In this document: piece by piece, positions 1 to 64,000 of the stretch
Position numbering within the stretch: the first letter of the stretch is position 1
Layout: each line of letters begins with the position of its first letter
Assembly (NCBI RefSeq): GCF_008014775.2
Contig: NZ_CP144914.1
Coordinates: forward strand, 1,612,001-1,676,000
Direction: 5' to 3'
DNA: 64,000 nt
From: Alkalicoccus halolimnae
GTDB taxonomy: Bacteria; Bacillota; Bacilli; Bacillales; Salisediminibacteriaceae
Translations under genes and position numbers: made by a program
Notes under the pieces: generated by a model
Databases searched by the model: none
The model's input: only the letters and a program-made list of their open reading frames with translations
What the model was told of the DNA's origin: nothing

Positions 1-562
1 GACGCTTGAAGACCCTGTTGAAAGAAGAGAAAACGGACTTCTGCAAATGGAAATCAATGAAAAGGCAGGGGTTACCTATGCCTCGGGATTGAGAAGCCTT
101 CTTCGTCATGATCCGGATTTAATCGTTATCGGTGAAATACGCGATGAAGAAACTGCAGCTATTGCAGTAAAAGCTGCTATGAGCGGACATCTGGTTATTT
201 CAAGTCTTCACAGCAGTTCCACGTCAAATGCTTTAAGAAGACTGATTGATCTCGGTGTAGATAAAGCTGATCTTCAGGAAGTTCTTTATGGAGTAGTAGC
301 CCAATGTTTAATTGATATGAACTGTCCCTTCTGCACAGGGGGCTGTTCTATTCACTGCCGTAAAAGAAGAATCAGCCGGAGAAAAGCTCTTTATGAAATT
401 CTTATGGAAGATGAGCTGCAGCAGGCATTTGAAAATCTGCATAAACCCTTTATTGGAGGCCTTCCCAGATTCAATCTGAAATATCTTCTCCGAAAAGGGA
501 TAGCTCTTGGGTATATCAGCGAACGTGAGTGGAAACGTTTTGGTAAAGGAGCCTACTTGTGA
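1..562 (+). CDS. comGA: ComGA, competence traffic ATPase (C-terminal part, cut by window edge)
   Basis: This is the C-terminal part of the secretion ATPase that drives assembly of the competence pseudopilus at the inner face of the membrane for DNA uptake. The reading frame is open from base 2, so the gene begins outside the window. The visible part starts with a TLEDPVE motif and contains the Walker B-like LIVIGEIRDEETA segment and the SGHLVISSLHS motif of the PilB/GspE family. A cysteine cluster (CPFC, then C and HC) follows, as in ComGA. The stop overlaps the GTG start of comGB by four bases. It is the first of seven com genes reading in the same direction. Confidence 0.93.
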   Translation, partial: TLEDPVERRENGLLQMEINEKAGVTYASGLRSLLRHDPDLIVIGEIRDEETAAIAVKAAMSGHLVISSLHSSSTSNALRRLIDLGVDKADLQEVLYGVVAQCLIDMNCPFCTGGCSIHCRKRRISRRKALYEILMEDELQQAFENLHKPFIGGLPRFNLKYLLRKGIALGYISEREWKRFGKGAYL

Positions 563-1587
563 GGAAAAAATTATTTTCGAACGATCAGGAACGAGGAAGG
601 CTTCTTCTGGAAATCGCCTCCCTTTTGGAGGAAGGCTACAATATTGGAGAAGCTATTGAGTTGTACGCGGCCTTTTTAACAGGAGAGAGACAGGAGTGGC
701 TGCACACCGCTTATAAAGAAATGGAAAAAGGCGATATGTTTGCTGAACAGCTTTCTGACGCGGGGTTTTCAGCAGAAATAATCAACTTTATACGTATGCT
801 TGAAATGCACGGAGCTTTTCAAAAAGCATTGGAACAAGCCGGATATATGCTGATAAAAAGGTATGAACTTAAAAAGCAGGTGCACTCGGTACTTCATTAT
901 CCTTTGGTACTACTTTCGGGAGTTTTCCTTCTCGGTGTAGTATTGATGGAAGGGATTCTGCCGCAGTTTCAGCAGTTTTTTCAGGCGATGGACCACGAGC
1001 TCCCGATGCTGACCAGAGGCATGCTTCTTTTCATGGACTGGTTTCGACTTCCTTTATTTTTAAGCTTTGTCGGAGCAGGCCTGCTCGTTTTTTTCTGGCT
1101 TAAAAGAAAACCTGCTGCTGAGCAGGTAGAGGTTATGTTGAGAATTCCCGTTATTCATAAATACATCCGCCAGCTGATTTCTTATTATTTTGCTGCACAG
1201 CTCGCCCCTATGCTGAAAGGGGGCCTATCTTTACAGCAGGCACTGAAGACTATGAAAGAGGAATCAAAACTGATCTTTTTTCAGTATGAGGCAGATTACT
1301 TTATTCACCACCTGGAGGAAGGAACGAATTTTTCCGATATTATTAAAGAACGAGCGTATTATATTCCTCAGCTTTCTGTAGTATGGGCTTTTGGAGAGTC
1401 ACGCGGAGAAGCGGCGCAGGAGCTTGAAACTTTCGCTGCTTATTTGTTTCAAAAGATGTATGAGAATACGAATAAAGCGATCGGTTTTTTCCAACCGGTA
1501 ATATTTTGTTTTATCGGAGCTATAGTTATACTTCTTTTTCTTTCTATGATGCTTCCTGTCTTTTCCGTAATAGATTCTTTTTCATAA
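559..1587 (+). CDS. comGB: ComGB, competence pseudopilus inner-membrane platform protein
   Basis: This 342-aa polytopic membrane protein of the GspF/PilC family serves as the platform on which the ComGC pseudopilus is built. Two GspF-like domains are visible, each followed by hydrophobic segments around residues 115-135, 160-180 and 310-335. The GTG start overlaps the comGA stop and is preceded by an AAAGGAG ribosome binding site. Length and order match the Bacillus comG operon. Unusually, about 200 non-coding bases separate it from comGC, which in B. subtilis follows almost directly. Confidence 0.92.
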   Translation: MRKKLFSNDQERGRLLLEIASLLEEGYNIGEAIELYAAFLTGERQEWLHTAYKEMEKGDMFAEQLSDAGFSAEIINFIRMLEMHGAFQKALEQAGYMLIKRYELKKQVHSVLHYPLVLLSGVFLLGVVLMEGILPQFQQFFQAMDHELPMLTRGMLLFMDWFRLPLFLSFVGAGLLVFFWLKRKPAAEQVEVMLRIPVIHKYIRQLISYYFAAQLAPMLKGGLSLQQALKTMKEESKLIFFQYEADYFIHHLEEGTNFSDIIKERAYYIPQLSVVWAFGESRGEAAQELETFAAYLFQKMYENTNKAIGFFQPVIFCFIGAIVILLFLSMMLPVFSVIDSFS

Positions 1588-1786
1588 AATTAAAAGCTGG
1601 AAGTAAAGACGAATAGGAAAAAAGTACAGCAATATTCAATTTTTATCTCCTTTGAAATCCTGTATTTAACAGTGTCAGCCTCTACTTTTCTTCACCTGGC
1701 AATAAAGTTCACTGAAAAGAAAACAAAATTTTGATCATAGTCGTTTTGTTTCACGGATATATAAAAAATATTTGAAGGAGTTTTAC
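1588..1786. other. Intergenic gap inside the comG operon
   Basis: About 200 bases without a gene lie between comGB and comGC. No convincing terminator or sigma-A promoter is visible; TTGATC (1731-1736) and TATATA (1758-1763) are too far apart for a standard promoter. A clear GAAGGAG ribosome binding site for comGC lies at the right edge. The gap could hold a second promoter or be an insertion remnant. Confidence 0.5.
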
Positions 1787-2110
1787 ATGAAAAAATTTAT
1801 GGGGTTTATTAAGAATAAAAAAGGTTTTACTCTTATTGAAGTAATGGTGGTACTGGTGATTATATCTATTCTGCTGCTTGTTTTTATTCCAAACCTGACG
1901 AAAAACCAGAATGTAGCTAACAGCAAGAGCTGTGAAGCAACTCTTGAACTGGTGGAAGCCCAGATTATTGCCTATCAGATTGATAACGATGGACAGTCAC
2001 CAGCTTCGGTTAGTGCTATGCAGGAAGCAGGCTATGTAGACAGGGATACATGTCCAGATGGTTCTTCGATTACGATTAATGGCTTGAATGCCATCAGTGT
2101 TAATGAATGA
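1787..2110 (+). CDS. comGC: ComGC, major competence pseudopilin
   Basis: This is the major subunit of the competence pseudopilus, which crosses the cell wall during DNA uptake. From ATG 1787 the protein has 107 aa. It carries a type IV prepilin leader ending KKG before FTLIEVMVVLVIISILLLVFIP, the site cut and methylated by ComC. Two cysteines (SCEA and DTCP) fit the disulfide known in ComGC. An upstream in-frame TTG at 1772 was rejected because it lies within the GAAGGAG ribosome binding site, which is well spaced for 1787. The end overlaps comGD. Confidence 0.93.
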   Translation: MKKFMGFIKNKKGFTLIEVMVVLVIISILLLVFIPNLTKNQNVANSKSCEATLELVEAQIIAYQIDNDGQSPASVSAMQEAGYVDRDTCPDGSSITINGLNAISVNE

Positions 2111-2534
2111 TAGAGGATTTTCGCTTGTTGAAGTGATGGCAGCTCTTCTGCTTGCTTCTATCATTGCTATGACAGCAGTTCTTCCCGTAAAAGATATATC
2201 CGCCCAAATGCAGTCGGAATATCTGTTGAATCAGTTAGAACAGGATCTGCATGCCATGCAGCTTTATGCTATGAGAGCAGGGAAGGAAGTGAATTTCCGA
2301 TTTTATGAGAATGGGAAATACAGAGCTTTGTCGGAAGGGGAAGTGCTAATGGAAAGAATCCCGCGTTATCCGCTGGCTTTTCGTCCGCTTTCTTTAAATT
2401 TAAACGAGCTGCAATTTAATCCAAACGGGAATTTGAGAAGTTTTGGACAGCTGCGTGTGGAAGCAGCGTCAAAAAATTATAATCTTGTTTTTCAAATAGG
2501 AAGGGGGAGGTTCTATTTTCTGGAAATCGAATAG
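2103..2534 (+). CDS. comGD: ComGD, minor competence pseudopilin
   Basis: This minor pseudopilin probably belongs to the tip or priming complex of the competence pseudopilus. From ATG 2103 it is 143 aa and begins MNDRG followed by FSLVEVMAALLLASIIAM, a short hydrophilic leader with the prepilin peptidase site and N-terminal helix. An alternative ATG at 2088 adds MPSVL, less typical of a leader; neither start has a strong ribosome binding site, so translation is probably coupled to comGC, whose stop overlaps. The C-terminus (GRGRFYFLEIE) resembles the ComGD end. Confidence 0.85.
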   Translation: MNDRGFSLVEVMAALLLASIIAMTAVLPVKDISAQMQSEYLLNQLEQDLHAMQLYAMRAGKEVNFRFYENGKYRALSEGEVLMERIPRYPLAFRPLSLNLNELQFNPNGNLRSFGQLRVEAASKNYNLVFQIGRGRFYFLEIE

Positions 2535-2835
2535 AGGGTATATACTGCTGGATATGTCTTCTTCTCTTTTTTTGCTGGCCTTTTCTTTAAGTGCATTTGT
2601 AATAATTATCAGTACCGTTCATCAGGAATTTTTGATGATGGAAGCTGAGAGAGAAGCAAGCACTCTATTATTTGAGCTTGTACAGGAGCATAGACAGGTA
2701 ACGGGGTTTTTCCATGGTGAAATGAGTGATTTTCGTGGTTCGGCCGTTTACAGTGAAGCAGGGAAAAAGTTTTGCCTTACAGCGACCGGGAGCTTTAAAA
2801 GACAGATTCAAGTTTGTCTTCCAGCCTATGATTAA
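2515..2835 (+). CDS. comGE: ComGE, minor competence pseudopilin (probable ATT start)
   Basis: The first ATG (2554) would remove the prepilin leader, because the in-frame codons just upstream encode FWKSNRGYILLD, with the K-S-N-R-G-Y pattern of a leader and cleavage site as in ComGE (WRENKGF in B. subtilis, from memory). The only usable start that keeps it is ATT at 2515, four bases after a GGGGGAGG ribosome binding site (2503-2510). An in-frame TAG at 2497 rules out a longer form. The 106-aa product has an N-terminal hydrophobic helix and two cysteines (KKFC, QVCL). It overlaps comGD by 20 bases and comGF by 8. Confidence 0.72.
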   Translation: MFWKSNRGYILLDMSSSLFLLAFSLSAFVIIISTVHQEFLMMEAEREASTLLFELVQEHRQVTGFFHGEMSDFRGSAVYSEAGKKFCLTATGSFKRQIQVCLPAYD

Positions 2836-3298
2836 CAATCAAAAAGGATTTTCAATGCTCTCTGTATTAACAGGACTTTTTATAATGACGCTGTTAATTC
2901 CCCTGTTTGTATCTGGATATGCCTTTTGGATGAATCAAAAACCTTCTATTAACGAATTTTCCGCTTATGAATTTTATGTATTCAGTAAACAGCTGGAAAA
3001 AGAGTTTCAAACAAGCGAAAATTATGCTGTAGCTGGATCAGGAGACAGGTTATTTTTGCAGGTGGAAGGACGTACGGTAACCTATGAAAGATATAACAAC
3101 AGTATCCGAAGGCGGGTAATGGCACAGGGGCACGAAGTGACTTTACAGCATATTGACCACTTTACTTTTAAACAAACGGAAACGGGTCTTGAAATTGCGG
3201 CTGCAGCTGATGGAAAAATGAGGCTTCAGCGGCTCGTGCATCCTGTTACCTGGATAAATCACAGGGAGCTGTTCAGTATAGGGAAACGAGGGACTTAA
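2828..3298 (+). CDS. comGF: ComGF, minor competence pseudopilin
   Basis: This 156-aa minor pseudopilin starts at ATG 2828, giving MINNQKG before FSMLSVLTGLFIMTLLIPLF, a prepilin leader and transmembrane helix. An earlier in-frame ATG at 2726 would lie deep inside comGE and place the leader internally, so it was not used. The middle segment (IRRRVMAQGHEVTLQHIDHFTF) resembles the conserved body of ComGF. It overlaps the end of comGE and lies three bases before comGG, consistent with one polycistronic message. Confidence 0.88.
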   Translation: MINNQKGFSMLSVLTGLFIMTLLIPLFVSGYAFWMNQKPSINEFSAYEFYVFSKQLEKEFQTSENYAVAGSGDRLFLQVEGRTVTYERYNNSIRRRVMAQGHEVTLQHIDHFTFKQTETGLEIAAAADGKMRLQRLVHPVTWINHRELFSIGKRGT

Positions 3299-3301
3299 GA
3301 C

Positions 3302-3673
3302 GTGAAAAATGAAAAGGGCTTTATGCTTCTTTATACGATGCTGTTTATATTATGTATCAGCGGCTATACGTTTTATCTCCTCAATAATTATCAAATGGAG
3401 AAAGAACTTCTAGCTCATGAAATAGAAGAAACACAGATGAAACAAATGATGTTTATAGGAATAGATAAAATTCTCAAAGAGATCCCGGGAGAGGATTCAT
3501 CTATTTCTATTGTAGAAAATAACGAATTCGGGGGGATTAACGGTACTGCTGTAATGGATGCTGGAGTGTGGCAGGTGACAGTTACAATTAAACAGAATAA
3601 TTACACGAGTCAGGCAGGTTTTAATTACACGGAAGAAAAGGGCATTTACTCGTGGAGGGGAAGTGGTGGCTGA
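3302..3673 (+). CDS. comGG: ComGG, minor competence pseudopilin
   Basis: This is the last gene of the comG operon, 123 aa from a GTG start three bases after comGF. It begins MKNEKGFMLLYTMLFILCISGYTFYLL, a short charged leader and hydrophobic helix. ComGG proteins lack the strict consensus but are processed by ComC and stabilise the pseudopilus. The rest is poorly conserved and is called mainly from position. No strong terminator is visible after the stop; the glycine riboswitch promoter begins about 70 bases later. Confidence 0.82.
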   Translation: MKNEKGFMLLYTMLFILCISGYTFYLLNNYQMEKELLAHEIEETQMKQMMFIGIDKILKEIPGEDSSISIVENNEFGGINGTAVMDAGVWQVTVTIKQNNYTSQAGFNYTEEKGIYSWRGSGG

Positions 3674-3741
3674 GAAAAGTGTACCTGTTTTTGTGATTTG
3701 ATAATTAGATAAAGAAAGCTTAAGAAAACTGTGTAATAAAC

Positions 3742-3771
3742 TTGCCTGAAAAAAGTGAATAGTGGTACGAT
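3742..3771 (+). promoter_or_regulatory. Probable sigma-A promoter of the gcv operon
   Basis: TTGCCT (3742-3747) and TACGAT (3766-3771) are separated by 18 bases, with TGG just before the -10 box as an extended element. The site lies about 30 bases upstream of the glycine riboswitch. Confidence 0.5.
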
Positions 3772-3802
3772 AAAGGTGTTTCACAAATCAGAAATTTATA
3801 TA

Positions 3803-4000
3803 TGAGCGAATGACGGCAAGGGGAGAGAACGGTTTATACCGTCGCCGAAGGAGCAAGCGCGTCAGCGTGAATCTCTCAGGCAAAGCAGACTCTTGTTGGA
3901 CGCATCTCTGGAAAGCCCCGTTAAAAACGGGTCACCCATGGGGAAACCTCTTTTCGTAATCGAAAGAAGAGGAGAAAACTCTCAGGTTACCAAGACAGAG
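3803..4000 (+). ncRNA. Tandem glycine riboswitch (gcvT element)
   Basis: Two consecutive glycine aptamers are visible. The first runs from about 3803 to 3890, with GGGGAGAG and ATCTCTCAGGCAAA. The second runs from about 3896 to 4000, with TCTGGAAAGCC, a long peripheral stem (CCTCTTTTCG/CGAAAGAAGAGG) and ACTCTCAGGTTACCAAGACAGAG. These are the conserved cores of the gcvT RNA motif, which in Bacillus turns on glycine cleavage genes when glycine is high. An intrinsic terminator follows directly and the glycine cleavage operon starts 165 bases later. Confidence 0.95.
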
Positions 4001-4038
4001 GCGTACTGAAGAAATTCAGTACGTTTCTGTCTTTTTTT
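4001..4038 (+). terminator. Riboswitch-controlled terminator
   Basis: A 9-bp stem, CGTACTGAA (4002-4010) with TTCAGTACG (4015-4023), closes a GAAA loop and is followed by a T-rich tract (TTTCTGTCTTTTTTT). Glycine binding would be expected to favour read-through into gcvT. Confidence 0.88.
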
Positions 4039-4204
4039 GTTTTCAGCTCCATTAATGCTTGTTGTTATGAATATGAATGAACATCGCTGCAAAGTGGAAG
4101 AATGACCGTGAGTGTTCTGATCGGCAGAAGCTTGTACTATTAAAAAAGATTCAAAATTTTAACAGAACCATTACTGGATACATAATCGTATGGAGGTGCA
4201 TTGA

Positions 4205-5290
4205 ATGGGTAATAAAACACCACTTTATTCAGCTTATAAAGAGTACGGAGGAAAAACGATAGATTTTGGGGGCTGGGATCTGCCGGTCCAATTTTCCTCT
4301 ATTAAAGAAGAACACCGGACAGTGAGGGAAAGAGCAGGACTCTTTGATGTTTCGCACATGGGACAGATTAAAGTAACAGGTAAAAACACGATCCCCTTTT
4401 TACAGAAAATGCTGACCAATGATCTGGAAAAAGCCAAACCAGGCCAGTGTCAATATACGGCTATGTGTTACGAGGACGGAGGCACGGTCGATGATCTGGT
4501 GTTGTATAAATTCTCAGATTCAGAAGTGCTGCTGGTGGTGAATGCGGCAAATATCGAAAAAGATTTCGATTGGCTCTACTCCCACATTGAAGAGAATGTA
4601 ACAGTTGCCAATGTTTCGGAAGGATTTGCCCTGCTCGCCGTTCAAGGTCCGGAAGCAGAAAAAATAGCGCAGAGAATGACGGAAGTCCCACTTCAGAACA
4701 TTACTTATTTTCGTTTTCAAAATAATGTGAAATTTGCGGGGGAAAACGTGCTTATTTCTCGTACCGGCTATACAGGCGAAGACGGGTTTGAAATTTACTG
4801 CGCCCCCGAATCTGCTATGCCCCTCTGGAAAAAAATTATAGAAGAGGGTGCCGAGCCGATAGGTTTAGGTGCAAGGGACACTTTGAGGTTCGAAGCGCGG
4901 CTGGCACTTTATGGACAGGAGCTTTCCAAAGATATTACCCCTATTGAAGCAGGAATAGGCTTCGCTGTTAAACCTGATAAGGGCGTAGACTTTATTGGGC
5001 GCGACACTTTAAAAAAGCAGAAAGAGGAAGGACCTGGACGAAAAATTGTCGGTCTCGAAATGATTGATAAAGGTATTCCCCGAAGCGGCTACAAAGTTTA
5101 CGACGGAGAGAAAGAAATTGGTTTTGTCACTTCCGGTACGCAGTCCCCTACGCTCGGTAAAAATGTTGGTCTGGCTGTAGTTAATAGGGAATATACGAAC
5201 CTGGATAGTGAGATCAGTGTCCAGATTCGAAAAAAATTATTGAAAGCAAAAGTTGTTAAAACACCATTTTACGTAAGAAAAAAATCATAA
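4205..5290 (+). CDS. gcvT: GcvT, aminomethyltransferase (glycine cleavage T protein)
   Basis: T protein of the glycine cleavage system: it takes the aminomethyl group from lipoylated GcvH, releases ammonia and passes the carbon to tetrahydrofolate. The 361-aa protein begins [17 protein letters not shown] with the conserved [10 protein letters not shown] and FDVSHMGQ motifs. The [10 protein letters not shown] segment (residues 92-101) holds the folate-site aspartate region, and GLGARDTLR is also present. ATG 4205 follows a TGGAGG ribosome binding site. It is the first gene after the glycine riboswitch, followed by gcvPA 19 bases later. Confidence 0.96.
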
Positions 5291-5309
5291 AGGGAAGGGT
5301 GTTAAACGA

Positions 5310-6656
5310 ATGAACGAATTTCGCTATCTGCCCATGACAGAAGAAGATCAGTCTGAGATGCTGGAAACGATTGGAGTAAAGGAACTTAAAGAACTCTTTG
5401 AAGATATTCCTGATGATATAAAATTTCAAGGAGAGCTGGCAGTAGAGCCGGCTCTTCACGAAATGGCACTTATTAAGGAAATGCAGAGACTGGCAGGGAA
5501 AAATGTTAATATTAAGGACTATCCTTCCTTTCTCGGAGCCGGAGTTTACGAGCATTATATTCCTTCCGTAGTCAATCATATGCTCCTACGTTCGGAATTT
5601 TTTACCGCATATACCCCTTATCAGCCGGAAATTTCTCAAGGAGAACTGCAGGGAATATTTGAGTTTCAATCAATGATTTGTGAATTAACGGCAATGGACC
5701 TTGCCAATTCCTCTATGTATGATGGGCCGACGGCTTTAACAGAAGCGGCGATGATGAGCTGCGGGCAGACGAAAAAGAAAGAAATACTCGTTTCGAAAAC
5801 TGTTCATCCTGAAGCAATAGAAGTATTAAAAACTAATGCCAGCGGGCAGAATCTCAAAGTTGTCGAAATTGAAGAAAACAACGGTTTGATTAATATCGAA
5901 GATCTTGAAAAAAAGTTTGGGGATCAGACGGCCTGTGTCATTGTGCAGTACCCCAACTTTTTTGGTGAGATTGAAGATCTTGAAAAAATAGAGAAAATTA
6001 CTCATTCCAATAAAAGTCATTTTATTGTTTCCTCTAACCCGCTGAGTCTGGGGATCCTTCAGCCGCCGGGTGCGTTTGGTGCGGATGTCGTCGTAGGAGA
6101 CGCTCAGCCTTTTGGAATTCCAACCCAGCTTGGAGGACCTCACTGCGGTTATTTTGCTGTAAACAAAAAATTGATGCGGAAAGTACCCGGCCGTCTTGTC
6201 GGACAAACGACGGATGACAAAGGGGAAAGAGGATTCGTTCTGACACTGCAGGCGCGGGAGCAGCATATAAGACGTGATAAAGCTACAAGCAACATATGTT
6301 CCAATCAGGCTCTGAACGCTCTTGGTGCTTCTATTGCAATGAGTGCTATAGGCAAATACGGCTTAAAAGAAATGGCAGAACAAAATATGCAGAAGGCTCA
6401 TTATGCAAAAAAAATGCTGGAAGCTAAAGGTGTGCGGGTAATTACGCAGGGATATTTCTTTAATGAGTTTGTAGTGGAATTCTCGAGGTCTGCGAAAGAA
6501 GTAAATGAACTGCTTTTTGAAAAAGGAATAATTGGAGGTCTTGATCTGGGCAGATTTTTCGAAAATAAACAAAATCAGATGCTTATTGCTGTTACAGAGC
6601 TCCGTACGAAAGAAGAAATCGATGCTCTAGCAGCTGAATTGGAGGGAGTACGATGA
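5310..6656 (+). CDS. gcvPA: GcvPA, glycine dehydrogenase (decarboxylating) subunit 1
   Basis: N-terminal half of the split P protein, which with GcvPB forms the PLP-dependent enzyme that decarboxylates glycine and loads the aminomethyl group onto GcvH lipoate. The 448-aa length is typical. Recognisable motifs include [15 protein letters not shown] [36 protein letters not shown] and [25 protein letters not shown]. The PLP lysine is on the other subunit. ATG 5310 has an AGGGAAGGG site upstream. The stop overlaps the gcvPB start by four bases (ATGA), implying coupled translation and matched stoichiometry. Confidence 0.96.
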
Positions 6657-8131
6657 AAGAGAACAATCAATCTCTAATATTTGAATTAAGCAGGGAAGGC
6701 AGAATAGGTCACAGCCTTCCTGAATTGGATATAGAAAGAATAGACGTGGATGAGATGCTGCCGGCTTTTTTCCAGCGTGAAGAATCTGCGGAGATTCCGC
6801 AGGTTTCAGAACTGCAGCTGGTTCGTCATTATACAGCGCTCTCCCGCCGCAATCACGGAGTCGATTCCGGATTTTATCCACTTGGTTCATGTACGATGAA
6901 GTACAATCCAAAGATCAATGAGGATGTGGCCAGATATCCTGGATTTGCGCATCTGCACCCTTATCAGCCGGAATCCCAGATTCAAGGTGCTCTGGAATTG
7001 ATGTATAAGCTGCAAAGGTCATTGGAAGCAGTAACAGGAATGGACCAGGTGACTCTTCAACCGGCGGCGGGAGCGCACGGAGAATGGACCGGTTTAATGT
7101 TGATACGTGCCTATCACGAAGCAAAGGGTGAGACCCAGCGCACGAAAGTTATCGTACCGGATTCTGCTCACGGGACGAACCCGGCATCTGCTGTAGTGGC
7201 TGGTTTTGAGGCATTGACAGTACGTTCCACAGAAGAGGGGCTGGTCGACCTGGAGCACCTTCGTGAATTAACAGGAGACGATACAGCCGCTCTCATGCTG
7301 ACTAATCCGAATACCCTAGGCCTTTTCGAGCGCCAGATTAAAGAAATGGCTTCTATTATTCATGAAGCAGGAGGAAAGCTCTATTACGATGGAGCAAATT
7401 CAAACGCGATCCTGGGGATTACCCGGCCCGGGGATATGGGGTTTGATGTGGTGCATTTAAATCTTCATAAAACTTTTACTACTCCTCACGGAGGAGGAGG
7501 GCCTGGCTCAGGACCGGTAGGAGTAAAAAAAGATTTGGTTCCTTATCTTCCGGCACCAGTTGTCGTAGAAAAAGAGGGGAACTATGCTTTCTCTTATAAT
7601 TTTCCTGATACTATAGGCCGCGTAAAACCTTTTTTTGGGAATTTCGGCATAAATGTACGGGCGTATACCTACATTCGTACAATGGGGCCTGAAGGATTGA
7701 AGCAGGTATCTTTACAGGCAGTGTTAAATGCAAATTATATGCTCCGCAGGCTGCAGCCCTATTTCGATACACCATATAAACAGCACTGTAAGCATGAGTT
7801 TGTGATATCCGGCAAACGCCAGAAAAAATTAGGCGTTCGTACTTTGGATATGGCAAAACGACTGCTTGATTTCGGGTATCATCCCCCTACTATCTACTTT
7901 CCTATTAACGTCGAGGAATGCCTGATGGTGGAGCCGACAGAAACGGAATCCAAAGAAACACTTGATGAATTTTGTGAAGCAATGATTCAGATCGCCAAGG
8001 AGGCAGAGAATTCACCCGAAACCGTACAGGAGGCGCCTCATACAACAGTAGTAGGGCGATTGGATGAAACGACTGCAGCGCGGAAACCGGTATTAAAATA
8101 TAAGCGTGAAGAAGCAACTGCTGCACGCTAA
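6653..8131 (+). CDS. gcvPB: GcvPB, glycine dehydrogenase (decarboxylating) subunit 2
   Basis: C-terminal half of the split P protein, carrying the PLP site. The motif [18 protein letters not shown] places the Schiff-base lysine at about residue 273. [12 protein letters not shown] and HGTNPASA, both characteristic of the family, are present. At 492 aa it matches the usual length. The ATG overlaps the end of gcvPA. It closes the gcvT-gcvPA-gcvPB operon; a strong terminator begins at the stop codon. gcvH is not in this window, as in B. subtilis where it lies elsewhere. Confidence 0.96.
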
Positions 8132-8164
8132 AAAAAACCCTGCGGATCTCCCGCAGGGTTTTTG
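8131..8164. terminator. Bidirectional terminator between gcvPB and yqhL
   Basis: The stem CCCTGCGG/CCGCAGGG closes an ATCT loop and is flanked by an A-run and a T-run, so it can end both the gcv transcript and the converging rhodanese gene. Confidence 0.9.
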
Positions 8165-8165
8165 C

Positions 8166-8540
8166 CTATTTTTTAATTTTTCCCGTCCATTTTTTAAAAC
8201 CGCCTTTAAGCATGGCAATTTCCTCTGCTCCTCGTTTTTTCTTGATAAGCTTCGCAGCCTGAACGGTCCTTGTCCCATTTTGATCATATAAATAAACAGG
8301 TTTATCAGGGCGGATTTCAGCAGAGCGCATTCTTAACTGGGAGAGAGGTATATTTCTCGCCCCCAGAATGTGGCCGGTTTTAAACTCTTTTTCTTCCCGG
8401 ACGTCAATAAGTTGAGCTTTACGGTAATTCTGTGTAAACTCTTCTTGAGTAAGAGTTGAAAGGTAGTTCGGTTTTTTCATACGGATTAGAAGAAAAACTG
8501 CTAATGCGATCGTAACTATAATCAATATCCACCAGGTCAT
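8166..8540 (-). CDS. yqhL: YqhL-like membrane-anchored rhodanese-fold protein lacking the catalytic cysteine
   Basis: This 124-aa protein has one N-terminal transmembrane segment (residues 2-19) and a single rhodanese domain with LIDVREEKEFKTGHILGARNIPLSQL and LKGGFKKWTGKI. Active rhodaneses have a Cys-x4-Arg loop. Here the loop reads YDQNGTR, with aspartate in the cysteine position, so sulfur transfer by the usual mechanism is unlikely. Position beside lipM and mntR matches B. subtilis yqhL. It converges on gcvPB and diverges from lipM. A binding or scaffolding role is a guess; the fold assignment is firm. Confidence 0.85.
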   Translation of the reverse strand: MTWWILIIVTIALAVFLLIRMKKPNYLSTLTQEEFTQNYRKAQLIDVREEKEFKTGHILGARNIPLSQLRMRSAEIRPDKPVYLYDQNGTRTVQAAKLIKKKRGAEEIAMLKGGFKKWTGKIKK

Positions 8541-8624
8541 TGTGCCACTCCTTTGTTGATTTACAAGTATCTTTATAAATGATATACCTTTATAATGATT
8601 TGTGCAATCCTTGAAGAATTCTTT

Positions 8625-8653
8625 TTGTACCGGGAGTTTTATTTCGGTATGAT
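8625..8653 (+). promoter_or_regulatory. Sigma-A promoter of lipM
   Basis: TTGTAC (8625-8630) and TATGAT (8648-8653) are spaced by exactly 17 bases, about 25 bases before the lipM start. Confidence 0.65.
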
Positions 8654-8676
8654 ATTATTAGTCGGGAGGAATAACA

Positions 8677-9507
8677 GTGGAAACTTGGCTATACATAGAT
8701 ACAGGAAAACAGCGTCCGGGTTTTAATATGGCTCTGGACGAAAAACTGATGGACTGGCACCGGAAGGGACTTATTGAACCGGTAGTCCGTTTTTACGAAT
8801 GGGAGCCTGCGACCTTGTCACTCGGGTATTTTCAAAGGATAGACAAAGATATTGATTTAAGCGGGGTGGAGCGCCATGGTGCGGGACTTGTCCGCAGACC
8901 AACGGGAGGACGTGCCGTACTGCATGATGATGAGCTGACGTACAGTGTAATCGTAAAAGAATCGCATGAACAAATGCCTGCGACTGTGACAGAAGCTTAC
9001 CGCGTAATTTCCCAGGGCCTTTTGGAAGGGTTTCGATCGCTGGAGTTAAATGCGGATTTTTCTATTCCCAGAACGGATCTGGAAAAAGCAGAACTGCGAA
9101 ATCCTCGTTCTGCTGTCTGTTTTGATGCACCTTCCTGGTATGAAATGGTCGTAAACGGAAAAAAAATTGCCGGAAGCGCCCAGACCCGCCAGAAGGGAAT
9201 TATTCTCCAGCATGGTTCTCTTATAAGGACAATTGATGAAAATAAGCTGTTTGATATGTTTAAATTTCCAAATGAACGATTAAGAAACAGAATGCAGAAA
9301 GGTTTTAAGGAGAAAGCAGTTCCGCTTGCTGATCTGATGGAGGAGCTTGTCACAGTAGAAACGATGAAAAATCATTTTAAAGCTGGTTTTGAGAAAGCTC
9401 TTCAGATCTATCTTCAACCCTATCAACTCAGCAGTATTCAGCTGAAAGAAGTGGAAGAATTGGCAGCATCCAAATATGATACAAAAGAATGGACATATAA
9501 ATATTAA
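8677..9507 (+). CDS. lipM: LipM, octanoyltransferase acting on GcvH
   Basis: Octanoyl-ACP:GcvH octanoyltransferase starts lipoate synthesis by moving octanoate from acyl carrier protein to GcvH. The 276-aa protein has the LplA/LipB fold motifs [18 protein letters not shown] and [27 protein letters not shown] supplies a cysteine at residue 148, near the catalytic Cys150 of B. subtilis LipM. The GTG start follows GGGAGGAA. It lies next to the glycine cleavage operon, whose GcvH is the octanoyl carrier, and its product ultimately serves the branched-chain dehydrogenase encoded further on. Confidence 0.93.
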
Positions 9508-9607
9508 AAATACTGTGTGACTTATGATTCATTTTCCTTTACCCGGAAAGCATGTTCCTTACAGCGATGGGATTTAGGTGGAAGTATGTTCAAAAACAAT
9601 AAAATAA

Positions 9608-9710
9608 CAGTTTACATCTGTATTGGAAGGGTATAGAATTATCACTAGATAAACTATATATAGAGCTTGTTTTAAATGCAAACACAATATATAGTGCCAG
9701 ATGTAAACTG
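9608..9710 (+). promoter_or_regulatory. nrdJ control region: promoter, two NrdR boxes, flanking inverted repeat
   Basis: A promoter TTTACA (9611-9616), 17 bases, TAGAAT (9634-9639) is followed by two matches to the NrdR box consensus: AAACTATATATAGAGC (9651-9666) and ACACAATATATAGTGC (9682-9697). They are 31 bases apart, three helical turns, as is usual for paired NrdR boxes. A perfect 13-base inverted repeat, CAGTTTACATCTG (9608-9620) and its complement (9698-9710), brackets the block. NrdR represses ribonucleotide reductase genes when dATP is high; placement downstream of the -10 box fits repression. Confidence 0.82.
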
Positions 9711-9720
9711 GATTAATAAA

Positions 9721-9750
9721 GAAGCCTGAGCAGGGCTTCCTTATTTTTTA
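9721..9750 (+). terminator. Intrinsic terminator in the nrdJ leader
   Basis: GAAGCC and GGCTTC form a short stem around TGAGCAG, followed by CTTATTTTTT. It lies downstream of the nrdJ promoter and 40 bases before the start codon, so it could be an attenuator. It might also simply end lipM transcription. Confidence 0.6.
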
Positions 9751-9789
9751 CGAAAATCAGTAGTATTTAAAGAAAAAGGAGCGAGGCCT

Positions 9790-12357
9790 GTGACTACCTT
9801 TATGTCCAACAAACAAATTAATGTAGATCAGCTGAACAAAGATATTGAACTATTTCCCCAGGTGTATCCTGTTACTCCGGAGATGCACAAAAATCAAAGC
9901 GGGGTTTCCCGGCTGGTAATGCTTGACAGGTATACGTTTAAAGACACGGAGAAAAAAACGCTGAAAGCAGGAGATTTTGTTGTTTTAACAGTTAAATCCG
10001 ATCCTAAATTCCCTGCAAGGGGCTATGGATTTGTAACGGAAGTGAACTGGGAAAATGCGACTGCTAAAATTGCAGTTGAAGAAGAGTTTCACGGAGTTCT
10101 GGACAACCCGGAAGAGAAAAAAACGGGAATTGTGGAGAGGCCGCTTGCTACAATCGACAAACCTCTTGAAGTTTACTATGAACAGATTGCAAAACGAAAT
10201 GCTGCAGGTCTTTCTTCAGTCGAATCCACTCAGGAAAAAAGACAGGAATGGTTCGGGAAATTTTATAATGAGCTTGTCAACATGAACTTTGTTCCTGCAG
10301 GCCGGGTGCTTTATGGTGCGGGAGCTGAAACAGATGTAACCTATTTCAACTGCTATGTAATGCCTTTTGTGGCGGACTCCAGAGAAGGAATTTCAGATCA
10401 TCGCAAGCAGGTGATGGAAATTATGAGCCGTGGTGGAGGCGTGGGAACGAATGGTTCAACACTCCGCCCGAGAAATGCACTGGCCAGAGGAGTGAACGGG
10501 AAATCATCCGGATCAGTTTCCTGGCTGGATGACATAGCGAAGCTTACTCATCTCGTCGAGCAGGGAGGATCCAGACGAGGCGCACAGATGATCATGCTCG
10601 CTGACTGGCACCCGGATATTCTGGAATTTATTGTATCAAAAATGCAGAATCCAAGGATTCTTAGGTATCTGTATGAAAACACTGAAGATGAGCAGATCAA
10701 ACTGTTAATTCAGGAGAAGCTGAAATTTACCCCTTTTACGGAGCTGGAGGAGGCAATGTATCAAAGCATTGTTAACTACAAGCACATTGAAGGCCAGGGT
10801 GGTTTTGACCCTAAAGTTATCCGGGATGCAGAGAGCAGACTCCGGGACGGCGGCACATATGAGGTGAATAATCCGGAATTTCTTACAGGCGCTAATATTT
10901 CCGTCTGTATTACGAAAGATTTTATGGAGGCCGTTGAAAACGGGGAAGATTATGAACTGCGTTTTCCGGACGTTGAAAACTATTCTTCCTCTGAAATGGA
11001 AGCTTATAATAGAGAGTGGCAGGAATACGGTGACGTTCGGGAGTGGGAAAATCTCGGCTTTGGTATCCGCACATACAGAAAAATAAGGGCACAGGAACTC
11101 TGGAACTTAATTAACATCTGCGCCACATATTCTGCTGAGCCGGGCATCTTTTTTATCGACAATGCGAATGAAATGACAAACGCAAGTGCTTACGGACAAA
11201 AAGTAGTGGCTACCAACCCTTGTGGTGAACAGCCTCTTGCACCTTATTCCGTCTGCAATCTCGCGGCAGTAAACCTCTCTGAAATGGCAGATTTAAACAA
11301 GAAAGAAGTGGACTTTGAGAAGCTGGCAGAAACGGTGGCAGTCGGTGTGCGGATGCAGGACAATGTGATCGATGCCACTCCGTACTTTCTGGAAGAAAAC
11401 ACAAGGCAGGCTCTCGGCGAACGTCGTGTAGGACTTGGTGTAATGGGTCTGCACGATCTGCTTATTGAGACAGAAACAACATACGGGTCCGAAGAAGGCA
11501 ACAAACTGGTCGATAAAATCTTTGAAACGATTGCTACAACAGCTTACCGAACGTCTATTGAACTTGCAGGTGAGAAAGGAAGTTTCCCTTTCCTGGAAGG
11601 TACGAACGATGCAGAAACAGAGCACCTGCGCCTGCGCTATACAGAGACAGGCTATATGAAAAAAATGCCGGAAGACATACTCGAAGGAGTGCGGAAACAC
11701 GGTATTAGAAATTCCCATCTTCTTACGGTAGCTCCTACTGGTTCTACGGGAACGATGGTAGGCGTTTCGACGGGACTGGAACCTTACTTTTCTTTTTCTT
11801 ACTACAGAAGCGGCCGTCTAGGTAAGTTTATAGAAGTGAAGGCAGCTATTCTGCAGCGTTATTTGGAGCGTCATCCGGAGCAGGATCCTGACAATCTTCC
11901 CGAATGGTTTATTTCGAGTATGGATCTGACTCCGGAAGCACATGCAGATGTACAGTGTGTCATTCAAAAGTGGGTAGACAGCTCGCTTAGTAAAACAGTA
12001 AATGCTCCAAAAGGTTACACAGTGGATCAGGTAAAATCCGTTTATGAAAGGCTTTATAAAGGAGGAGCAAAGGGTGGAACTGTTTACGTCGATGGAAGCA
12101 GAGATGCTCAGGTTCTTACTCTGAAGGCGGAAGAAAACGATAACTATGCTGTAGATTTAACTGGAGGAGAAGAAAAGGGAGAAACAAATCATCCTGTCGT
12201 ACTGGTTGATACGATTGCAGATTTAAGAAGTACGTCAGTTAATTTCGGCAGTGAAGTAGGGGACACTTGTCCAGTCTGCCGTCAGGGGACTGTAGAAGAT
12301 ATTGGAGGTTGCAACACATGCACGAACTGCAGCGCTCAGTTAAAATGCGGATTATAA
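9790..12357 (+). CDS. nrdJ: NrdJ, adenosylcobalamin-dependent (class II) ribonucleotide reductase
   Basis: Class II reductase makes deoxyribonucleotides with coenzyme B12 as radical source and needs no oxygen and no second subunit. The 855-aa protein has the NFVPAGRVLYGAG, SRGGGVGTN, NPCGEQPLAPYSVCNL and APTGSTGTM motifs. Its C-terminus has paired cysteines (CPVC, CNTC, NC, C), a zinc-ribbon-like tail characteristic of NrdJ. GTG 9790 follows AAAAGGAGCG. In B. subtilis this site between lipM and mntR holds no reductase, so the gene was gained or relocated here. The NrdR boxes upstream indicate dATP-dependent repression. Confidence 0.95.
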   Translation: MTTFMSNKQINVDQLNKDIELFPQVYPVTPEMHKNQSGVSRLVMLDRYTFKDTEKKTLKAGDFVVLTVKSDPKFPARGYGFVTEVNWENATAKIAVEEEFHGVLDNPEEKKTGIVERPLATIDKPLEVYYEQIAKRNAAGLSSVESTQEKRQEWFGKFYNELVNMNFVPAGRVLYGAGAETDVTYFNCYVMPFVADSREGISDHRKQVMEIMSRGGGVGTNGSTLRPRNALARGVNGKSSGSVSWLDDIAKLTHLVEQGGSRRGAQMIMLADWHPDILEFIVSKMQNPRILRYLYENTEDEQIKLLIQEKLKFTPFTELEEAMYQSIVNYKHIEGQGGFDPKVIRDAESRLRDGGTYEVNNPEFLTGANISVCITKDFMEAVENGEDYELRFPDVENYSSSEMEAYNREWQEYGDVREWENLGFGIRTYRKIRAQELWNLINICATYSAEPGIFFIDNANEMTNASAYGQKVVATNPCGEQPLAPYSVCNLAAVNLSEMADLNKKEVDFEKLAETVAVGVRMQDNVIDATPYFLEENTRQALGERRVGLGVMGLHDLLIETETTYGSEEGNKLVDKIFETIATTAYRTSIELAGEKGSFPFLEGTNDAETEHLRLRYTETGYMKKMPEDILEGVRKHGIRNSHLLTVAPTGSTGTMVGVSTGLEPYFSFSYYRSGRLGKFIEVKAAILQRYLERHPEQDPDNLPEWFISSMDLTPEAHADVQCVIQKWVDSSLSKTVNAPKGYTVDQVKSVYERLYKGGAKGGTVYVDGSRDAQVLTLKAEENDNYAVDLTGGEEKGETNHPVVLVDTIADLRSTSVNFGSEVGDTCPVCRQGTVEDIGGCNTCTNCSAQLKCGL

Positions 12358-12376
12358 ATCTTTTATGAATTTATTA

Positions 12377-12420
12377 GCCTCTGAATGCCTCCGGGCAGAT
12401 TCAGAGGCTTTTGTTTTTGT
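12377..12420 (+). terminator. Terminator of nrdJ
   Basis: A 10-bp stem, GCCTCTGAAT with ATTCAGAGGC, closes a GC-rich loop and is followed by TTTTGTTTTTGT. Confidence 0.88.
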
Positions 12421-12573
12421 GTGTAAGTCACAGCGTAGTCTTCATTTACAAGCTGTTTTCAAATGCTTTACTTGATGACTAGGAAGAGCATGGAAAAGGT
12501 TGTATTAATGTGCTAAAATAAACATGCACATTTAATGATTCCGGCTTCAGTCCGGAATGTCTGGAGGATATTT

Positions 12574-12996
12574 ATGCCGACACCGAGTATGGAAGATTAT
12601 CTCGAAAGAATATACCAACTGATAGACGAAAAAGGATATGCAAGAGTTTCCGATATAGCTGGAGCTCTGGAGGTTCATCCTTCTTCAGTTACAAAAATGG
12701 TTCAGAAACTGGATGCAGAAGAATACTTAATTTACGAAAAGTACCGGGGTCTGGTCTTAACCTCAAAAGGTAAAAAAATTGGGAAGAGACTGGTTTTTCG
12801 TCATGAACTTCTGGAGGAGTTCATGAGAATGATAGGTGTCGATGATAAGAGAATATATAAAGATGTCGAGGGAATTGAACATCATTTGAGCTGGGAAGCA
12901 ATAGACCGTATCGGAGATCTTGTGCAGTATTTTGAAGAAGACAGCAGCAGACTGAATGATCTCCGCAACGTTCAGCAGAAAAACGATAATCCTTAA
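12574..12996 (+). CDS. mntR: MntR, manganese-responsive transcriptional regulator
   Basis: DtxR-family regulator that represses manganese uptake genes when bound to Mn(II). From ATG 12574 it has 140 aa (142 in B. subtilis). All known metal ligands are present at the same numbers: Asp8, Glu11, His77, Glu99, Glu102, His103. An N-terminal winged helix ([22 protein letters not shown]) binds DNA. The longer ORF from 12535 was trimmed because a GGAGG site precedes 12574. The gene stands alone between nrdJ and a convergent membrane-protein gene. Confidence 0.96.
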
Positions 12997-13096
12997 TTCT
13001 GCTCATCTAAGAAGCAGCTTCGATTGTCACATCTATATCAGTTTAAGACGAAACACTTTTTCTTGAGTTAGATAACCTCAGCTGCTTTTAATCTTA

Positions 13097-13155
13097 AAAT
13101 TAAGCAGACAGGAGGACGGCCGGTTTATTCGGCCGTCCTCCTGTCTGCTTAATTT
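13097..13155. terminator. Very long perfect hairpin between mntR and a convergent gene
   Basis: Positions 13097-13122 pair perfectly with 13130-13155, giving a 26-bp uninterrupted stem around a 7-base GTTTATT loop. It covers the stop codon of the minus-strand gene. T-rich sequence on the low-coordinate side suits termination of that gene; the other side has only a weak T-run. The stem is much longer than a typical terminator. Confidence 0.75.
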
Positions 13156-13946
13156 ACAATTTGTTCATACCTTCCATGGCGTTCATAAACATCAGCTACT
13201 ATTAAAATAAATGGAAGAAATAGGGTGATCCATAAGCCGGTAAAGACACCTGTAATCAGCTCGCCAAGCACAAATATTTGGAAAGTCGGACGTATAGCTG
13301 CAAAACAAAAAACTATTCCCAGCGAGCCGGTGATGAATGCAAACACTTTTGCACCTCTTTGTGTTCTGGCAAGTTCCAGTCTTATTTTGTACTGTTCCAA
13401 AGAGGCACCTACACCAATGCCGAGAAGCAGCCCGGGAAGCAGTAAAAAGAATTCTTCTGGATAAATCAGCACGGAGATAAAAACAGGCAGAATGATGGCA
13501 AAAGAAAACAAATAAGCATCCGGCATACTTCCAAGCCAATCAAGGCTCCGATAATACGTGTAGCTGATAAAACCGCCTATAAGGATACCGCCTGTGATCG
13601 AATAAACCGATGTATTCATCGTTAAATAGAGCAGGCTTATAAGCAGTGGGGCGGCGATTGTTAAAACCACTTCATATTTACGTTTACAGAGAGGGATTAG
13701 AAACGCAAATAGAGTTACGCTGGCCTGCACATGAGGATGAGTCACGGCTACTGCCTGATTACTTAAAAAAAGGTAAGGGAAATAAATTACTATAATGTAC
13801 CCGATTGATAAAGATAGGATAGTTAAATACAGCAGTTGGAACCCAGCTCTTTTATTTAAGCCCCAGTAAACCGCTCCGGCTGTGATCAACCAGCCGATAA
13901 ATAAGATCTGAGAGTAGGTGTTAACGAAAAAGGCCGGAGCTGACAT
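13149..13946 (-). CDS. PAP2-like polytopic membrane protein with degenerate catalytic motifs
   Basis: A 265-aa protein with about eight hydrophobic helices. The C-terminal half (LLLGIGVGASLEQYKIRLE, then a helix and FTGLWITLFLPFIL) resembles the tail of bacterial PAP2-family lipid phosphatases. The stretch TGGILIGGFISYTYYR resembles the segment after their third catalytic motif. The catalytic residues themselves are not found: there is no K-x6-RP, PSGH appears as HPHV, and no SR-x5-H-x3-D remains. I infer a decayed or repurposed PAP2 protein. It occupies the yqhO-yqhR region of B. subtilis but I could not match it to those genes. Confidence 0.6.
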   Translation of the reverse strand: MSAPAFFVNTYSQILFIGWLITAGAVYWGLNKRAGFQLLYLTILSLSIGYIIVIYFPYLFLSNQAVAVTHPHVQASVTLFAFLIPLCKRKYEVVLTIAAPLLISLLYLTMNTSVYSITGGILIGGFISYTYYRSLDWLGSMPDAYLFSFAIILPVFISVLIYPEEFFLLLPGLLLGIGVGASLEQYKIRLELARTQRGAKVFAFITGSLGIVFCFAAIRPTFQIFVLGELITGVFTGLWITLFLPFILIVADVYERHGRYEQIVN

Positions 13947-13986
13947 GACATTACCTCCCCAAAGCTGAAAATAAACTAATACAACA

Positions 13987-14022
13987 AAAGAGCCAAGCTT
14001 TAAAACAGTGCCCGGCTCTTTT
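13987..14022 (-). terminator. Terminator of yqhP
   Basis: AAAGAGCC and GGCTCTTT form an 8-bp stem overlapping the last codons of the minus-strand gene; read on the minus strand it is followed by TTTTGTTG. Confidence 0.6.
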
Positions 14023-14401
14023 TCTTTGTGTTCTTTTTACCTTCGATAACTGTCAGTTTCACATCGGACTGTCTTTTGATAAGTGGTTTAGGACTTCGCT
14101 TCTCCTGCTTGACCGTTTTTAACGGAGTTGTGCTCCGTTTCGGTTTCGGTTTGCTTTTCACTGCAGCAGCGCCGGCAGATCTGCTGGTCTTTTTTACCGG
14201 AGTCTTAAATCCGGATTGCTGCTGCATGAGCCGGGGCTGAATAAAACGGCGGAATAACAAAATAAATAACGTGATAATCCCGATAGTAACAAAGATACTT
14301 GTAATAAAGCCTCCGGGATCCTGTATTAATTTCCCACCTATTCCAAGGACGGCCAGACCAATGACTACGAAAAGGACAGGATGAATACGTTTGCGGACCA
14401 T
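14000..14401 (-). CDS. yqhP: YqhP-like (SA1362 family) small membrane protein
   Basis: A 133-aa protein beginning MVRKRIHPVLFVVIGLAVLGIGGKL, with two hydrophobic segments (about residues 7-22 and 33-50) followed by a long basic tail rich in Lys, Arg, Pro and Ser (residues 60-133). Hydrophobic start and position match the YqhP/SA1362 family, whose function is unknown. The start chosen follows CTGGAGGTG on the minus strand; a longer form to 14437 lacks a ribosome binding site. The basic tail is probably cytoplasmic. Confidence 0.75.
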   Translation of the reverse strand: MVRKRIHPVLFVVIGLAVLGIGGKLIQDPGGFITSIFVTIGIITLFILLFRRFIQPRLMQQQSGFKTPVKKTSRSAGAAAVKSKPKPKRSTTPLKTVKQEKRSPKPLIKRQSDVKLTVIEGKKNTKKKSRALF

Positions 14402-14695
14402 ATGTTTACACCTCCAGATTACATTTGCTGAAGACAAACCTGTAATATATCATTATAGGTACTATTCTACACTAATTCTGTTAAACCTTCTAAGAAGATG
14501 TACTTTTCTTTTCCCTTAATTTTTATTTATTACACCTCGTATTTTATCTCCTTTCAGGCATAACTATCCAAGAATGAGAGCTTATGATAAAATACACGTT
14601 GGGCACCATGCCTGCTAATATGTAAGAGCCGTGGAGTTGTTGGTTACGAAACGGTTTTTCCAGCTGATCAGAAAAATTTCAGAGGAGGCGTTTGA

Positions 14696-15760
14696 ATGTC
14701 AAAAATAAATGAACTCCGCAGTATGTTTAAAAAGAGCGGAATCGATGGAATTATCATATCGAGTACATATAACCGAAGATATATGACCGGATTCAGCGGA
14801 ACCGCCGGTACTGCTTTTATAACAGAAAAAGAAGCTAAACTTATTACAGACTTCCGCTATACAGAACAGGCTGAAAAGCAGGCTGCTGAATATAAAATCA
14901 TCGAGCACAAACAACCGATGATGGATGAGTTATCTTCCCATGTAAAAGAAGCAGGAATAAAGCGTCTTGGATTTGAAAAAAACCATATTACTTATGGGGA
15001 ATTCGAAAAATTCAAAGAGAAGCTTGATGTGGAGCTTGTACCGGTTGAAGGATTAGTGGAACACCAGCGTTTAATTAAAACTGAAGAAGAAATTAATATC
15101 ATACAGGAAGCAGTTAATATAGCTGACAGAGCTTTCACCCATATTCAGGACTACATTAAACCAGGAGTTACAGAAATTGATGTAGCAAATGAATTGGAGT
15201 TTTTTATGAGGAAACAGGGAGCCGATTCCTCTTCATTTGATATTATAGTAGCTTCCGGTTATCGTTCAGCCCTCCCGCACGGTGTAGCAAGTGATAAAAC
15301 CATTGAGCGCGGGGAACTTGTAACACTGGATTTCGGGGCATATTATAAAGGCTACTGCTCCGACATAACGAGAACTGTTGCGGTAGGGAAGCCGGACGAA
15401 AAGCTGCTGGAAATTTATAATACAGTTCTTGAAGCCCAGATCCGTGGTGTAAATGGTTTGAAAGCAGGTATTACCGGTATTGAAGCAGATGCTTTAACGA
15501 GAGATTATATCAAGGATCAAGGATATGGGGACTTTTTCGGTCATTCAACCGGCCATGGCATGGGCATGGAAGTGCATGAAGGGCCGGGGCTCTCCTTTCG
15601 AAGTGAACAGAAACTTGAACCGGGAATGGTCGTAACGGTAGAGCCGGGTATTTACGTAAGCGGGACCGGCGGCACTAGAATCGAAGATGATGTACTTATT
15701 ACAGAAACAGGCTGCAGGATTTTATCTCATTCTTCAAAAGAGCTGGTCATTTTGGATTAA
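14696..15760 (+). CDS. papA: Xaa-Pro dipeptidase/aminopeptidase, M24 family (YqhT/PapA)
   Basis: This 354-aa metallopeptidase removes residues next to proline. The N-terminal creatinase-like domain (1-125) precedes a pita-bread catalytic domain with LDFGAYYKGYCSDITRT (two metal Asp), GHSTGHGMGMEVHEGP (metal His), VEPGIY (metal Glu) and TRIEDDVLIT (metal Glu). All five ligands are present. ATG 14696 follows GAGGAGG. As in B. subtilis, efp follows at 22 bases. The neighbour aroQ (yqhS) that precedes it in B. subtilis is missing here. Confidence 0.92.
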   Translation: MSKINELRSMFKKSGIDGIIISSTYNRRYMTGFSGTAGTAFITEKEAKLITDFRYTEQAEKQAAEYKIIEHKQPMMDELSSHVKEAGIKRLGFEKNHITYGEFEKFKEKLDVELVPVEGLVEHQRLIKTEEEINIIQEAVNIADRAFTHIQDYIKPGVTEIDVANELEFFMRKQGADSSSFDIIVASGYRSALPHGVASDKTIERGELVTLDFGAYYKGYCSDITRTVAVGKPDEKLLEIYNTVLEAQIRGVNGLKAGITGIEADALTRDYIKDQGYGDFFGHSTGHGMGMEVHEGPGLSFRSEQKLEPGMVVTVEPGIYVSGTGGTRIEDDVLITETGCRILSHSSKELVILD

Positions 15761-15782
15761 ATAAAAATCGGAGGTAGAAATA

Positions 15783-16340
15783 ATGATATCAGTAAACGAT
15801 TTTAAAACAGGTTTAACGATTGAAACGGATAATGACATTTGGCAGGTGCTGGAATTCCAACATGTAAAACCCGGAAAAGGAGCGGCATTCGTACGTTCTA
15901 AACTACGGAGTCTTCGATCAGGCAACACTCAGGAAAAGACTTTCCGGGCTGGCGAAAAAGTGGAAAAAGCTCACATTGAAAACGCAAAAATGACCTATCT
16001 TTATTCAAACGGTGATACGCATGCTTTTATGGATACGAGTTCCTATGAACAAATTGAGCTGCAGACGAAACAAATTGAGCGCCAGCTGAAGTTTCTAAAG
16101 GAAAATATGGAAGTCAGTGTACTTATGTACGGTCATGAAATTCTCGGAGTCGAGCCTCCGCAGGCAGTGGAACTGGAAGTTACAGAAACGGAACCCGGAA
16201 TAAAAGGAGACACAGCTTCAGGAGGCACGAAGCCAGCCACTCTAGAAACAGGACTTACTGTTCAGGTTCCATTTTTTGTGAATCAAGGAGATATGCTGGT
16301 TATTGACACACGTGAAGGAAAGTACGTATCAAGGGCGTAA
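15783..16340 (+). CDS. efp: Elongation factor P
   Basis: EF-P binds stalled ribosomes between the P and E sites and relieves pausing at polyproline stretches. The 185-aa protein has a KOW-like N-domain followed by two OB folds. Loop residue Lys32 ([10 protein letters not shown]) matches the lysine carrying 5-aminopentanol in B. subtilis. The signature [17 protein letters not shown] and the end [24 protein letters not shown] are intact. GGAGG precedes ATG 15783. Directly downstream, the spoIIIA operon expected in spore formers is absent. Confidence 0.97.
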
Positions 16341-16376
16341 ATAAAAAGACCTTAATATGGTCTCAGGAGGTATAAA

Positions 16377-16712
16377 ATGGATTGGTCGGAATTAACCGAA
16401 GGTGCAAAAGCTGTTTTAGAACAAACGAGAAATATAAAAAATGATAAAATCCAGATCGTGGAGTTTGAAGTAGGCTTTAAGCAAGTGGACGAGGAAGCAG
16501 ATGGAACTCCGGTTTCCATCCAGGAAGAAGACTATCAAAGCTTAAAGCGCTATACAAATGAGAATGAATATGGAGAAAAATACCATATGGCTAGAAATAA
16601 AAACATTGTAAAGATTATTTTGATCGAAGATGGCAGGATACCGGACAATCTATCAGATTTTCCGGTATTCAGGGAGTATAAATCTATTCCTAAAACAGAA
16701 GAAGGTAATTAA
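16377..16712 (+). CDS. Unknown 111-aa acidic cytoplasmic protein at the spoIIIA site
   Basis: I do not recognise this protein. It begins MDWSELTEGAKAVLEQTRNIKNDK, probably a helix, and continues as alternating strands (IQIVEFEVGFKQVDEE, NIVKIILIEDGRIPDN). No signal peptide or membrane segment is visible, and it is rich in Glu, Asp and Lys. A clear AGGAGG site precedes ATG 16377. It lies 36 bases after efp, so it may share the transcript. It stands where B. subtilis has yqhV and the eight-gene spoIIIA operon. A weak terminator follows. Confidence 0.75.
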   Translation: MDWSELTEGAKAVLEQTRNIKNDKIQIVEFEVGFKQVDEEADGTPVSIQEEDYQSLKRYTNENEYGEKYHMARNKNIVKIILIEDGRIPDNLSDFPVFREYKSIPKTEEGN

Positions 16713-16718
16713 GACTTT

Positions 16719-16750
16719 TAAGAGGGAGGTCATTGGACTTCCCTTCTTTT
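16719..16750 (+). terminator. Possible terminator before accB
   Basis: AAGAGGGAGGTC and GACTTCCCTTCTT can pair (with G-U pairs) around a 4-base loop, with TTTTC after. The stem is imperfect. The rest of the gap to accB is AT-rich; no regulatory motif was recognised. Confidence 0.45.
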
Positions 16751-16963
16751 CAAATAAACATTGAAAGCGGTAACAATTAAGAGGCAGCCTGTTCATCACA
16801 CTTTAAAAGAAAACTTTTTTCATAAAAATTCCTTTTTAAATAATGCTTTACCGGAAAAAAGGTTTTCAAAAATGGAGTTTTAAGGTAGCATAAATTTTAT
16901 AACTATTTTAATAGGTAAAGAAAATATGTACATAAAATATTATATAACGGGAGTGAAAACAGC

Positions 16964-17467
16964 ATGTTAAAGATCCAGGAAATAAGAGAACTCATCAAAT
17001 TAATTGATGATTCAAGCATTAACGAATTCAAGTATGAGCAGAATGGAGCCAAAGTACTGTTGAAAAAACAGGGATTCTCTCAAAATACAGTGCAGATTAA
17101 ACCGGAGCAGGAAAACGCTTCTAAGGAACCAGCTGCACCAGTTAAAGAAATAAACGAAGCGCCTGTGCAGGCTGCAGAAGTGAAGGAAGATCCAAAGGAA
17201 AAGAAAGAAAGCAGCGATCATGAGAATTTCCACACGATAACTTCTCCAATGGTAGGCACGTTCTATGAAGCTCCTTCTCCTGAATCGGGGCCTTATATTA
17301 AAAAGGGCGATAAAGTGAACGAAGAAAGTATAGTATGTATTGTAGAAGCAATGAAATTGATGAATGAAATTGAGGCTGAAGTAAATGGAGAAATAGTAGA
17401 TATTCTCGTAGAAAACGGGGAGCTTGTTGAATACGGCCAAGATCTGTTTCTCGTAAAGCCGGAATAG
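16964..17467 (+). CDS. accB: AccB, biotin carboxyl carrier protein of acetyl-CoA carboxylase
   Basis: Carrier subunit of acetyl-CoA carboxylase, the first step of fatty acid synthesis. The 167-aa protein has an N-terminal helical region, an Ala/Pro/Glu/Lys-rich linker (about 48-85) and a C-terminal biotinyl domain. The biotinylated lysine is Lys131 in [32 protein letters not shown] is typical. accC follows directly. In spore formers this gene follows spoIIIAH; here it follows a gap after the 111-aa gene. Confidence 0.97.
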
Positions 17468-17477
17468 AGGGATGACA

Positions 17478-18839
17478 ATGCTGAAAAAAATATTAGTAGC
17501 GAATCGCGGGGAAATTGCAGTTCGCATTATTCGGGCCTGTAAAGAAATGGGAATTGAAACAGTGGCGGTGTATTCTACAGCAGATGAAGAGGCTCTTCAT
17601 GTACGCCTTGCTGATGAAGCGTATTGTATAGGACCTGTCTCAAGTGCAGAGAGTTATCTGAATTTCACTAATATCATGAGTGTCGCGACGCTTACGCAGT
17701 CTGACGGAATACACCCGGGTTATGGATTTTTATCAGAAAATCCTGATTTTGCAGAGATCTGTGACGCATGCAACATTACATTTATTGGACCAAGCGCACA
17801 GGCTATCAGCCAGATGGGAACAAAAGATGTTGCCAGGCAGACGATGGAAAAAGCAGGTGTACCCGTAGTTCCAGGATCAAAAGGGTTAATTGATTCTCCA
17901 GAAGATGGATTAAAACTGGCGGAAGAAATTGGTTATCCTGTTATTATTAAGGCAACAGCAGGAGGCGGCGGAAAAGCTATCCGTGTTGCCCGGACGGAAG
18001 AAGAGCTGCACAAAGGTATATCTGTTACTCAAAAAGAAGCGAAAGCAAATTTCGGAAACGCAGGAGTCTATCTGGAGAAGTATATTGAAGATTTTCGACA
18101 CGTGGAAATACAAGTACTTGCCGATACTCACGGGAACGTTATACACCTTGGAGAGCGCGACTGTTCTATTCAGCGCAGACTGCAGAAACTTGTGGAAGAG
18201 ACGCCTTCTCCGGCAGTTAGTCCTGAAGTGAGAGCAAAGATGGGCGAAGCTGCTGTAAAAGCTGCAGAAGCAGTTGATTATACTGGAGCAGGAACAATAG
18301 AGTTTATATTCGATCATAACGATGAGCGCTTTTATTTTATGGAAATGAATACGAGAATTCAAGTGGAGCATCCCGTAACGGAAATGGTCACAGGAATTGA
18401 TTTGATTAAAGAACAAATCCTCGCTGCTTCTGGTGAGAAACTATCAATTAAGCAGGAAGATGTAGTATTCAACGGCTGGTCAATTGAATGCCGTATCAAT
18501 GCGGAAGATCCATTTAAAAATTTCATGCCTTCACCTGGGAAAATCACCTATTACCTTCCTCCGGGCGGTCCTGGTGTGAGAATTGACAGTGCAGCTTACA
18601 CGAATTACGTAATCTCTCCTTATTACGATTCTATGGTTGCCAAACTTATCGTTCACGGGGCAGATAGACAGGAGGCTGTTTCTAAAATGCAGCGGGCTCT
18701 GGATGAGTTCATGGTAGAAGGGGTGAAAACGACTATTCCATTTCATCAGCAGCTCTTTAAACATGAAGTATTCCGCAACGGAGATTTTAATACGAATTTC
18801 CTTGAAAATTACCCGATCAAACCACAAAAGGAGGGGTAA
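17478..18839 (+). CDS. accC: AccC, biotin carboxylase subunit of acetyl-CoA carboxylase
   Basis: Biotin carboxylase uses ATP and bicarbonate to carboxylate the biotin on AccB. The 453-aa protein starts [26 protein letters not shown] and has the ATP-grasp glycine loop ([15 protein letters not shown]), [35 protein letters not shown] and a carboxylase C-terminal domain. ATG 17478 was preferred over 17472 because the GAGGG ribosome binding site abuts 17472 but is six bases from 17478. It may also carboxylate for the propionyl-CoA type beta subunit encoded at 52846, since no separate alpha subunit is seen; that is an inference. Confidence 0.96.
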
Positions 18840-18840
18840 T

Positions 18841-19251
18841 ATGGCTGAAGATCATGTAATCAAACTGCCACAGCATAAAAACGATCTTGGGAAAGTAGAA
18901 ATTTCCCCGGATGTAATAGAAATTATTGCTGGTCTTGCCGCTTCTGAAATTGAAGGAGTAGCTCACCTAAGGGGCAATTTTGCTTCCGGAGTGGCAGAAA
19001 GACTCGGAAGAAAAAGTACTCATGGAAAAGGGGTGAAGGCGGAGCTCGACGACGAGGGATTTTCTCTTGATGTATATCTCGTTACGAATTACGGCTCTTC
19101 TATTCCTGAAGTTGGCAGACAGGTACAGGAAAACATTATTCAAACGTTAAAAACGATGACTGCCATCGATGTTCTGAGTGTAAACATTCACGTTACGGCT
19201 GTAGAGTTTGAGGGTAAAGAGAATCCTTCTGAACCCTCTGAAGAAAATTAA
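18841..19251 (+). CDS. yqhY: Asp23/Gls24 family protein YqhY
   Basis: A 136-aa alkaline-shock (Asp23) family protein, conserved beside accBC in Bacillaceae; a link to acetyl-CoA carboxylase homeostasis has been reported for YqhY. The family core is present: VEISPDVIEIIAGLAASEIEGVAHLRG, then VYLVTNYGSSIPEVGRQVQENIIQTLKTMT and VNIHVTAVEF. ATG 18841 follows AAAGGAGGGG just after the accC stop; the longer ORF from 18763 would overlap accC and was trimmed. A terminator follows 45 bases after the stop. Confidence 0.92.
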   Translation: MAEDHVIKLPQHKNDLGKVEISPDVIEIIAGLAASEIEGVAHLRGNFASGVAERLGRKSTHGKGVKAELDDEGFSLDVYLVTNYGSSIPEVGRQVQENIIQTLKTMTAIDVLSVNIHVTAVEFEGKENPSEPSEEN

Positions 19252-19295
19252 TAGTAACTCAGGAGTTGACTCAATGAAGGCAGCCCTCTTTTCGT

Positions 19296-19334
19296 TGGAT
19301 ATCCCATAAAACTTGGGATATCCACTTTTTATTT
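19296..19334 (+). terminator. Terminator of the acc operon
   Basis: An 11-bp stem, TGGATATCCCA with TGGGATATCCA, closes a TAAAACT loop and is followed by CTTTTTATTT. Confidence 0.88.
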
Positions 19335-19410
19335 AGGCTCTGTCATTACCAGATGGTTTTAGGGAATAGCTGTGTAAAGCCTTTTGTTAATATATGTAGA
19401 AAACTCCGCT

Positions 19411-19890
19411 TCAAGCTTGGCTCTTATGCAAACTTGGTGTAAAAAAGATATACATTACAATAAATCTAAAATGAACTAATTATCTCAATCTGCTTATCAC
19501 TGTTGCTGTGGCTTTTAAAGGCATGGAGCAGACTGTAAACAATAAAGAACAGAACGGCACCCTTTATATGCGTAAGAGCCCGGAGCTTTAACAGAGTTAC
19601 TCATGCAAAATCTTTGCACGATGATGGATGAAAATGTCCTTCTATAGGAATGGAGCTTTCCCTTTATACAGGAGGAATAAAGGATGATCAAACAGGATCT
19701 TCGTTATTAGAAGGCATATGCTGGGTTGAATTTCTTAGCGTATGCTGGAGAGAACGTGGGGCGACGATGAAGGACGAGACCTGCTCCGCCCGATGGAAGG
19801 GAGGACGGAATTAGCAGAGGCCGGCCCTGTGCCCCCATGGAAGCGAAAGCGCACGTTTATCGTTTATCTACTTTATTTTCAAGGCAGCCT
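19411..19890 (+). repeat. Dispersed mosaic repeat, copy 1 (with 5' extension)
   Basis: This fills most of the 0.9-kb gene-free gap between yqhY and nusB. A 5' block (GCTTGGCTCTTATGCAAACTTGGTG) is shared with copy 5. A middle block begins CTTTAACAGAG and contains CCTTCTATAGGAATGGAG and CCTTTATACAGG. A GC-rich hairpin block and a 3' block ending TTTATTTTCAAGGCAGCC follow. No ORF is supported. The remaining sequence up to nusB (19891-20090) shows nothing recognised. Confidence 0.85.
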
Positions 19891-20092
19891 AGGGAATAGA
19901 CTATAGAGGCTTTATTAATTTAGTCTGCATTTCAGAATGTTTACGTTTTTTCTTGTGGACACCTCTCTCTTTCATTTCACATCGGAAACAGTGAAACGCA
20001 GACCTATGAAAACAATGCTTTTTAAGGAAATACGCTCTTTTTTATTCATTAAAAATTACCAATACTCTGAAATAAATCATTCCCGGAGACTC

Positions 20093-20122
20093 GTGCAACC
20101 CGCCCTTGTTCTGTGCTATTAT
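20093..20122 (+). promoter_or_regulatory. Probable extended -10 promoter of the nusB operon
   Basis: GTGCAA (20093-20098), 18 bases, TGC then TATTAT (20117-20122). It lies 50 bases before the nusB start and after repeat copy 1. Confidence 0.45.
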
Positions 20123-20172
20123 GAGGAAGTATTGAAATGAACTGGCTTTACAGAGAAAAGGAGAAAGATAAC

Positions 20173-20574
20173 ATGAATCGAAGAGTTGCGAGAATTAAGT
20201 CGGTCCAGGCTTTATATCAGGTTGAAATGACGGGAGTTAATCCTAATGAGGCAATAGAAGCGACCCTGGAAGAGGGAGAAGGAAATGATTCCTTTTTAAG
20301 CAGCCTTGTTAAAGGCACACTTGACCATCAGCATGAAATTGATGAGTTGATTAACAATGCTTTGGAACACTGGACTCTTTCACGTTTATCAAGAGTAGAC
20401 AGAGCCATTCTGCGGCAGTGCGTCTATGAAATGAAATATATTGAGGATGTCCCTGTAAATGTAAGTATAAATGAAGCAATTGATCTGGCCAAAGGATTTA
20501 ATGCAGAAGAGGAATCCGGAAAATTTGTGAACGGAGTCACTTCAAAAATTGCTTCAGCTTTGAACGAAAACTAA
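20173..20574 (+). CDS. nusB: NusB, transcription antitermination factor
   Basis: NusB binds NusE (ribosomal protein S10) and boxA RNA to support antitermination on rRNA operons. The 133-aa all-helical protein has MNRRVARIKSVQALYQVEMTG, DRAILRQCVYEMKYIEDVPVNVSINEAIDLAKGF and KFVNGVTSKI, the family signature. ATG 20173 follows AAAAGGAGAAAG; an upstream ATG at 20137 was not used. folD follows 29 bases after the stop, starting the replication/isoprenoid cluster. Confidence 0.95.
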   Translation: MNRRVARIKSVQALYQVEMTGVNPNEAIEATLEEGEGNDSFLSSLVKGTLDHQHEIDELINNALEHWTLSRLSRVDRAILRQCVYEMKYIEDVPVNVSINEAIDLAKGFNAEEESGKFVNGVTSKIASALNEN

Positions 20575-20603
20575 ACCTATCTACCAAGGGAGATGTTTTA
20601 CGG

Positions 20604-21467
20604 ATGAGTGCAGAAATTATTTCAGGAAAAGAACTTGCGGCACAGACACGTCTTGAAGTGAAAGAAGCAGCAGAAAAACTTGCTGCCAGAGGCGTTATTC
20701 CCGGACTTGCGGTTATCTTGGTAGGAGAAGATCCTGCCTCTTCCTCCTACGTCAGAGGAAAAGAAAAAGCCTGCCGTGAAGCAGGAATTCATTCTGAAGT
20801 CGATAGAGTATCAGTTCAAATTACAGAGCAGGAATTGCTGAAGAAAATTGACAAACTGAATAAGAACGAAAACATCCACGGCATTTTAGTGCAGCTTCCT
20901 TTACCTGAACATATTTCAGAAGATAAAATTATCGAAACTATTTCTCCTGATAAAGATGTGGATGGTTTTCATCCAATAAATATCGGGCGGATGATGATAG
21001 GGAAGGAAAGCTTTCTACCCTGCACCCCGTTCGGTATTGTACATATGCTGAAATCAAAAAACATTAAACTGGAAGGCAGTCATGCGGTGATAATCGGCAG
21101 AAGCAATATAGTTGGTAAACCCGTTGGACAGCTGCTATTAAATGAAAATGCAACAGTAACCTACTGTCATTCCCGTACCAGAAATATGAAAGAGATAACA
21201 AGGCAGGCAGATATATTAATTGTAGCAGTAGGCATAGAAAATTTTCTGGACAGCACTTTTATTAAAAAAGATGCGGTTGTAATTGACGTAGGGATTAACC
21301 GTAACACCGAGGGGAAACTTGTAGGCGATGTCAATTTTACCGATGTAAAAGAAAAAGCCTCCTTTTTAACTCCCGTACCAGGAGGAGTCGGTCCGATGAC
21401 TATTACAATGCTTCTTTATAATACGGTGAATTCTGCTGAAAAATCACTGAACAGGAAGCAGGGATAG
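20604..21467 (+). CDS. folD: FolD, methylenetetrahydrofolate dehydrogenase/cyclohydrolase
   Basis: Bifunctional enzyme interconverting 5,10-methylene- and 10-formyl-tetrahydrofolate with NADP. The 287-aa length is standard. Motifs include ASSSYVRGKEKAC (catalytic Lys region), GILVQLPLPEHI, PDKDVDGFHPINIGRM, VIGRSNIVGKPVGQLLL and TPVPGGVGPMTITML. It processes the one-carbon units that glycine cleavage produces. The stop lies two bases before the GTG of xseA. Confidence 0.97.
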   Translation: MSAEIISGKELAAQTRLEVKEAAEKLAARGVIPGLAVILVGEDPASSSYVRGKEKACREAGIHSEVDRVSVQITEQELLKKIDKLNKNENIHGILVQLPLPEHISEDKIIETISPDKDVDGFHPINIGRMMIGKESFLPCTPFGIVHMLKSKNIKLEGSHAVIIGRSNIVGKPVGQLLLNENATVTYCHSRTRNMKEITRQADILIVAVGIENFLDSTFIKKDAVVIDVGINRNTEGKLVGDVNFTDVKEKASFLTPVPGGVGPMTITMLLYNTVNSAEKSLNRKQG

Positions 21468-21468
21468 C

Positions 21469-22827
21469 GTGAGTGAACAGTTTTTGTCAGTATATGACAT
21501 TACAGTGAAAATAAAAAAACTGCTGGACACTTCCGCTCCGCTGCAGAATGTATGGATACGTGCAGAAATCTCAAATTTCAAAAAGCACAGCCGGGGACAT
21601 ATGTATTTCACCCTGAAAGATGACCGGTCCCGCCTTCAGTCTGTTATGTTTGCCGGGAGCAACAAATCGCTTACTTTTGTTCCGGAAAACGGAATGAGCG
21701 TTCTAGTAAGAGGGGATGTTTCCGTATATGAACCTTTCGGTCAATACCAGTTTTACGTAAAAGAGATGCAGCCGGACGGGCTTGGAAATCTTTACATGGC
21801 TTTTGAGCAGTTAAAAAAGAAACTTTCCATGGCAGGTTATTTTGAGGAGTCCGCAAAAAAAAAGCTCCCTCGTATTCCTTCGCATATTGCAGTTGCTACC
21901 TCTCCAACTGGAGCTGCAGTGAGAGATATTATCACCACGATCCGCAGGCGCTATCCGCTTGCTAAAGTTACCCTGCTTCCAGTGCTTGTCCAAGGCCCGC
22001 ACGCTGCGGACTCTGTAGCGGCAGCTGTGAGGCAGGCAGACTCGGCAGGCGTATTCGACCTGCTTATTGTCGGCAGAGGCGGCGGGTCTCTCGAAGAGTT
22101 ATGGGCATTTAACGAAGAAGTTGTAGCAAAAGCAATATTTGAAGCTAATATTCCAATTGTATCAGCTGTCGGGCATGAGACGGATATGACGATAAGTGAC
22201 TTCACAGCCGACCTGAGAGCTCCTACCCCGACAGCAGCTGCAGAAATGGTCGTTCCGGATATACAGGAAATGAGAACTTTCGTAGCGGAACGACATGCAA
22301 GATTACTAAGAAAAATGCAGGAATATACCGAGCAGGCTTCGGAGCGTTTGAAAAGGTTGGAAAGTTCATATGCATTCCGATACCCGGGTAAATTAATAGA
22401 AGAAAAGGAACAACAGCTTGATCAAATGCAGGAAAGACTTGCCAGAAGTCTGTCCCATACGCTTGATCAGCAGAAAAAACGGCTGCAGTCCTGGCAGGAG
22501 AGAATAATAAATGTTCATCCGGAAACTCAGGCGGCTGTGCAGAAAGAAAAGATCAATAATCTTGACAGCGAACTGTTACGTGCAATGAATTTGACGGTAA
22601 AAGACAAACGGCAGCAATTAGACATGCAGATGTCAAAACTGGATCTGCTGAGTCCCCTCCAATTAATGAAAAAGGGGTATTCGCTTGCTTATAATGAACA
22701 AGGCACTTTAATAAAATCCGTCGATGAGGCTCCGGAAAAATCGATAGTTAATATACGTCTGCAGGATGGATCGCTTCACTGCAAAGTCGATAAACAATTA
22801 TATGCTGAAGAAAGGCAGGGGTTATAA
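21469..22827 (+). CDS. xseA: XseA, exonuclease VII large subunit
   Basis: Large catalytic subunit of exonuclease VII, which degrades single-stranded DNA from both ends. The 452-aa protein has an N-terminal OB fold (IWV-like [24 protein letters not shown]), the nuclease core ([64 protein letters not shown]) and a long coiled-coil region (about 265-400) that holds XseB. GTG 21469 starts two bases after folD; the end overlaps xseB by one base. Confidence 0.96.
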
Positions 22828-23060
22828 TGTCTGAAGAAAAAACCAACCCGTCGTTTGAAAATTCTATGCGCGAACTGGAGGAAATCGTTCAGAAGCTTGA
22901 GCAGGGTGATGTGCCTCTTGAAGAAGCTATAGAAATGTTTCAGGAAGGCATGAAACTTTCCAAAGACTGTCATGAAAGACTCCAAAAAGTTGAAAAACAA
23001 ATGACAGAAGTACTTTCAGAAGATGGCACATTATCAACTCTCCCGGAGGAGGATCTGTAA
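22827..23060 (+). CDS. xseB: XseB, exonuclease VII small subunit
   Basis: A 77-aa helical-hairpin subunit that wraps the coiled coil of XseA. The conserved [43 protein letters not shown] signature is complete. Its ATG overlaps the TAA of xseA (TAATG), implying coupled translation. Confidence 0.96.
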
Positions 23061-23062
23061 TT

Positions 23063-23953
23063 GTGAACAATATGCAGTTATTAAATACTTTTATTAAGGA
23101 TCACAAAAAACGGGTAGAATCTAAGTTTGATACGATTGTAGCCGGAATTGATGCTCCGGAAGAATTAAAAAAATCTATGATCTACTCTTTACAGGCCGGT
23201 GGAAAGCGAGTCAGGCCAATGCTCCTGTACGCTGTTCTTGAAAGCTATAATCAGGATAAGCAAAATGGCGATTCGGCAGCTTCCGCTATCGAAATGATCC
23301 ACACGTATTCATTAATTCATGACGACCTGCCGGCTATGGACAATGACGATTTACGGCGTGGTAAACCGACCAATCACAAAGTATTTGGAGATGCCACTGC
23401 TATTCTTGCCGGCGATGCTCTGTTAACTCACAGTTTTGAATTGATAGCTTCCGATAATATTCTGGATGATAAAGTGAAGGTAGACATAATAAAGCTCCTT
23501 AGTAACGCGGCAGGGGCGTCCGGTATGGTTGGTGGCCAGATGGCGGATATGCTCGGGGAAGGGAAAGATTTATCGGCTGAAGATCTGGAAGAAATTCATC
23601 GTCATAAAACCGGTGATCTTCTTGCTGTTTCCCTGCAGATAGGAGCAGTAATAGCAGGAGCCGAGGCGAAGGAGCAGGAATGCCTGTGCCGTTTCGGAAA
23701 ACACATAGGTCTCTCTTTTCAAATAAAAGATGATCTGCTGGACGTTGAAGGGGACGAAAAAATAATTGGGAAACCGGTCGGAAGTGATGAAGGAAACGAT
23801 AAAAATACTTACGTCCGTCTGCTTGGTCTGCAAGGTGCTAAAGCACGCCTGAAATGGCATACTGAATCTGCAGTTAAGGAACTGGACAGTCTGAATGCAG
23901 ATACGGATATTCTACGGCAGCTTGCTTCCTATATAGGTGACCGTTCACAGTAA
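23063..23953 (+). CDS. ispA: IspA, farnesyl diphosphate synthase
   Basis: Polyprenyl synthase that condenses IPP with DMAPP and GPP to give farnesyl diphosphate. The 296-aa protein has both aspartate-rich motifs, DDLPAMDNDD followed by RRGKPTNHK, and the second DDLLDVEGD, together with GGKRVRPML. The GTG start follows GGAGGAGG. It is part of the conserved cluster that also holds dxs, between which the OLE RNA and oapA are inserted, as known from other OLE-bearing Firmicutes. Confidence 0.95.
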   Translation: MNNMQLLNTFIKDHKKRVESKFDTIVAGIDAPEELKKSMIYSLQAGGKRVRPMLLYAVLESYNQDKQNGDSAASAIEMIHTYSLIHDDLPAMDNDDLRRGKPTNHKVFGDATAILAGDALLTHSFELIASDNILDDKVKVDIIKLLSNAAGASGMVGGQMADMLGEGKDLSAEDLEEIHRHKTGDLLAVSLQIGAVIAGAEAKEQECLCRFGKHIGLSFQIKDDLLDVEGDEKIIGKPVGSDEGNDKNTYVRLLGLQGAKARLKWHTESAVKELDSLNADTDILRQLASYIGDRSQ

Positions 23954-23961
23954 CGTATGGA

Positions 23962-23991
23962 TTGTCCGTACTTCTTTATTCATGCTATAAT
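23962..23991 (+). promoter_or_regulatory. Promoter of OLE RNA
   Basis: TTGTCC (23962-23967), 18 bases, then a perfect TATAAT (23986-23991). The predicted start is near 23998, exactly where the 5' strand of the OLE closing stem begins. Confidence 0.75.
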
Positions 23992-23997
23992 ACTTAA

Positions 23998-24557
23998 GGT
24001 GAGTGGTGCAGTATTCTAGTCGGTTCTACGTTTTCGAAAGCGGGCCTAAAAATCCGCTAAAGGGCACATCGATGAAGTTCCTAGTAGTGGCTTGAGGCGC
24101 CCAGCTTTGGGTCACTACTGGGAGTAAAGGCTGTAGGGCGATCCACAAAGGCATGTGGGCGATGACCCTGCAGCCGCGGAGGCCCGTGAGCACGGTGCAC
24201 ACCCAATGTCGCTGTGTTCACGGGTATGAACCTGCCTTGCGAGTAGGGAAACTCGTGGGCAGCGTAGCCTGCCTTGAGTGGAGTCTGAGGGGATTACGGT
24301 TAGCCTAATCGTATGAAATCAGCTCTGCAAAAGAGGATAGAGAACGGTGTGAACTGCCGGGGAAAACCCCTAGACTGTTCCACACGACATTAAAAGAGGA
24401 TTATAGTGTGTACTAAGTGGTAATCCAGTCCGGTGTATGGTAACAGCACCGAGTCAGGTTTAAAGGGAAACCGTCGCAGCGGCGACGCTGCGGTACCTGA
24501 CTGGGAAAACCTACTGGACCTAAGGCGCAGTCTTTACTCTTTTAATGACCACTCACC
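23998..24557 (+). ncRNA. ole: OLE RNA (ornate large extremophilic RNA)
   Basis: A gene-free stretch of about 560 bases, highly structured and GC-richer than its surroundings, between ispA and a small membrane-protein gene. Its ends pair perfectly over ten bases: GGTGAGTGGT (23998-24007) with ACCACTCACC (24548-24557). This genomic position, the length and the neighbouring oapA match the OLE RNA class of extremophilic and anaerobic Firmicutes. OLE forms a membrane ribonucleoprotein with OapA and has been linked to resistance to cold, short-chain alcohols and magnesium stress. Short ORFs inside it are not credible. Confidence 0.93.
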
Positions 24558-24604
24558 ATACATATATTTTCGGCAGCCAGCCGAAGGAAGCCGGGAAGCA
24601 GATT

Positions 24605-25213
24605 ATGAAAAATTCTTTAAAACAGTCTTTAAGATGGAGCTGGATGATCGCCGTTATCACACTCGTGCTAGCGGCTATTTTTTCTGTAGTTTCCACTGCA
24701 ATACTCAGTGGTGTCGCCTGGGGAATCGGCATGGTCATCGTGTTTCTTATTGTGCTGTTAGGGGTAATATCAGATACTATAGGGGTAGCATCAACAGCAG
24801 CCAGTGAGAGGCCATTCAATGCTATGGCAGCTGAAAAAGTCCCAGGGGCGAGACAGGCTGTACAGATTACAAGAAATGCTGATAAATTTTCAAATTTCAC
24901 TAATGATGTAATAGGAGATATTGCAGGGGTGGTAAGTGGTACGGCCTCTGCCTACGTAGTTATTCAATTTGCCGGTCAGATTGGCCACGCTGAAGGTTCG
25001 ACAGGTCAATTTATCATATCAGTAATATTCACCAGCATCGTAGCTGCTCTTACAGTTGGCGGAAAATCTGTAGGTAAAACGATTGCGATTAAATATTCCA
25101 CTGAGATCATATACCGTGTGGGTAGATTATTTCATATGTTAGAGGTAAAATTGAAGATAACTATTTTTAAGGATAAAAAGCTAAAGCGCCAGAAATCTAA
25201 AGGCAGAAAGTGA
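24605..25213 (+). CDS. oapA: OapA, OLE-associated membrane protein
   Basis: A 202-aa integral membrane protein from ATG 24605, with hydrophobic segments at about 15-35, 40-62, 110-128 and 138-158 and a very basic C-terminal tail (KDKKLKRQKSKGRK). It recruits OLE RNA to the membrane. SDTIGVASTAASERPFNAMAAEKVPGA is the most conserved-looking region. An in-frame ATG at 24545 would begin inside the 3' strand of the OLE closing stem, so I prefer 24605, though neither has a strong ribosome binding site. Next comes dxs, ten bases on. Confidence 0.88.
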   Translation: MKNSLKQSLRWSWMIAVITLVLAAIFSVVSTAILSGVAWGIGMVIVFLIVLLGVISDTIGVASTAASERPFNAMAAEKVPGARQAVQITRNADKFSNFTNDVIGDIAGVVSGTASAYVVIQFAGQIGHAEGSTGQFIISVIFTSIVAALTVGGKSVGKTIAIKYSTEIIYRVGRLFHMLEVKLKITIFKDKKLKRQKSKGRK

Positions 25214-25222
25214 GGGTTTCTT

Positions 25223-27112
25223 TTGGATGTACTCAATATGAAAGATCCGGCATTTCTAAAAGATCTGGATGATAAACAACTAAGTGGAGTAGCTGAAGAT
25301 ATCAGGGGGTTTCTTATTGATAAACTTTCTGTTACAGGAGGTCATTTAGGGCCCAATCTTGGAGTAGTGGAACTAACACTTGTACTTCACCAGTTGTATA
25401 ATAGTCCGAAAGACAAATTTCTATTTGATGTAGGTCATCAGTCATACGTGCACAAAATTCTAACAGGACGTGCTGGACAGTTTGATACGCTCCGTCAGCA
25501 TAAAGGCCTCTGTGGTTTTCCTAAACGTTCAGAATCGATTCATGATGCCTGGGAAACAGGACACAGCTCTACTTCTCTTTCCGGAGCAATGGGGATGACG
25601 CTGGCACGGGATTTAAAAGGAACGGATGAGCACATTATTCCGATTATCGGAGATGGTGCTTTGACCGGCGGTATGGCTTTGGAAGCGCTTAACCACATCG
25701 GCCATGAACAAAGAGATATGACCGTTATTTTAAATGATAATGAGATGTCCATCGCGCCTAATGTGGGTGCTCTGCACAACATGCTCGGAAGAATGAGGAC
25801 TGCCGGAAAATACCAGAAAGCAAAAGACGACCTGGAAATGCTCATTAAGAAAGTGCCTGCTTTTGGAGGCCGGCTTGCTGCATCCGCAGAGCGGGTGAAA
25901 GACAGTCTTAAATATCTGCTTGTGTCCGGAATGTTTTTTGAAGAACTGGGATTCACTTATTTAGGTCCGGTTGATGGCCATGACATTGCAGATTTGAAAT
26001 CGAATATAAGGTATGCTAAAAAAACTAAAGGTCCAATAATCATTCATGTAGTTACTAAAAAAGGAAAAGGCTATGCACCTGCAGAAAATGATGCCAAAGG
26101 AACATGGCACGGTCTAGGCCCCTATAAAATAGAATCAGGTGAAGTAGTGAAAAAGCCTGGTCCTCCAAGTTACAGCGGGGTATTTGCAGAAACGATGAAA
26201 ACGATGGCTCGTAATGATAAGCGTATTGTTGCTGTAACACCAGCTATGCCAAACGGAAGCGGACTGGATAAATTCGCATTAGAATTTCCAGAGCGCATGT
26301 TTGATGTAGGGATAGCCGAACAGCATGCCACCACGATGTCAGCCGGACTGGCGACCCAGGGCATGAAACCGGTTCTGGCAATTTACTCGACCTTTCTTCA
26401 GCGCGGCTATGACCAGCTGGTTCATGACGTATGCCGTCAGAACCTTAATGTGGTTTTTGCCATCGACAGAGCCGGCCTGGTTGGCGCAGATGGGGAAACT
26501 CATCAGGGAGTATTCGATATTTCCTACATGAGGCACCTTCCTAATATTAAGCTGATGGCTCCAAAAGATGAAAATGAGTTTCAGCATATGCTTTATACAG
26601 CTGTCCAATACGACGATGGTCCAATTGCTGTCCGCTATCCCCGCGGAGGTGGACTTGGTGTAACAATGGATGAAACACTCCACTCTCTCCCTATCGGTAA
26701 ATGGGAAACCGAAACAGAAGGAAAAGACGCTGCTATACTTGCTTTTGGTACGATGATTCCTGTAGCAAGGCAGGCAGCGGAACTTCTTGCCAAGAAAGGG
26801 ATAAAAGCCGAAGTAGTAAATGCCCGTTCACTAAAGCCGCTTGATGGAGACAAATTAGAGGCATTGGCAGATAAGCAGATTCCTATTCTCACATTGGAAG
26901 AACACGCCCTGCTTGGTGGTTTCGGCAGCTCCATACTCGAGTATTTCCATGAAAATGCCTATCATTCAGTCGTTGTTGAAAGAATGGGAATTCCAGACTG
27001 GTATATTGAGCACGGCGGGGTGCCTGATCTCCTGGAAGAAATCGGCCTGACTGCGGAAAATGCTGCCAGAACGGTTCAAAATATGGTTCCGATAAAGCAG
27101 CAGCGTGCCTAG
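25223..27112 (+). CDS. dxs: Dxs, 1-deoxy-D-xylulose-5-phosphate synthase
   Basis: First enzyme of the methylerythritol phosphate isoprenoid route; it joins pyruvate and glyceraldehyde 3-phosphate using thiamine diphosphate. The 629-aa protein has the [18 protein letters not shown] thiamine-binding motif, [31 protein letters not shown] and [17 protein letters not shown] start (25223) aligns with the family N-terminus ([15 protein letters not shown]) and follows GAGGG by six bases. It supplies IPP and DMAPP to IspA in the same cluster. Confidence 0.96.
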
Positions 27113-27922
27113 ATGATGAAAAAAGAACGTATTGATATCCTTCTTGTCGAAAAAGGATTAATAGAAACACGTGAAAAAGCTAAAAGAACCATCATGGCAG
27201 GACTTGTTCTGGCAAATGGCGAAAGAGTAGATAAAGCCGGTGCAAAAGTTCCTGTTGAAGCAGAAATCACTTTAAAAGGCAACGTACTCCCCTATGTAAG
27301 CAGAGGCGGACTTAAACTCAAGAGAGCAATAGAAATATTCGCTCTTTCCCTTTCAGGAAAAATTGTTCTCGACATTGGAGCTTCAACCGGCGGATTCACT
27401 GATTGCGCTCTTCAGCACGGTGCCAGGCTTGTCTATGCACTTGATGTAGGTTATAACCAGCTTGCATGGAAAATGCGCCAGCATGAGCAGGTAATCGTAA
27501 TGGAGCGGACCAACTTCAGATACTGTACGCCTGAAGATTTCTCATCGGGTGCTCCTGAATTCGTAACGATAGATGTTTCTTTTATTTCACTCCGTCTTAT
27601 CCTGCCAGTTGTTAAAGAAGTTCTTTCTGAGGGCGGCGAAGTATCTGCATTAATAAAACCCCAGTTTGAAGCAGGCAGGGACGATGTTGGCAGAAAAGGG
27701 ATTGTTCGGGATCCGGAAGTTCATAAACGTGTACTTCAAGATATGCTTCTTTTCTCCGAAAAAACCGGATTCGCAGTAAAAAATATTATTCCTTCTCCTA
27801 TTCGAGGAGGAGAAGGTAATATAGAATTTTTAATGTATTTAACTACAGATGGAGAATCTGAATTTGCACAGGACGATATTAAACAAGCGGTGAAAGAGGC
27901 TTATGAAAAGCCCCCTGTTTAA
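27113..27922 (+). CDS. yqxC: TlyA-family rRNA 2'-O-methyltransferase (YqxC)
   Basis: A 269-aa protein with an N-terminal S4 RNA-binding domain (KERIDILLVEKGLIETREKAKRTIMAGLVLANG) and an FtsJ-like methyltransferase domain (VLDIGASTGGFTDCALQHGA as the SAM site, then FVTIDVSFISL and ALIKPQFEAG). TlyA proteins methylate ribose in 16S and 23S rRNA. The ATG directly follows the dxs stop. Position matches B. subtilis yqxC. Confidence 0.93.
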   Translation: MMKKERIDILLVEKGLIETREKAKRTIMAGLVLANGERVDKAGAKVPVEAEITLKGNVLPYVSRGGLKLKRAIEIFALSLSGKIVLDIGASTGGFTDCALQHGARLVYALDVGYNQLAWKMRQHEQVIVMERTNFRYCTPEDFSSGAPEFVTIDVSFISLRLILPVVKEVLSEGGEVSALIKPQFEAGRDDVGRKGIVRDPEVHKRVLQDMLLFSEKTGFAVKNIIPSPIRGGEGNIEFLMYLTTDGESEFAQDDIKQAVKEAYEKPPV

Positions 27923-27946
27923 TCGCCCGCACTTGGAGGAACGAAA

Positions 27947-28396
27947 ATGAATAAAGGACAAAGACATATTAAAATCAGGGACTTGATAGGAAATAACGAC
28001 ATTGAGACTCAGGATGATCTAGTTGAACAGCTTAGAAATGCCGGATTCAATGTCACTCAGGCTACCGTAAGCAGAGATATTAAAGAACTTCATCTCGTGA
28101 AGGTGCCGATGATAGATGGAAGGTATAAATACAGTCTCCCGTCTGACCAGCGCTTTAATCCTCTGCAAAAGCTGAAGCGGGCTTTAATTGACAGTTTTGT
28201 ATCTATTGATTACACATCTAATATGATCGTCATCAAAACGCTTCCTGGTAATGCGAATGCTGTAGGGGCTCTGATTGATAATCTTGACTGGCCGGAAATT
28301 ATGGGGAATATCTGCGGTGACGATACGATTCTAATTATCTGCCGGTCAGAGCAGGACCCCGGGGAGCTTACCGAAAAATTCCTGGAAATGCTTTAG
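27947..28396 (+). CDS. argR: ArgR/AhrC, arginine repressor
   Basis: Hexameric arginine-dependent regulator that represses arginine synthesis and activates its breakdown. The 149-aa protein begins [29 protein letters not shown], with a winged helix including [18 protein letters not shown]. The C-terminal arginine-binding domain has [44 protein letters not shown] precedes the ATG. A probable terminator follows. Confidence 0.96.
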
Positions 28397-28723
28397 CAAA
28401 CGATTAGTATAAGGGGCGGCCTGTAAGTAAGCAGGACCGTACCCTTTTTTTATACTGCCGAAATCTATTTTACAATTTTTTTATTAAGGCAATTAGACGA
28501 ATATTCATTAATAATTCTATACTTCTATCAATTTCATAATTGCTTTTTCCGGGCAGGTGCCCAAATATTTATAATGAATTATATTCTGACGGCCGTATTA
28601 AAAATTGACCTCAGCAAAGGCGGCGTTCCCGGAGGATAAAGCACCATCAGAAGATATTAAGTTTCAATTGTATAGTAGGAAATTAATTCTGCCTTAATGA
28701 AAATTGAAAGGAGCTGAACGATT
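28397..28723. other. Gap between argR and recN with a probable terminator
   Basis: The first part (28411-28448) can fold as an imperfect terminator, AAGGGGCGGCCTG with CAGGACCGTACCCTT, followed by TTTTTTT. The rest is AT-rich without a supported gene; TTGACC at 28601 and TATAGT at about 28672 are too far apart to form one promoter. Nothing else was recognised. Confidence 0.55.
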
Positions 28724-30448
28724 GTGTTAATGGAACTTTCGATCAGGAATTTTGCTATCATAGACGAATTGACTGTTTCTTTTGAAGAAGGGCTGACAGT
28801 ACTTACTGGAGAAACAGGCGCGGGAAAATCAATAATAATTGATGCTATAGGACTTCTTATCGGAGGTAGAGGATCCGTCGATTTCGTAAGGCATGGCAGC
28901 AAACGTGCAGAGATCGAAGGGTTATTTTCTATAGAACAGCCTGTTTCAGAAGAAATGAAAGATCTTTTCGAGAGTATCGGGGTTTCAATGGAGGAAGAAG
29001 GAACGATTGTATTAAAAAGGGAAATAACGATGCAGGGGAAAAGTGTCTGCCGGATTAATGGAAAATTAACTACTTTAGGCATACTCAGGCAGGTCGGCCA
29101 GCAGCTGGTCGATATTCATGGTCAGCACGAACATCAGCAGCTTCTTCAGACGGAAAAGCATGGAATGTTTCTCGACCGGTTTGCAGAAGAAAAGCTTAAA
29201 AAGGCAAAAGTAGAATATAAAAATTTGTATGACCGCTTTCAGAAAAAGCGACAGCAGCTGAAGCAGCTCTCGGAAAATGAGCAGCAGATGGCTCAAAGAC
29301 TGGACCTTATCCAATATCAGTATGAAGAGATTAAACAGGCGCAGCTGCAGCCGAACGAGGATAATGAGCTGGCGGAAGCTAAAAGGAAATTAAATAATAG
29401 TGAAGGACTTTATCAGAATGTTCACGGTGCCTACGAAGCTCTCTATGGAGACGGTAAAGGCATGGAATGGGTCATGACGGCTATGAATCAAGTGGAAGAA
29501 GCAGCAGAATTGGATCCTGAGCTGGAGAAATTAAAAGAATCTGTAACGAACAGTTATTACTCGCTCGAAGAAGCTTCGTTTTCATTAAGAGATTATTATG
29601 AGTCGATTGAATTTGACCCTGAAAAACTGGATGCGATCGAGTCAAGACTGAGCGAAATTAATCAGCTTAAGCGTAAGTATGGAGGTTCTGTGGAAGAAAT
29701 AATGGAATACTATGCATCTATAGAAGAGGAACTGGATACGCTTACTAATAGAGAACAAAGGCTTGATCAATGGCAGCGGGAATTGGAAACGACAGCCGAA
29801 GATCTTTTTGTAGAAGGGGCGCATATCAGCAGCATTCGTAAAAAGGCTGCGGAAGAACTCAAACACGCGATCCAACAGCAGCTGAAAGATTTATACATGA
29901 CAGAGACTCTTTTCGAAGTGAAAATACAATCAGCTTTGAAGGAAGAATTAACCGCAGACAAGCTTGTTACCAATCACCCTTTTCTCCGGTCCGGTATAGA
30001 TGTGATTGAGTTTGAAGTAGCAACTAATAAAGGGGAGCCGTTGAAGTCTCTTGCGAAAGTAGCTTCGGGGGGCGAAATTTCAAGAATGATTTTAGCGCTT
30101 AAATCCATTTTGGCGAAACATGAGGGAGTTACTTCACTTATTTTTGACGAAGTAGATTCAGGTGTGAGTGGGAGAGTCGCTCAGGCTATTGCAGCAAAGA
30201 TCCATACTCTGGCACAAGGTTCCCAGGTTCTGTGTATCACTCATCTTCCACAGGTGGCTGCGATGGCTGATATTCATTTATTTATTTCCAAAAAAGAAAA
30301 AAGCGGCAGGACGATTACCGATGTACGTCCGTTAACAGTGAATGAGCAGACGGAAGAAGTAGGAAGAATGATATCAGGGATAGAAATAACCGATTTAACC
30401 AGAGAACATGCTAAAGAATTAATTGATCAGGCGAAAGTAAAAAAATAA
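28724..30448 (+). CDS. recN: RecN, DNA repair SMC-like ATPase
   Basis: RecN gathers at double-strand breaks early in recombination repair. The 574-aa protein has a Walker A site (GETGAGKSIIIDAIGLL) near the N-terminus, coiled coils around 150-230 and 310-370, a signature KVASGGEISRMILALK and Walker B TSLIFDEVDSGVSG. GTG 28724 was chosen because AAAGGAG lies ten bases upstream; ATG 28730 is possible. In B. subtilis spoIVB comes next; here recN is followed directly by spo0A. Confidence 0.95.
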   Translation: MLMELSIRNFAIIDELTVSFEEGLTVLTGETGAGKSIIIDAIGLLIGGRGSVDFVRHGSKRAEIEGLFSIEQPVSEEMKDLFESIGVSMEEEGTIVLKREITMQGKSVCRINGKLTTLGILRQVGQQLVDIHGQHEHQQLLQTEKHGMFLDRFAEEKLKKAKVEYKNLYDRFQKKRQQLKQLSENEQQMAQRLDLIQYQYEEIKQAQLQPNEDNELAEAKRKLNNSEGLYQNVHGAYEALYGDGKGMEWVMTAMNQVEEAAELDPELEKLKESVTNSYYSLEEASFSLRDYYESIEFDPEKLDAIESRLSEINQLKRKYGGSVEEIMEYYASIEEELDTLTNREQRLDQWQRELETTAEDLFVEGAHISSIRKKAAEELKHAIQQQLKDLYMTETLFEVKIQSALKEELTADKLVTNHPFLRSGIDVIEFEVATNKGEPLKSLAKVASGGEISRMILALKSILAKHEGVTSLIFDEVDSGVSGRVAQAIAAKIHTLAQGSQVLCITHLPQVAAMADIHLFISKKEKSGRTITDVRPLTVNEQTEEVGRMISGIEITDLTREHAKELIDQAKVKK

Positions 30449-30499
30449 GATACTGCCTCTCGGCGGAAACGTGACTTTTAACCGATAACGCGGCTGTGG

Positions 30500-30505
30500 T
30501 ATACT
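30500..30505 (+). promoter_or_regulatory. Probable vegetative extended -10 promoter of spo0A
   Basis: TGG then TATACT (30500-30505) forms an extended -10 element; a weak -35 (TTTAAC, 30477-30482) is 17 bases upstream. I found no clear sigma-H promoter or 0A box in the 126-base gap. Confidence 0.4.
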
Positions 30506-30574
30506 GGTTTTAATAACCATGAATATGATGCAGTATAGATATTGGTATAAGTAATTGTTAGGGGGACGCTGGGT

Positions 30575-31351
30575 GTGAGCAGTGTAAAGGTATGCGTAGC
30601 TGATGATAATAAAGAACTAGTACATGTGCTGGAAGATTATATTAATACTTCCACTGATATAGAGGTAACAGGTACAGCTTACAATGGGCAGGAGTGCCTT
30701 GATATAATTAAGGAAAAGGAACCGGACGTTCTTATTCTGGATATTATTATGCCTCATTTGGACGGGCTCGCTGTTCTTGAAAAATTGAAAGACCTCCGGC
30801 TTAATAAGGTTCCGAGCATCATAATGCTGACAGCATTTGGGCAGGAGGATGTGACGAAGAAAGCAGTAGAACTCGGGGCAGCATATTACGTACTGAAACC
30901 GTTCGATATGGATATATTAGTAAATAAAATCCGTGAAGTTGCTAATCATCAACATATATCTCAATCCGGCGGTATTGAAACTCATAAAGACAATTCCCCA
31001 ATGAATCTCGATGCGAGCATCACAAGTATTATTCACGAGATTGGAGTCCCGGCTCACATTAAAGGATATATGTATCTCCGCGAAGCAATAACCCTCGTTT
31101 ATCATGATATAGAACTGCTCGGATCTGTAACAAAGATTCTCTACCCGGATATTGCTAAAAAATTTAATACGACTCCCAGCCGAGTTGAGAGAGCTATCAG
31201 ACATGCAATTGAAGTAGCATGGGGGAGAGGTAACATCGAATCCATTTCAAAAATGTTTGGTTATACAGTAAGTGTTGCAAAGTCAAAACCAACAAATTCG
31301 GAATTTATAGCAATGGTAGCTGATAAGCTGCGAGTCGAGCACAGAAAATAG
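30575..31351 (+). CDS. spo0A: Spo0A, master response regulator
   Basis: Response regulator that in Bacillus controls entry to sporulation, biofilm formation and competence. The 258-aa protein has the receiver domain with Asp10/Asp11, phosphoacceptor Asp56 (LILDIIMPH), Thr and Lys switch residues, a variable linker (about 125-142) and the highly conserved DNA-binding domain ([59 protein letters not shown]). The GTG start follows AGGGGG. It looks fully functional even though spoIVB and the spoIIIA operon are missing from their usual places in this window. Confidence 0.97.
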
Positions 31352-31352
31352 A

Positions 31353-31385
31353 AATACCCGGAAGTCGGTTGACTTCCGGGTATTT
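31353..31385. terminator. Bidirectional terminator between spo0A and yqzF
   Basis: A 14-bp perfect stem, AATACCCGGAAGTC with GACTTCCGGGTATT, closes a GGTT loop between two convergent genes. Confidence 0.9.
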
Positions 31386-31636
31386 TAGGATGTCTGCTGT
31401 TTTTGAAAACGGGGAGCGACTTTGTTATTTTTTCTATCTCTGTGCAGAATAAAGCCAGCGATAATCCAGACACCTAAGACCAATGCTGCAATACCTGCAA
31501 AAAACTGTACATATAAAGACGGATAAGGAGAATTAAGTATATTAAAAAGAGTGTCTCTCATCAGTTTAATGCCGTAACCTGCGGTGAAGATGGGAATTAA
31601 CAGGATAATTAAAGCGATAAAGCGCTGGAATGTCAT
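31385..31636 (-). CDS. yqzF: YqzF-like small membrane protein (DUF2627)
   Basis: An 83-aa protein with two hydrophobic helices (about 5-24 and 43-64) and a basic C-terminal tail. Size, the MTFQRFIALIILLIPIFTAGYGIKLMRDTLF start and its place between spo0A and bkdR match the DUF2627/YqzF family of unknown function. On the minus strand AAAGGAGCAG precedes the ATG. Confidence 0.82.
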   Translation of the reverse strand: MTFQRFIALIILLIPIFTAGYGIKLMRDTLFNILNSPYPSLYVQFFAGIAALVLGVWIIAGFILHRDRKNNKVAPRFQKQQTS

Positions 31637-31761
31637 AATACTGCTCCTTTTTTGTACGTATGTCAGATTTATTTTATCTGATTTCTCTGCAGAAGTCGAG
31701 GGAGGAATACTGAAACCTTATTAAGCTTAAGAATTGAGCGGCCAGAGAGGAGTTCCGGATC

Positions 31762-33759
31762 ATGTGGGACGCAGTTATCAGAAGTACAGTAAAACAGGCT
31801 TCTTCGTTTTTGGAAGATAAACAAGTGCAGACCTGTTTTAACATTTTAGGTGTTATTTCTTCAGAAACGAATGAAGAAGACAGCTGCCTGCCAGTTTATA
31901 AAACAAAGAAGGAAGCAGAGAAAGGAAGAAATCAGCTGTTAACGATTTCAGCTGTTCCTTATTCAGAAAAAGAAGATGTCTGTATAAGCTTTGAAACGGC
32001 GAAATTCATAGCCGTAAATTTAAAGGAAAAAAATAAACTGATCGAGTCTTTGCGCAGTCAGAATAATAAACTCCACAAAATTGTGAATACAACGCACGAT
32101 GGTATGATCGCCATTGATGAACAAGCTTCTATCACGCTGATGAACAAGAGCGCAGAAGATATGACGGGACTGTCGGCAGAAGAAGTGCTGGGCTCCAATA
32201 TAAAAGAGGTTATGCCGACTAGCAGGCTTCCGAGAGTGCTGCGCACCTCTAAAACAGAACACAATCAAAAACAGTACATAGGGGAAAATCATACAATTAT
32301 TACAACTCGCGTGCCAATGTATGACGGAGACCGAATAGTAGGAGCACTTGGCGTTTTCAGAGATATTACAGAAATTGCAAAGATGGCAGAAGAAGTAACA
32401 AACCTAAAAAGTATTCAAACAATGCTTGAAGCGATTATACAATCTTCAGATGATGCTATATCAGTTGTGGATGAACAGGGGCACGGACTGATAATAAATC
32501 CTGCGTACACCAGATTAACGGGTTTGACAGAAGAACAGGTAATCGGAAAGCCTGCATCTACGGATATTTCAGAAGGTGAAAGTATCCATATGAAAGTGCT
32601 GCAAACAAAAAAAGCTGTTCGTGGTGCGAGAATGAAAGTAGGCGATAAGAAAAAAGATGTGGTAGTAAATGTTGCTCCTGTCATAGTGGACGATAAAATT
32701 AAAGGGAGTGTAGGCGTTGTCCATGATGTTTCTGAAATGGAAGCATTAACCTCTGAATTAGAACAGGCAAAAAGAATTATCCGAACTCTGGAGGCAAAAT
32801 ATCAATTTGCAGATATTATTGGTGACTCTTCTGAAATGCATATTGCAATTGAACAGGCCAGAGTAGCCGCAAAAACTCCTGCAACCATCCTTCTGCGTGG
32901 AGAATCAGGAACAGGAAAAGAATTGTTTGCACATGCGATTCATAATGAAAGTCATCGGAAGTACAATAAATTTATACGGGTGAACTGCGCTGCTCTAACG
33001 GAATCACTTTTGGAAAGTGAATTATTTGGTTATGAAGAAGGGGCTTTTTCAGGTGCAAAGAGAGGAGGAAAAAAAGGCCTCTTTGAAGAAGCAGATAAAG
33101 GCAGCATTTTTCTGGATGAAATTGGAGAGCTTTCACCTAAAATGCAGGCCAAACTGCTGCGGGTACTGCAGGAAGGAGAGATAGTGCGGGTTGGTGGTAC
33201 AAATTCGATTACAATCGATGTCAGAGTTATTACAGCTACTAATATAGATATGGAGAAAAAGATTGAAACCAGTGAGTTTCGGTCAGATCTATACTTTCGC
33301 CTAAACAGACTGCCGATCTACATTCCTGCTTTAAGAGAAAGAAAAGAAGATATTCCCCTGCTCGCAAAACATCTTTTAACCAGACTCAATCAGGATTATG
33401 GACGAAATGTGCAGTCGCTTTCGGAAGAAGGGATAATGAAGCTTTTTGAATATGACTGGCCGGGAAACGTGCGGGAACTGGAAAATGTTTTAGGCAGAGC
33501 TATTATTCATATGCCCCCTGCCGCTAAGATTATTCATGCTTCCCGTCTTACCTTAGTAGAGAAAAAAGCGCTGAGCCGTGCGTATACTTCAGAAGGAAGC
33601 ACCGTTGACGGGCTAGAAAAGCAAATGGCAGCTGCAGAAAAAACTCTAATTAAAGAAGCATTGATGGCCGAGGATGGGAATAAAACAAAAACGGCTAAAA
33701 GGCTGCAGGTAAGCATTAGAAATTTGTACTACAAAATGGAAAAACACGGACTTCGCTGA
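31762..33759 (+). CDS. bkdR: BkdR, sigma-54-dependent activator of branched-chain keto acid catabolism
   Basis: A 665-aa enhancer-binding protein. Two PAS domains (about 95-205 and 215-325) likely sense a ligand. The AAA+ domain has Walker A GESGTGKE near residue 380, the sigma-54 contact loop GAFSGA (variant of GAFTGA) and FDE-like [22 protein letters not shown] Fis-type helix-turn-helix ends the protein ([23 protein letters not shown]). It lies directly upstream of the operon it presumably activates, with two likely binding sites and a sigma-54 promoter starting at its stop codon. Confidence 0.94.
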
Positions 33760-33808
33760 AAAAAATTGCATGCAAATATTTTCATACCGAGAAAAAAATT
33801 GCATGCAA
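33758..33808 (+). promoter_or_regulatory. Tandem upstream activating sequences (probable BkdR sites)
   Basis: Two identical 18-base repeats, G(A)7 TTGCATGCAA, lie at 33758-33775 and 33791-33808. Each ends in a 10-bp perfect palindrome TTGCATGCAA. The 33-base spacing is close to three helical turns, placing both on one DNA face, 40-90 bases upstream of the sigma-54 promoter. Confidence 0.8.
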
Positions 33809-33844
33809 TAGAATTAGAAAGCGCTTAACAACGGGTTTTGATTA

Positions 33845-33860
33845 TGGCATAGAAATTGCA
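33845..33860 (+). promoter_or_regulatory. Sigma-54 (-24/-12) promoter of the ptb-bkd operon
   Basis: TGGCAT (33845-33850) and TTGCA (33856-33860) place the invariant GG and GC twelve bases apart, as required for sigma-54. ptb starts 30 bases later behind AAGGGGGGGGGGAG. Confidence 0.9.
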
Positions 33861-33889
33861 TAAGATAGTAAAGGGGGGGGGAGCTTTAT

Positions 33890-34792
33890 ATGAATTTGGA
33901 AGCTTTAAAACAAGCGATTGCTCTTAAGGAACATAAAGCTGTCATTGCTGTAGCGAATGCAGTTGAGGCTTCAGTATTCCGTGCTGCTCAAATAGCGCTG
34001 GATGAATCACTGGCAGAATTTCATTTTATAGGGGCTTTGAATGAAATGACTGCTGCCATGGAAGAAGCCGATTTTTCAGCGGATGAAAATACGGTAGTCT
34101 TCATAGATTGCAGAGACGAAGCAGAAGCATCGGAAAAAGCGGTTCGTTTAGTATCTGAAGGAAAAGCGGATGTGCTCATGAAGGGAATGGTGTCGACTTC
34201 TATCCTTTTAAAAGCAGTGCTGCATAAGGAGTATGGATTGAGAAGCGGAAATGTTTTATCCCATGTGGCGGGTTTTACCCTCCCTGACAGAGAGAAAATG
34301 CTGTTTTTAACCGATGCAGCAATGAATATCGCCCCTTCGCTGCCTGAAAAAGTTCAGATCGTTGAAAACGCAGTGGCAGCATTGAACCAGATGGGAATTG
34401 AAAACCCTAAAGTGGCGGTTCTGGCAGCTGTTGAAAACGTCAATCCAGCCATGCAGGCTACAGTGGATGCTGCGCTGCTGACACAGATGAATAAAAGACA
34501 GCAGATTACCAACTGTATCGTCGATGGACCGCTCGGTTTCGATAATGCTGTTTCTTTGGAAGCAGCCCGGAAGAAACAAATCGAATCTCCTGTAGCCGGA
34601 GAGGCTGACCTTCTGTTAGCTCCGCAGATTGAAACTGGTAATGCTCTTTACAAATCGTTTACGTACATAGGAAGAGGCGTCGTAGGAGGAATGATCGTCG
34701 GAGCAAAAGCTCCAATTATTCTTACTTCGCGGACTGATTCCGAAGAAAGCAAATTATTTTCGCTTGCGATGGCCGTAAGTATAATTCAATAA
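33890..34792 (+). CDS. ptb: Ptb, phosphate butyryltransferase
   Basis: Converts butyryl-CoA and branched acyl-CoA to acyl phosphate, the first step in conserving the thioester energy as ATP. The 300-aa protein belongs to the phosphate acetyl/butyryl transferase family, with ADVLMKGMVSTSILLKAVL, DGPLGFDNAVS and LLAPQIETGNALYKS. It is the first gene of the operon and pairs with Buk encoded two genes later. Confidence 0.93.
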   Translation: MNLEALKQAIALKEHKAVIAVANAVEASVFRAAQIALDESLAEFHFIGALNEMTAAMEEADFSADENTVVFIDCRDEAEASEKAVRLVSEGKADVLMKGMVSTSILLKAVLHKEYGLRSGNVLSHVAGFTLPDREKMLFLTDAAMNIAPSLPEKVQIVENAVAALNQMGIENPKVAVLAAVENVNPAMQATVDAALLTQMNKRQQITNCIVDGPLGFDNAVSLEAARKKQIESPVAGEADLLLAPQIETGNALYKSFTYIGRGVVGGMIVGAKAPIILTSRTDSEESKLFSLAMAVSIIQ

Positions 34793-34807
34793 CAGGGGGA
34801 AAAAATA

Positions 34808-35905
34808 ATGAATCTATTTACTCAGATGGAACAGGAAGACTACGAACAGGTTGTAGTCTGTCAGGATAAAGAGTCCGGATTAAAAGCAATTATCGCTATT
34901 CATGATACAACGCTGGGCCCTGCACTGGGGGGAACCCGCATGTGGACCTACAGTTCGGAGGAAGCAGCTTTTGAGGATGCCCTGAGGCTTGCACGTGGTA
35001 TGACTTATAAAAATGCGGCAGCCGGATTAAATCTTGGCGGCGGAAAAACAGTTATTATTGGAGACCCGAAAAAAGATAAGAACGAAGCGATGTTCCGTGC
35101 ATTCGGACGGTTTATTCAAGGGTTGAACGGACGCTACATAACTGCAGAAGACGTTGGTACAACTGTTTCTGACATGGATCTTGTCTATTCAGAGACAGAT
35201 TACGTGACCGGAGTTTCTCCTGCTTTTGGTTCATCAGGTAATCCATCACCAGTGACGGCTTATGGAGTATATGTAGGAATTAAAGCGGCAGCAAAAAAAG
35301 CTTACGGTACAGACTCGCTGGCAGGAAAAAAAATAGCCGTTCAGGGCATTGGAAATGTCGCATACAGTATGTGTCAGTATTTACATGAAGAAGGCGCTGA
35401 ATTAATAGTAACAGATATAAATAAAGAATCTGTAGAGCGCGCTGTTCAGGAATTCGGAGCAACGGCGGTAGGAATTAACGAAATTTATGACGTTGAGTGC
35501 GACATTTATTCCCCCTGCGCCCTTGGAGCTACAATAAATGACGATACAATATCGAGACTGAAAGCAAATGTTATTGCAGGAGCAGCGAATAATCAGCTTC
35601 TTGAAAATCGACATGGAGATCTGCTTCAGGAAAAGGGTATCGTCTATGCCCCGGATTACGTCATCAATTCAGGAGGGGTAATTAATGTGGCGGATGAACT
35701 GCTTGGCTATAACAGAGACCGGGCGATGAAAAAAGTCGAAACAATATACGACAGTATAGAGAGGATTTTCGAAATTTCCGAACGGGACAACATCCCCACT
35801 TATGTAGCTGCTAATAGACTGGCGGAAGAACGCATTGAAACTATGCGTAAATCCCGACGTCAATTTTTACAAAATGGGATGAATATTTTATCCCGTGGAA
35901 GATAA
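34808..35905 (+). CDS. bcd: Bcd, leucine (branched-chain amino acid) dehydrogenase
   Basis: NAD-dependent oxidative deamination of leucine, isoleucine and valine to branched 2-keto acids. The 365-aa protein has the substrate site [10 protein letters not shown], catalytic lysine region [18 protein letters not shown] and Rossmann motif [11 protein letters not shown]. Its keto acid products are the substrates of the dehydrogenase encoded by lpdV-bkdAA-bkdAB-bkdB downstream. Confidence 0.95.
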
Positions 35906-35919
35906 ATGGGGGAAACGGT

Positions 35920-36999
35920 GTGGAACGAAACTATCGAGTTTTGGCTATTAATCCAGGGTCCACTTCAACTAAAATCGGGATTTTCGACAATAAGCATGAA
36001 ATACTCATAAAAACGATACGTCATGACCGTACCGAACTTGCTGATTATAAGACCATCATAGATCAACATTCATTTAGAAAAAAGGCAATTTTAACTTCGC
36101 TGGATCAGGCCGGTATTAACTTATCGAAATTAGCTGCAGTGGTCGGACGCGGTGGTCTCCTGAGACCGATAGAAGGCGGGACCTACTTAATTAATAATTC
36201 TATGCTTTCTGATCTGAAGGAAGGGGTTTCTGGCCAGCACGCTTCCAATTTAGGCGGGATGATCGCTCATGAAATTGCTGAACAGCTGAATATTTATTCG
36301 TTTATAGTTGACCCGGTAGTTGTAGATGAACTGGATGAAGTGGCAAGGGTATCCGGATTTTCTGATTTTAATCGAAAAAGTATATTTCATGCTTTGAATC
36401 AAAAAGCCGTAGCTAGAGAGGCAGCAGAAGAACTTGGACGTCCCTATGAGGATCTGCGTTTCATTGTATGCCATATGGGAGGAGGCATTACCGTAGGTAG
36501 CCATTGTTACGGAAAAGTAATAGACGTTAACAATGGGCTTCACGGAGAAGGGCCTTTTTCTCCAGAGCGTGCAGGTACTGTTCCGGCAGGAGATCTTGTT
36601 TCCCTGTGTTTTTCAGGAGAATATTATGCAGATGAAATCATGAAAAAAATTGTCGGCCGGGGGGGACTTGCAGGTCTCCTTGGAACAAATGATGCTGTGG
36701 AAGTTGAGAGGCGGATAGATACAGGAGATGAGAAGGCTGAAATGATTTATGAAGCGATGGCGTATCAGGTAGCAAAGGAAATTGGCGCAAATGCTGCCGT
36801 TCTCTCGGGGAAGGTGGACGCTATCATCTTAACGGGCGGCCTTGCCTATGGAAAACAATTTGTGCAGAAAATTTCTACTCGTGTACAATGGATTGCAGAT
36901 ATAATTGTAAAGCCGGGAGAAAACGAGCTGGAGGCGTTAAATGCAGGAGCCCAGCGTATTTTAAACGGGCAGGAGAAGCCAAAGAATTATAATTTTTAA
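35920..36999 (+). CDS. buk: Buk, butyrate (branched-chain fatty acid) kinase
   Basis: Acetokinase-family enzyme making ATP from the acyl phosphate produced by Ptb. The 359-aa protein has the N-terminal phosphate site [68 protein letters not shown] and ILTGGLAYG. The GTG start at 35920 follows GGGGGAAAC; GTG at 35918 is out of frame. Confidence 0.95.
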
Positions 37000-37029
37000 A
37001 TGAGGCAATACTAAAAAGGAGAGATACTT

Positions 37030-38457
37030 ATGGCTGAAAAATATGATCTGGTCATATTAGGAGCTGGTACAGGGGGTTATGTAGCTGCAATTCGGGCAGC
37101 GCAGCTTAACTTAAATGTAGCAGTGGTAGAGAAGAGCAAACTTGGAGGTACGTGTCTGCATCAGGGGTGTATCCCGAGCAAAGCTCTGCTGAGAAGTGCA
37201 GAAGTATTTAAAACAGTCAAGCAGGCGGAGGACTTCGGCGTGACTTCTGAAAATCCTGTATTAAATTTTACTAAAGTTATGGAACGAAAGCAGGCGGTAG
37301 TAGATCAGCTTTACAGCGGGGTTCAATCATTAATGAAAAAGGGCAAAATTGATATTTATCATGGCATAGGCAGAATTCTTGGTCCATCGATCTTTTCTCC
37401 TACGCCGGGCACCATATCTGTAGAGTACGAAGAAGAAGGGAAAGAAAATGACATGCTGATTCCTTCGAATGTGATTGTAGCTACTGGAAGCAGACCGAAA
37501 ACGCTGCCGGGTTTAACTTTGGATGAAACAGATATACTTTCATCCAATGGAGCATTGGAGCTTAAAGACCTGCCTGCCTCTCTATCAATTATAGGAGGAG
37601 GGGTTATCGGAGTCGAGTGGGCATCCATGTTTGCTGACTTCGGTGTGGATGTCACTGTATTTGAATATATGGACAGACTTCTTCCTACAGAAGATAAAGA
37701 TATTTCTAAAGAAATGGAAAAATCACTGACTCAAAAAGGAGTTACGATTTATACAAACACAGCTGTGAATGCTTCCGAAATAAAAAAGAGCAAAAAGGGA
37801 ATGGAAGTTCCTTTCAGTAAAAATAAGAAAGACGATATGCTTCATACGGAAAAAGTTCTTGTATCTGTAGGAAGAGAAGCGAATGTAAAAAATATAGGGC
37901 TTGAAAATACCGATATTATAGTCGAAAAAGGTGTTATTAAAGTTAATAAACATTATCAGACTAAAGAATCGCATATTTATGCTATTGGTGACGTAATCGG
38001 AGGAATGCAGCTTGCCCATGTAGCTTCCCACGAAGGAATTGCAGCAGTAGAACATCTGGCGCGTAAAGACCCTCATCCCGTTGATCCGCAGCTTGTAGCG
38101 CGGTGTATCTATTCCTCTCCGGAAGCAGCCAGTGTAGGGATGACAGAAGAAGAAGCAAAAGAAGCTGGTTATAATGTAAAAACAGGAAAGTTTCCTTTTC
38201 AGGCAGTTGGAAAAGCGCTTGTCCAGGGTGATACATCAGGATTTGTTAAATTCGTGACAGATGATGCTACACAGGATCTTCTAGGAGTTCACATGATCGG
38301 CCCTCATGTAACTGATATGATATCGGAAGCCGCTTTAGCAAAGCTTCTGGATGCCACGCACTGGGAAGTGGCGGCATCGATTCATCCTCATCCAAGTCTA
38401 TCGGAAGCCGTAGGAGAAGCGGCACTGGCAGTCGATGGTAAACAAATTCATGGTTAA
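37030..38457 (+). CDS. lpdV: LpdV, dihydrolipoyl dehydrogenase (E3) of the branched-chain complex
   Basis: Reoxidises the lipoyl arm of BkdB with FAD and NAD. The 475-aa protein has the FAD motif VILGAGTGGYVAAIRAA, the redox disulfide Cys42/Cys47 (GGTCLHQGCIPSKAL), an NAD motif (IIGGGVIGVEWASMFADFG) and the C-terminal HPHPSLSE with the catalytic His-Glu pair. AAGGAGAG precedes ATG 37030. Confidence 0.95.
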   Translation: MAEKYDLVILGAGTGGYVAAIRAAQLNLNVAVVEKSKLGGTCLHQGCIPSKALLRSAEVFKTVKQAEDFGVTSENPVLNFTKVMERKQAVVDQLYSGVQSLMKKGKIDIYHGIGRILGPSIFSPTPGTISVEYEEEGKENDMLIPSNVIVATGSRPKTLPGLTLDETDILSSNGALELKDLPASLSIIGGGVIGVEWASMFADFGVDVTVFEYMDRLLPTEDKDISKEMEKSLTQKGVTIYTNTAVNASEIKKSKKGMEVPFSKNKKDDMLHTEKVLVSVGREANVKNIGLENTDIIVEKGVIKVNKHYQTKESHIYAIGDVIGGMQLAHVASHEGIAAVEHLARKDPHPVDPQLVARCIYSSPEAASVGMTEEEAKEAGYNVKTGKFPFQAVGKALVQGDTSGFVKFVTDDATQDLLGVHMIGPHVTDMISEAALAKLLDATHWEVAASIHPHPSLSEAVGEAALAVDGKQIHG

Positions 38458-38479
38458 AGATATAAAGGAGGCTCCAAAA

Positions 38480-39475
38480 ATGGGTGAAAACCGGCATGAA
38501 GTTCTTGGGCTTACAGATGAACAGGTACTCGAAATGTATACGACCATGCTAGAGGCAAGAATGATAGACGAAAGAATGTGGCTTCTGAACAGAGCGGGGA
38601 AAATTCCTTTTGTTATCTCATGCCAGGGACAGGAAGCTGCTCAAGTTGGGGCAGCAATGGCTCTGGATAAAGAAATGGATTATGCTCTTCCTTATTATAG
38701 GGATATGGGAGTTGTTCTTCATTTCGGGATGACGGGACGGGACTTAATGCTCTCTGCTTTCGCAAGGGCTGAAGATCCGAATTCCGGGGGGCGTCAGATG
38801 CCGGGACACTTCGGTCAGAAGAAAAATCGTATTGTGACAGGGTCTTCTCCTGTTACAACTCAGGTCCCTCATGCAGTAGGGTTTGCACTAGGTGCAAAAA
38901 TGAAAAAACAGAATGTTGTTGCTTTTACTACTTTTGGTGAAGGATCATCCAATCAGGGGGACTTTCACGAAGGGATAAATTTTGCGAGCGTTCATGATCT
39001 TCCGGTTATATTCATGTGCGAAAACAACAAGTACGCAATTTCAGTTCCGCTAGACAAACAGCTGAATATTGAACACGTTTCAGACAGAGCACACGGTTAC
39101 GGCATTCCGGGTGAATCAGTCGATGGGAATGACCCCCTGGCAGTATTTGAAGCAGTTTCTAAAGCTCGTAATCGAGCTATGAATGGCGAAGGTCCTACGC
39201 TGATTGAGACAGTTTCGTACCGTCTTACTCCTCACTCCAGTGATGATGATGACAGTACGTATCGCTCTAAAGAAGAAGTAGCTGCGGCTAAAAAGATTGA
39301 TTCGATTCATGTTTTCGGAGAGTATCTTCGTGAGGCCGGTGTACTGAACGATGACGTTGAGAACAGCATAAGAACAAAACTCCGCAGAGAAATTGACGAA
39401 GCAACCGATTATGCGGAGAACGCCGACTACCCTGATGTAGATACATTAACGAAATATGTTTACGAGGAGGAGTGA
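38480..39475 (+). CDS. bkdAA: BkdAA, 2-oxoisovalerate dehydrogenase E1 alpha subunit
   Basis: Thiamine-dependent decarboxylase subunit for branched-chain keto acids. The 331-aa protein (ATG 38480 after AAAGGAGG; the longer ORF from 38435 overlaps lpdV) has the thiamine-binding TTFGEGSSNQGDFHEGINFASVHDLPVIFMCENNKYAISVP region and the phosphorylation-loop-like YRLTPHSSDDDDSTYR. The stop overlaps the ribosome binding region of bkdAB. Confidence 0.95.
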   Translation: MGENRHEVLGLTDEQVLEMYTTMLEARMIDERMWLLNRAGKIPFVISCQGQEAAQVGAAMALDKEMDYALPYYRDMGVVLHFGMTGRDLMLSAFARAEDPNSGGRQMPGHFGQKKNRIVTGSSPVTTQVPHAVGFALGAKMKKQNVVAFTTFGEGSSNQGDFHEGINFASVHDLPVIFMCENNKYAISVPLDKQLNIEHVSDRAHGYGIPGESVDGNDPLAVFEAVSKARNRAMNGEGPTLIETVSYRLTPHSSDDDDSTYRSKEEVAAAKKIDSIHVFGEYLREAGVLNDDVENSIRTKLRREIDEATDYAENADYPDVDTLTKYVYEEE

Positions 39476-39480
39476 CTACC

Positions 39481-40464
39481 ATGGCAGTTCTGACATATAT
39501 TGAAGCAATAACTGCGGCAATGCGGGAAGAAATGGAACGTGATGAAAATGTGTTTGTACTGGGAGAAGACGTTGGAAAACGCGGAGGCGTTTTCCGTGCA
39601 ACGGACGGCCTTTACAGCCAGTTCGGGGAAGAAAGAGTGATAGATACCCCATTGGCAGAATCTGCAATTGCAGGAGTAGGTATTGGAGCAGCTATGTTTG
39701 GAATGCGTCCGGTGGCAGAAATGCAATTTGCAGATTTTATTATGCCGGCAGTGAACCAGATTGTGTCCGAGGCAGCAAAAATCCGTTACCGTTCCAACAA
39801 TGACTGGCAGTGTCCTCTTACAATACGTGCTCCTTTCGGTGGAGGCGTTCACGGAGCCCTTTACCATTCACAATCTGTAGAAGCGATGTTTGCCAATACA
39901 CCGGGATTGAAAATTGTTATTCCTTCGAACCCTTACGATGCAAAAGGTCTGCTTAAATCAGCAATACGTTCCAATGATCCAGTTCTTTTCTTTGAACATA
40001 AGCGTGCATACCGCCTTTTGAAAGAAGAAGTGCCTGAAGAGGACTACACGGTACCTCTCGGCAAAGCTGCGACGGTACGCGAAGGAAATGACGTTACAGT
40101 TATCACGTACGGATTATGTGTTCATTTCGCTAAACAGGCAGCAGAACAGGTCTCGGAAGAGGGGTACGAAACAAATATTCTGGATCTCCGAACCGTTTAC
40201 CCACTTGATAAAGAAGCGATAATTGAGGCAGCCAAAAAAACAGGGAAAGTGCTGCTCGTTACGGAAGCAAATAAAGAGGGCAGTATTATTAGTGAAGTAG
40301 CTGCTATTATTGCCGAACACTGTCTGTTTGAACTCGATGCACCGGTTGAAAGACTTGCTGGACCGGATGTTCCGGCGATGCCATACACACCGCCACTCGA
40401 GAAGAAATTCATGGTGAATACAGATAAAATTGAAAATGCGATAAAAGAACTTGGTGAGTTTTAA
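39481..40464 (+). CDS. bkdAB: BkdAB, 2-oxoisovalerate dehydrogenase E1 beta subunit
   Basis: Partner of BkdAA in the E1 heterotetramer. The 327-aa protein starts MAVLTYIEAITAAMREEMERDENVFVLGEDVGKRGGVFRATDGL and has DTPLAESAIAGVGIGAAM and the transketolase C-domain (VTVITYGLCVHFAKQAAE). ATG 39481 follows GAGGAGGAG; the GTG at 39472 lies in that site and was not used. Confidence 0.95.
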   Translation: MAVLTYIEAITAAMREEMERDENVFVLGEDVGKRGGVFRATDGLYSQFGEERVIDTPLAESAIAGVGIGAAMFGMRPVAEMQFADFIMPAVNQIVSEAAKIRYRSNNDWQCPLTIRAPFGGGVHGALYHSQSVEAMFANTPGLKIVIPSNPYDAKGLLKSAIRSNDPVLFFEHKRAYRLLKEEVPEEDYTVPLGKAATVREGNDVTVITYGLCVHFAKQAAEQVSEEGYETNILDLRTVYPLDKEAIIEAAKKTGKVLLVTEANKEGSIISEVAAIIAEHCLFELDAPVERLAGPDVPAMPYTPPLEKKFMVNTDKIENAIKELGEF

Positions 40465-40490
40465 CTTTTTTATTAAGGGAGGATATTTTT

Positions 40491-41780
40491 ATGGCGACTG
40501 AAATTACAATGCCGCAGCTCGGAGAAAGTGTGACAGAAGGAACGATTACTAAATGGCTTGTTTCTCCCGGGGATACCGTCAGTAAATATGACCCGCTTGC
40601 AGAAGTGATGACAGATAAAGTGAATGCGGAAATACCGTCTTCCTATACGGGAACGATAAGTGAGCTGATAGCTGAAGAAGACCAGACGATTCAAGTTGGA
40701 GAGGTTATCTGCACGATGGAAGTAGATGGAGCCTCATCAGCTGATGAAAAAAATTCAGAGGAGCAGACGACCTCATCTCATCAGGAAAAATCAGGAAGCG
40801 TAGAATCTGAAAAATCGGAAGAAACGAAGCAGAAAGATACGTCCTCAAAAGGAAGATATTCGCCGGCTGTTATGACTATTGCCCAGGAAAACAATATTGA
40901 TCTGAGCACTGTAAACGGCAGCGGGAGGGGTGGTAGAATAACCCGAAAAGACGTGCAGGCGGTTGTTGAAAAAGGCGGGAATTCTAATGAAAAAGTATCA
41001 GCAGAGCCATCTATTCAGTCTGCTGCACCAGAAAGGCCTAAGCCTTCTGAAATGCCTCAGGATACTGTCAATAAAGGAAGAACCGAGGAAGTTCCTGTCA
41101 GCGGAGTAAGGAAAGCTATTGCTCAAAACATGGTCAAGTCAAAGCATGAAGCCCCTCATGCCTGGATGATGATCGAAGTGGATGTTACAGATTTAGTGAA
41201 ACTCAGAGATAGTAAAAAGAGGGAATTTGAACAGCAGGAGGGTTTCAAACTTACTTATATGCCGTTTTTCATGAAGGCAGTCATAGACGCTTTAAAAGCA
41301 TATCCTCAAGTTAATGCAAAATGGGATAACGATAAAATTATCCGCTATAAAGATGTGCATTTATCAATGGCGGTGGCCACTGAAGAAGAACTTTACGTTC
41401 CAGTCATTTCCCACGCAGATGAAAAGAACGTGAAAGGACTGGCCCGATCCCTGAATGATATCGCTCAAAAAGTCCGAAGTAAATCTCTTTCTTCCCAGGA
41501 TATGCAGGGGGGTACCTTCACATTAAATAATACCGGCTCCTTTGGTTCGATTCAGTCGCAGCCGATTATTAACTCCCCGCAGGCAGCGATCCTGTCGGTA
41601 GAATCGATTGTTAAGCGTCCGGTTATTATGGATAACGATGCGATAGCAGTCCGGCATATGGTAAATCTGTGTATGTCGCTTGATCACCGTGTACTGGACG
41701 GTTTAATCTGCGGGAAGTTTATGAATCATATCAAAACAAATCTTGAAAATATGAACGAAAAATCTGTTTCGATATATTAA
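40491..41780 (+). CDS. bkdB: BkdB, lipoamide acyltransferase (E2) of the branched-chain complex
   Basis: Core of the complex that moves the branched acyl group from lipoamide to CoA. The 429-aa protein has one lipoyl domain (Lys43 in EVMTDKVNAE), a Ser/Glu-rich linker (about 80-120), a peripheral subunit-binding domain (YSPAVMTIAQENNIDLSTVNGSGRGGRITRKDV), a second linker and a catalytic domain with His399 in SLDHRVLDG. Lipoylation probably depends on the LipM route encoded upstream. Its product feeds branched fatty acid synthesis or acyl-CoA oxidation. Confidence 0.95.
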   Translation: MATEITMPQLGESVTEGTITKWLVSPGDTVSKYDPLAEVMTDKVNAEIPSSYTGTISELIAEEDQTIQVGEVICTMEVDGASSADEKNSEEQTTSSHQEKSGSVESEKSEETKQKDTSSKGRYSPAVMTIAQENNIDLSTVNGSGRGGRITRKDVQAVVEKGGNSNEKVSAEPSIQSAAPERPKPSEMPQDTVNKGRTEEVPVSGVRKAIAQNMVKSKHEAPHAWMMIEVDVTDLVKLRDSKKREFEQQEGFKLTYMPFFMKAVIDALKAYPQVNAKWDNDKIIRYKDVHLSMAVATEEELYVPVISHADEKNVKGLARSLNDIAQKVRSKSLSSQDMQGGTFTLNNTGSFGSIQSQPIINSPQAAILSVESIVKRPVIMDNDAIAVRHMVNLCMSLDHRVLDGLICGKFMNHIKTNLENMNEKSVSIY

Positions 41781-41781
41781 T

Positions 41782-41819
41782 AAAAACTGCTCTGATGTTT
41801 CAATCAGAGCAGTTTTTTT
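41782..41819 (+). terminator. Terminator of the ptb-bkd operon
   Basis: AAAAACTGCTCTGAT pairs with ATCAGAGCAGTTTTT around a 6-base loop, followed by T residues: a 15-bp stem. Confidence 0.92.
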
Positions 41820-41839
41820 GGATTAAACGTAAGCAGCAA

Positions 41840-42169
41840 TTAATAATTCCCTTTAGGGATCTCTATCTCGATGGGTTCTTTTGATTCCTTATGAGCTTCT
41901 GTTAATAACACTACAGCTGTAACGATGTGCATAACCATTCCGATGAATGGTAGCCAGCCGATACAGGAAGTAACTATCCCTAAAACTGAACCTGTTTTCT
42001 TTTTTCCTTGTTTTCCCGAAATGAATAATACGAAGAGATGCAGGGCTAGCATAATGAAAAGCGGTATCCAAGAAAAGTTGAGAATAAAGAGACCACCGAG
42101 AAAAGGAATACCTAAAAATGCTTCTGCCCCTCCTGAAACCCTCTTCAACTGATAAGCCGGTAAGTTCAT
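41840..42169 (-). CDS. Small membrane protein of unknown function
   Basis: A 109-aa protein with about three hydrophobic helices (20-33, 36-50 and 64-89) and an acidic C-terminal tail (HKESKEPIEIEIPKGNY). I do not recognise the family. AAGGAGG precedes its ATG on the minus strand, and codon use is like its neighbours, so it is probably real. It converges on the bkd operon. Confidence 0.72.
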   Translation of the reverse strand: MNLPAYQLKRVSGGAEAFLGIPFLGGLFILNFSWIPLFIMLALHLFVLFISGKQGKKKTGSVLGIVTSCIGWLPFIGMVMHIVTAVVLLTEAHKESKEPIEIEIPKGNY

Positions 42170-42200
42170 TGTTAATCCTCCTTATATACTCTTTAATATA

Positions 42201-42514
42201 CTTTAACAGAGACACTTATGTAAAATCACCTCACCATGACCGGTGAAAATGGCCTTCTATAGGAAGAGAATTTTCCCTCTATACAGGTTGAAAGAATGAT
42301 AGTCAGAAGCGGTTTTCTTTAATTAGAAGGCGTAAGCTGTCCTGTCTTTTTTCCCGTAAGCTGTAGTGGAGGCCGGGCGGCTTAGAAGCGATCAAGGACG
42401 AGTCCCACCCCGTTCGACCGCAGGGAGGAAGGGGTTATATGAGGCGGCCCCTGGTCTTCAATGGCAACGAAAACGCACGTTCTCCGCTTCTGCACTTTAT
42501 ATTCAAGACAGCCA
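42201..42514 (+). repeat. Dispersed mosaic repeat, copy 2
   Basis: Runs from CTTTAACAGAGACACTTATG to TATTCAAGACAGCC. It shares with copy 1 the CCTTCTATAGGAA and CTATACAGG blocks, and with copies 3 and 5 the CGTAAGCTGTAGTGGA block, a GC-rich hairpin block and the GAAAACGCACGTTC block. It fills most of the gap between the small membrane protein and brxB; a short ORF within it is not supported. Confidence 0.85.
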
Positions 42515-42670
42515 GGACGAGATAAGCAAAGGTGAGAAGTTTAAGCAGTCAGGGATTAATGATTGAGAGGTTAAGAAAGAAAAACTCAGATGTTATAATT
42601 TTAATCTTTGGAATATCGGCGTGAAACGTGTAAAATAGACTTAGACAAAATGATGAAAGGGTGATAGTAC

Positions 42671-43099
42671 ATGGAATTTCAAATGTTTATGAACGATGTG
42701 GTTCAATCCGCTCGTCAAGATATGGATCAGGCTGGTTACGAACAGCTGCAGTCAGCTGAGGATGTAGAACAGGTATTTAATAAACCAGGAACAACATTTG
42801 TAGTTGTTAACTCGGTTTGTGGATGTGCAGGAGGAATTGCAAGACCTTCTGCAGCTTATATGAAAAATTATGAGGTTCAGCCCGATCAGTTCGTAACTGT
42901 TTTTGCAGGTCAGGACAAAGAAGCAACAGAAAAAGCACGTTCCTATTTTACCGGCTATCCGCCATCCTCGCCATCCTTTGCTCTTTTAAAAGACGGAGAG
43001 TTAAAAGCAATGGTGGAGCGTCATGAAATTGAAGGCCACGAACCGATAGAAGTTGTAAATAAGCTGGAATCTTATTTTGACGAACATTTTAAGAAATAA
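42671..43099 (+). CDS. brxB: BrxB-type bacilliredoxin (YqiW)
   Basis: Removes bacillithiol from oxidised protein cysteines. The 142-aa thioredoxin-like protein has the CGC active site at Cys50 and Cys52 (VVVNSVCGCAGGIARPSAA) and the ending typical of YphP/YqiW proteins (FALLKDGELKAMVERHEIEGHEP). Position after the bkd operon matches yqiW. AAAGGGTG precedes ATG 42671. Confidence 0.94.
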   Translation: MEFQMFMNDVVQSARQDMDQAGYEQLQSAEDVEQVFNKPGTTFVVVNSVCGCAGGIARPSAAYMKNYEVQPDQFVTVFAGQDKEATEKARSYFTGYPPSSPSFALLKDGELKAMVERHEIEGHEPIEVVNKLESYFDEHFKK

Positions 43100-43422
43100 A
43101 TTCCGTTAAAAAATTTCAGTGAAGACAAAGGGGTCGTCCATTAAACTGTATGGACGGCCTTTTAAAAAGAAAGAAACAGGAAGCTCGACTAAAAAAAGGA
43201 ATGATATACAAATTGAACTTAATATCTTATAGATAAAAATTATTCCTAAAAGAATTTATAATTAAAGTGGGTGAACAGCCTGCCCTCTCATAATAGAAAA
43301 TCAGTAATTATCAATGAAGTATAGTATTTATTTACTAGTCAGCCTATGAAAGAAGCTGATGATATGCTATAATTTTAAATCGTCAGCACTAATGGCCGAA
43401 AACTTTTAGGAGTGGTGAAGTA
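43100..43422. other. Gap with terminator and a promoter
   Basis: A terminator lies at 43131-43164: GGTCGTCCAT pairs with ATGGACGGCC, then TTTT. Near the right end an extended -10 element (TGC TATAAT, 43365-43373) probably drives the next gene. Nothing else was recognised. Confidence 0.6.
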
Positions 43423-43788
43423 ATGCAGGAGCTCTACAAAGAGATACATATGTATTTAAATCAGGAAGAAGAAATTCCTTTCAAAACGTTCGATAATTAT
43501 TACAAAAGAGTAATTAAATATTTTAATGAGCATGCGGATGAATTTGACGAAGAACATGTGTGGAAAGCACTATTTATTTCTGAAAACGTCATGTCCAACG
43601 CTGATGGACGTTCCAAAGAAGTCAGTGATCAGAAAGAATCCAAAAAATATAAAAAGATGTCCAAAAGATTAACGCTATGGGCACAGAACTTCGCAGCAAG
43701 ACTAGCTAGAAAAGGGTATAATGAAGAACAGATGAATGCCCGTTTCGAAAAAATGTTTGAAGACTATGAAACATTTAAAAATGAATAA
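43423..43788 (+). CDS. Unknown conserved-looking 121-aa helical protein
   Basis: I cannot name this protein. It is soluble, charged and apparently all-helical: MQELYKEIHMYLNQEEEIPFKTFDNYYKRVIKYFNEHADEFDEEHVWKALFISENVMSNADGRS, then a basic helix KKYKKMSKRLTLWAQNFAARLARKGYNEEQ. No membrane segment or metal motif is visible. AGGAGTGG precedes the ATG, and an extended -10 promoter lies 50 bases upstream. A tRNA gene follows after 70 bases. Confidence 0.75.
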   Translation: MQELYKEIHMYLNQEEEIPFKTFDNYYKRVIKYFNEHADEFDEEHVWKALFISENVMSNADGRSKEVSDQKESKKYKKMSKRLTLWAQNFAARLARKGYNEEQMNARFEKMFEDYETFKNE

Positions 43789-43857
43789 AACACTTGCATA
43801 ACACTTATTATACTGATATAATTACGAAGTGTCGTTAAGAAATTACGGCACTCTGAT

Positions 43858-43932
43858 GCGCCCGTGGTGAAATGGATATCATACGAGATTTCGGCTCTCG
43901 CGTTCCGGGTTCGAATCCTGGCGGGCGCGCCA
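43858..43932 (+). tRNA. tRNA-Arg, anticodon TCG, CCA encoded
   Basis: The acceptor stem GCGCCCG pairs with CGGGCGC. The anticodon arm CGAGA-TTTCGGC-TCTCG gives anticodon TCG, and the T arm CCGGG-TTCGAAT-CCTGG is perfect. The discriminator is G and CCA is encoded. It stands alone between two protein genes. Confidence 0.93.
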
Positions 43933-43946
43933 CTTTACTCAACGTA

Positions 43947-43973
43947 AACCTCCAGTTATCTGGAGGTTTTTTC
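43947..43973 (+). terminator. Terminator after tRNA-Arg
   Basis: AACCTCCAG pairs with CTGGAGGTT around TTAT, followed by TTTTTC. Confidence 0.9.
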
Positions 43974-44109
43974 TTACATTTTAAACAAAACTTAAAGAAA
44001 TAGTATTAGTAATATTCCTTACATTAGAACAGGTACTGAATAGACCTTTTCCGCAGTCTTTTATTTTTCTGCAGGGAAGCATTTATTAAAAACGGGATTT
44101 AAATAATTA

Positions 44110-45099
44110 ATGGAAAGAAGCGATCCTATCATGTTTGGCATTGGCTATAGAACGTTAAAAACAGCAGCGGGTGCTGCTCTGGCAGTTTTGATTGCCCAGT
44201 CGCTTCAGCTCGATTTCTTTGCTTCAGCTGGGATCCTTGCTATTCTCTGTATTCAAAAGACACGCAAAAAGTCACTGCTTAGCGCGTGGGAGAGATTTTC
44301 TGCCTGTATTCTGGGTATTCTTATTTCTGCAGTAATATTTGAATTTATCGGGTATTACTTTTTCAGTGTAGCTGTCGTGCTGCTTTTGTTCATACCACTG
44401 ACAGTAAAATTGAAAATAACCTCTGGTATTGTTACAAGTACTGTCATCATGTTTCATATCTACACGGTCGGTAATCTCAGTACGGGATTAATTTTGAATG
44501 AGCTGGCGTTAATTACGATCGGGGTTGGCATTGCGATGCTTATGAATATTTATATGCCAAGCAACGAAGCGAAATTGGACGGCTTGAAGCAGGAAATCGA
44601 AGCATGCTACGCAGCTATTTTTCACGAGTTCGCTACGTTTATTCGATACGGCGACAGTGAGTGGACTGGCGAAGAAATTACAAAGTCTACAGAAATATTG
44701 GAAGACGCAAAAAACCTTTCTCTTCAAAATCTTGAAAACCACATTCTTCGCTATGAAGATACCTATTATCATTATTTTAAAATGAGAGAAAAACAACTTG
44801 ATATTATAGAGCGTATACTTCCCCTTTTAACCACTATTGATTATCATGTGAGCCAGGCCGATATGATAGCGGGATTTATGGATACGCTTGGAGACGGAGT
44901 CAATTCGAAAAATACTGCTTATATTTTTATTGACAAGCTGGAGGAACTGCAGGAGTCCTTTAAGGAAATGCCGCTGCCAACTACAAGAGAAGAGTTTGAA
45001 GCTCGCTCAGCTCTTGCTCATCTAGTACGTGAACTGGAACAGTATCTTGCTATTAAACAGCAGTTTAAAACGACGAAAGAATATGGCATATTTGAATAA
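44110..45099 (+). CDS. yqjA: YqjA-like membrane protein (aromatic acid exporter-like)
   Basis: A 329-aa protein with five or six N-terminal hydrophobic helices (about 12-150) and a C-terminal soluble helical domain (about 155-329), the layout of the DUF939/aromatic acid exporter-like family to which B. subtilis YqjA belongs. The substrate is unknown. An ATG at 44131 (MFGIGYRTLKTAAGAALA) is an alternative start; neither has a strong ribosome binding site. The neighbourhood (brxB before, mutase genes after) matches yqjA. Confidence 0.85.
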   Translation: MERSDPIMFGIGYRTLKTAAGAALAVLIAQSLQLDFFASAGILAILCIQKTRKKSLLSAWERFSACILGILISAVIFEFIGYYFFSVAVVLLLFIPLTVKLKITSGIVTSTVIMFHIYTVGNLSTGLILNELALITIGVGIAMLMNIYMPSNEAKLDGLKQEIEACYAAIFHEFATFIRYGDSEWTGEEITKSTEILEDAKNLSLQNLENHILRYEDTYYHYFKMREKQLDIIERILPLLTTIDYHVSQADMIAGFMDTLGDGVNSKNTAYIFIDKLEELQESFKEMPLPTTREEFEARSALAHLVRELEQYLAIKQQFKTTKEYGIFE

Positions 45100-45220
45100 T
45101 TTAAGTTCTCGCGGCTGATTATAGAAAGAACACTGAATGCTAAAGAGTTTTAAATAAAGGCTCTGGCAGCGTTCATTGTTAATCTTTCGTGTTAATCTTT
45201 CAGTTAAACTCCTCTGGAAC

Positions 45221-45270
45221 GCTGCAGGCGAAGGAGCCTCAGTCACTCCAAAAACAACATGGAGCTTTAA
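45221..45270 (-). repeat. Inverted fragment of a second repeat type
   Basis: On the minus strand this reads TTAAAGCTCCATGTTGTT, continuing through GGCTCCTTCGCCTGCAGC. It matches 61619-61675 (TTAAAGCTCCGTGTTGTT, continuing through GGCTCC and CTTCGCCTGCCGC) with a small insertion. It directly precedes dispersed repeat copy 3. Confidence 0.7.
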
Positions 45271-45574
45271 AACAAAAGCAGGCATGCAGATTCGCTGCCT
45301 TATGGTGGATGTGCACAGCCTTCTATTGGAATGGAGCTTCCCCTTTATACAGGTCGAATCCCTGATGTTCAAGAAGAGGTTTTTTAGAAGAAAGGTGCTG
45401 TCCTGTCTTTTTAATCGTAAGCTGTAGTGGAGATGGGGCGGCTCCGGGGCGATGGAGGACGGGCCCCACTCCACACGAACGCAGGGAGAAAGGGATTAGC
45501 TGAAGCCGGTCCTGCGCTCCCGTGGAAACGAAAGCGCACGTTCATCGCTTATCTACTTTATTTTCAAAGCAGCC
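45261..45574 (+). repeat. Dispersed mosaic repeat, copy 3
   Basis: Contains CCTTCTATTGGAATGGAG, CCTTTATACAGG, CGTAAGCTGTAGTGGAG, a hairpin-forming block in which GTGGAG and GGGGC pair with GCCCC and CTCCAC, GGATTAGCTGAAGCCGG, and the 3' end TTTATTTTCAAAGCAGCC. It ends a few bases before the terminator arm interrupted by the transposon. With its upstream part it fills the gap after yqjA. Confidence 0.85.
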
Positions 45575-45578
45575 TATT

Positions 45579-45592
45579 AAAAAAGGAGCCGG
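45579..45592. terminator. Left arm of a terminator split by the transposon
   Basis: AAAAAAGGAGCCGG here and CCGGCTCCTTTTTT at 50118-50131 are perfect complements. Joining them across the transposon, with one copy of the target duplication as the loop, rebuilds a 14-bp bidirectional terminator that would have served prli42. Confidence 0.85.
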
Positions 45593-45600
45593 GCATAAAG

Positions 45601-45627
45601 TAACGGGTTCAGTTTTGGAGTACAAAA
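45601..45627 (+). repeat. Left terminal inverted repeat of the transposon
   Basis: A 27-bp sequence perfectly complementary to 50082-50108, preceded by the GGCATAAAG target duplication. Confidence 0.95.
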
Positions 45628-45690
45628 ATCAAAAAAACATCTATTTTAACACCAATTTCACAACACCATTAACGAAATAAAATATCACAC

Positions 45691-45726
45691 AAAATCGCTT
45701 GATAATTAAATCAAGCGATTTTTTAA
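45691..45726 (+). terminator. Hairpin terminator near the transposon left end
   Basis: AAAATCGCTTGA pairs with TCAAGCGATTTT around TAATTAAA and continues into TTTTT. It may insulate transposon genes from outside transcription. Confidence 0.7.
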
Positions 45727-45853
45727 TTAAAAATTCAATAAAGGGAATTGGTTTTTCATGGTAAAATTAACATATATGAATCTTAGCCTACTGATAAAAC
45801 TAATTGAACGAGCTAGAAGAATGACATAGCCAAAACTATCCGAGGAGGGTTTT

Positions 45854-46306
45854 ATGCATCCAACAGAAGTTATAGAGTTTATAGTTGTAGGGGGAATCGT
45901 TGCAGTAACCATAATTATTTCCTTTATTTTAAAAGGTAAATGGAGAAAGCTTGGATGGGCAATAGCATTAGCCTTACTTTTAGCGTACTGTGTATTTTTT
46001 ATAGTTCGTCCTTATTGGATTGATACACAAATTGAGACAAAAGTTGAAATGTTGGAGCCGCATTTAGAACAACAGTATCCAAATGAGGATTGGATGATTA
46101 CAACCGTTCCTCATCGAGAAGATGGGTACGCGCACCTCAATCCCTATTATATTGGGGTAGTTTTCGAAAGCGAGCCCGATGTTACTTATCATTATTGGGT
46201 AGATAAGAATAACATCTATCAAATTAGTTATTCGACAAATAAAAGTTTAGACGAGTTAAAGTATAAAGAAAGTGAAGAAGCCAATGACTTAACAAGATTG
46301 TGGTAA
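45854..46306 (+). CDS. Transposon cargo: small membrane protein of unknown function
   Basis: A 150-aa protein with two transmembrane helices (about 7-26 and 33-52) and an extracytoplasmic-looking C-terminal domain (55-150) with EDWMITTVPHREDGYAHLNPYYIGVVFESEPDVTYHYWVDK. The arrangement recalls small DUF3139-type proteins, but I cannot assign a family. GAGGAGGG precedes the ATG, and a terminator follows. By eye its base composition is more AT-rich than the surrounding core genes. It lies inside the transposon. Confidence 0.72.
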   Translation: MHPTEVIEFIVVGGIVAVTIIISFILKGKWRKLGWAIALALLLAYCVFFIVRPYWIDTQIETKVEMLEPHLEQQYPNEDWMITTVPHREDGYAHLNPYYIGVVFESEPDVTYHYWVDKNNIYQISYSTNKSLDELKYKESEEANDLTRLW

Positions 46307-46350
46307 CCTTCAATCTTACTGCGGAAGGCGTTAGTTAAAAAAGAAAATAT

Positions 46351-46388
46351 AAAAATGGAAAGGAGAAGTCCATCTCCTTTCCATTTTT
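46351..46388. terminator. Terminator after the cargo membrane protein
   Basis: AAAAATGGAAAGGAGA pairs with TCTCCTTTCCATTTTT around a 6-base loop: a 16-bp stem that could act in both directions. Confidence 0.88.
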
Positions 46389-46399
46389 ATTTAGTAAAA

Positions 46400-46758
46400 G
46401 GCTCTGTTAAATTTTGGTTGAAAATTGCAAAGTAGGAACAAATGTTCTGTAACGGTAGTAATAAATAATGGAAAAGTTCGCACGAAGAGGCTTTATCACA
46501 TCCAGAATGTGAACAATTACCACAGCAGGCTAAAAGACTGGATACAGCGATTTAACGGAGTGGCAACCAAATACCTAAACAATTATCTTACGTGGTTTCA
46601 AGTGTTAGAAAGTGTTCATCATCAACGAAATGAAGTTACCATGAATGAGATCATTATAAAAGGGAATTTAATTCCAAGTGTAGAAACCTATGATACACTT
46701 AGGCTATCTAAGTTCACGAAATAATCATATTTCTTATTAAACTAATTGGACAGTGTTA
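46400..46758 (+). pseudogene. Internally deleted IS1595-family copy (transposase C-terminal remnant)
   Basis: The open frame 46425-46724 (99 codons) contains [38 protein letters not shown], the C-terminal end of IS1595/ISXO2-type transposases. The rest of the enzyme is missing. A left end resembling an inverted repeat (GGCTCTGTTAAATTTTGG) sits only 25 bases before the frame; a partly matching right end (reverse-complement of CAGTGTTA upstream) lies near 46750. This suggests a deletion derivative from end to end, nested in the larger transposon. It cannot transpose on its own. Confidence 0.65.
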
Positions 46759-46782
46759 CTTGAAAAAGAAGGAGTGGATTGT

Positions 46783-47289
46783 TTGGGAAAATTCATTTTT
46801 ATTGTTATCTGCCTTTGTTTATTGTTATTTGTTGTGGGATGCAACCAAGAATCTGCAATTGAGTGGAAAGATTCTAAAGAAGAAGCCATTGAATCTGGAT
46901 TAGAACAAGAAGAAACAGAACGTGAATCTGTTTTATCAATTGAAGAGTTTGAAGACGAAACATTTGTGTTTTACGAGAATATGGGTGGGTTAGGTGTAGC
47001 ACATATAGCGAAAAGCGAAAAAGGCTATGGTTGGAACAGAAGCCAACCATATAATGATTTTGAGGTTGAAGGAGAACTAGCTTATTCTACATCTGAGTTT
47101 GATATGAAAATGGAAACTGGGTTAGAGATTTCAGTTTTAATTGGAAAAACGTTTGATTCGTCGATTCAGGAAATGAAGCTTTTAGAAGATGGAACAGAAA
47201 GAAAAGTAAAGGTTTTAGGAGAGAATAGATTCTTTTACGCTCTTCATAAAAAGCCTTTTGATACTGTCTCTGTTTCTCCAATCCGATGA
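46783..47289 (+). CDS. Transposon cargo: predicted lipoprotein
   Basis: From TTG 46783 the 168-aa protein has a lipoprotein signal peptide: a short basic start, a hydrophobic core (FIFIVICLCLLLFVV) and a lipobox ending VVGC. An acidic linker (about 22-50) is followed by a mixed domain, VFYENMGGLGVAHIAKSEKGYGWNRSQPYNDFE. Its function is unknown. AAGGAG lies nine bases before the TTG; an earlier in-frame start at 46753 lacks one. It starts just after the IS1595 remnant. Confidence 0.72.
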   Translation: MGKFIFIVICLCLLLFVVGCNQESAIEWKDSKEEAIESGLEQEETERESVLSIEEFEDETFVFYENMGGLGVAHIAKSEKGYGWNRSQPYNDFEVEGELAYSTSEFDMKMETGLEISVLIGKTFDSSIQEMKLLEDGTERKVKVLGENRFFYALHKKPFDTVSVSPIR

Positions 47290-47411
47290 TACGAATATAT
47301 AGTCTCATTGGTATTGTAGTAAATGGTAGCGTTAGTTGAAGAAGCCATTAATAACTACAGAAAGGACTTCTATATATTTGGAAATCCTTTCTCGATAGTA
47401 AAAACAACATT

Positions 47412-47610
47412 AAACTTTACCAGAGACACTCTTGCAAAAGCCTTGCACCATGAAGCATGAAAATGGCCTTTTGCAGGAAGGAAACTTTCCCTCTATACAG
47501 GTGGAAGGATGTTCAAAAGAAGATCATCTTTATGAGAAGGCAGCCCCTGCTCTTTCTTTATTAACGAAAGCGCACCTTTATCTCTTATCAACTTTATTTT
47601 CAAGGTAGCC
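47412..47610 (+). repeat. Dispersed mosaic repeat, copy 4 (short, inside the transposon)
   Basis: Has the 5' block (CTTTACCAGAGACACTCTTGC, GAAAATGGCCTT, CTATACAGGTGGAAGGATG) and the 3' block (AACGAAAGCGCAC, ACTTTATTTTCAAGGTAGCC), but lacks the GC-rich hairpin block between them, about 150 bases. It lies between the lipoprotein gene and the end of the transposase gene. Confidence 0.85.
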
Positions 47611-47635
47611 TAGTAAAAATCCTTTGCGTTTAAAC

Positions 47636-49594
47636 TTACTGCATAAATATTATATCGTTTAAGCTGAATTTTTTATTGGTTATCCCTAATTGTTGAGCTG
47701 GTGTTTCCACGGTAGTTTTTCTGCCCGTTTTGGATTTGTAGGGCAAACAGAAGTTATAATAGGTGCGCAATATAGTCACAGCCATCTGTGCATAACGAGG
47801 GTTGAAGTTAGAGTAAATATAACTTTTGCCATCCCCACGAGCAGTTGTTAGAGGTCTTTCCAAAATAGATAATCTTCTACGTATGCTTTGGATAAAGGCG
47901 TTTATGGCATTGTCGTTCACATGGAGGATCATATTCGCAATGTCATTCGGTTCATATGCTGATAAGTCCGTTGTACAATCTACCCAACGAAAACCTCTAT
48001 CTGGAGTTCCCAACGGGTGTTCCATTCGATTAGCTGCATATTTTTTATGGGTTCCGCTTTTGGTTGTGATTTCCTTATGGAACTGGTGAGTGTGGAATCG
48101 TTCTTCTAATTGCAACAGGGCAAGTTTTCTTAATGACCTCGTATCGTAACCCATACGCCTTCCCCAAGTAATTAAATATTGCTGAGCAAGTTTAAATTCG
48201 TCATGAGCTTGTTTTTTCGATTTTGTTTTATCCGTTTGACAAAGAAAATGGTGAGCGTCAGACATCCTGAATTCCGTCGAGAACACACGAAAGAATGCTG
48301 TTGTGATCGAGTCATCTTGGTCAGTTATAAAACGCCATTCTGAAGCATTTACGAGCTGTTTGATGTGCCAAAAATGGGCAATACTAGTGTAAGAGGAGTT
48401 GACGTGTAATCCCTCGACATAGTTAGCTCTTCTTTCGACTTCAGATAGTTTTTTAAAATATTCTTCGTTTGTCTGCGTATCATTTTCAGCAGGAGGTTGA
48501 GGGTAATCCGAATACTTAGGGAAACGAGCATTTTTCTTTGCAAAATGGTTTAAGTGGTCATCTTTATACAGGAGAGTATCGAGAGCAATATCTCCAATTT
48601 CTATATTCCAATCGTAGGCTACATCCGCACGAAATACATACCTTGAAAAAACTTCAGCTGTAACCACGATACTCGTTGGGAATCTCGCTTCTTCTAGGTC
48701 ATCATATTGCTTTCCTCCCATTCCTTTTCTCCGAACATTATTTAAATAGTAAGTCATCTTATCGGTATTAAGCCACATTTCCTCGAAGGAGGTTTGTCGT
48801 AAAGGCGCCTTTTCATACCTTTCTAAAAATTCCAAACAACGCCGATATAGCCACTCTAATTTTTGGTAATAAGTTCCTCTTCCAATATCGAGTATCTCAC
48901 AGGTTCTCGTGACGGGGGTGCGATTCAACAAGAGCTTGGCAAAAGTAGGAACTATATCACTCTTTTGCTGATGATAAGTGATGGATTGTTTTCTGCTGGG
49001 CAACACATTCGTAAACTTCTTACAGTTTTTGCATTGATATCTTTGGGAATTCGATTTACTTTTCCCTCTCTTATAAAAGGTTTTCGAGTCATTGAAGGGG
49101 GTTGCTTCTTCAGTCAGACAGCCTCCCTTATGAAATTCATAATCTGGATCTATATCTTTAAGAGATTCTATGGCAGCCAGTCTAGCAATTTCTTCAACGA
49201 TGGACCAATTGGAATAAGTCTGTGTAGAACAACCTAGTACAGCACCGCTTTTTGGGTTTAACGGATCGGGATTGCATTTTAATGCTTTCCTATCACCTGT
49301 TCCCGTTAATTTGTATCTATTGGGCTTCCTCTTGACAGAGGTGAACTTTTCTTGGTGTAATCCCTTCCACTTACAGTAAGGGTCCGTACAGAAATTATAT
49401 TGAACTTGATAAGCTTGCCCCTTCCATTTAAAGTCGATTGGAACAAACAATGAATCCTTAAACTTCGTAGCGAACTTCTTAGATGTTAATAAAGGATAGA
49501 GTTCGTTCCTTGCTTTTATTTCCTCGCTTGAAATTGGAACTTCAATATGGACTATTGATTCATCTGGAGTTGCTAATCGTTTTAATTTAGCCAA
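47636..49594 (-). CDS. Large DDE-type transposase of unassigned family
   Basis: A 652-aa protein. The N-terminal part has cysteines at 69, 74, 107, 122, 159, 188 and 191, the last two in YQCKNCKKF, suggesting zinc ribbons. A helix-turn-helix-like region follows (RTPVTRTCEILDIGRGTYYQKLEWL, about 225-250). The catalytic core is plausible: Asp278 in LNTDKMTYYL, Asp425 in FITDQDDS, and Glu579 in LSILERPLTTA or Glu630 in TTVETPAQQLGI. YYNFCLPYKSK and TPAQ-LGI are typical ends of RNase H-fold transposases. The upstream small gene overlaps by eight bases. It is the only complete recombinase-like gene in the transposon. Confidence 0.78.
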   Translation of the reverse strand: MAKLKRLATPDESIVHIEVPISSEEIKARNELYPLLTSKKFATKFKDSLFVPIDFKWKGQAYQVQYNFCTDPYCKWKGLHQEKFTSVKRKPNRYKLTGTGDRKALKCNPDPLNPKSGAVLGCSTQTYSNWSIVEEIARLAAIESLKDIDPDYEFHKGGCLTEEATPFNDSKTFYKRGKSKSNSQRYQCKNCKKFTNVLPSRKQSITYHQQKSDIVPTFAKLLLNRTPVTRTCEILDIGRGTYYQKLEWLYRRCLEFLERYEKAPLRQTSFEEMWLNTDKMTYYLNNVRRKGMGGKQYDDLEEARFPTSIVVTAEVFSRYVFRADVAYDWNIEIGDIALDTLLYKDDHLNHFAKKNARFPKYSDYPQPPAENDTQTNEEYFKKLSEVERRANYVEGLHVNSSYTSIAHFWHIKQLVNASEWRFITDQDDSITTAFFRVFSTEFRMSDAHHFLCQTDKTKSKKQAHDEFKLAQQYLITWGRRMGYDTRSLRKLALLQLEERFHTHQFHKEITTKSGTHKKYAANRMEHPLGTPDRGFRWVDCTTDLSAYEPNDIANMILHVNDNAINAFIQSIRRRLSILERPLTTARGDGKSYIYSNFNPRYAQMAVTILRTYYNFCLPYKSKTGRKTTVETPAQQLGITNKKFSLNDIIFMQ

Positions 49595-49838
49595 TTGACT
49601 CCTCCTTCACGACATCTTCTATATCCAGTTGTTTTACGATCCTTTTCTTGTTCCGCTTATTCGAAATCCACTCTATAAAATGTTCATCTTTCAAAATGTT
49701 TTTAAGGAAGGTATCTACGACTTCGCTTTCGGTGTATTCCGTGTACTCAGCATAGTATTTTACAATTGCTCTAGCCTGTTCGGATAATTTCCAATTCACT
49801 GGCTCGGCGTTCTTTTTTTTCGGTTTGATAAAATCCAT
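49587..49838 (-). CDS. Small partner protein encoded upstream of the transposase
   Basis: An 83-aa protein from ATG 49838 (MDFIKPKKKNAEPVNWKLSEQARAIVKYYAEYTEYTESEVVDTFLKNILKDEHFIEWISNKRNKKRIVKQL). The ribbon-helix-helix-like strand-helix-helix pattern (VNWKLSEQARAIVKYYAEYTEYTESEVVDTFLKNIL) suggests DNA binding. It overlaps the transposase start by eight bases, so the two are probably translated together. AAGGTGG lies ten bases before the ATG; the longer frame to 49880 lacks a site. Its role may be repression, end recognition or target choice; none is shown by the sequence. Confidence 0.68.
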   Translation of the reverse strand: MDFIKPKKKNAEPVNWKLSEQARAIVKYYAEYTEYTESEVVDTFLKNILKDEHFIEWISNKRNKKRIVKQLDIEDVVKEESIG

Positions 49839-50081
49839 CCATTTCCACCACCTTACTATATGTAATACCATATTTAACAACCCATTTTAAGGCCAAATTA
49901 TTAGCACTCGTTTTAACAGCAACTTTAACAAGTGACTATGATCCAGCAGTCACTTGTGATTTACTAGGTGATTTCCCATGCTAATTTCGTTGTTAAAGCC
50001 TCATAAATATTGATATATCAACAAAAGAAAACAAGCTAAACCATGAGCGATTTAGCTTGTTAAATGACCTTCTATTTTTAA
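49839..50081 (-). promoter_or_regulatory. Leader and control region of the transposase unit
   Basis: This 240-base gene-free stretch holds three inverted repeats: ACAAGTGACT/AGTCACTTGT (49928-49957), the 12-base palindrome TTGATATATCAA (about 50010-50021) and ACAAGCTAAA/TTTAGCTTGT (50031-50060). They may be operators, transposase sites or insulators. No single promoter stands out. Confidence 0.45.
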
Positions 50082-50108
50082 TTTTGTACTCCAAAACTGA
50101 ACCCGTTA
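50082..50108 (-). repeat. Right terminal inverted repeat of the transposon
   Basis: A 27-bp sequence perfectly complementary to the left end at 45601-45627, followed by the second GGCATAAAG target duplication (50109-50117). Confidence 0.95.
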
Positions 50109-50135
50109 GGCATAAAGCCGGCTCCTTTTTTTGTT

Positions 50136-50225
50136 TTAGAAATAAGAAACTCCCATGAGTGCTGTCCCTAAAAACATAACGATAATCATCATATATACGA
50201 TCGCTTTACGAAACTTACGAGGCAT
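50136..50225 (-). CDS. prli42: Prli42-like stressosome-associated small membrane protein
   Basis: A 29-codon gene: MPRKFRKAIVYMMIIV followed by MFLGTALMGVSYF. A basic N-terminus leads into one hydrophobic helix. GAGGAGGGAAAAGT precedes the ATG on the minus strand, one of the best ribosome binding sites in the area. Size and pattern match Prli42, the miniprotein that anchors the stressosome at the membrane in Listeria and relatives. Its terminator began right after the stop codon and is now split by the transposon, so its transcript would run into the element's right end. Confidence 0.75.
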   Translation of the reverse strand: MPRKFRKAIVYMMIIVMFLGTALMGVSYF

Positions 50226-50353
50226 ACTTTTCCCTCCTCAAATGATCTGCTGTTACCATTTTAGCTTGAAATCAAGTAGTTTTCAAGAGTATGGGAAGAG
50301 TCGGGGCTCCTGTGATATAATAAACTTGTATTTCATTGCAGAAGGAGGTACTT

Positions 50354-51997
50354 ATGGAAGAATTTAGAGAGGCTTATGAAACTTGGCAGAAACAAGTACA
50401 GAAACAGCTTGAAAGAAAACCGGAGAGAAAAACAACGTTCCAAACAGGATCCCAGCTGGACGTAGAACGCGTGTATTTCCCCGAGAATATTGATAACGCT
50501 TACATAAAAGACCTTGGTTTTCCGGGTGAGTATCCTTATACGAGAGGGATTCGTAATACGATGTACCGCGGACAGCTTTGGACAATGAGGCAGTATGCCG
50601 GTTTCGGTTCAGCTGAGGAAACGAATCAGAGGTTCCGCTATTTACTTGATCAAGGTCAGACCGGTTTGTCTGTAGCTTTTGACCTTCCGACTCAGATAGG
50701 CTATGACTCGGATGATCCGATGTCTCTTGGGGAAGTAGGGAAGGTTGGTGTAGCTATAGATTCTCTTGAAGATATGGAGCTTCTTTTTGACCAGATTTCA
50801 CTTGGTGAAGTCAGTACATCTATGACAATTAATGCCCCTGCAGCAGTGCTGCTGGCAATGTACATTGCTGTAGCAGAAAAACAGGGAGTTAAACCTGAAA
50901 AGATAAGAGGAACAATTCAAAACGATATTTTGAAAGAATATATTGCCCGTGGAACTTATATTTACCCGCCTAAACAGTCGATGCGCTTAATAACGGATAT
51001 ATTTGCCTACTGCAGTAAGGAAGCTCCCTCGTTTAATACGATAAGTATCAGTGGTTATCATATCAGGGAGGCTGGTTCTACGGCTGTCCAGGAACTCGCT
51101 TTTACTATTGCTAATGCAATAGCCTACGTGGAGGCTGCACTTGAAGCGGGACTTGATATTGATGAATTCGGTCCCCGGCTTGCATTCTTCTTTAACGGAC
51201 ACAATGATTTTTTCGAAGAAGCAGCTAAGTTCCGTGCTGCAAGAAGAATGTGGGCAAAATTAATGAGAGAAAGATTCGGCGCCAAAAAACAAAAAAGCGA
51301 ACAGATGCGCTTTCATACGCAGGTGGCGGGCTCTACTCTAACTGCCCAGCAGCCCGAAAACAATGTCGTTAGAGTGGCGCTTCAGGCAATGGCTGCCGTT
51401 CTGGGCGGCACACAGAGTCTTCACACTAATTCGAAAGATGAAGCACTCTCACTCCCTACAGAAGACAGTGCGAGAATTGCTCTGAGAACCCAGCAGATCA
51501 TCGCTCATGAGACAGGAGCAGCTAATACCATTGATCCACTGGGCGGCTCTTATTTTGTAGAGGAACTCACGGACAAGCTGGAAAGAGAAGCATTCCGTTA
51601 CATCGATCATATTGAGGAACTGGGCGGTGCAGTGCAGGCTGTAGAAAAACAGTACATGCAGAGGGAGATCCATCGCGCTGCATACGATGCTCAGAAGCGT
51701 CTGGAAAAAGAAGAGGATATCGTGGTAGGCGTCAATAAATTTCAGGCCGGAGAAGAACAGGCGCCCGATTTATTAAAAGTCGACGATACGTTCGTCAAAG
51801 AGCAGTTAAGAAGGTTAACCGCTCTTCGGGAAAATAGAGATCAGCAGCAGGTTGATGATCTGCTCGAACGTCTGAAGCAGGCGGCTCAAACAGACGAAAA
51901 TCTTATGTATATTATTGTGGAAGCAGTAAAAGCCTATGCTACAGTTGGAGAAATCTGCCATGCACTGCGAAGTGTATTCGGAGAATATACGTCTTAG
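50354..51997 (+). CDS. mcmA: Methylmalonyl-CoA mutase, large (catalytic) subunit
   Basis: TIM-barrel subunit of a B12-dependent acyl-CoA mutase. The 547-aa protein (ATG 50354 after GAAGGAGG) has [34 protein letters not shown], the substrate region [58 protein letters not shown] and [13 protein letters not shown]. It stops before the B12-binding domain, which is encoded separately by the next gene. The tyrosine-rich region near the start (YPYTRG) suits methylmalonyl- rather than isobutyryl-CoA mutase, but specificity is not proven. Confidence 0.93.
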
Positions 51998-52013
51998 AGG
52001 GGAGTCAGTAATC

Positions 52014-52862
52014 ATGGAACGAATTCGCGTACTAATAGCCAAACCCGGTCTGGATGGGCATGATAGAGGCGCTCTCGTCATTTCACAGGCTTTGAGGGAT
52101 GCGGGAATGGAAGTAATTTATACAGGGCTTCGCCAGTCACCTGAGCAGATAGTCAGAGCTGCGGTCCAGGAGGATGTGGACGTTATAGGCCTATCCAGCC
52201 TCTCCGGTGCTCATAACGTCCTGTTTCCAGCAGTAGTGAAGCAGCTTAAAGAAAACGAGGCAGAGGATGTTATCGTCATCGGCGGAGGAGTTATCCCCGT
52301 ACAGGATATAGCGGTACTTGAAAAAGAAGGGGTTCAGAAAATTTTCACTCCCGGGACCCCTACCGGTCTCATATCTGCCTATATTGAAGAAGCTGTAAAA
52401 GGAGCACGCGGGGAAGAAACAAAACTGTTTCAAAAACCGCAGGGTGTGGATCATATAGGAATAGCTGTTACCTCCATAGATGAAACTGCCTCTTTTTACC
52501 GTACACATTTCCAGCTCGAACTCGAAGAAGTTGTAGAAGTACCGGAGCAGGGGGTAAGAGTAGCTTTTCTCCCAATGGGAAATATCACTCTTGAGCTCCT
52601 TGAACCTATGGGTGAAAAGAGTCCTGTGCAGAAATTTATAGATAAAAAGGGACCTGGACTTCATCATGTGGCCGTCGCCGTTAATAACATACAGGACAGG
52701 CTTACGCAGATGAAACGCTCTGGAGTAACTCTTATTGATGAAGAGCCTAAAACCGGAGCCAGGGGGCATCCGATAGCTTTTCTCCATCCTGAATCCACCC
52801 ATGGAAGTCTGCTTGAGCTTGTTGAAAAGAAGGAGGAAGAAACTGATGGACATGTACGATAA
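52014..52862 (+). CDS. Fusion: mutase B12-binding subunit plus methylmalonyl-CoA epimerase
   Basis: A 282-aa protein with two parts. Residues 1-132 are a cobalamin-binding domain: PGLDGHDRG supplies the D-x-H-x2-G motif (Asp14, His16, Gly19), with [10 protein letters not shown] and VIGGGVIP around the cofactor tail. Residues 143-275 are a VOC-fold epimerase, [38 protein letters not shown] and LLELVEK, with likely metal ligands His147, Glu195, His217/218 and Glu268. Usually these are separate genes. ATG 52014 follows AGAGGGGAG; the longer frame from 51936 overlaps mcmA. It overlaps the next gene by 17 bases. Confidence 0.9.
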
Positions 52863-54393
52863 ACTCAGTGAATTATACGATAAACGCCGGCGTGTAGAAA
52901 TGGGAGGCGGAGATAAAAGACGAGAGAAGCAGCACGAAAAAGGGAAGCTCACTGCCAGGGAACGAATAGATATTCTTGTAGATAACGAAACGTTTGTTGA
53001 ACTGCAGCCTTTTATTGAACATCGTTTCGACGAAGAAGGCATGGAAAAAGGATCAGCACCAGGTGAAGGAGTCGTCACCGGCTACGGGAACGTCAATGGA
53101 AGGAAAATTTTTCTTTTTGCCCAGGACTTTACCGTTTATGGCGGGGCATTGGGGGAAATGCATGCGAAAAAGATTGCTAATGTAATGGATCTTGCAGCGA
53201 AAAACAAAGCGCCATTTATTGGATTAAATGATTCAGGTGGAGCAAGAATTCAGGAAGGAGTTCTTTCTCTTGATGGGTACGGACAGGTTTTTTACCGTAA
53301 TGCGATCTATTCCGGGGTAATTCCACAGATTTCGGTGATCCTGGGTCCTTGTGCGGGAGGAGCCGTTTATTCCCCGGCCATTACTGATTTTGTTTTTATG
53401 GTGGAAAAAACGAGCCAGATGTTTATTACAGGACCAAAAGTTATCGAAACGGTCACTGGAGAAAAGATTTCTTCAGAAGCACTCGGTGGCGCGAAGGTCC
53501 ATGGTTCAAAAAGTGGAAATGCCCATTTTTCCGCTCCCACTGAAGAAGCGGCTTTAAACGAAGTAAGAAATCTGCTTTCCTATCTGCCACAGCACGAAGG
53601 AGAAGATCCACCGGAAAAGAATTATTACAAAAAGGATGAATTTCTTTACGATTTACTTGATATTATTCCGACTGATCCAAGCCGCCCCTATGATGTGAGA
53701 AAAGTCATTAAAGAAACAGCAGACGAAAATTCATTTTTGGAAGTTCAAAAGGATTTCGCAAAAAATGCTGTGGTCGGTTTTGCAAGAATTGGCGGTCAGC
53801 CGGCGGGTATCATTGCCAATCAGCCGAAAGTGATGGCAGGAGGCCTGGATATAGACTCTTCCGATAAAATTGCCAGATTTATTCGTTTTTGTGACAGCTT
53901 TCGTATCCCTTTAATTACATTCGAGGATGTGACAGGCTTTCTGCCGGGTGTACAGCAGGAGCATGGAGGAATTATCCGTCATGGCGCCAAAATTCTTTAT
54001 GCTTATTCAGAAGCGACGGTTCCTAAAATTACAGTCATTACCCGTAAGGCATACGGAGGAGCCTATGTGGCATTAAACAGTAAATCCATTGGAGCGGATA
54101 TTGTCTACGCCTGGCCGAATGCAGAGATTGCCGTTATGGGGCCGCATGGAGCGGCAAATGTTATATTCGCCCGTGAAATAAGTGAAAGTGATAACCCGGA
54201 AAAAACGAGAGAGGAGAAAATAGAGCTGTACAGAGAAAAATTTGCTAATCCCTACATCGCAGCAGCAAACGGCATGGTTGATGATGTAATTGACCCGAGG
54301 GAAACGCGCCAGAAATTAATGGAAAGCCTGGACATGCTCAAGTATAAGTCAGAGCAGCGTCCACACAAAAAGCACGGCAATATTCCTCTTTAA
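52846..54393 (+). CDS. yqjD: Acyl-CoA (propionyl-CoA) carboxylase beta subunit, YqjD-like
   Basis: Carboxyltransferase subunit that moves CO2 from biotin to propionyl-CoA to give methylmalonyl-CoA. The 515-aa protein has two crotonase-like halves with [79 protein letters not shown] and [13 protein letters not shown] 52846 follows AAGGAGGAAG. Together with the mutase and epimerase it could interconvert propionyl-CoA and succinyl-CoA. No dedicated biotin-bearing alpha subunit is in the window. Confidence 0.93.
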
Positions 54394-54447
54394 CCCGTTT
54401 GATTATGGTACAATCATCAGCGTACATAATGAAGGAGGGAACACATT

Positions 54448-55560
54448 GTGAATGAAAAACGGCTGTTGGATGAATTTTTAGAACTTGTAAAGGTAGATTC
54501 AGAAACGAAATATGAGCGTGAAATAGCAGACGTTCTGATTGGTAAATTTGAGGCCCTCGGGCTAAAGGTCACGGAGGATGACTCCAGCACCAGGACAGGT
54601 CACGGAGCTGGTAACCTGATTGTTACATGGGAAGGCACTGCAGAAGCGGACCCAATTTATTTTACTTCCCATATGGATACTGTGGTTCCCGGACTCGGGG
54701 TCAATCCTGAAGTGCGCAACGGTTATGTATACTCCGACGGGACTACCGTACTTGGAGCGGATGATAAAGCTGGTATTGCAGCCATGATGGAGGCAGTCCG
54801 TTCGATTCAGGAAGAAGAAAAAAAGCACGGGAAAGTCCAGTTTGTTATAACAGTAGGAGAGGAATCAGGCCTTGCAGGAGCGAGAGAACTCGATGTGAAC
54901 CTGGTAGAGGCTTCTTATGGATATGCGCTGGACAGTGATGGTTCTGTAGGTGAAATTGTTACTGCTGCTCCAAATCAATCAAAAATTTACGCGACCGTAC
55001 ATGGAAAAAAAGCTCATGCGGGCGTAGCACCCGAAAAAGGGGTTTCCGCCATAACGGCAGCTTCAAAAGCTATTGCACGGATGCCTCTCGGGAGAATCGA
55101 TGGGGAAACGACTGCAAACATTGGAAGAATCGAAGGAGGAAGTCAGACGAATATAGTCTGTGACAAAGTAGAAATTACGGCAGAAGCAAGATCGCTCGTC
55201 AAAGAAAAAATGAATGAGCAGACGAAAAAAATGAAATCAGCTTTTACGGAAGCATCAGAAGAAATGGGAGCTTCGGCAGAGGTAAAGATTCAGGCAGTAT
55301 ATCCCGGCTTCAAACAGTCAGAAGATGATGAAGTAGTAGCTGCAGCAAAGCGGGCAGTGGGAAATATTGGACTTGAACCGCGGCTGAAGCAGAGTGGGGG
55401 AGGCAGTGATGCAAATATTATTGCCGGGCACGGGATCCCTACTGTAAATTTAGCTGTAGGATATGAAGACATTCATACTACTAACGAACGAATGCCTGTT
55501 TCAGAATTGATAAAGCTGAGTGAACTAGTAAAGGAAATAATACATGAAGTGAAAAAATAA
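54448..55560 (+). CDS. yqjE: M20-family peptidase, PepT-like (YqjE)
   Basis: A 370-aa zinc peptidase of the PepT/aminoacylase family. Metal-site motifs are visible: FTSHMDTVVPG (His, Asp), GADDKAGIAAMMEAV (bridging Asp), GEESGLAGA (catalytic Glu-Glu) and YALDSDG (Asp). The dimerisation domain lies in the middle (HGKKAHAGVAPEKGVSAI) and HTTNERMP near the end gives a further His. GTG 54448 follows GAAGGAGGG. It corresponds to B. subtilis yqjE, and its substrates are unknown. Confidence 0.9.
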   Translation: MNEKRLLDEFLELVKVDSETKYEREIADVLIGKFEALGLKVTEDDSSTRTGHGAGNLIVTWEGTAEADPIYFTSHMDTVVPGLGVNPEVRNGYVYSDGTTVLGADDKAGIAAMMEAVRSIQEEEKKHGKVQFVITVGEESGLAGARELDVNLVEASYGYALDSDGSVGEIVTAAPNQSKIYATVHGKKAHAGVAPEKGVSAITAASKAIARMPLGRIDGETTANIGRIEGGSQTNIVCDKVEITAEARSLVKEKMNEQTKKMKSAFTEASEEMGASAEVKIQAVYPGFKQSEDDEVVAAAKRAVGNIGLEPRLKQSGGGSDANIIAGHGIPTVNLAVGYEDIHTTNERMPVSELIKLSELVKEIIHEVKK

Positions 55561-55564
55561 GAAA

Positions 55565-55593
55565 AGGGCTGCCCCGATTTTCCGGGACAGCCC
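55565..55593. terminator. Terminator after yqjE
   Basis: GGGCTGCCCCGA and TCCGGGACAGCCC pair with one mismatch around a short loop; there is no long T-run, so strength is uncertain. Confidence 0.6.
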
Positions 55594-55611
55594 ATTCCTG
55601 TCTGCGGGCAG

Positions 55612-55809
55612 CTACTGGAGCAGGGAGGCAGGTTCGATCCTCCCGAACTCTAATGATTCAAGAATGATTTCTTCTGAGTGGCCGAGTGTAGAAGCAAGTT
55701 GTCGAATCGTAGGTGATGGCCTCTTGTGTCTTTCATATTCATTTAACAGCTCAAGCACAAGAAAGAGTACAGACTGGTAAGTATAAAACTGGTTTTGTAC
55801 AAGCGTCAT
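55612..55809 (-). CDS. Small protein with a sigma-factor region 3-like helix-turn-helix
   Basis: A 65-aa protein, MTLVQNQFYTYQSVLFLVLELLNEYERHKRPSPTIRQLASTLGHSEEIILESLEFGRIEP. The part RPSPTIRQLASTLGHSEEIILESLE resembles the region 3 domain of alternative sigma factors. No other sigma regions are present, so it is not a sigma factor itself. AAAGGTGG precedes the ATG on the minus strand. A role as a small DNA- or polymerase-binding regulator is a guess. Confidence 0.65.
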   Translation of the reverse strand: MTLVQNQFYTYQSVLFLVLELLNEYERHKRPSPTIRQLASTLGHSEEIILESLEFGRIEPASLLQ

Positions 55810-56139
55810 CTATAACGACCACCTTTCTTAATTCATTTCTATTCTAACATAATCAGGAAGTTGATTACGAGACTATTTTTTGATTTTTGTGACTTTTATA
55901 TAAAGATAAAGACTGAATATACTGTTGACATTCCCTTTTATATTTGCTGAATCTTGACTGTGTTTAAATTTCGTTTACCTTCATAAACATAGAGGAAGGC
56001 TCCTTTTGCCTCATCATTTGCGAAGAAACTAATACAGTCACCTTTAAAAACTGCTGATTTTTTACAGAATATTTTGTCTGAATACTGACTTGATTTATTT
56101 ATTAACTGGAATCTATTTTTAAAATCAGGAGGGAAGACC
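55810..56139. other. AT-rich gap upstream of dinB
   Basis: No gene is supported. A 67-codon minus-strand frame spans 55938-56141 but has no ribosome binding site and starts inside dinB. TTGACA (about 55924) followed by TTTATATTTG could be a promoter, but no LexA box was found. The dinB ribosome binding site CAGGAGGGAAG lies at its end. Confidence 0.5.
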
Positions 56140-57321
56140 ATGGCGGGGCGGGTGATTTTTCATGTCGATATGAATAGTTTTTATGCTTCAGTAGAAGCAG
56201 CGGATGACCCCATATTAAAGGGGAAGCCTCTTGCTATTGCCGGTAACGCAAAAAAAAGGAAAGGAATTGTGGTAACCGCAAGCTATGAAGCTCGTGCAAA
56301 AGGGATCAAACCACCTCTTCCTTTGTGGGAAGCGAAAAATCTCTGCCGAGATTTAATAGTGAGAGAACCGAGGTTTGAAAGGTACCGGGAAAAATCCCGT
56401 CAGATATTTGAACTGCTTTTTGAATATACCGATCTCGTCCAGCCTGTGTCTATTGATGAAGGGTATATGGACGTTACAGATCATATCAATGGCTCTGCTG
56501 TTGCTATGGCAGAGGAAATTCAACAGCGGCTGCTTGATGAATTAGGACTCCCGAGCAGTATCGGGATTGCTCCGAACAAATTTCTGGCAAAAACTGCCAG
56601 TGATATGAAAAAGCCGCTCGGCATTACCGTAATGCGAAAAAGAGAAATAAGGAAAAACCTCTGGCCGCTTCCCGCAGAAGAAATGCACGGAATTGGAAAA
56701 AAGACGGCAGAAAGGCTGGCCTTGCATCATATTCATACGATAGGGGATATTGCTGAACAGGAGCCGGACCGCCTGATTTCCCTTTTTGGAGTACATGGGG
56801 GTAGAATGTACGAGAGAGCTTTTGGAAGGGATGATCGCCCTGTAGATCCGGAAAAGGCTAAACAGTTTAAAAGTATCGGGCATTCAAGAACGCTTCCCGA
56901 GGATGCCGGAAGTCTGGAAGAAGTGAAACCGGTTCTAAAATATATGGCCGACTCCGTTTCTGCAAGGTTGAAGCGTAAATATGTTTATGCTTCCGGAATA
57001 CAGCTTACTATCCGCTATAGTAGATGGGAAACAGTTCAGAGATCGTCGAGGCTGAAAGCTCCACTGGATGACGCTGAAGCTATTTTAAGGCAGGCAATGC
57101 TGTTGTGGGAGGAAAGCTGGGATGGTGAACCTGTAAGACTGGTAGGAATTACAGGAATTGATCTTATTCCAAAAGGGAGCGCGCAAAAGCAGCTGGATTT
57201 GTTTTCATATGAAAATGAACAATCCGAATGGGAAAAAGAAGAAATGCTGCGCACGTTAAACAAAAAATACGGAAAAGAAATTATTCGTAAAGGTGCGGTC
57301 AGGCCTCCCGATTCTTCATGA
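56140..57321 (+). CDS. dinB: DNA polymerase IV (Y family)
   Basis: Error-prone lesion-bypass polymerase. The 393-aa protein has FHVDMNSFYASVEA (metal Asp10), VVTASYEARAKGIK, the catalytic VSIDEGYMDVTD (Asp106, Glu107), GIAPNKFLAKTASDMKKPLG and a little-finger domain. KQLDLFSYE near residues 350-358 is a sliding-clamp-binding motif. ATG 56140 follows AGGAGGGAAG. Position matches B. subtilis yqjH. Confidence 0.95.
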   Translation: MAGRVIFHVDMNSFYASVEAADDPILKGKPLAIAGNAKKRKGIVVTASYEARAKGIKPPLPLWEAKNLCRDLIVREPRFERYREKSRQIFELLFEYTDLVQPVSIDEGYMDVTDHINGSAVAMAEEIQQRLLDELGLPSSIGIAPNKFLAKTASDMKKPLGITVMRKREIRKNLWPLPAEEMHGIGKKTAERLALHHIHTIGDIAEQEPDRLISLFGVHGGRMYERAFGRDDRPVDPEKAKQFKSIGHSRTLPEDAGSLEEVKPVLKYMADSVSARLKRKYVYASGIQLTIRYSRWETVQRSSRLKAPLDDAEAILRQAMLLWEESWDGEPVRLVGITGIDLIPKGSAQKQLDLFSYENEQSEWEKEEMLRTLNKKYGKEIIRKGAVRPPDSS

Positions 57322-57420
57322 AACATTGTAAATAAGGACTAGGCTTGTTTTCAGTCTAGAGCAATGGCTTACAAATAGAGTTCTTGCTAAAAAATTCGCG
57401 ATGGAGAGGAACGATTGACT

Positions 57421-57861
57421 ATGTTTTCAGGAACATTTTTTTACAAAACTGAGATTGATAAACCTCTTGATGAAGTATGGGAATTCTTTCAAAACAACGA
57501 GAATCTGGCAGCAATCACAGGTTTCCCTAAAATAAGTATTCTCGGTGATAAGGAAGTATTTGAAGGAGCCGATATCCATTTACAAATGAATTTTATAGTA
57601 GTAAAACTCCACTGGAAAGGTGAAATTACTAAAGTCGTCCCTGATGCTTATTTTATGGATGAAGGAATAAAACTGCCTTTCCCGTTTCAGGCATGGAGGC
57701 ATGTGCACGCTTTCAAGGAAGTTTCCCCATCTAGTACTAAAATGATTGACAGAGTAGAATTTTCTTCTCTGCTGCCGTCTCCGATCATTAAAGGGATGCT
57801 TAAAGGGATGTTTTCAGATAGGAAAAAACAGCTTCGTGGTATTTTTGGTGAAGTCAAGTAA
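57421..57861 (+). CDS. SRPBCC (START-like) fold protein of unknown function
   Basis: A 146-aa protein from ATG 57421 (TTG 57415 is an alternative in frame, but closer to the GGAGAGG site than usual). FFYKTEIDKPLDEVWEFFQNNENLAAITGFPKISILG is a typical polyketide cyclase/START-like start, and the C-terminal amphipathic helix (SPIIKGMLKGMFSDRKKQLRGIFG) fits. These proteins bind small hydrophobic ligands; no ligand can be named. Confidence 0.8.
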   Translation: MFSGTFFYKTEIDKPLDEVWEFFQNNENLAAITGFPKISILGDKEVFEGADIHLQMNFIVVKLHWKGEITKVVPDAYFMDEGIKLPFPFQAWRHVHAFKEVSPSSTKMIDRVEFSSLLPSPIIKGMLKGMFSDRKKQLRGIFGEVK

Positions 57862-58362
57862 TGTCTTAAATTAGATATCCCCAGGCTGCCTTGAAAATAA
57901 ACGTCTATATACTTTGAACTTCCTTTTAGATTGCACTTCTGGAAACAGCCTCATTCGTTTACATGGGGATTATTTCCTGAAGCTAAGGATTATCGGAGCG
58001 CCTTCTGCAGGTGTCTCTTCCCTTGCTGTAGTTTCTAATTTATCAGCTTTAAAACAGTTTTTCTCTTAAAAAGGATAGACCTGAATAATGAAATCTCCCA
58101 TAAAACCGGAAAGCTGACAAAATTCCAAAAAGTTTTACACTGTAAAAGAAGAGCCCCGCTTCAAGACGGGACTCTTCTTTTATTTCGTTAGTCTTGATCT
58201 CTATCTTTCTCTGTAAAGGCCTTAAAGCAAAAAGATTAATAGAAAAAACGGAACCTGTTCAAAGGTATTGTCCAGAAAAAAGCGGATAATTGTTAAAAAT
58301 GTTATTTTTAAACTAGAGCATACTATAGTGGGCCGGCAGTGAAATTAATTCACTGGAAAATA
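57862..58362. other. Gap with an inverted repeat fragment and a terminator
   Basis: GGCTGCCTTGAAAATAAA (57884-57901) is the exact inverse of the 3' end of the dispersed repeat; the rest of the repeat is not recognisable. A terminator lies at 58148-58181: GAAGAGCCCCG pairs with CGGGACTCTTC, with one mismatch, then TTTTATTTC. No gene is supported. Confidence 0.65.
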
Positions 58363-58827
58363 CTAAGAATTATCGACTGATCTGGCACGGCGGAGGTCAT
58401 GAAGATAACCGTTAATATTTGCGAGAATTTTACTGCGTGTAATAATACCAGCGAATGCATGATTTTCATCTTCAACGCATACAAAGGGATATTGTATAGA
58501 TAGTGACATGACTTTTTCAAAAGTGGAGTTTTCCTGGACGGTAATAAAGTCTTCAGCCATTACGTCAGAAACCAGGAAGTTATTAAGTCTTTCAGGTTCC
58601 ATTCGCTCGATGCCGAGTATGGAGTCAAGAATTCGTGCTTTGCTGATAATGCCGTGCAATTTATTATTTGAACCTAAGACTGGTATAGCTGTATATCCTG
58701 ATTTTACAAGTACAAGCAGGGCATGTTCCAGTGAGTTACTCGGCTGAACGTGAGCGACTTGATCTACTGGAATAATAAAAGCATTCAGCTTATCGGCGAG
58801 TAAATCTTTTTCCTGTATATTAGGCAT
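58363..58827 (-). CDS. cbpB: CbpB-like CBS-domain protein (YkuL; c-di-AMP binding)
   Basis: A 154-aa protein with two CBS domains: IIPVDQVAHVQPSNSLEHALLVLVKSGYTAIPVLGSNNKLHGIISKARILDSILGIERM, then VSDVMAEDFITVQENSTFEKVMSLSIQYPFVCVEDENHAFAGIITRSKIL. The wording of the first domain closely matches YkuL/CbpB, which binds c-di-AMP and links it to the stringent response and pyruvate carboxylase. ATG 58827 was preferred to 58839. In B. subtilis ykuL lies elsewhere, so the gene order differs here. Confidence 0.85.
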   Translation of the reverse strand: MPNIQEKDLLADKLNAFIIPVDQVAHVQPSNSLEHALLVLVKSGYTAIPVLGSNNKLHGIISKARILDSILGIERMEPERLNNFLVSDVMAEDFITVQENSTFEKVMSLSIQYPFVCVEDENHAFAGIITRSKILANINGYLHDLRRARSVDNS

Positions 58828-59003
58828 GTAAATGCACACTTTCTATTTGTGGATTAGAGATAAAAAGAGTACTCTCCATGCATCATATTATCCGGAAAGC
58901 CCCTGATTGTCAAACGAATCCATATAGAAACAGAGGAAAGACCTGCCCGGAAAAGTCTATGGGGTAGGTCTTCTCAGCCGAAACTCGTATTGAATAAAAT
59001 AAA

Positions 59004-59309
59004 TCATTTACGCATTTTGAAAGCTGCGTTTAGCTGGCCGCGGAGCATTTTATTACGTACATCAGATTTTTTCATTTCTTCTTTGCGTATTTCAAATGTC
59101 TGCATTCCATCTTCCATTTTGTTGGCAATGTCAACCAGGCGCTCAACATCTGCAAACGAATATTTGCGCGTCCCGCCTTTACTGCGGTCCGGATAAATTA
59201 ACTTTCTTTCTTCGTAATAGCGTATTTGTCTCTCGGATAATCCCGTTAATTCACTGGCGATTCCAATTCCGATAACTTTTTTTTCTTTATATGACATAGA
59301 AACTGACAA
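59004..59309 (-). CDS. tnrA: TnrA, nitrogen-limitation transcription factor
   Basis: MerR-family regulator active when nitrogen is scarce. The 101-aa protein has [57 protein letters not shown], nearly the TnrA/GlnR DNA-binding domain, and ends [18 protein letters not shown], the TnrA tail that binds glutamine synthetase. The TTG start (59309) gives a family-like N-terminus; ATG 59297 is an alternative. A perfect TnrA box lies upstream, implying autoactivation. TnrA rather than GlnR is called because of this tail. Confidence 0.9.
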
Positions 59310-59348
59310 AGGAATCCCCGTCCTTCCCGAAAAGTTGGCATTTTCTAT

Positions 59349-59400
59349 ACTATATCATGATAGAAAAATCATCCGGGGAAAAATGTAAGATTTTCTTACA
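59349..59400 (-). promoter_or_regulatory. TnrA box and promoter of tnrA
   Basis: TGTAAGATTTTCTTACA (59384-59400) matches the TnrA consensus TGTNANAWWWTMTNACA at every fixed position. On the minus strand a -10 box TATAGT (59354-59349) follows; the predicted start lies about 50 bases from the box centre, the spacing used for TnrA activation. Confidence 0.88.
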
Positions 59401-59408
59401 TAATACGT

Positions 59409-60233
59409 TTATTTATTTTTGTTCTCTTGAATTAATTCCTTTAATTCCTTAATTTCGGTTCTAAGGTGCTTAAGTTCCTGTTTTGTTTCTTCTTCAGGAT
59501 CACTGCCGTCATGTTCGGCTTTTTCAACATTACTTACAATAACGCCGATGAACAAGTTGAAAACAACAAACGTTCCTACGAGTACAAACCCGACAAAGTA
59601 TATCCAGGACCACCAGAGTTCTTCAAAAATGGGTCTCATCACCTGTGAAGCCCAGGATTCCAAAGTGACAACCTGGAACAATGTCAAAAGGGAGAGTTGA
59701 AGATTGCCGAAATATTCTGGAGCTGTTTCCTGAAAGAGCATCGTACCGATTACAGCAAAGATATAAAAAATTATACTCATTAACAGCATAATATTACCAA
59801 GAGCTGGAATAGTCATCAGCAGTGCATCAACTAATCGACGAAGGGAAGGAATGACGGAGACAGCCCGAAAAACTCTCAGGACCCTCAATATCCGCAGAAC
59901 AGTAACAAAGTGCGCTCCTACAAATATGTGGCCTGCAGCTACAATAAGAAAGTCAAACCAGTTCCAGCTGTTTTTAAAAAAACTGGACAAGGAATCAGCT
60001 GCCAGAAGACGAAGTGCTATTTCTACTGTGAATACCCATAGGAGAACCCGGTCCACTGTAAAAAAGAAGAGGCGGTTTTCGGAATAGACTCCCGGATAGG
60101 TTTCAACACCAACTATTACTGCATTAAAGAGGATTAATGAAATAATAACGGGTGTAAACATCTTATGATTTACGATATTCTGAAATTTCTTTCGTTGATC
60201 TTCTTTTATAAAAGCCATGGATACTGTATACAT
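59409..60233 (-). CDS. nchB: NaChBac-type voltage-gated sodium channel
   Basis: A 274-aa six-helix channel subunit that would assemble as a tetramer. The S4 voltage sensor has arginines at 114, 117, 120 and 123 (RILRVLRVFR). The selectivity filter TLESWAS (190-196) is that of the Bacillus halodurans NaChBac channel. The C-terminus (about 235-274) is an acidic neck and coiled coil (EEETKQELKHLRTEIKELKELIQENKNK). In alkaliphiles this channel returns sodium for pH homeostasis and supports motility and chemotaxis. ATG 60233 has AGGAG 11 bases upstream; ATG 60218 is possible. Confidence 0.94.
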   Translation of the reverse strand: MYTVSMAFIKEDQRKKFQNIVNHKMFTPVIISLILFNAVIVGVETYPGVYSENRLFFFTVDRVLLWVFTVEIALRLLAADSLSSFFKNSWNWFDFLIVAAGHIFVGAHFVTVLRILRVLRVFRAVSVIPSLRRLVDALLMTIPALGNIMLLMSIIFYIFAVIGTMLFQETAPEYFGNLQLSLLTLFQVVTLESWASQVMRPIFEELWWSWIYFVGFVLVGTFVVFNLFIGVIVSNVEKAEHDGSDPEEETKQELKHLRTEIKELKELIQENKNK

Positions 60234-60363
60234 TCCTTTCTTCTCTCCTGTGGTTTATCTGTATACAATTTATTACCGTAGCATTGTCACCAAGTGAAAA
60301 AGCAGGGGCTGTTTCGTATGTACACCCTGTTTATCTTACTAAAAAAAAGAGGAGGGAGAAAGC

Positions 60364-60409
60364 AAAAAAGGAGATGTCCCAAAATTCTTCTTAGACATCT
60401 CCTTTTTGT
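60364..60409. terminator. Terminator between proI and the channel gene
   Basis: AAAAAGGAGATGTC pairs with GACATCTCCTTTTT, a 14-bp stem around a 15-base loop, flanked by A- and T-runs; usable in both directions and placed after proI on the minus strand. Confidence 0.88.
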
Positions 60410-60435
60410 TTAAATTATATACTATCAAAAGAAGT

Positions 60436-61257
60436 CTATACTTCGGGTGGAGACGGATTTTTGCCAAGCTCCTGCGACCGTTCGTAAGCCTTTGCTATAC
60501 AATCAATAAGTGCTTCCTGAACACCACGTTCTTTTAATACATTAAAGCCTGCTTCCGTCGTTCCTCCTGGACTCATAATCTGCATGTATAAATCCGATGG
60601 GGTAGCTTCCTCTTTTTGAACACGCCTGCTGGCACCAATCAATGTTTGTGCCACAAGTTCGCGGCCGATATGTTCCGGTACACCAATATTAGCCGCTGCT
60701 TTTTCCATAGATTCCATTAAGTAATAAATGTAAGCTGGGCCGGTTCCTGTAAGAGCAGTAACGGCATCCATCATGGATTCCTCAATGACGGCAGTTTCTC
60801 CAACCCCACGAAAAAGAAATTCGGTTTTAGATATATGCTCTTCTGAGACTCCGGGGCCAAAAGCAAGAGATGTCATCGATGCACATACGGCAGCTGAAGT
60901 GTTCGGCATGCTTCTGATTACAGGGGAATTCGGAGCTGCTTTCTGCATGGAAGCAGTAGTTACTCCTGCCATTACGGAAATAATTACCGTTTCATTATGT
61001 AAATAGGGAAGATACGGCTTTAAAGCCTCCATCCAGTCTTTTGGTTTACACGAAAGAATTAAAAAATCCGTATTATTTATCAGTTCATGAGTATCCCTGG
61101 ATGTTTTGATACTGTAAAGCCGGGCAAGTTCGGCAAGGCGGATATCGTTAGAACGATTAGTAACGTATATATCTCCGGGTCTTATGTACTCCTGGGCAGT
61201 CCATCCTGCTATCAATGCTTCTGCCATAGATCCTCCGCCAATGATAGTTACTTTCAT
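60436..61257 (-). CDS. proI: Pyrroline-5-carboxylate reductase (ProI/ProC type)
   Basis: Last step of proline synthesis, NAD(P)H-dependent reduction of pyrroline-5-carboxylate; proline is also a compatible solute in salt-adapted bacilli. The 273-aa protein has the Rossmann motif VTIIGGGSMAEALIAGW, LSCKPKDW, IRSMPNTSAAV and the family signature DAVTALTGTGPAYIYYLMESMEKAA followed by MSPGGTTEAGFNVL. ATG 61257 follows AAAGGAG by eight bases; the TTG two codons earlier overlaps that spacer. Corresponds to yqjO. Confidence 0.94.
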   Translation of the reverse strand: MKVTIIGGGSMAEALIAGWTAQEYIRPGDIYVTNRSNDIRLAELARLYSIKTSRDTHELINNTDFLILSCKPKDWMEALKPYLPYLHNETVIISVMAGVTTASMQKAAPNSPVIRSMPNTSAAVCASMTSLAFGPGVSEEHISKTEFLFRGVGETAVIEESMMDAVTALTGTGPAYIYYLMESMEKAAANIGVPEHIGRELVAQTLIGASRRVQKEEATPSDLYMQIMSPGGTTEAGFNVLKERGVQEALIDCIAKAYERSQELGKNPSPPEV

Positions 61258-61263
61258 AATCAA

Positions 61264-61618
61264 AACTCCTTTAAAATAACTTTGCTGAAAAGTATGTCTA
61301 TTATCATCTTAACAGATTAAATCTGTTAATACAGTAAATCTTAGCTTGTGCTTACTGCTGAATTTTACGGTATAATTGGCAGAAAGATCCTGCAGGTAAT
61401 TTATAACTTTATATTTGCAGTTGTATATGGTTGTAATGAAAGAGCGTCTGCGGCTCCCCTTAAGTCCGGGAAAATCCTCCCGGTTTTCGAGCGTCAGTTC
61501 ATAGGAAGAGGCGTTTTCTATAATAACGACAGCGATCGCGAATAGACTCATAAATTTAAACAATGATTATTTGAAAAAATTAATCAAATGAAACGATGCT
61601 TTTTAAAGAATGACTCTG
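61264..61618. other. Gene-free region between proI and repeat/IS sequence
   Basis: Divergent frames here look spurious. GAAAATCCTCCCGGTTTTCGAG and nearby short inverted repeats suggest degenerate repeat or IS sequence, but no match to the other copies could be made by eye. Confidence 0.4.
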
Positions 61619-61675
61619 TTAAAGCTCCGTGTTGTTATTGGATTGCCTGCGGCTCCTTTTTCTTCGCCTGCCGCG
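61619..61675 (+). repeat. Second repeat type, forward copy
   Basis: TTAAAGCTCCGTGTTGTTATTGG continuing through GGCTCC and CTTCGCCTGCCGC matches the inverse of 45221-45270. The upstream CTCTGTTAAAGC is the complement of the GCTTTAACAGAG block that opens copies of the dispersed repeat. GC-rich sequence continues to about 61760. Confidence 0.65.
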
Positions 61676-61965
61676 GAGAAAGCCTTCCGCTCTCCCTCCC
61701 TGTCGTCCGGGAGGATCTTCCTGCTTTCTTTTTCCACAGGCGTCTTGAAAAACCGCCCTGGCACTGGTTTCTGCCTTGGAGAATTAAAACGAAGAGGAAA
61801 CGTGCCCGTGGAAAAAGGAGATTGGAAGATCCCGCAGGGCGTAAGCCCGAGTTATCATGAACGAAACTGGCACCCTATCCGTAAATACGTAGGTTAATCG
61901 GGTATAGAGATCTGTAAGAACCTCTTATCCCATCAGAGCTACATTACGAAAGGAGCCAGCTTATC

Positions 61966-63090
61966 ATGAATGATACCACAAAATTTGTTGGTCTGGACGT
62001 CTCCAAGAACACGATTGCTGTTGCGATCGCCGATGCAGGTCGAGATGCTCCTCGCTTTTGGGGCACCATCCCGCATACGGTAGAAAATGTTCGAAAGTTG
62101 ATGCGTAAACTCGGTCCATCGGATCGTCTGCGTGTCTGTTATGAAGCCGGTCCTACGGGCTATCCATTGTATCGGCTGCTACTCTCTCTCGGTATCTCTT
62201 GTGACATTATCGCCCCCTCTCTCATTCCCCAACGACCGGGTGAGCGGGTGAAAACAGATCGTCGGGATGCGCTTCGGCTCGCACAGCTGTATCGTGCCGG
62301 AGAGTTAACCTCGATTTACGTGCCGACGGAAGCAGATGAAGCACTGCGCGATCTGGTGCGTTGCCGGGAAGATGCAAAAGAAGATGAACTTCGGGCCCGT
62401 CAAAGGTTGAGCAAGTTTCTCCTGCGCCACGAGCTTCGACCGCCGCAAGGCGTAAAGCGCCAAACGAAAAAATACAGAGAGTGGTTAGATACACTGAAGT
62501 TCTCTCAGGATACCCTGCGGGTCGTTTTCCGGGAATATTACCATCAGCTCAAGGAAATGGAACTACGCGTGCAACGGCTGGAAGACGAAATCTATACCCA
62601 GTCGATCCAAGGTGTGCACGCCTCCATGATTCAGGCACTTCAATGCCTCAAAGGGGTGGCACTCATTACAGCCATCGGAATTGTCGCAGAAATTGGGTCC
62701 TTTCATCGGTTCCGCACTCCCGGACAATTGATGGCATACGCTGGCCTCGTCCCCTCCGAATACTCGAGCGGAGAACGGCGGAATCAGGGAGGCATTACGA
62801 AAACCGGCAATCGGCATATACGTCGTTTGTTGGTGGAGGCAGGGTGGAGTTACCGCTATTCCCCGGCGGTCAAGGGAGACTTGAAAAAGCGACAAGTTGG
62901 CAGTTCTCCCGCAGTGCAGTTGATCTCCTGGAAAGCGCAAAACCGGCTTCATAAAAAATTTTACCGCTTGCTCTCCAAAGGAAAAGAAAGTCACAAAGCC
63001 GTTACTGCCGTCGCTCGGGAACTCCTTGGTTTCATCTGGGCGATCTCTCGAGAAATCGACCCGTTGCCACCCGCCAGTGACCAAATGTAA
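61966..63090 (+). CDS. IS110-family transposase
   Basis: A 374-aa DEDD recombinase. The N-terminal RuvC-like domain has VGLDVSKNTIAVAIAD (Asp), VCYEAGPTGYPLYR (Glu) and KTDRRDALRLAQLYRAGEL (two Asp). A coiled-coil middle region is followed by the Tnp2 domain, LKGVALITAIGIVAEIGSFHRFRTPGQLMAYAGLVPSEYSSGERRNQGGITKTGNRHIRRLLVEAGWSY, which holds the catalytic serine. All motifs look intact, so it may be active. AAAGGAG precedes ATG 61966. By eye it is GC-richer than the local genes, which fits recent arrival. Confidence 0.95.
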   Translation: MNDTTKFVGLDVSKNTIAVAIADAGRDAPRFWGTIPHTVENVRKLMRKLGPSDRLRVCYEAGPTGYPLYRLLLSLGISCDIIAPSLIPQRPGERVKTDRRDALRLAQLYRAGELTSIYVPTEADEALRDLVRCREDAKEDELRARQRLSKFLLRHELRPPQGVKRQTKKYREWLDTLKFSQDTLRVVFREYYHQLKEMELRVQRLEDEIYTQSIQGVHASMIQALQCLKGVALITAIGIVAEIGSFHRFRTPGQLMAYAGLVPSEYSSGERRNQGGITKTGNRHIRRLLVEAGWSYRYSPAVKGDLKKRQVGSSPAVQLISWKAQNRLHKKFYRLLSKGKESHKAVTAVARELLGFIWAISREIDPLPPASDQM

Positions 63091-63500
63091 TGCGTTTCTT
63101 CTCGGAAATACACCCGATAGATGAGCCCAGGGCTCGAAGGCAAAGGGGAAAGACCGGTAAGGAACATCCACGTGCTTCCTCTGTGCTAGTCCGGCTTCAC
63201 CGGATGAACGCACGTCCCGAGTTAGTGGAAACGTCCTTAATCCGGAAAGAGACCATGTGAGAACCCACGGATATCAGAGTGCGAACCGTCGCCACTATTT
63301 TTGCCTTCGTGCCGTGTGCTTACCTTTACGGGCACGCCGAAAGAAAAGAGGAGGAATTCAAGCGATCCGAAAGAACACGAAAACTTGAAAAAGAAGCCGA
63401 AAGGCTTTGGTTCTTTAAGTCGGGCAAAATGTAATACCAATGGCAAAGGGAGTTCTTCTCTTGACAGTTTCGTTCATATCAGGAAGCTGGAAAGCTCCTC
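63091..63500 (+). other. Structured non-coding 3' flank of the IS110 element
   Basis: About 400 bases without a supported gene, GC-rich with many short complementary segments (CCGGTAAGG, AGTCCGGCTTCACCGG, GTGCCGTGTGC and GGGCACGCCG). It may carry the bridge RNA or other IS ends. A short 73-codon frame at 63301 is unlikely to be real. Confidence 0.5.
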
Positions 63501-63550
63501 CACGGCAGGCCTGCCGGGTTGAAGCGAAGTTTTCTTATATATCAACAACA

Positions 63551-63930
63551 GGCTTGGCTCTTACGCACGTTTGGTGAAAACAAAATATATCTGACAAAAA
63601 AACTAATTTAACCCTTAAACATTCTATCGTTTAAGCCTGGGCCGCCAGCTTTTTAAGTAGACTTATCTTCTGTCATCGTAAGCCGGAAAGACAAGTTCCC
63701 CTTTTTCGCGTAAGAACCACAGGCTTTAACAGAGCTTAAAGAATAAGTGTCACAATAATCAGTCTTTTTACCGTAAGCTGTAGTGGACATGGAACGAATC
63801 CGGGGCGGTCAAGGACAGGTCCCGCCCCGGACTACCGCAGTGAAGAAGGGATCAGCTGAGGCCGGCCCTGCGCACCCATGAAAACGAAAACGCACGTTCA
63901 TCGCTTATCTACTTTATTTTCAAGGCAGCC
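63551..63930 (+). repeat. Dispersed mosaic repeat, copy 5
   Basis: Starts with the block GGCTTGGCTCTTACGCACGTTTGGTG shared with copy 1, continues with GGCTTTAACAGAG, CCGTAAGCTGTAGTGGA, a GC-rich hairpin block (CCGGGGCGG with CCGCCCCGG), GGGATCAGCTGAGGCCGGCC, and ends TTTATTTTCAAGGCAGCC. Just upstream, TTGAAGCGAAGTTTTCTTATAT is the inverse of a segment that precedes the same block in copy 1, so pieces have been rearranged. Confidence 0.85.
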
Positions 63931-63962
63931 AATCAAATAAAAGGTTTGAGGAGGAATATGAT

Positions 63963-64000
63963 ATGCAAACGCCACTTTTAAATAAAGTAGTAGTTATAAC
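63963..64000 (+). CDS. Start of a gene cut by the window edge
   Basis: ATG 63963 follows GAGGAGGAAT and opens MQTPLLNKVVVI before the window ends. The LNKVVVI start would suit a short-chain dehydrogenase (as B. subtilis yqjQ, near proI), but twelve residues cannot decide it. Confidence 0.5.
   Translation, partial: MQTPLLNKVVVI

Follow-up and report, generated by a model that had tools for sequence, protein, structure and literature searches.

Few DDE transposons are known to pick their target by structure rather than by sequence. Mobile elements of another kind, the group IIC introns, are associated with terminator-like stem-loops; they are retroelements spliced from RNA and possess neither a DDE enzyme nor terminal inverted repeats. 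The dfrG transposon was reportedly first described by Bertsch et al. in 2013, inside Tn6198. It spans 3,276 bp (PMC8544886) and has been given the name Tn7491 (PMC10763498). In the accessible parts of these two papers the word 'terminator' has zero occurrences and the Tn7491 target is not described in such terms; published terminator targeting was not found for this group. The nearest precedent is IS1272/TnSha1 of the IS1182 family. As far as the available part of the source goes, these elements insert into hairpins, several of which are confirmed terminators, with no primary sequence specificity: insertion is blunt and within the stem, the hairpin is partly deleted and a target duplication is absent (PMC4923244).

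The window analysed here is a stretch of 64,000 nucleotides from Alkalicoccus halolimnae (contig NZ_CP144914.1). Its element at 45601–50108 (Table 1), regarded in the first-pass annotation as a transposon of unassigned type, is, with a probability of roughly 0.82, a DDE-type transposon of the Tn7491 (dfrG transposon) group, a reading in which we partly infer the role of the transposase and the targeting scheme. The terminal 27 bases, TAACGGGTTCAGTTTTGGAGTACAAAA, form perfect inverted repeats (27/27 by direct sequence check) and, compared by eye, differ from the Tn7491 end, TAAGTAGTTCAGTTTTGGAGTACAAAA, at three of 27 positions, the other 24 being equal. The transposases of the two elements are 57% identical. 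Common to both are near-perfect ends of about 27 bp starting with TAA, a 9-bp duplication, two genes in the same order and a cargo slot, and the type is accordingly one already described. The cargo differs: dfrG in Tn7491, a lipoprotein-like and a hydrophobic protein here, with dfrG absent. As cargo varies across the group, dfrG is not treated as group-defining.

Table 1. Features of the element and its insertion site (window coordinates).
Feature	Position	Strand	Basis or remark
Host terminator stem, left half (A-run and GC arm)	45579..45591		14th base, 45592, lies inside the duplication; 14/14 complementarity counts it
Target duplication GGCATAAAG, copy 1	45592..45600		sequence
Terminal inverted repeat, 27 bp, cargo-side end	45601..45627	+	sequence
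13-bp hairpin with A and T runs, within cargo-side end	45691..45722		putative replacement terminator
Cargo ORF, 150 aa, hydrophobic segments	45854..46306	+	DUF3139 similarity weak, below cut-off
Perfect 18-bp hairpin, terminator-like, in cargo	46349..46390		predicted hairpin
IS1595-family transposase remnant, C-terminal part only	46425..46724	+	NF033547 match
Cargo ORF, 178 aa, N-terminus lipoprotein-like (our reading)	46753..47289	+	family matches weak only
Interspersed genomic repeat copy, immediately after transposase gene	47401..47620		matches in 7 of 8 genomes of the genus
Transposase, 652 aa; candidate catalytic D278, D425 (or D427), E579	47636..49594	-	ORF, conservation, fold model
Companion gene, 83 aa, 8-base overlap with transposase start	49587..49838	-	ORF, group comparison
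14-bp hairpin and T-run, within transposase-side end	50030..50061	-	putative replacement terminator
Terminal inverted repeat, 27 bp, transposase-side end	50082..50108	-	sequence
Target duplication GGCATAAAG, copy 2	50109..50117		sequence
Host terminator stem, right half (GC arm and T-run)	50118..50131		complementary to left arm

The perfect ends, the 9-bp direct duplication on either side and the flanking arms, which together restore a terminator stem of 14 bp, had all been noted in the first-pass annotation, and each was borne out. The arms (45579–45592 and 50118–50131) are complementary at 14 of 14 bases. Base 45592 is both the final base of the left arm and the opening base of the duplication, so that the loop of the empty site measures 8 nt and the duplication corresponds to the loop plus one stem base. 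A hairpin on the centre of the duplication scored 35, a value matched by none of 1500 control positions sampled in the flanks.

The frame encoding the 652-aa protein is open and gives the single match to this protein in its own genome. The first 26 bases of the element end occur there twice exactly and once elsewhere with three mismatches; this imperfect end (at 2355056) was judged to be a decayed relic, as was another end accompanied by upstream sequence (2551236–2551646), and neither is usable as an extra site. A search for the transposase in seven congeners gave no match (0/7). In all seven the two neighbouring genes are present and adjacent, with a terminator-like hairpin between them (predicted folds, assessed by eye), and the proposed comparison with relatives thus supports an empty site in 7/7. 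The perfect ends and open frame on which a recent insertion had been postulated are confirmed and hint at recency, but the congeners are just 71–78% identical in the stretch beside the insertion. A single intact copy in this genome is also what an ordinary transposon, landing in a terminator once by chance, would leave; this account has a negligible probability, as most of the 52 distinct sites known for the group show the same target type.

These 52 sites, the further copies with the same kind of ends and duplication whose search had been suggested, were called from ends and duplication alone; the group is found across Bacillus-like bacteria. The duplication measures 9 bp at 47 sites and 10 bp at five. 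With the hairpin threshold set at the 99th percentile of control positions within the same flanks, 42/52 sites lie above it, and at 34/52 the centre of the strongest hairpin in the vicinity lies no more than 0.5 base from that of the duplication, the best hairpins having loops of 3 to 11 nt. This shows that in the Tn7491 group the midpoint of the duplication usually falls on the symmetry axis of an intrinsic terminator. The original surmise that the target was chosen as a hairpin now holds for most group sites, as a terminator preference and not an accident, with one refinement: it is the dyad axis on which the duplication is centred, and the duplicated bases do not coincide with the loop. An earlier strict ungapped pairing score (offsets ≤1), by which 36/52 sites had at least 7/10 pairs versus 1.8% of controls, was replaced because stems displaced by a few bases escaped it.

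Ten sites are below the threshold: L020, L143, L033, L152, L157, L021, L162, L145, L012 and L156. By eye, L033 and L145 hold a hairpin, bulged or with its stem partly in the duplication, and L156 and L012 hold none. Tn7491 itself obeys the terminator rule less strictly: the 3,276-bp unit passes at 10/16 sites, two of the ten passing rows (L150 and L161) being one plasmid site, compared with 32/36 for the others. Among 95 fetched loci with a transposase of at least 450 aa in one piece, many of them repeat fetches of one element, 38 gave no call from ends plus duplication; for the most part these were short windows on elements already counted from another locus, lay at the end of a contig, or held copies in which an end was missing, a flank had changed or the flank was too short.

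Most sites appear intergenic. Such a distribution would be expected from selection against gene disruption, if insertion were near-random and only harmless insertions at intergenic terminators persisted. However, just 2.3% of intergenic control positions reach the hairpin threshold, and centring to half a base would be invisible to selection. IS256-type elements from the same bacterial order point the same way, with 1/13 insertions at hairpins, a small sample in which all sites match at 14–15/20, near the minimum, so that some may be chance calls. The settings of this control (ends 14/20, duplication 8–9 bp, length 1.2–2.2 kb, no TAA rule) differ from the main pipeline, its one positive site, L203, depends on a fragmentary transposase, and 37/50 loci yielded no new site. 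Survivorship is very improbable, and on these grounds, together with the flank controls, both it and chance insertion were rejected.

A second regularity surrounds the duplication: an A-run lies about 9–12 bases beyond one edge and a T-run about 9–11 bases beyond the other. At fixed distances A reaches 89% and T 87%, and four A on the left combined with four T on the right are present at 43/52 sites versus 2.4% of control positions. The transposase might therefore read duplex DNA, recognizing the two runs at a fixed spacing of about 30 bp across the 9-bp centre, with arm pairing irrelevant and terminators serving as targets solely because this layout is frequently found there. The weak-hairpin sites L152 and L012 of the 3,276-bp unit retain the runs, and at several weak sites the A-run persists although no stem is present, an arrangement that agrees better with readout of duplex DNA than with sensing of a hairpin. 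Against it, a hairpin of the required strength accompanies 35/43 run-bearing sites versus only 8.7% of run-matched intergenic controls, and L137 and L140 are above the threshold without a left A-run. Duplex readout appears rather unlikely, and we lean towards the view that the paired, structured state of the target is sensed.

Targeting could also be guided by the act of termination and not by DNA, through recruitment by the terminating RNA polymerase or by the RNA hairpin. The targets are terminator-like, and 42/45 sites with callable neighbours adjoin at least one gene 3' end (ORFs of at least 90 aa). Yet 13 codirectional sites have the transposase gene pointing the same way as the traversing transcription and nine have it pointing the opposite way, which amounts to no clear bias, and the insertions show symmetry around the dyad of the DNA; recruitment of this kind is improbable.

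The 652-aa protein passes no family cut-off in Pfam or NCBIfam. Its predicted model adopts a DDE/RNase-H fold (second look with VIA-align), in support of the DDE-type transposition proposed at the outset, and comparison with a viral library returned a single hit under E 0.001, to an IS4-type transposase (4.7e-6). Residues D278, D425, D427 and E579 are invariant in 40 sequences and R586 nearly so; E579 borders a low-confidence stretch of the model (580–596). Conservation marks D278, D425 (or D427) and E579 as candidate catalytic residues, and the protein of about 650 aa is probably the transposase. A ribbon-helix-helix assignment for the companion was dropped, as model confidence was too low (pLDDT 67, three helices).

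Group members share a backbone in which one end is followed by some 250 bp, the companion (about 83 aa), the protein of about 650 aa, a variable cargo slot and the other end. Transposase matches are present in 52/52 elements, some of them broken, and the companion in 51/52, L016 being the exception. Inside the transposase-side end, 31/37 elements have a terminator-like hairpin; the far end contains one in 27/37. In the present element the cargo ORFs support the passenger genes described earlier. The 178-aa protein has relatives at 27–41% identity in 6/59 other genomes searched. The IS1595 remnant matches NF033547 over positions 156–213 of 215 (E 4.5e-15, 56 bits, missing the cut-off of 75); since it lies within the cargo and retains no more than the C-terminal part, it was ruled out as the mobilising enzyme. 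The repeat copy has matches in 7/8 genomes of the genus, the range of the search, with its own genome counted. Rfam returned only sub-threshold matches, judged chance, for 44000–51000. Cargo differs even among some elements whose backbones are 91–97% identical, which makes the question of gene pick-up directly testable. In 37 elements the stretch separating the transposase gene from the cargo was scanned for a relic end: only L144 reached 15/20, within the range of shuffles, and cargo capture by right-end read-past to a pseudo-end, as in the TnSha1 model, is unsupported in present copies.

In the proposed mechanism, a transposase dimer would capture a two-fold symmetric, hairpin-capable target and join each end at a distance of 4.5 bp from the axis, one on either side. 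The element's own terminators would take over from the split one, which would make insertion cheap for the host and let cargo spread in a near-neutral site; the pattern of a terminator split and terminators brought along suggests how the element spares its host. The fuller proposal, of a DDE family that senses DNA secondary structure, with the extruded terminator hairpin or cruciform as landing mark, apex joining 4.5 bp off the axis and a terminator swap, is offered tentatively, as somewhat short of an even chance. Were it true, the group would serve Bacillota as a natural gene vector that lands in safe harbours and whose cargo can be exchanged, dfrG having been one such cargo.

The IS1 family shares a target duplication of about 9 bp, with ends and size unlike those of the present element. 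A zinc ribbon and HTH resemble residues 169–255 of the 652-aa protein (NF033558), at 27 bits versus a family cut-off of 100 and with the catalytic part unmatched; at E 0.01, NF033558 matches 37/40 group members (best 2.2e-8) and PF00872 (Transposase_mut, the profile of IS256/Mutator-type transposases such as ISCth4) 0/40 members scanned. The transposon itself is of an already published type; new here is the terminator target common to the Tn7491 group. This target helps to explain the landing of the dfrG transposon, a close relative that carries a trimethoprim-resistance gene between bacteria and whose reported spot between two convergent genes would fit. Like IS1272/TnSha1, as far as the accessible account of those elements extends, the Tn7491 group targets terminator hairpins and carries an extra gene, an adjacent one in IS1272/TnSha1. 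Unlike them, it retains both arms and generates a 9-bp dyad-centred duplication, combining near-base precision with a duplication that the closest precedent found does not make.

The element in the window extends over 4508 bp and is bounded by inverted repeats that agree at 27 of 27 positions. The direct duplication GGCATAAAG adjoins it on each side, and outside these copies lie two arms that are complementary at 14 of 14 positions, which bears out the 27-bp ends, flanking duplication and split terminator arms reported in the first-pass annotation. With one duplication copy retained, the flanks read as A-run, GC arm, 8-nt loop, GC arm and T-run, the layout of a predicted bidirectional intrinsic terminator. 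The gene for the 652-aa protein, the putative transposase, and that for an 83-aa companion are both on the minus strand, and the right end is thus the transposase-side end. The element had been left unassigned as to type, a verdict that does not stand: judged by the sequence of its ends, its duplication and its gene pair, it is a member of the group named after the dfrG transposon Tn7491.

An empty site in relatives had been proposed as a check. A protein search revealed no transposase match in the seven other genomes of the genus, two of which are only 80% complete. In all seven, both neighbouring genes are adjacent and the intergenic stretch contains at least one strong predicted hairpin accompanied by a run of A or T (folds judged by eye, with no shuffle control). 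The stem sequences vary, and two congeners (L090, L091) have a longer stretch with more than one hairpin. As the neighbouring stretch is only 71–78% identical to the window, the congeners display the element-free arrangement but provide no date for the insertion.

Target sites across the group were called from two ends starting with TAA (at least 15 of 22 bases equal) and a flanking direct repeat of 8–11 bp, without a hairpin criterion. This procedure yielded 52 distinct sites from 64 loci, with a duplication of 9 bp at 47 and 10 bp at five; since L150 and L161 represent a single plasmid site in two variants, at most 51 are independent. Each site was scored by the best hairpin with a loop centre no more than 3 nt from that of the duplication, against 74,929 pooled control positions from the same flanks. 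The hairpin exceeds the 99th percentile of controls at 42 of the 52 sites and the 99.9th at 20. When centring is not required, the centre of the strongest hairpin in the neighbourhood still lies no more than 0.5 base from that of the duplication at 34 sites and no more than 1.5 bases from it at 43. Among 46 sites (those with a 9-bp duplication, L161 omitted), A accounts for 89% of the bases at positions 10 and 11 beyond the left duplication edge, and T for 87% at positions 9–11 beyond the right edge. Neighbouring genes (ORFs of at least 90 aa) were callable at 45 sites and not at seven: 20 contexts are convergent, 22 codirectional and three divergent, and the divergent call at the window site is judged an artefact of short, spurious ORFs in the flank.

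The 99th-percentile score is reached by 2.3% of 57,170 intergenic positions, and by 8.7% of 2,612 intergenic positions with A4 on the left and T4 on the right, compared with 35 of 43 such sites in the group. An IS256-type control from the same order (13 distinct sites from 50 loci) shows a hairpin at one site and both runs at none. Against 42 of 52 the hairpin count gives a Fisher p of 1.7e-6, the control being small and its end, duplication and size limits unlike those of the main set; its ends match at only 14–15 of 20 positions and the sole positive rests on a transposase fragment.

Ten sites fall below threshold (L020, L143, L033, L152, L157, L021, L162, L145, L012 and L156), although at L033 and L145 a hairpin missed by the score is visible by eye. 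Six of them (L143, L152, L157, L162, L012, L156) are copies of a 3,276-bp unit, which passes at 10 of 16 sites, versus 32 of 36 for the remainder. This unit is the described transposon Tn7491: the length is that given in PMC8544886, and the 22 bases compared of the end sequence in PMC10763498 are those found here. PMC10763498 also reports a 9-bp duplication and places a second copy between csbB and saeS, which are convergent genes, and uses both Tn4791 and Tn7491 as names, apparently a slip. The copies look nearly identical (equal length, equal identity to the query), which makes post-insertion decay improbable as the cause of the exceptions, and Tn7491 may instead be looser in targeting or read the A/T runs rather than the stem.

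The 652-aa query retrieved 294 proteins with E values of 0.001 or lower; the source names that accompany some of the best 120 are 'insertion element protein', 'transposase-like protein', 'IS1 family transposase', 'transposase' or hypothetical. Own genome included, matches occur in 24 of 120 relatives (E 1e-3), 35 of 397 genomes of the order (E 1e-60) and 6 of 398 of the phylum (E 1e-20). They are also present in 111 of 72,556 plasmid records, 90 of them from Enterococcus and 94 covering at least 80% of the query, and in 3 of 50,697 phage records. Neighbourhoods were inspected in 16 of these plasmid records and all three phage records: a dfrG or dihydrofolate reductase gene adjoins the transposase gene in 18 of the 19, and only a Pontibacillus plasmid (L153) departs from this. 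The Streptococcus suis phage copy is truncated and annotated as diguanylate cyclase/phosphodiesterase. Staphylococcus phages phiSa2wa-st1420 and st1633 (L152, L168; prophage records) carry the dfrG element at different places, and the flank arms in the former pair poorly.

The cargo slot, which separates the transposase gene from the far end, measures 0.55–5.4 kb. Nineteen of 20 chosen cargo ORFs from 14 elements match a Pfam family, including GNAT acetyltransferases, HIT, a GerA/GerB/GerC germinant-receptor set, NUDIX, PadR, DUF3231, a heavy-metal P-type ATPase with an ArsR regulator, ABC exporters, an FtsX-type permease, an ECF sigma factor, a zinc-type dehydrogenase and a hydrolase. The metal ATPase and its regulator lie beside a broken transposase gene; the germinant-receptor set implies that spore germination traits may move with the group. 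Cargo is unrelated in pairs whose backbones are 97% (L111/L131), 93% (L005/L018) and 91% (L095/L136) identical: homology ends just past the transposase gene and restarts 146 bp (L111/L131) and 83 bp (L095/L136) before the far end. The rule has a counterexample, as L006 and L020 match each other from end to end, cargo included, at 89%.

Of 37 elements (one 3,276-bp-unit copy retained), 31 have a terminator-like hairpin, scoring above the 95th percentile of a simple block shuffle, inside the transposase-side end, and 27 have one inside the far end. Such a hairpin also follows the transposase gene directly in 19 of 33 elements, which do not include that of the window. An element that splits a terminator thus tends to bring others. 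In most cases the T-run of the transposase-side hairpin is on the inner side, and the hairpin would therefore stop transcription arriving from the host; the element's own terminators might act as replacements for the one that was split.

In the window's element the slot is occupied by two ORFs, one lipoprotein-like and one hydrophobic, together with an IS1595 remnant and one copy of an interspersed repeat. This repeat, a few hundred bases long, has 300 first-look candidates in the A. halolimnae genome, 40 of which were scored and gave 75 matching pieces; a search within the genus found weaker matches in six of seven congeners. The presence of this repeat suggests that some of the cargo may have been acquired within the genus. 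The same genome harbours two relics of related elements, both lacking a transposase match.

Positions of the element, its repeats and related features
Feature	Position	Remarks
Element	45601-50108	window
Interspersed-repeat copy	47401-47620	directly after transposase gene, within element
Second, diverged repeat copy	45318-45358 + 45527-45583	left flank of element
First relic	L084 5057-6075 (G000:C1:2355056-2356074)	first 83 bp 90% identical, then different gene region; piece matching IS1595-remnant region (80%); 47-bp piece of far-end region
Second relic	L085 5237-5647 (G000:C1:2551236-2551646)	end and stretch upstream of companion gene, 76-81% identity
Germinant-receptor cargo	L095 3595-7332	GerA, spore permease, GerC
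Metal ATPase cargo	L100 4199-6692	with ArsR-type regulator
S. suis phage transposase fragment	L154 5001-5877	next to dihydrofolate reductase gene

In other papers dfrG is invariably found with an 'insertion element protein' (PMC8638950), or is attributed to IS256 or IS257 (PMC4923244) or to IS1595 or ISSsu9 (PMC8343405). The word 'terminator' is absent from the texts of PMC10763498 and PMC8544886, and in the open-licence PMC literature, mostly as listings and abstracts, no account was found of the dfrG transposon or related elements targeting terminators. Such targeting appears to be new, and may be in print elsewhere since the search covered open-licence PMC only. The nearest precedent is IS1272/TnSha1, of the IS1182 family, whose targets are likewise hairpins, terminators included; in contrast to the window element, it inserts blunt, with partial deletion and without a duplication (PMC4923244). 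The window element is not a member of that family.
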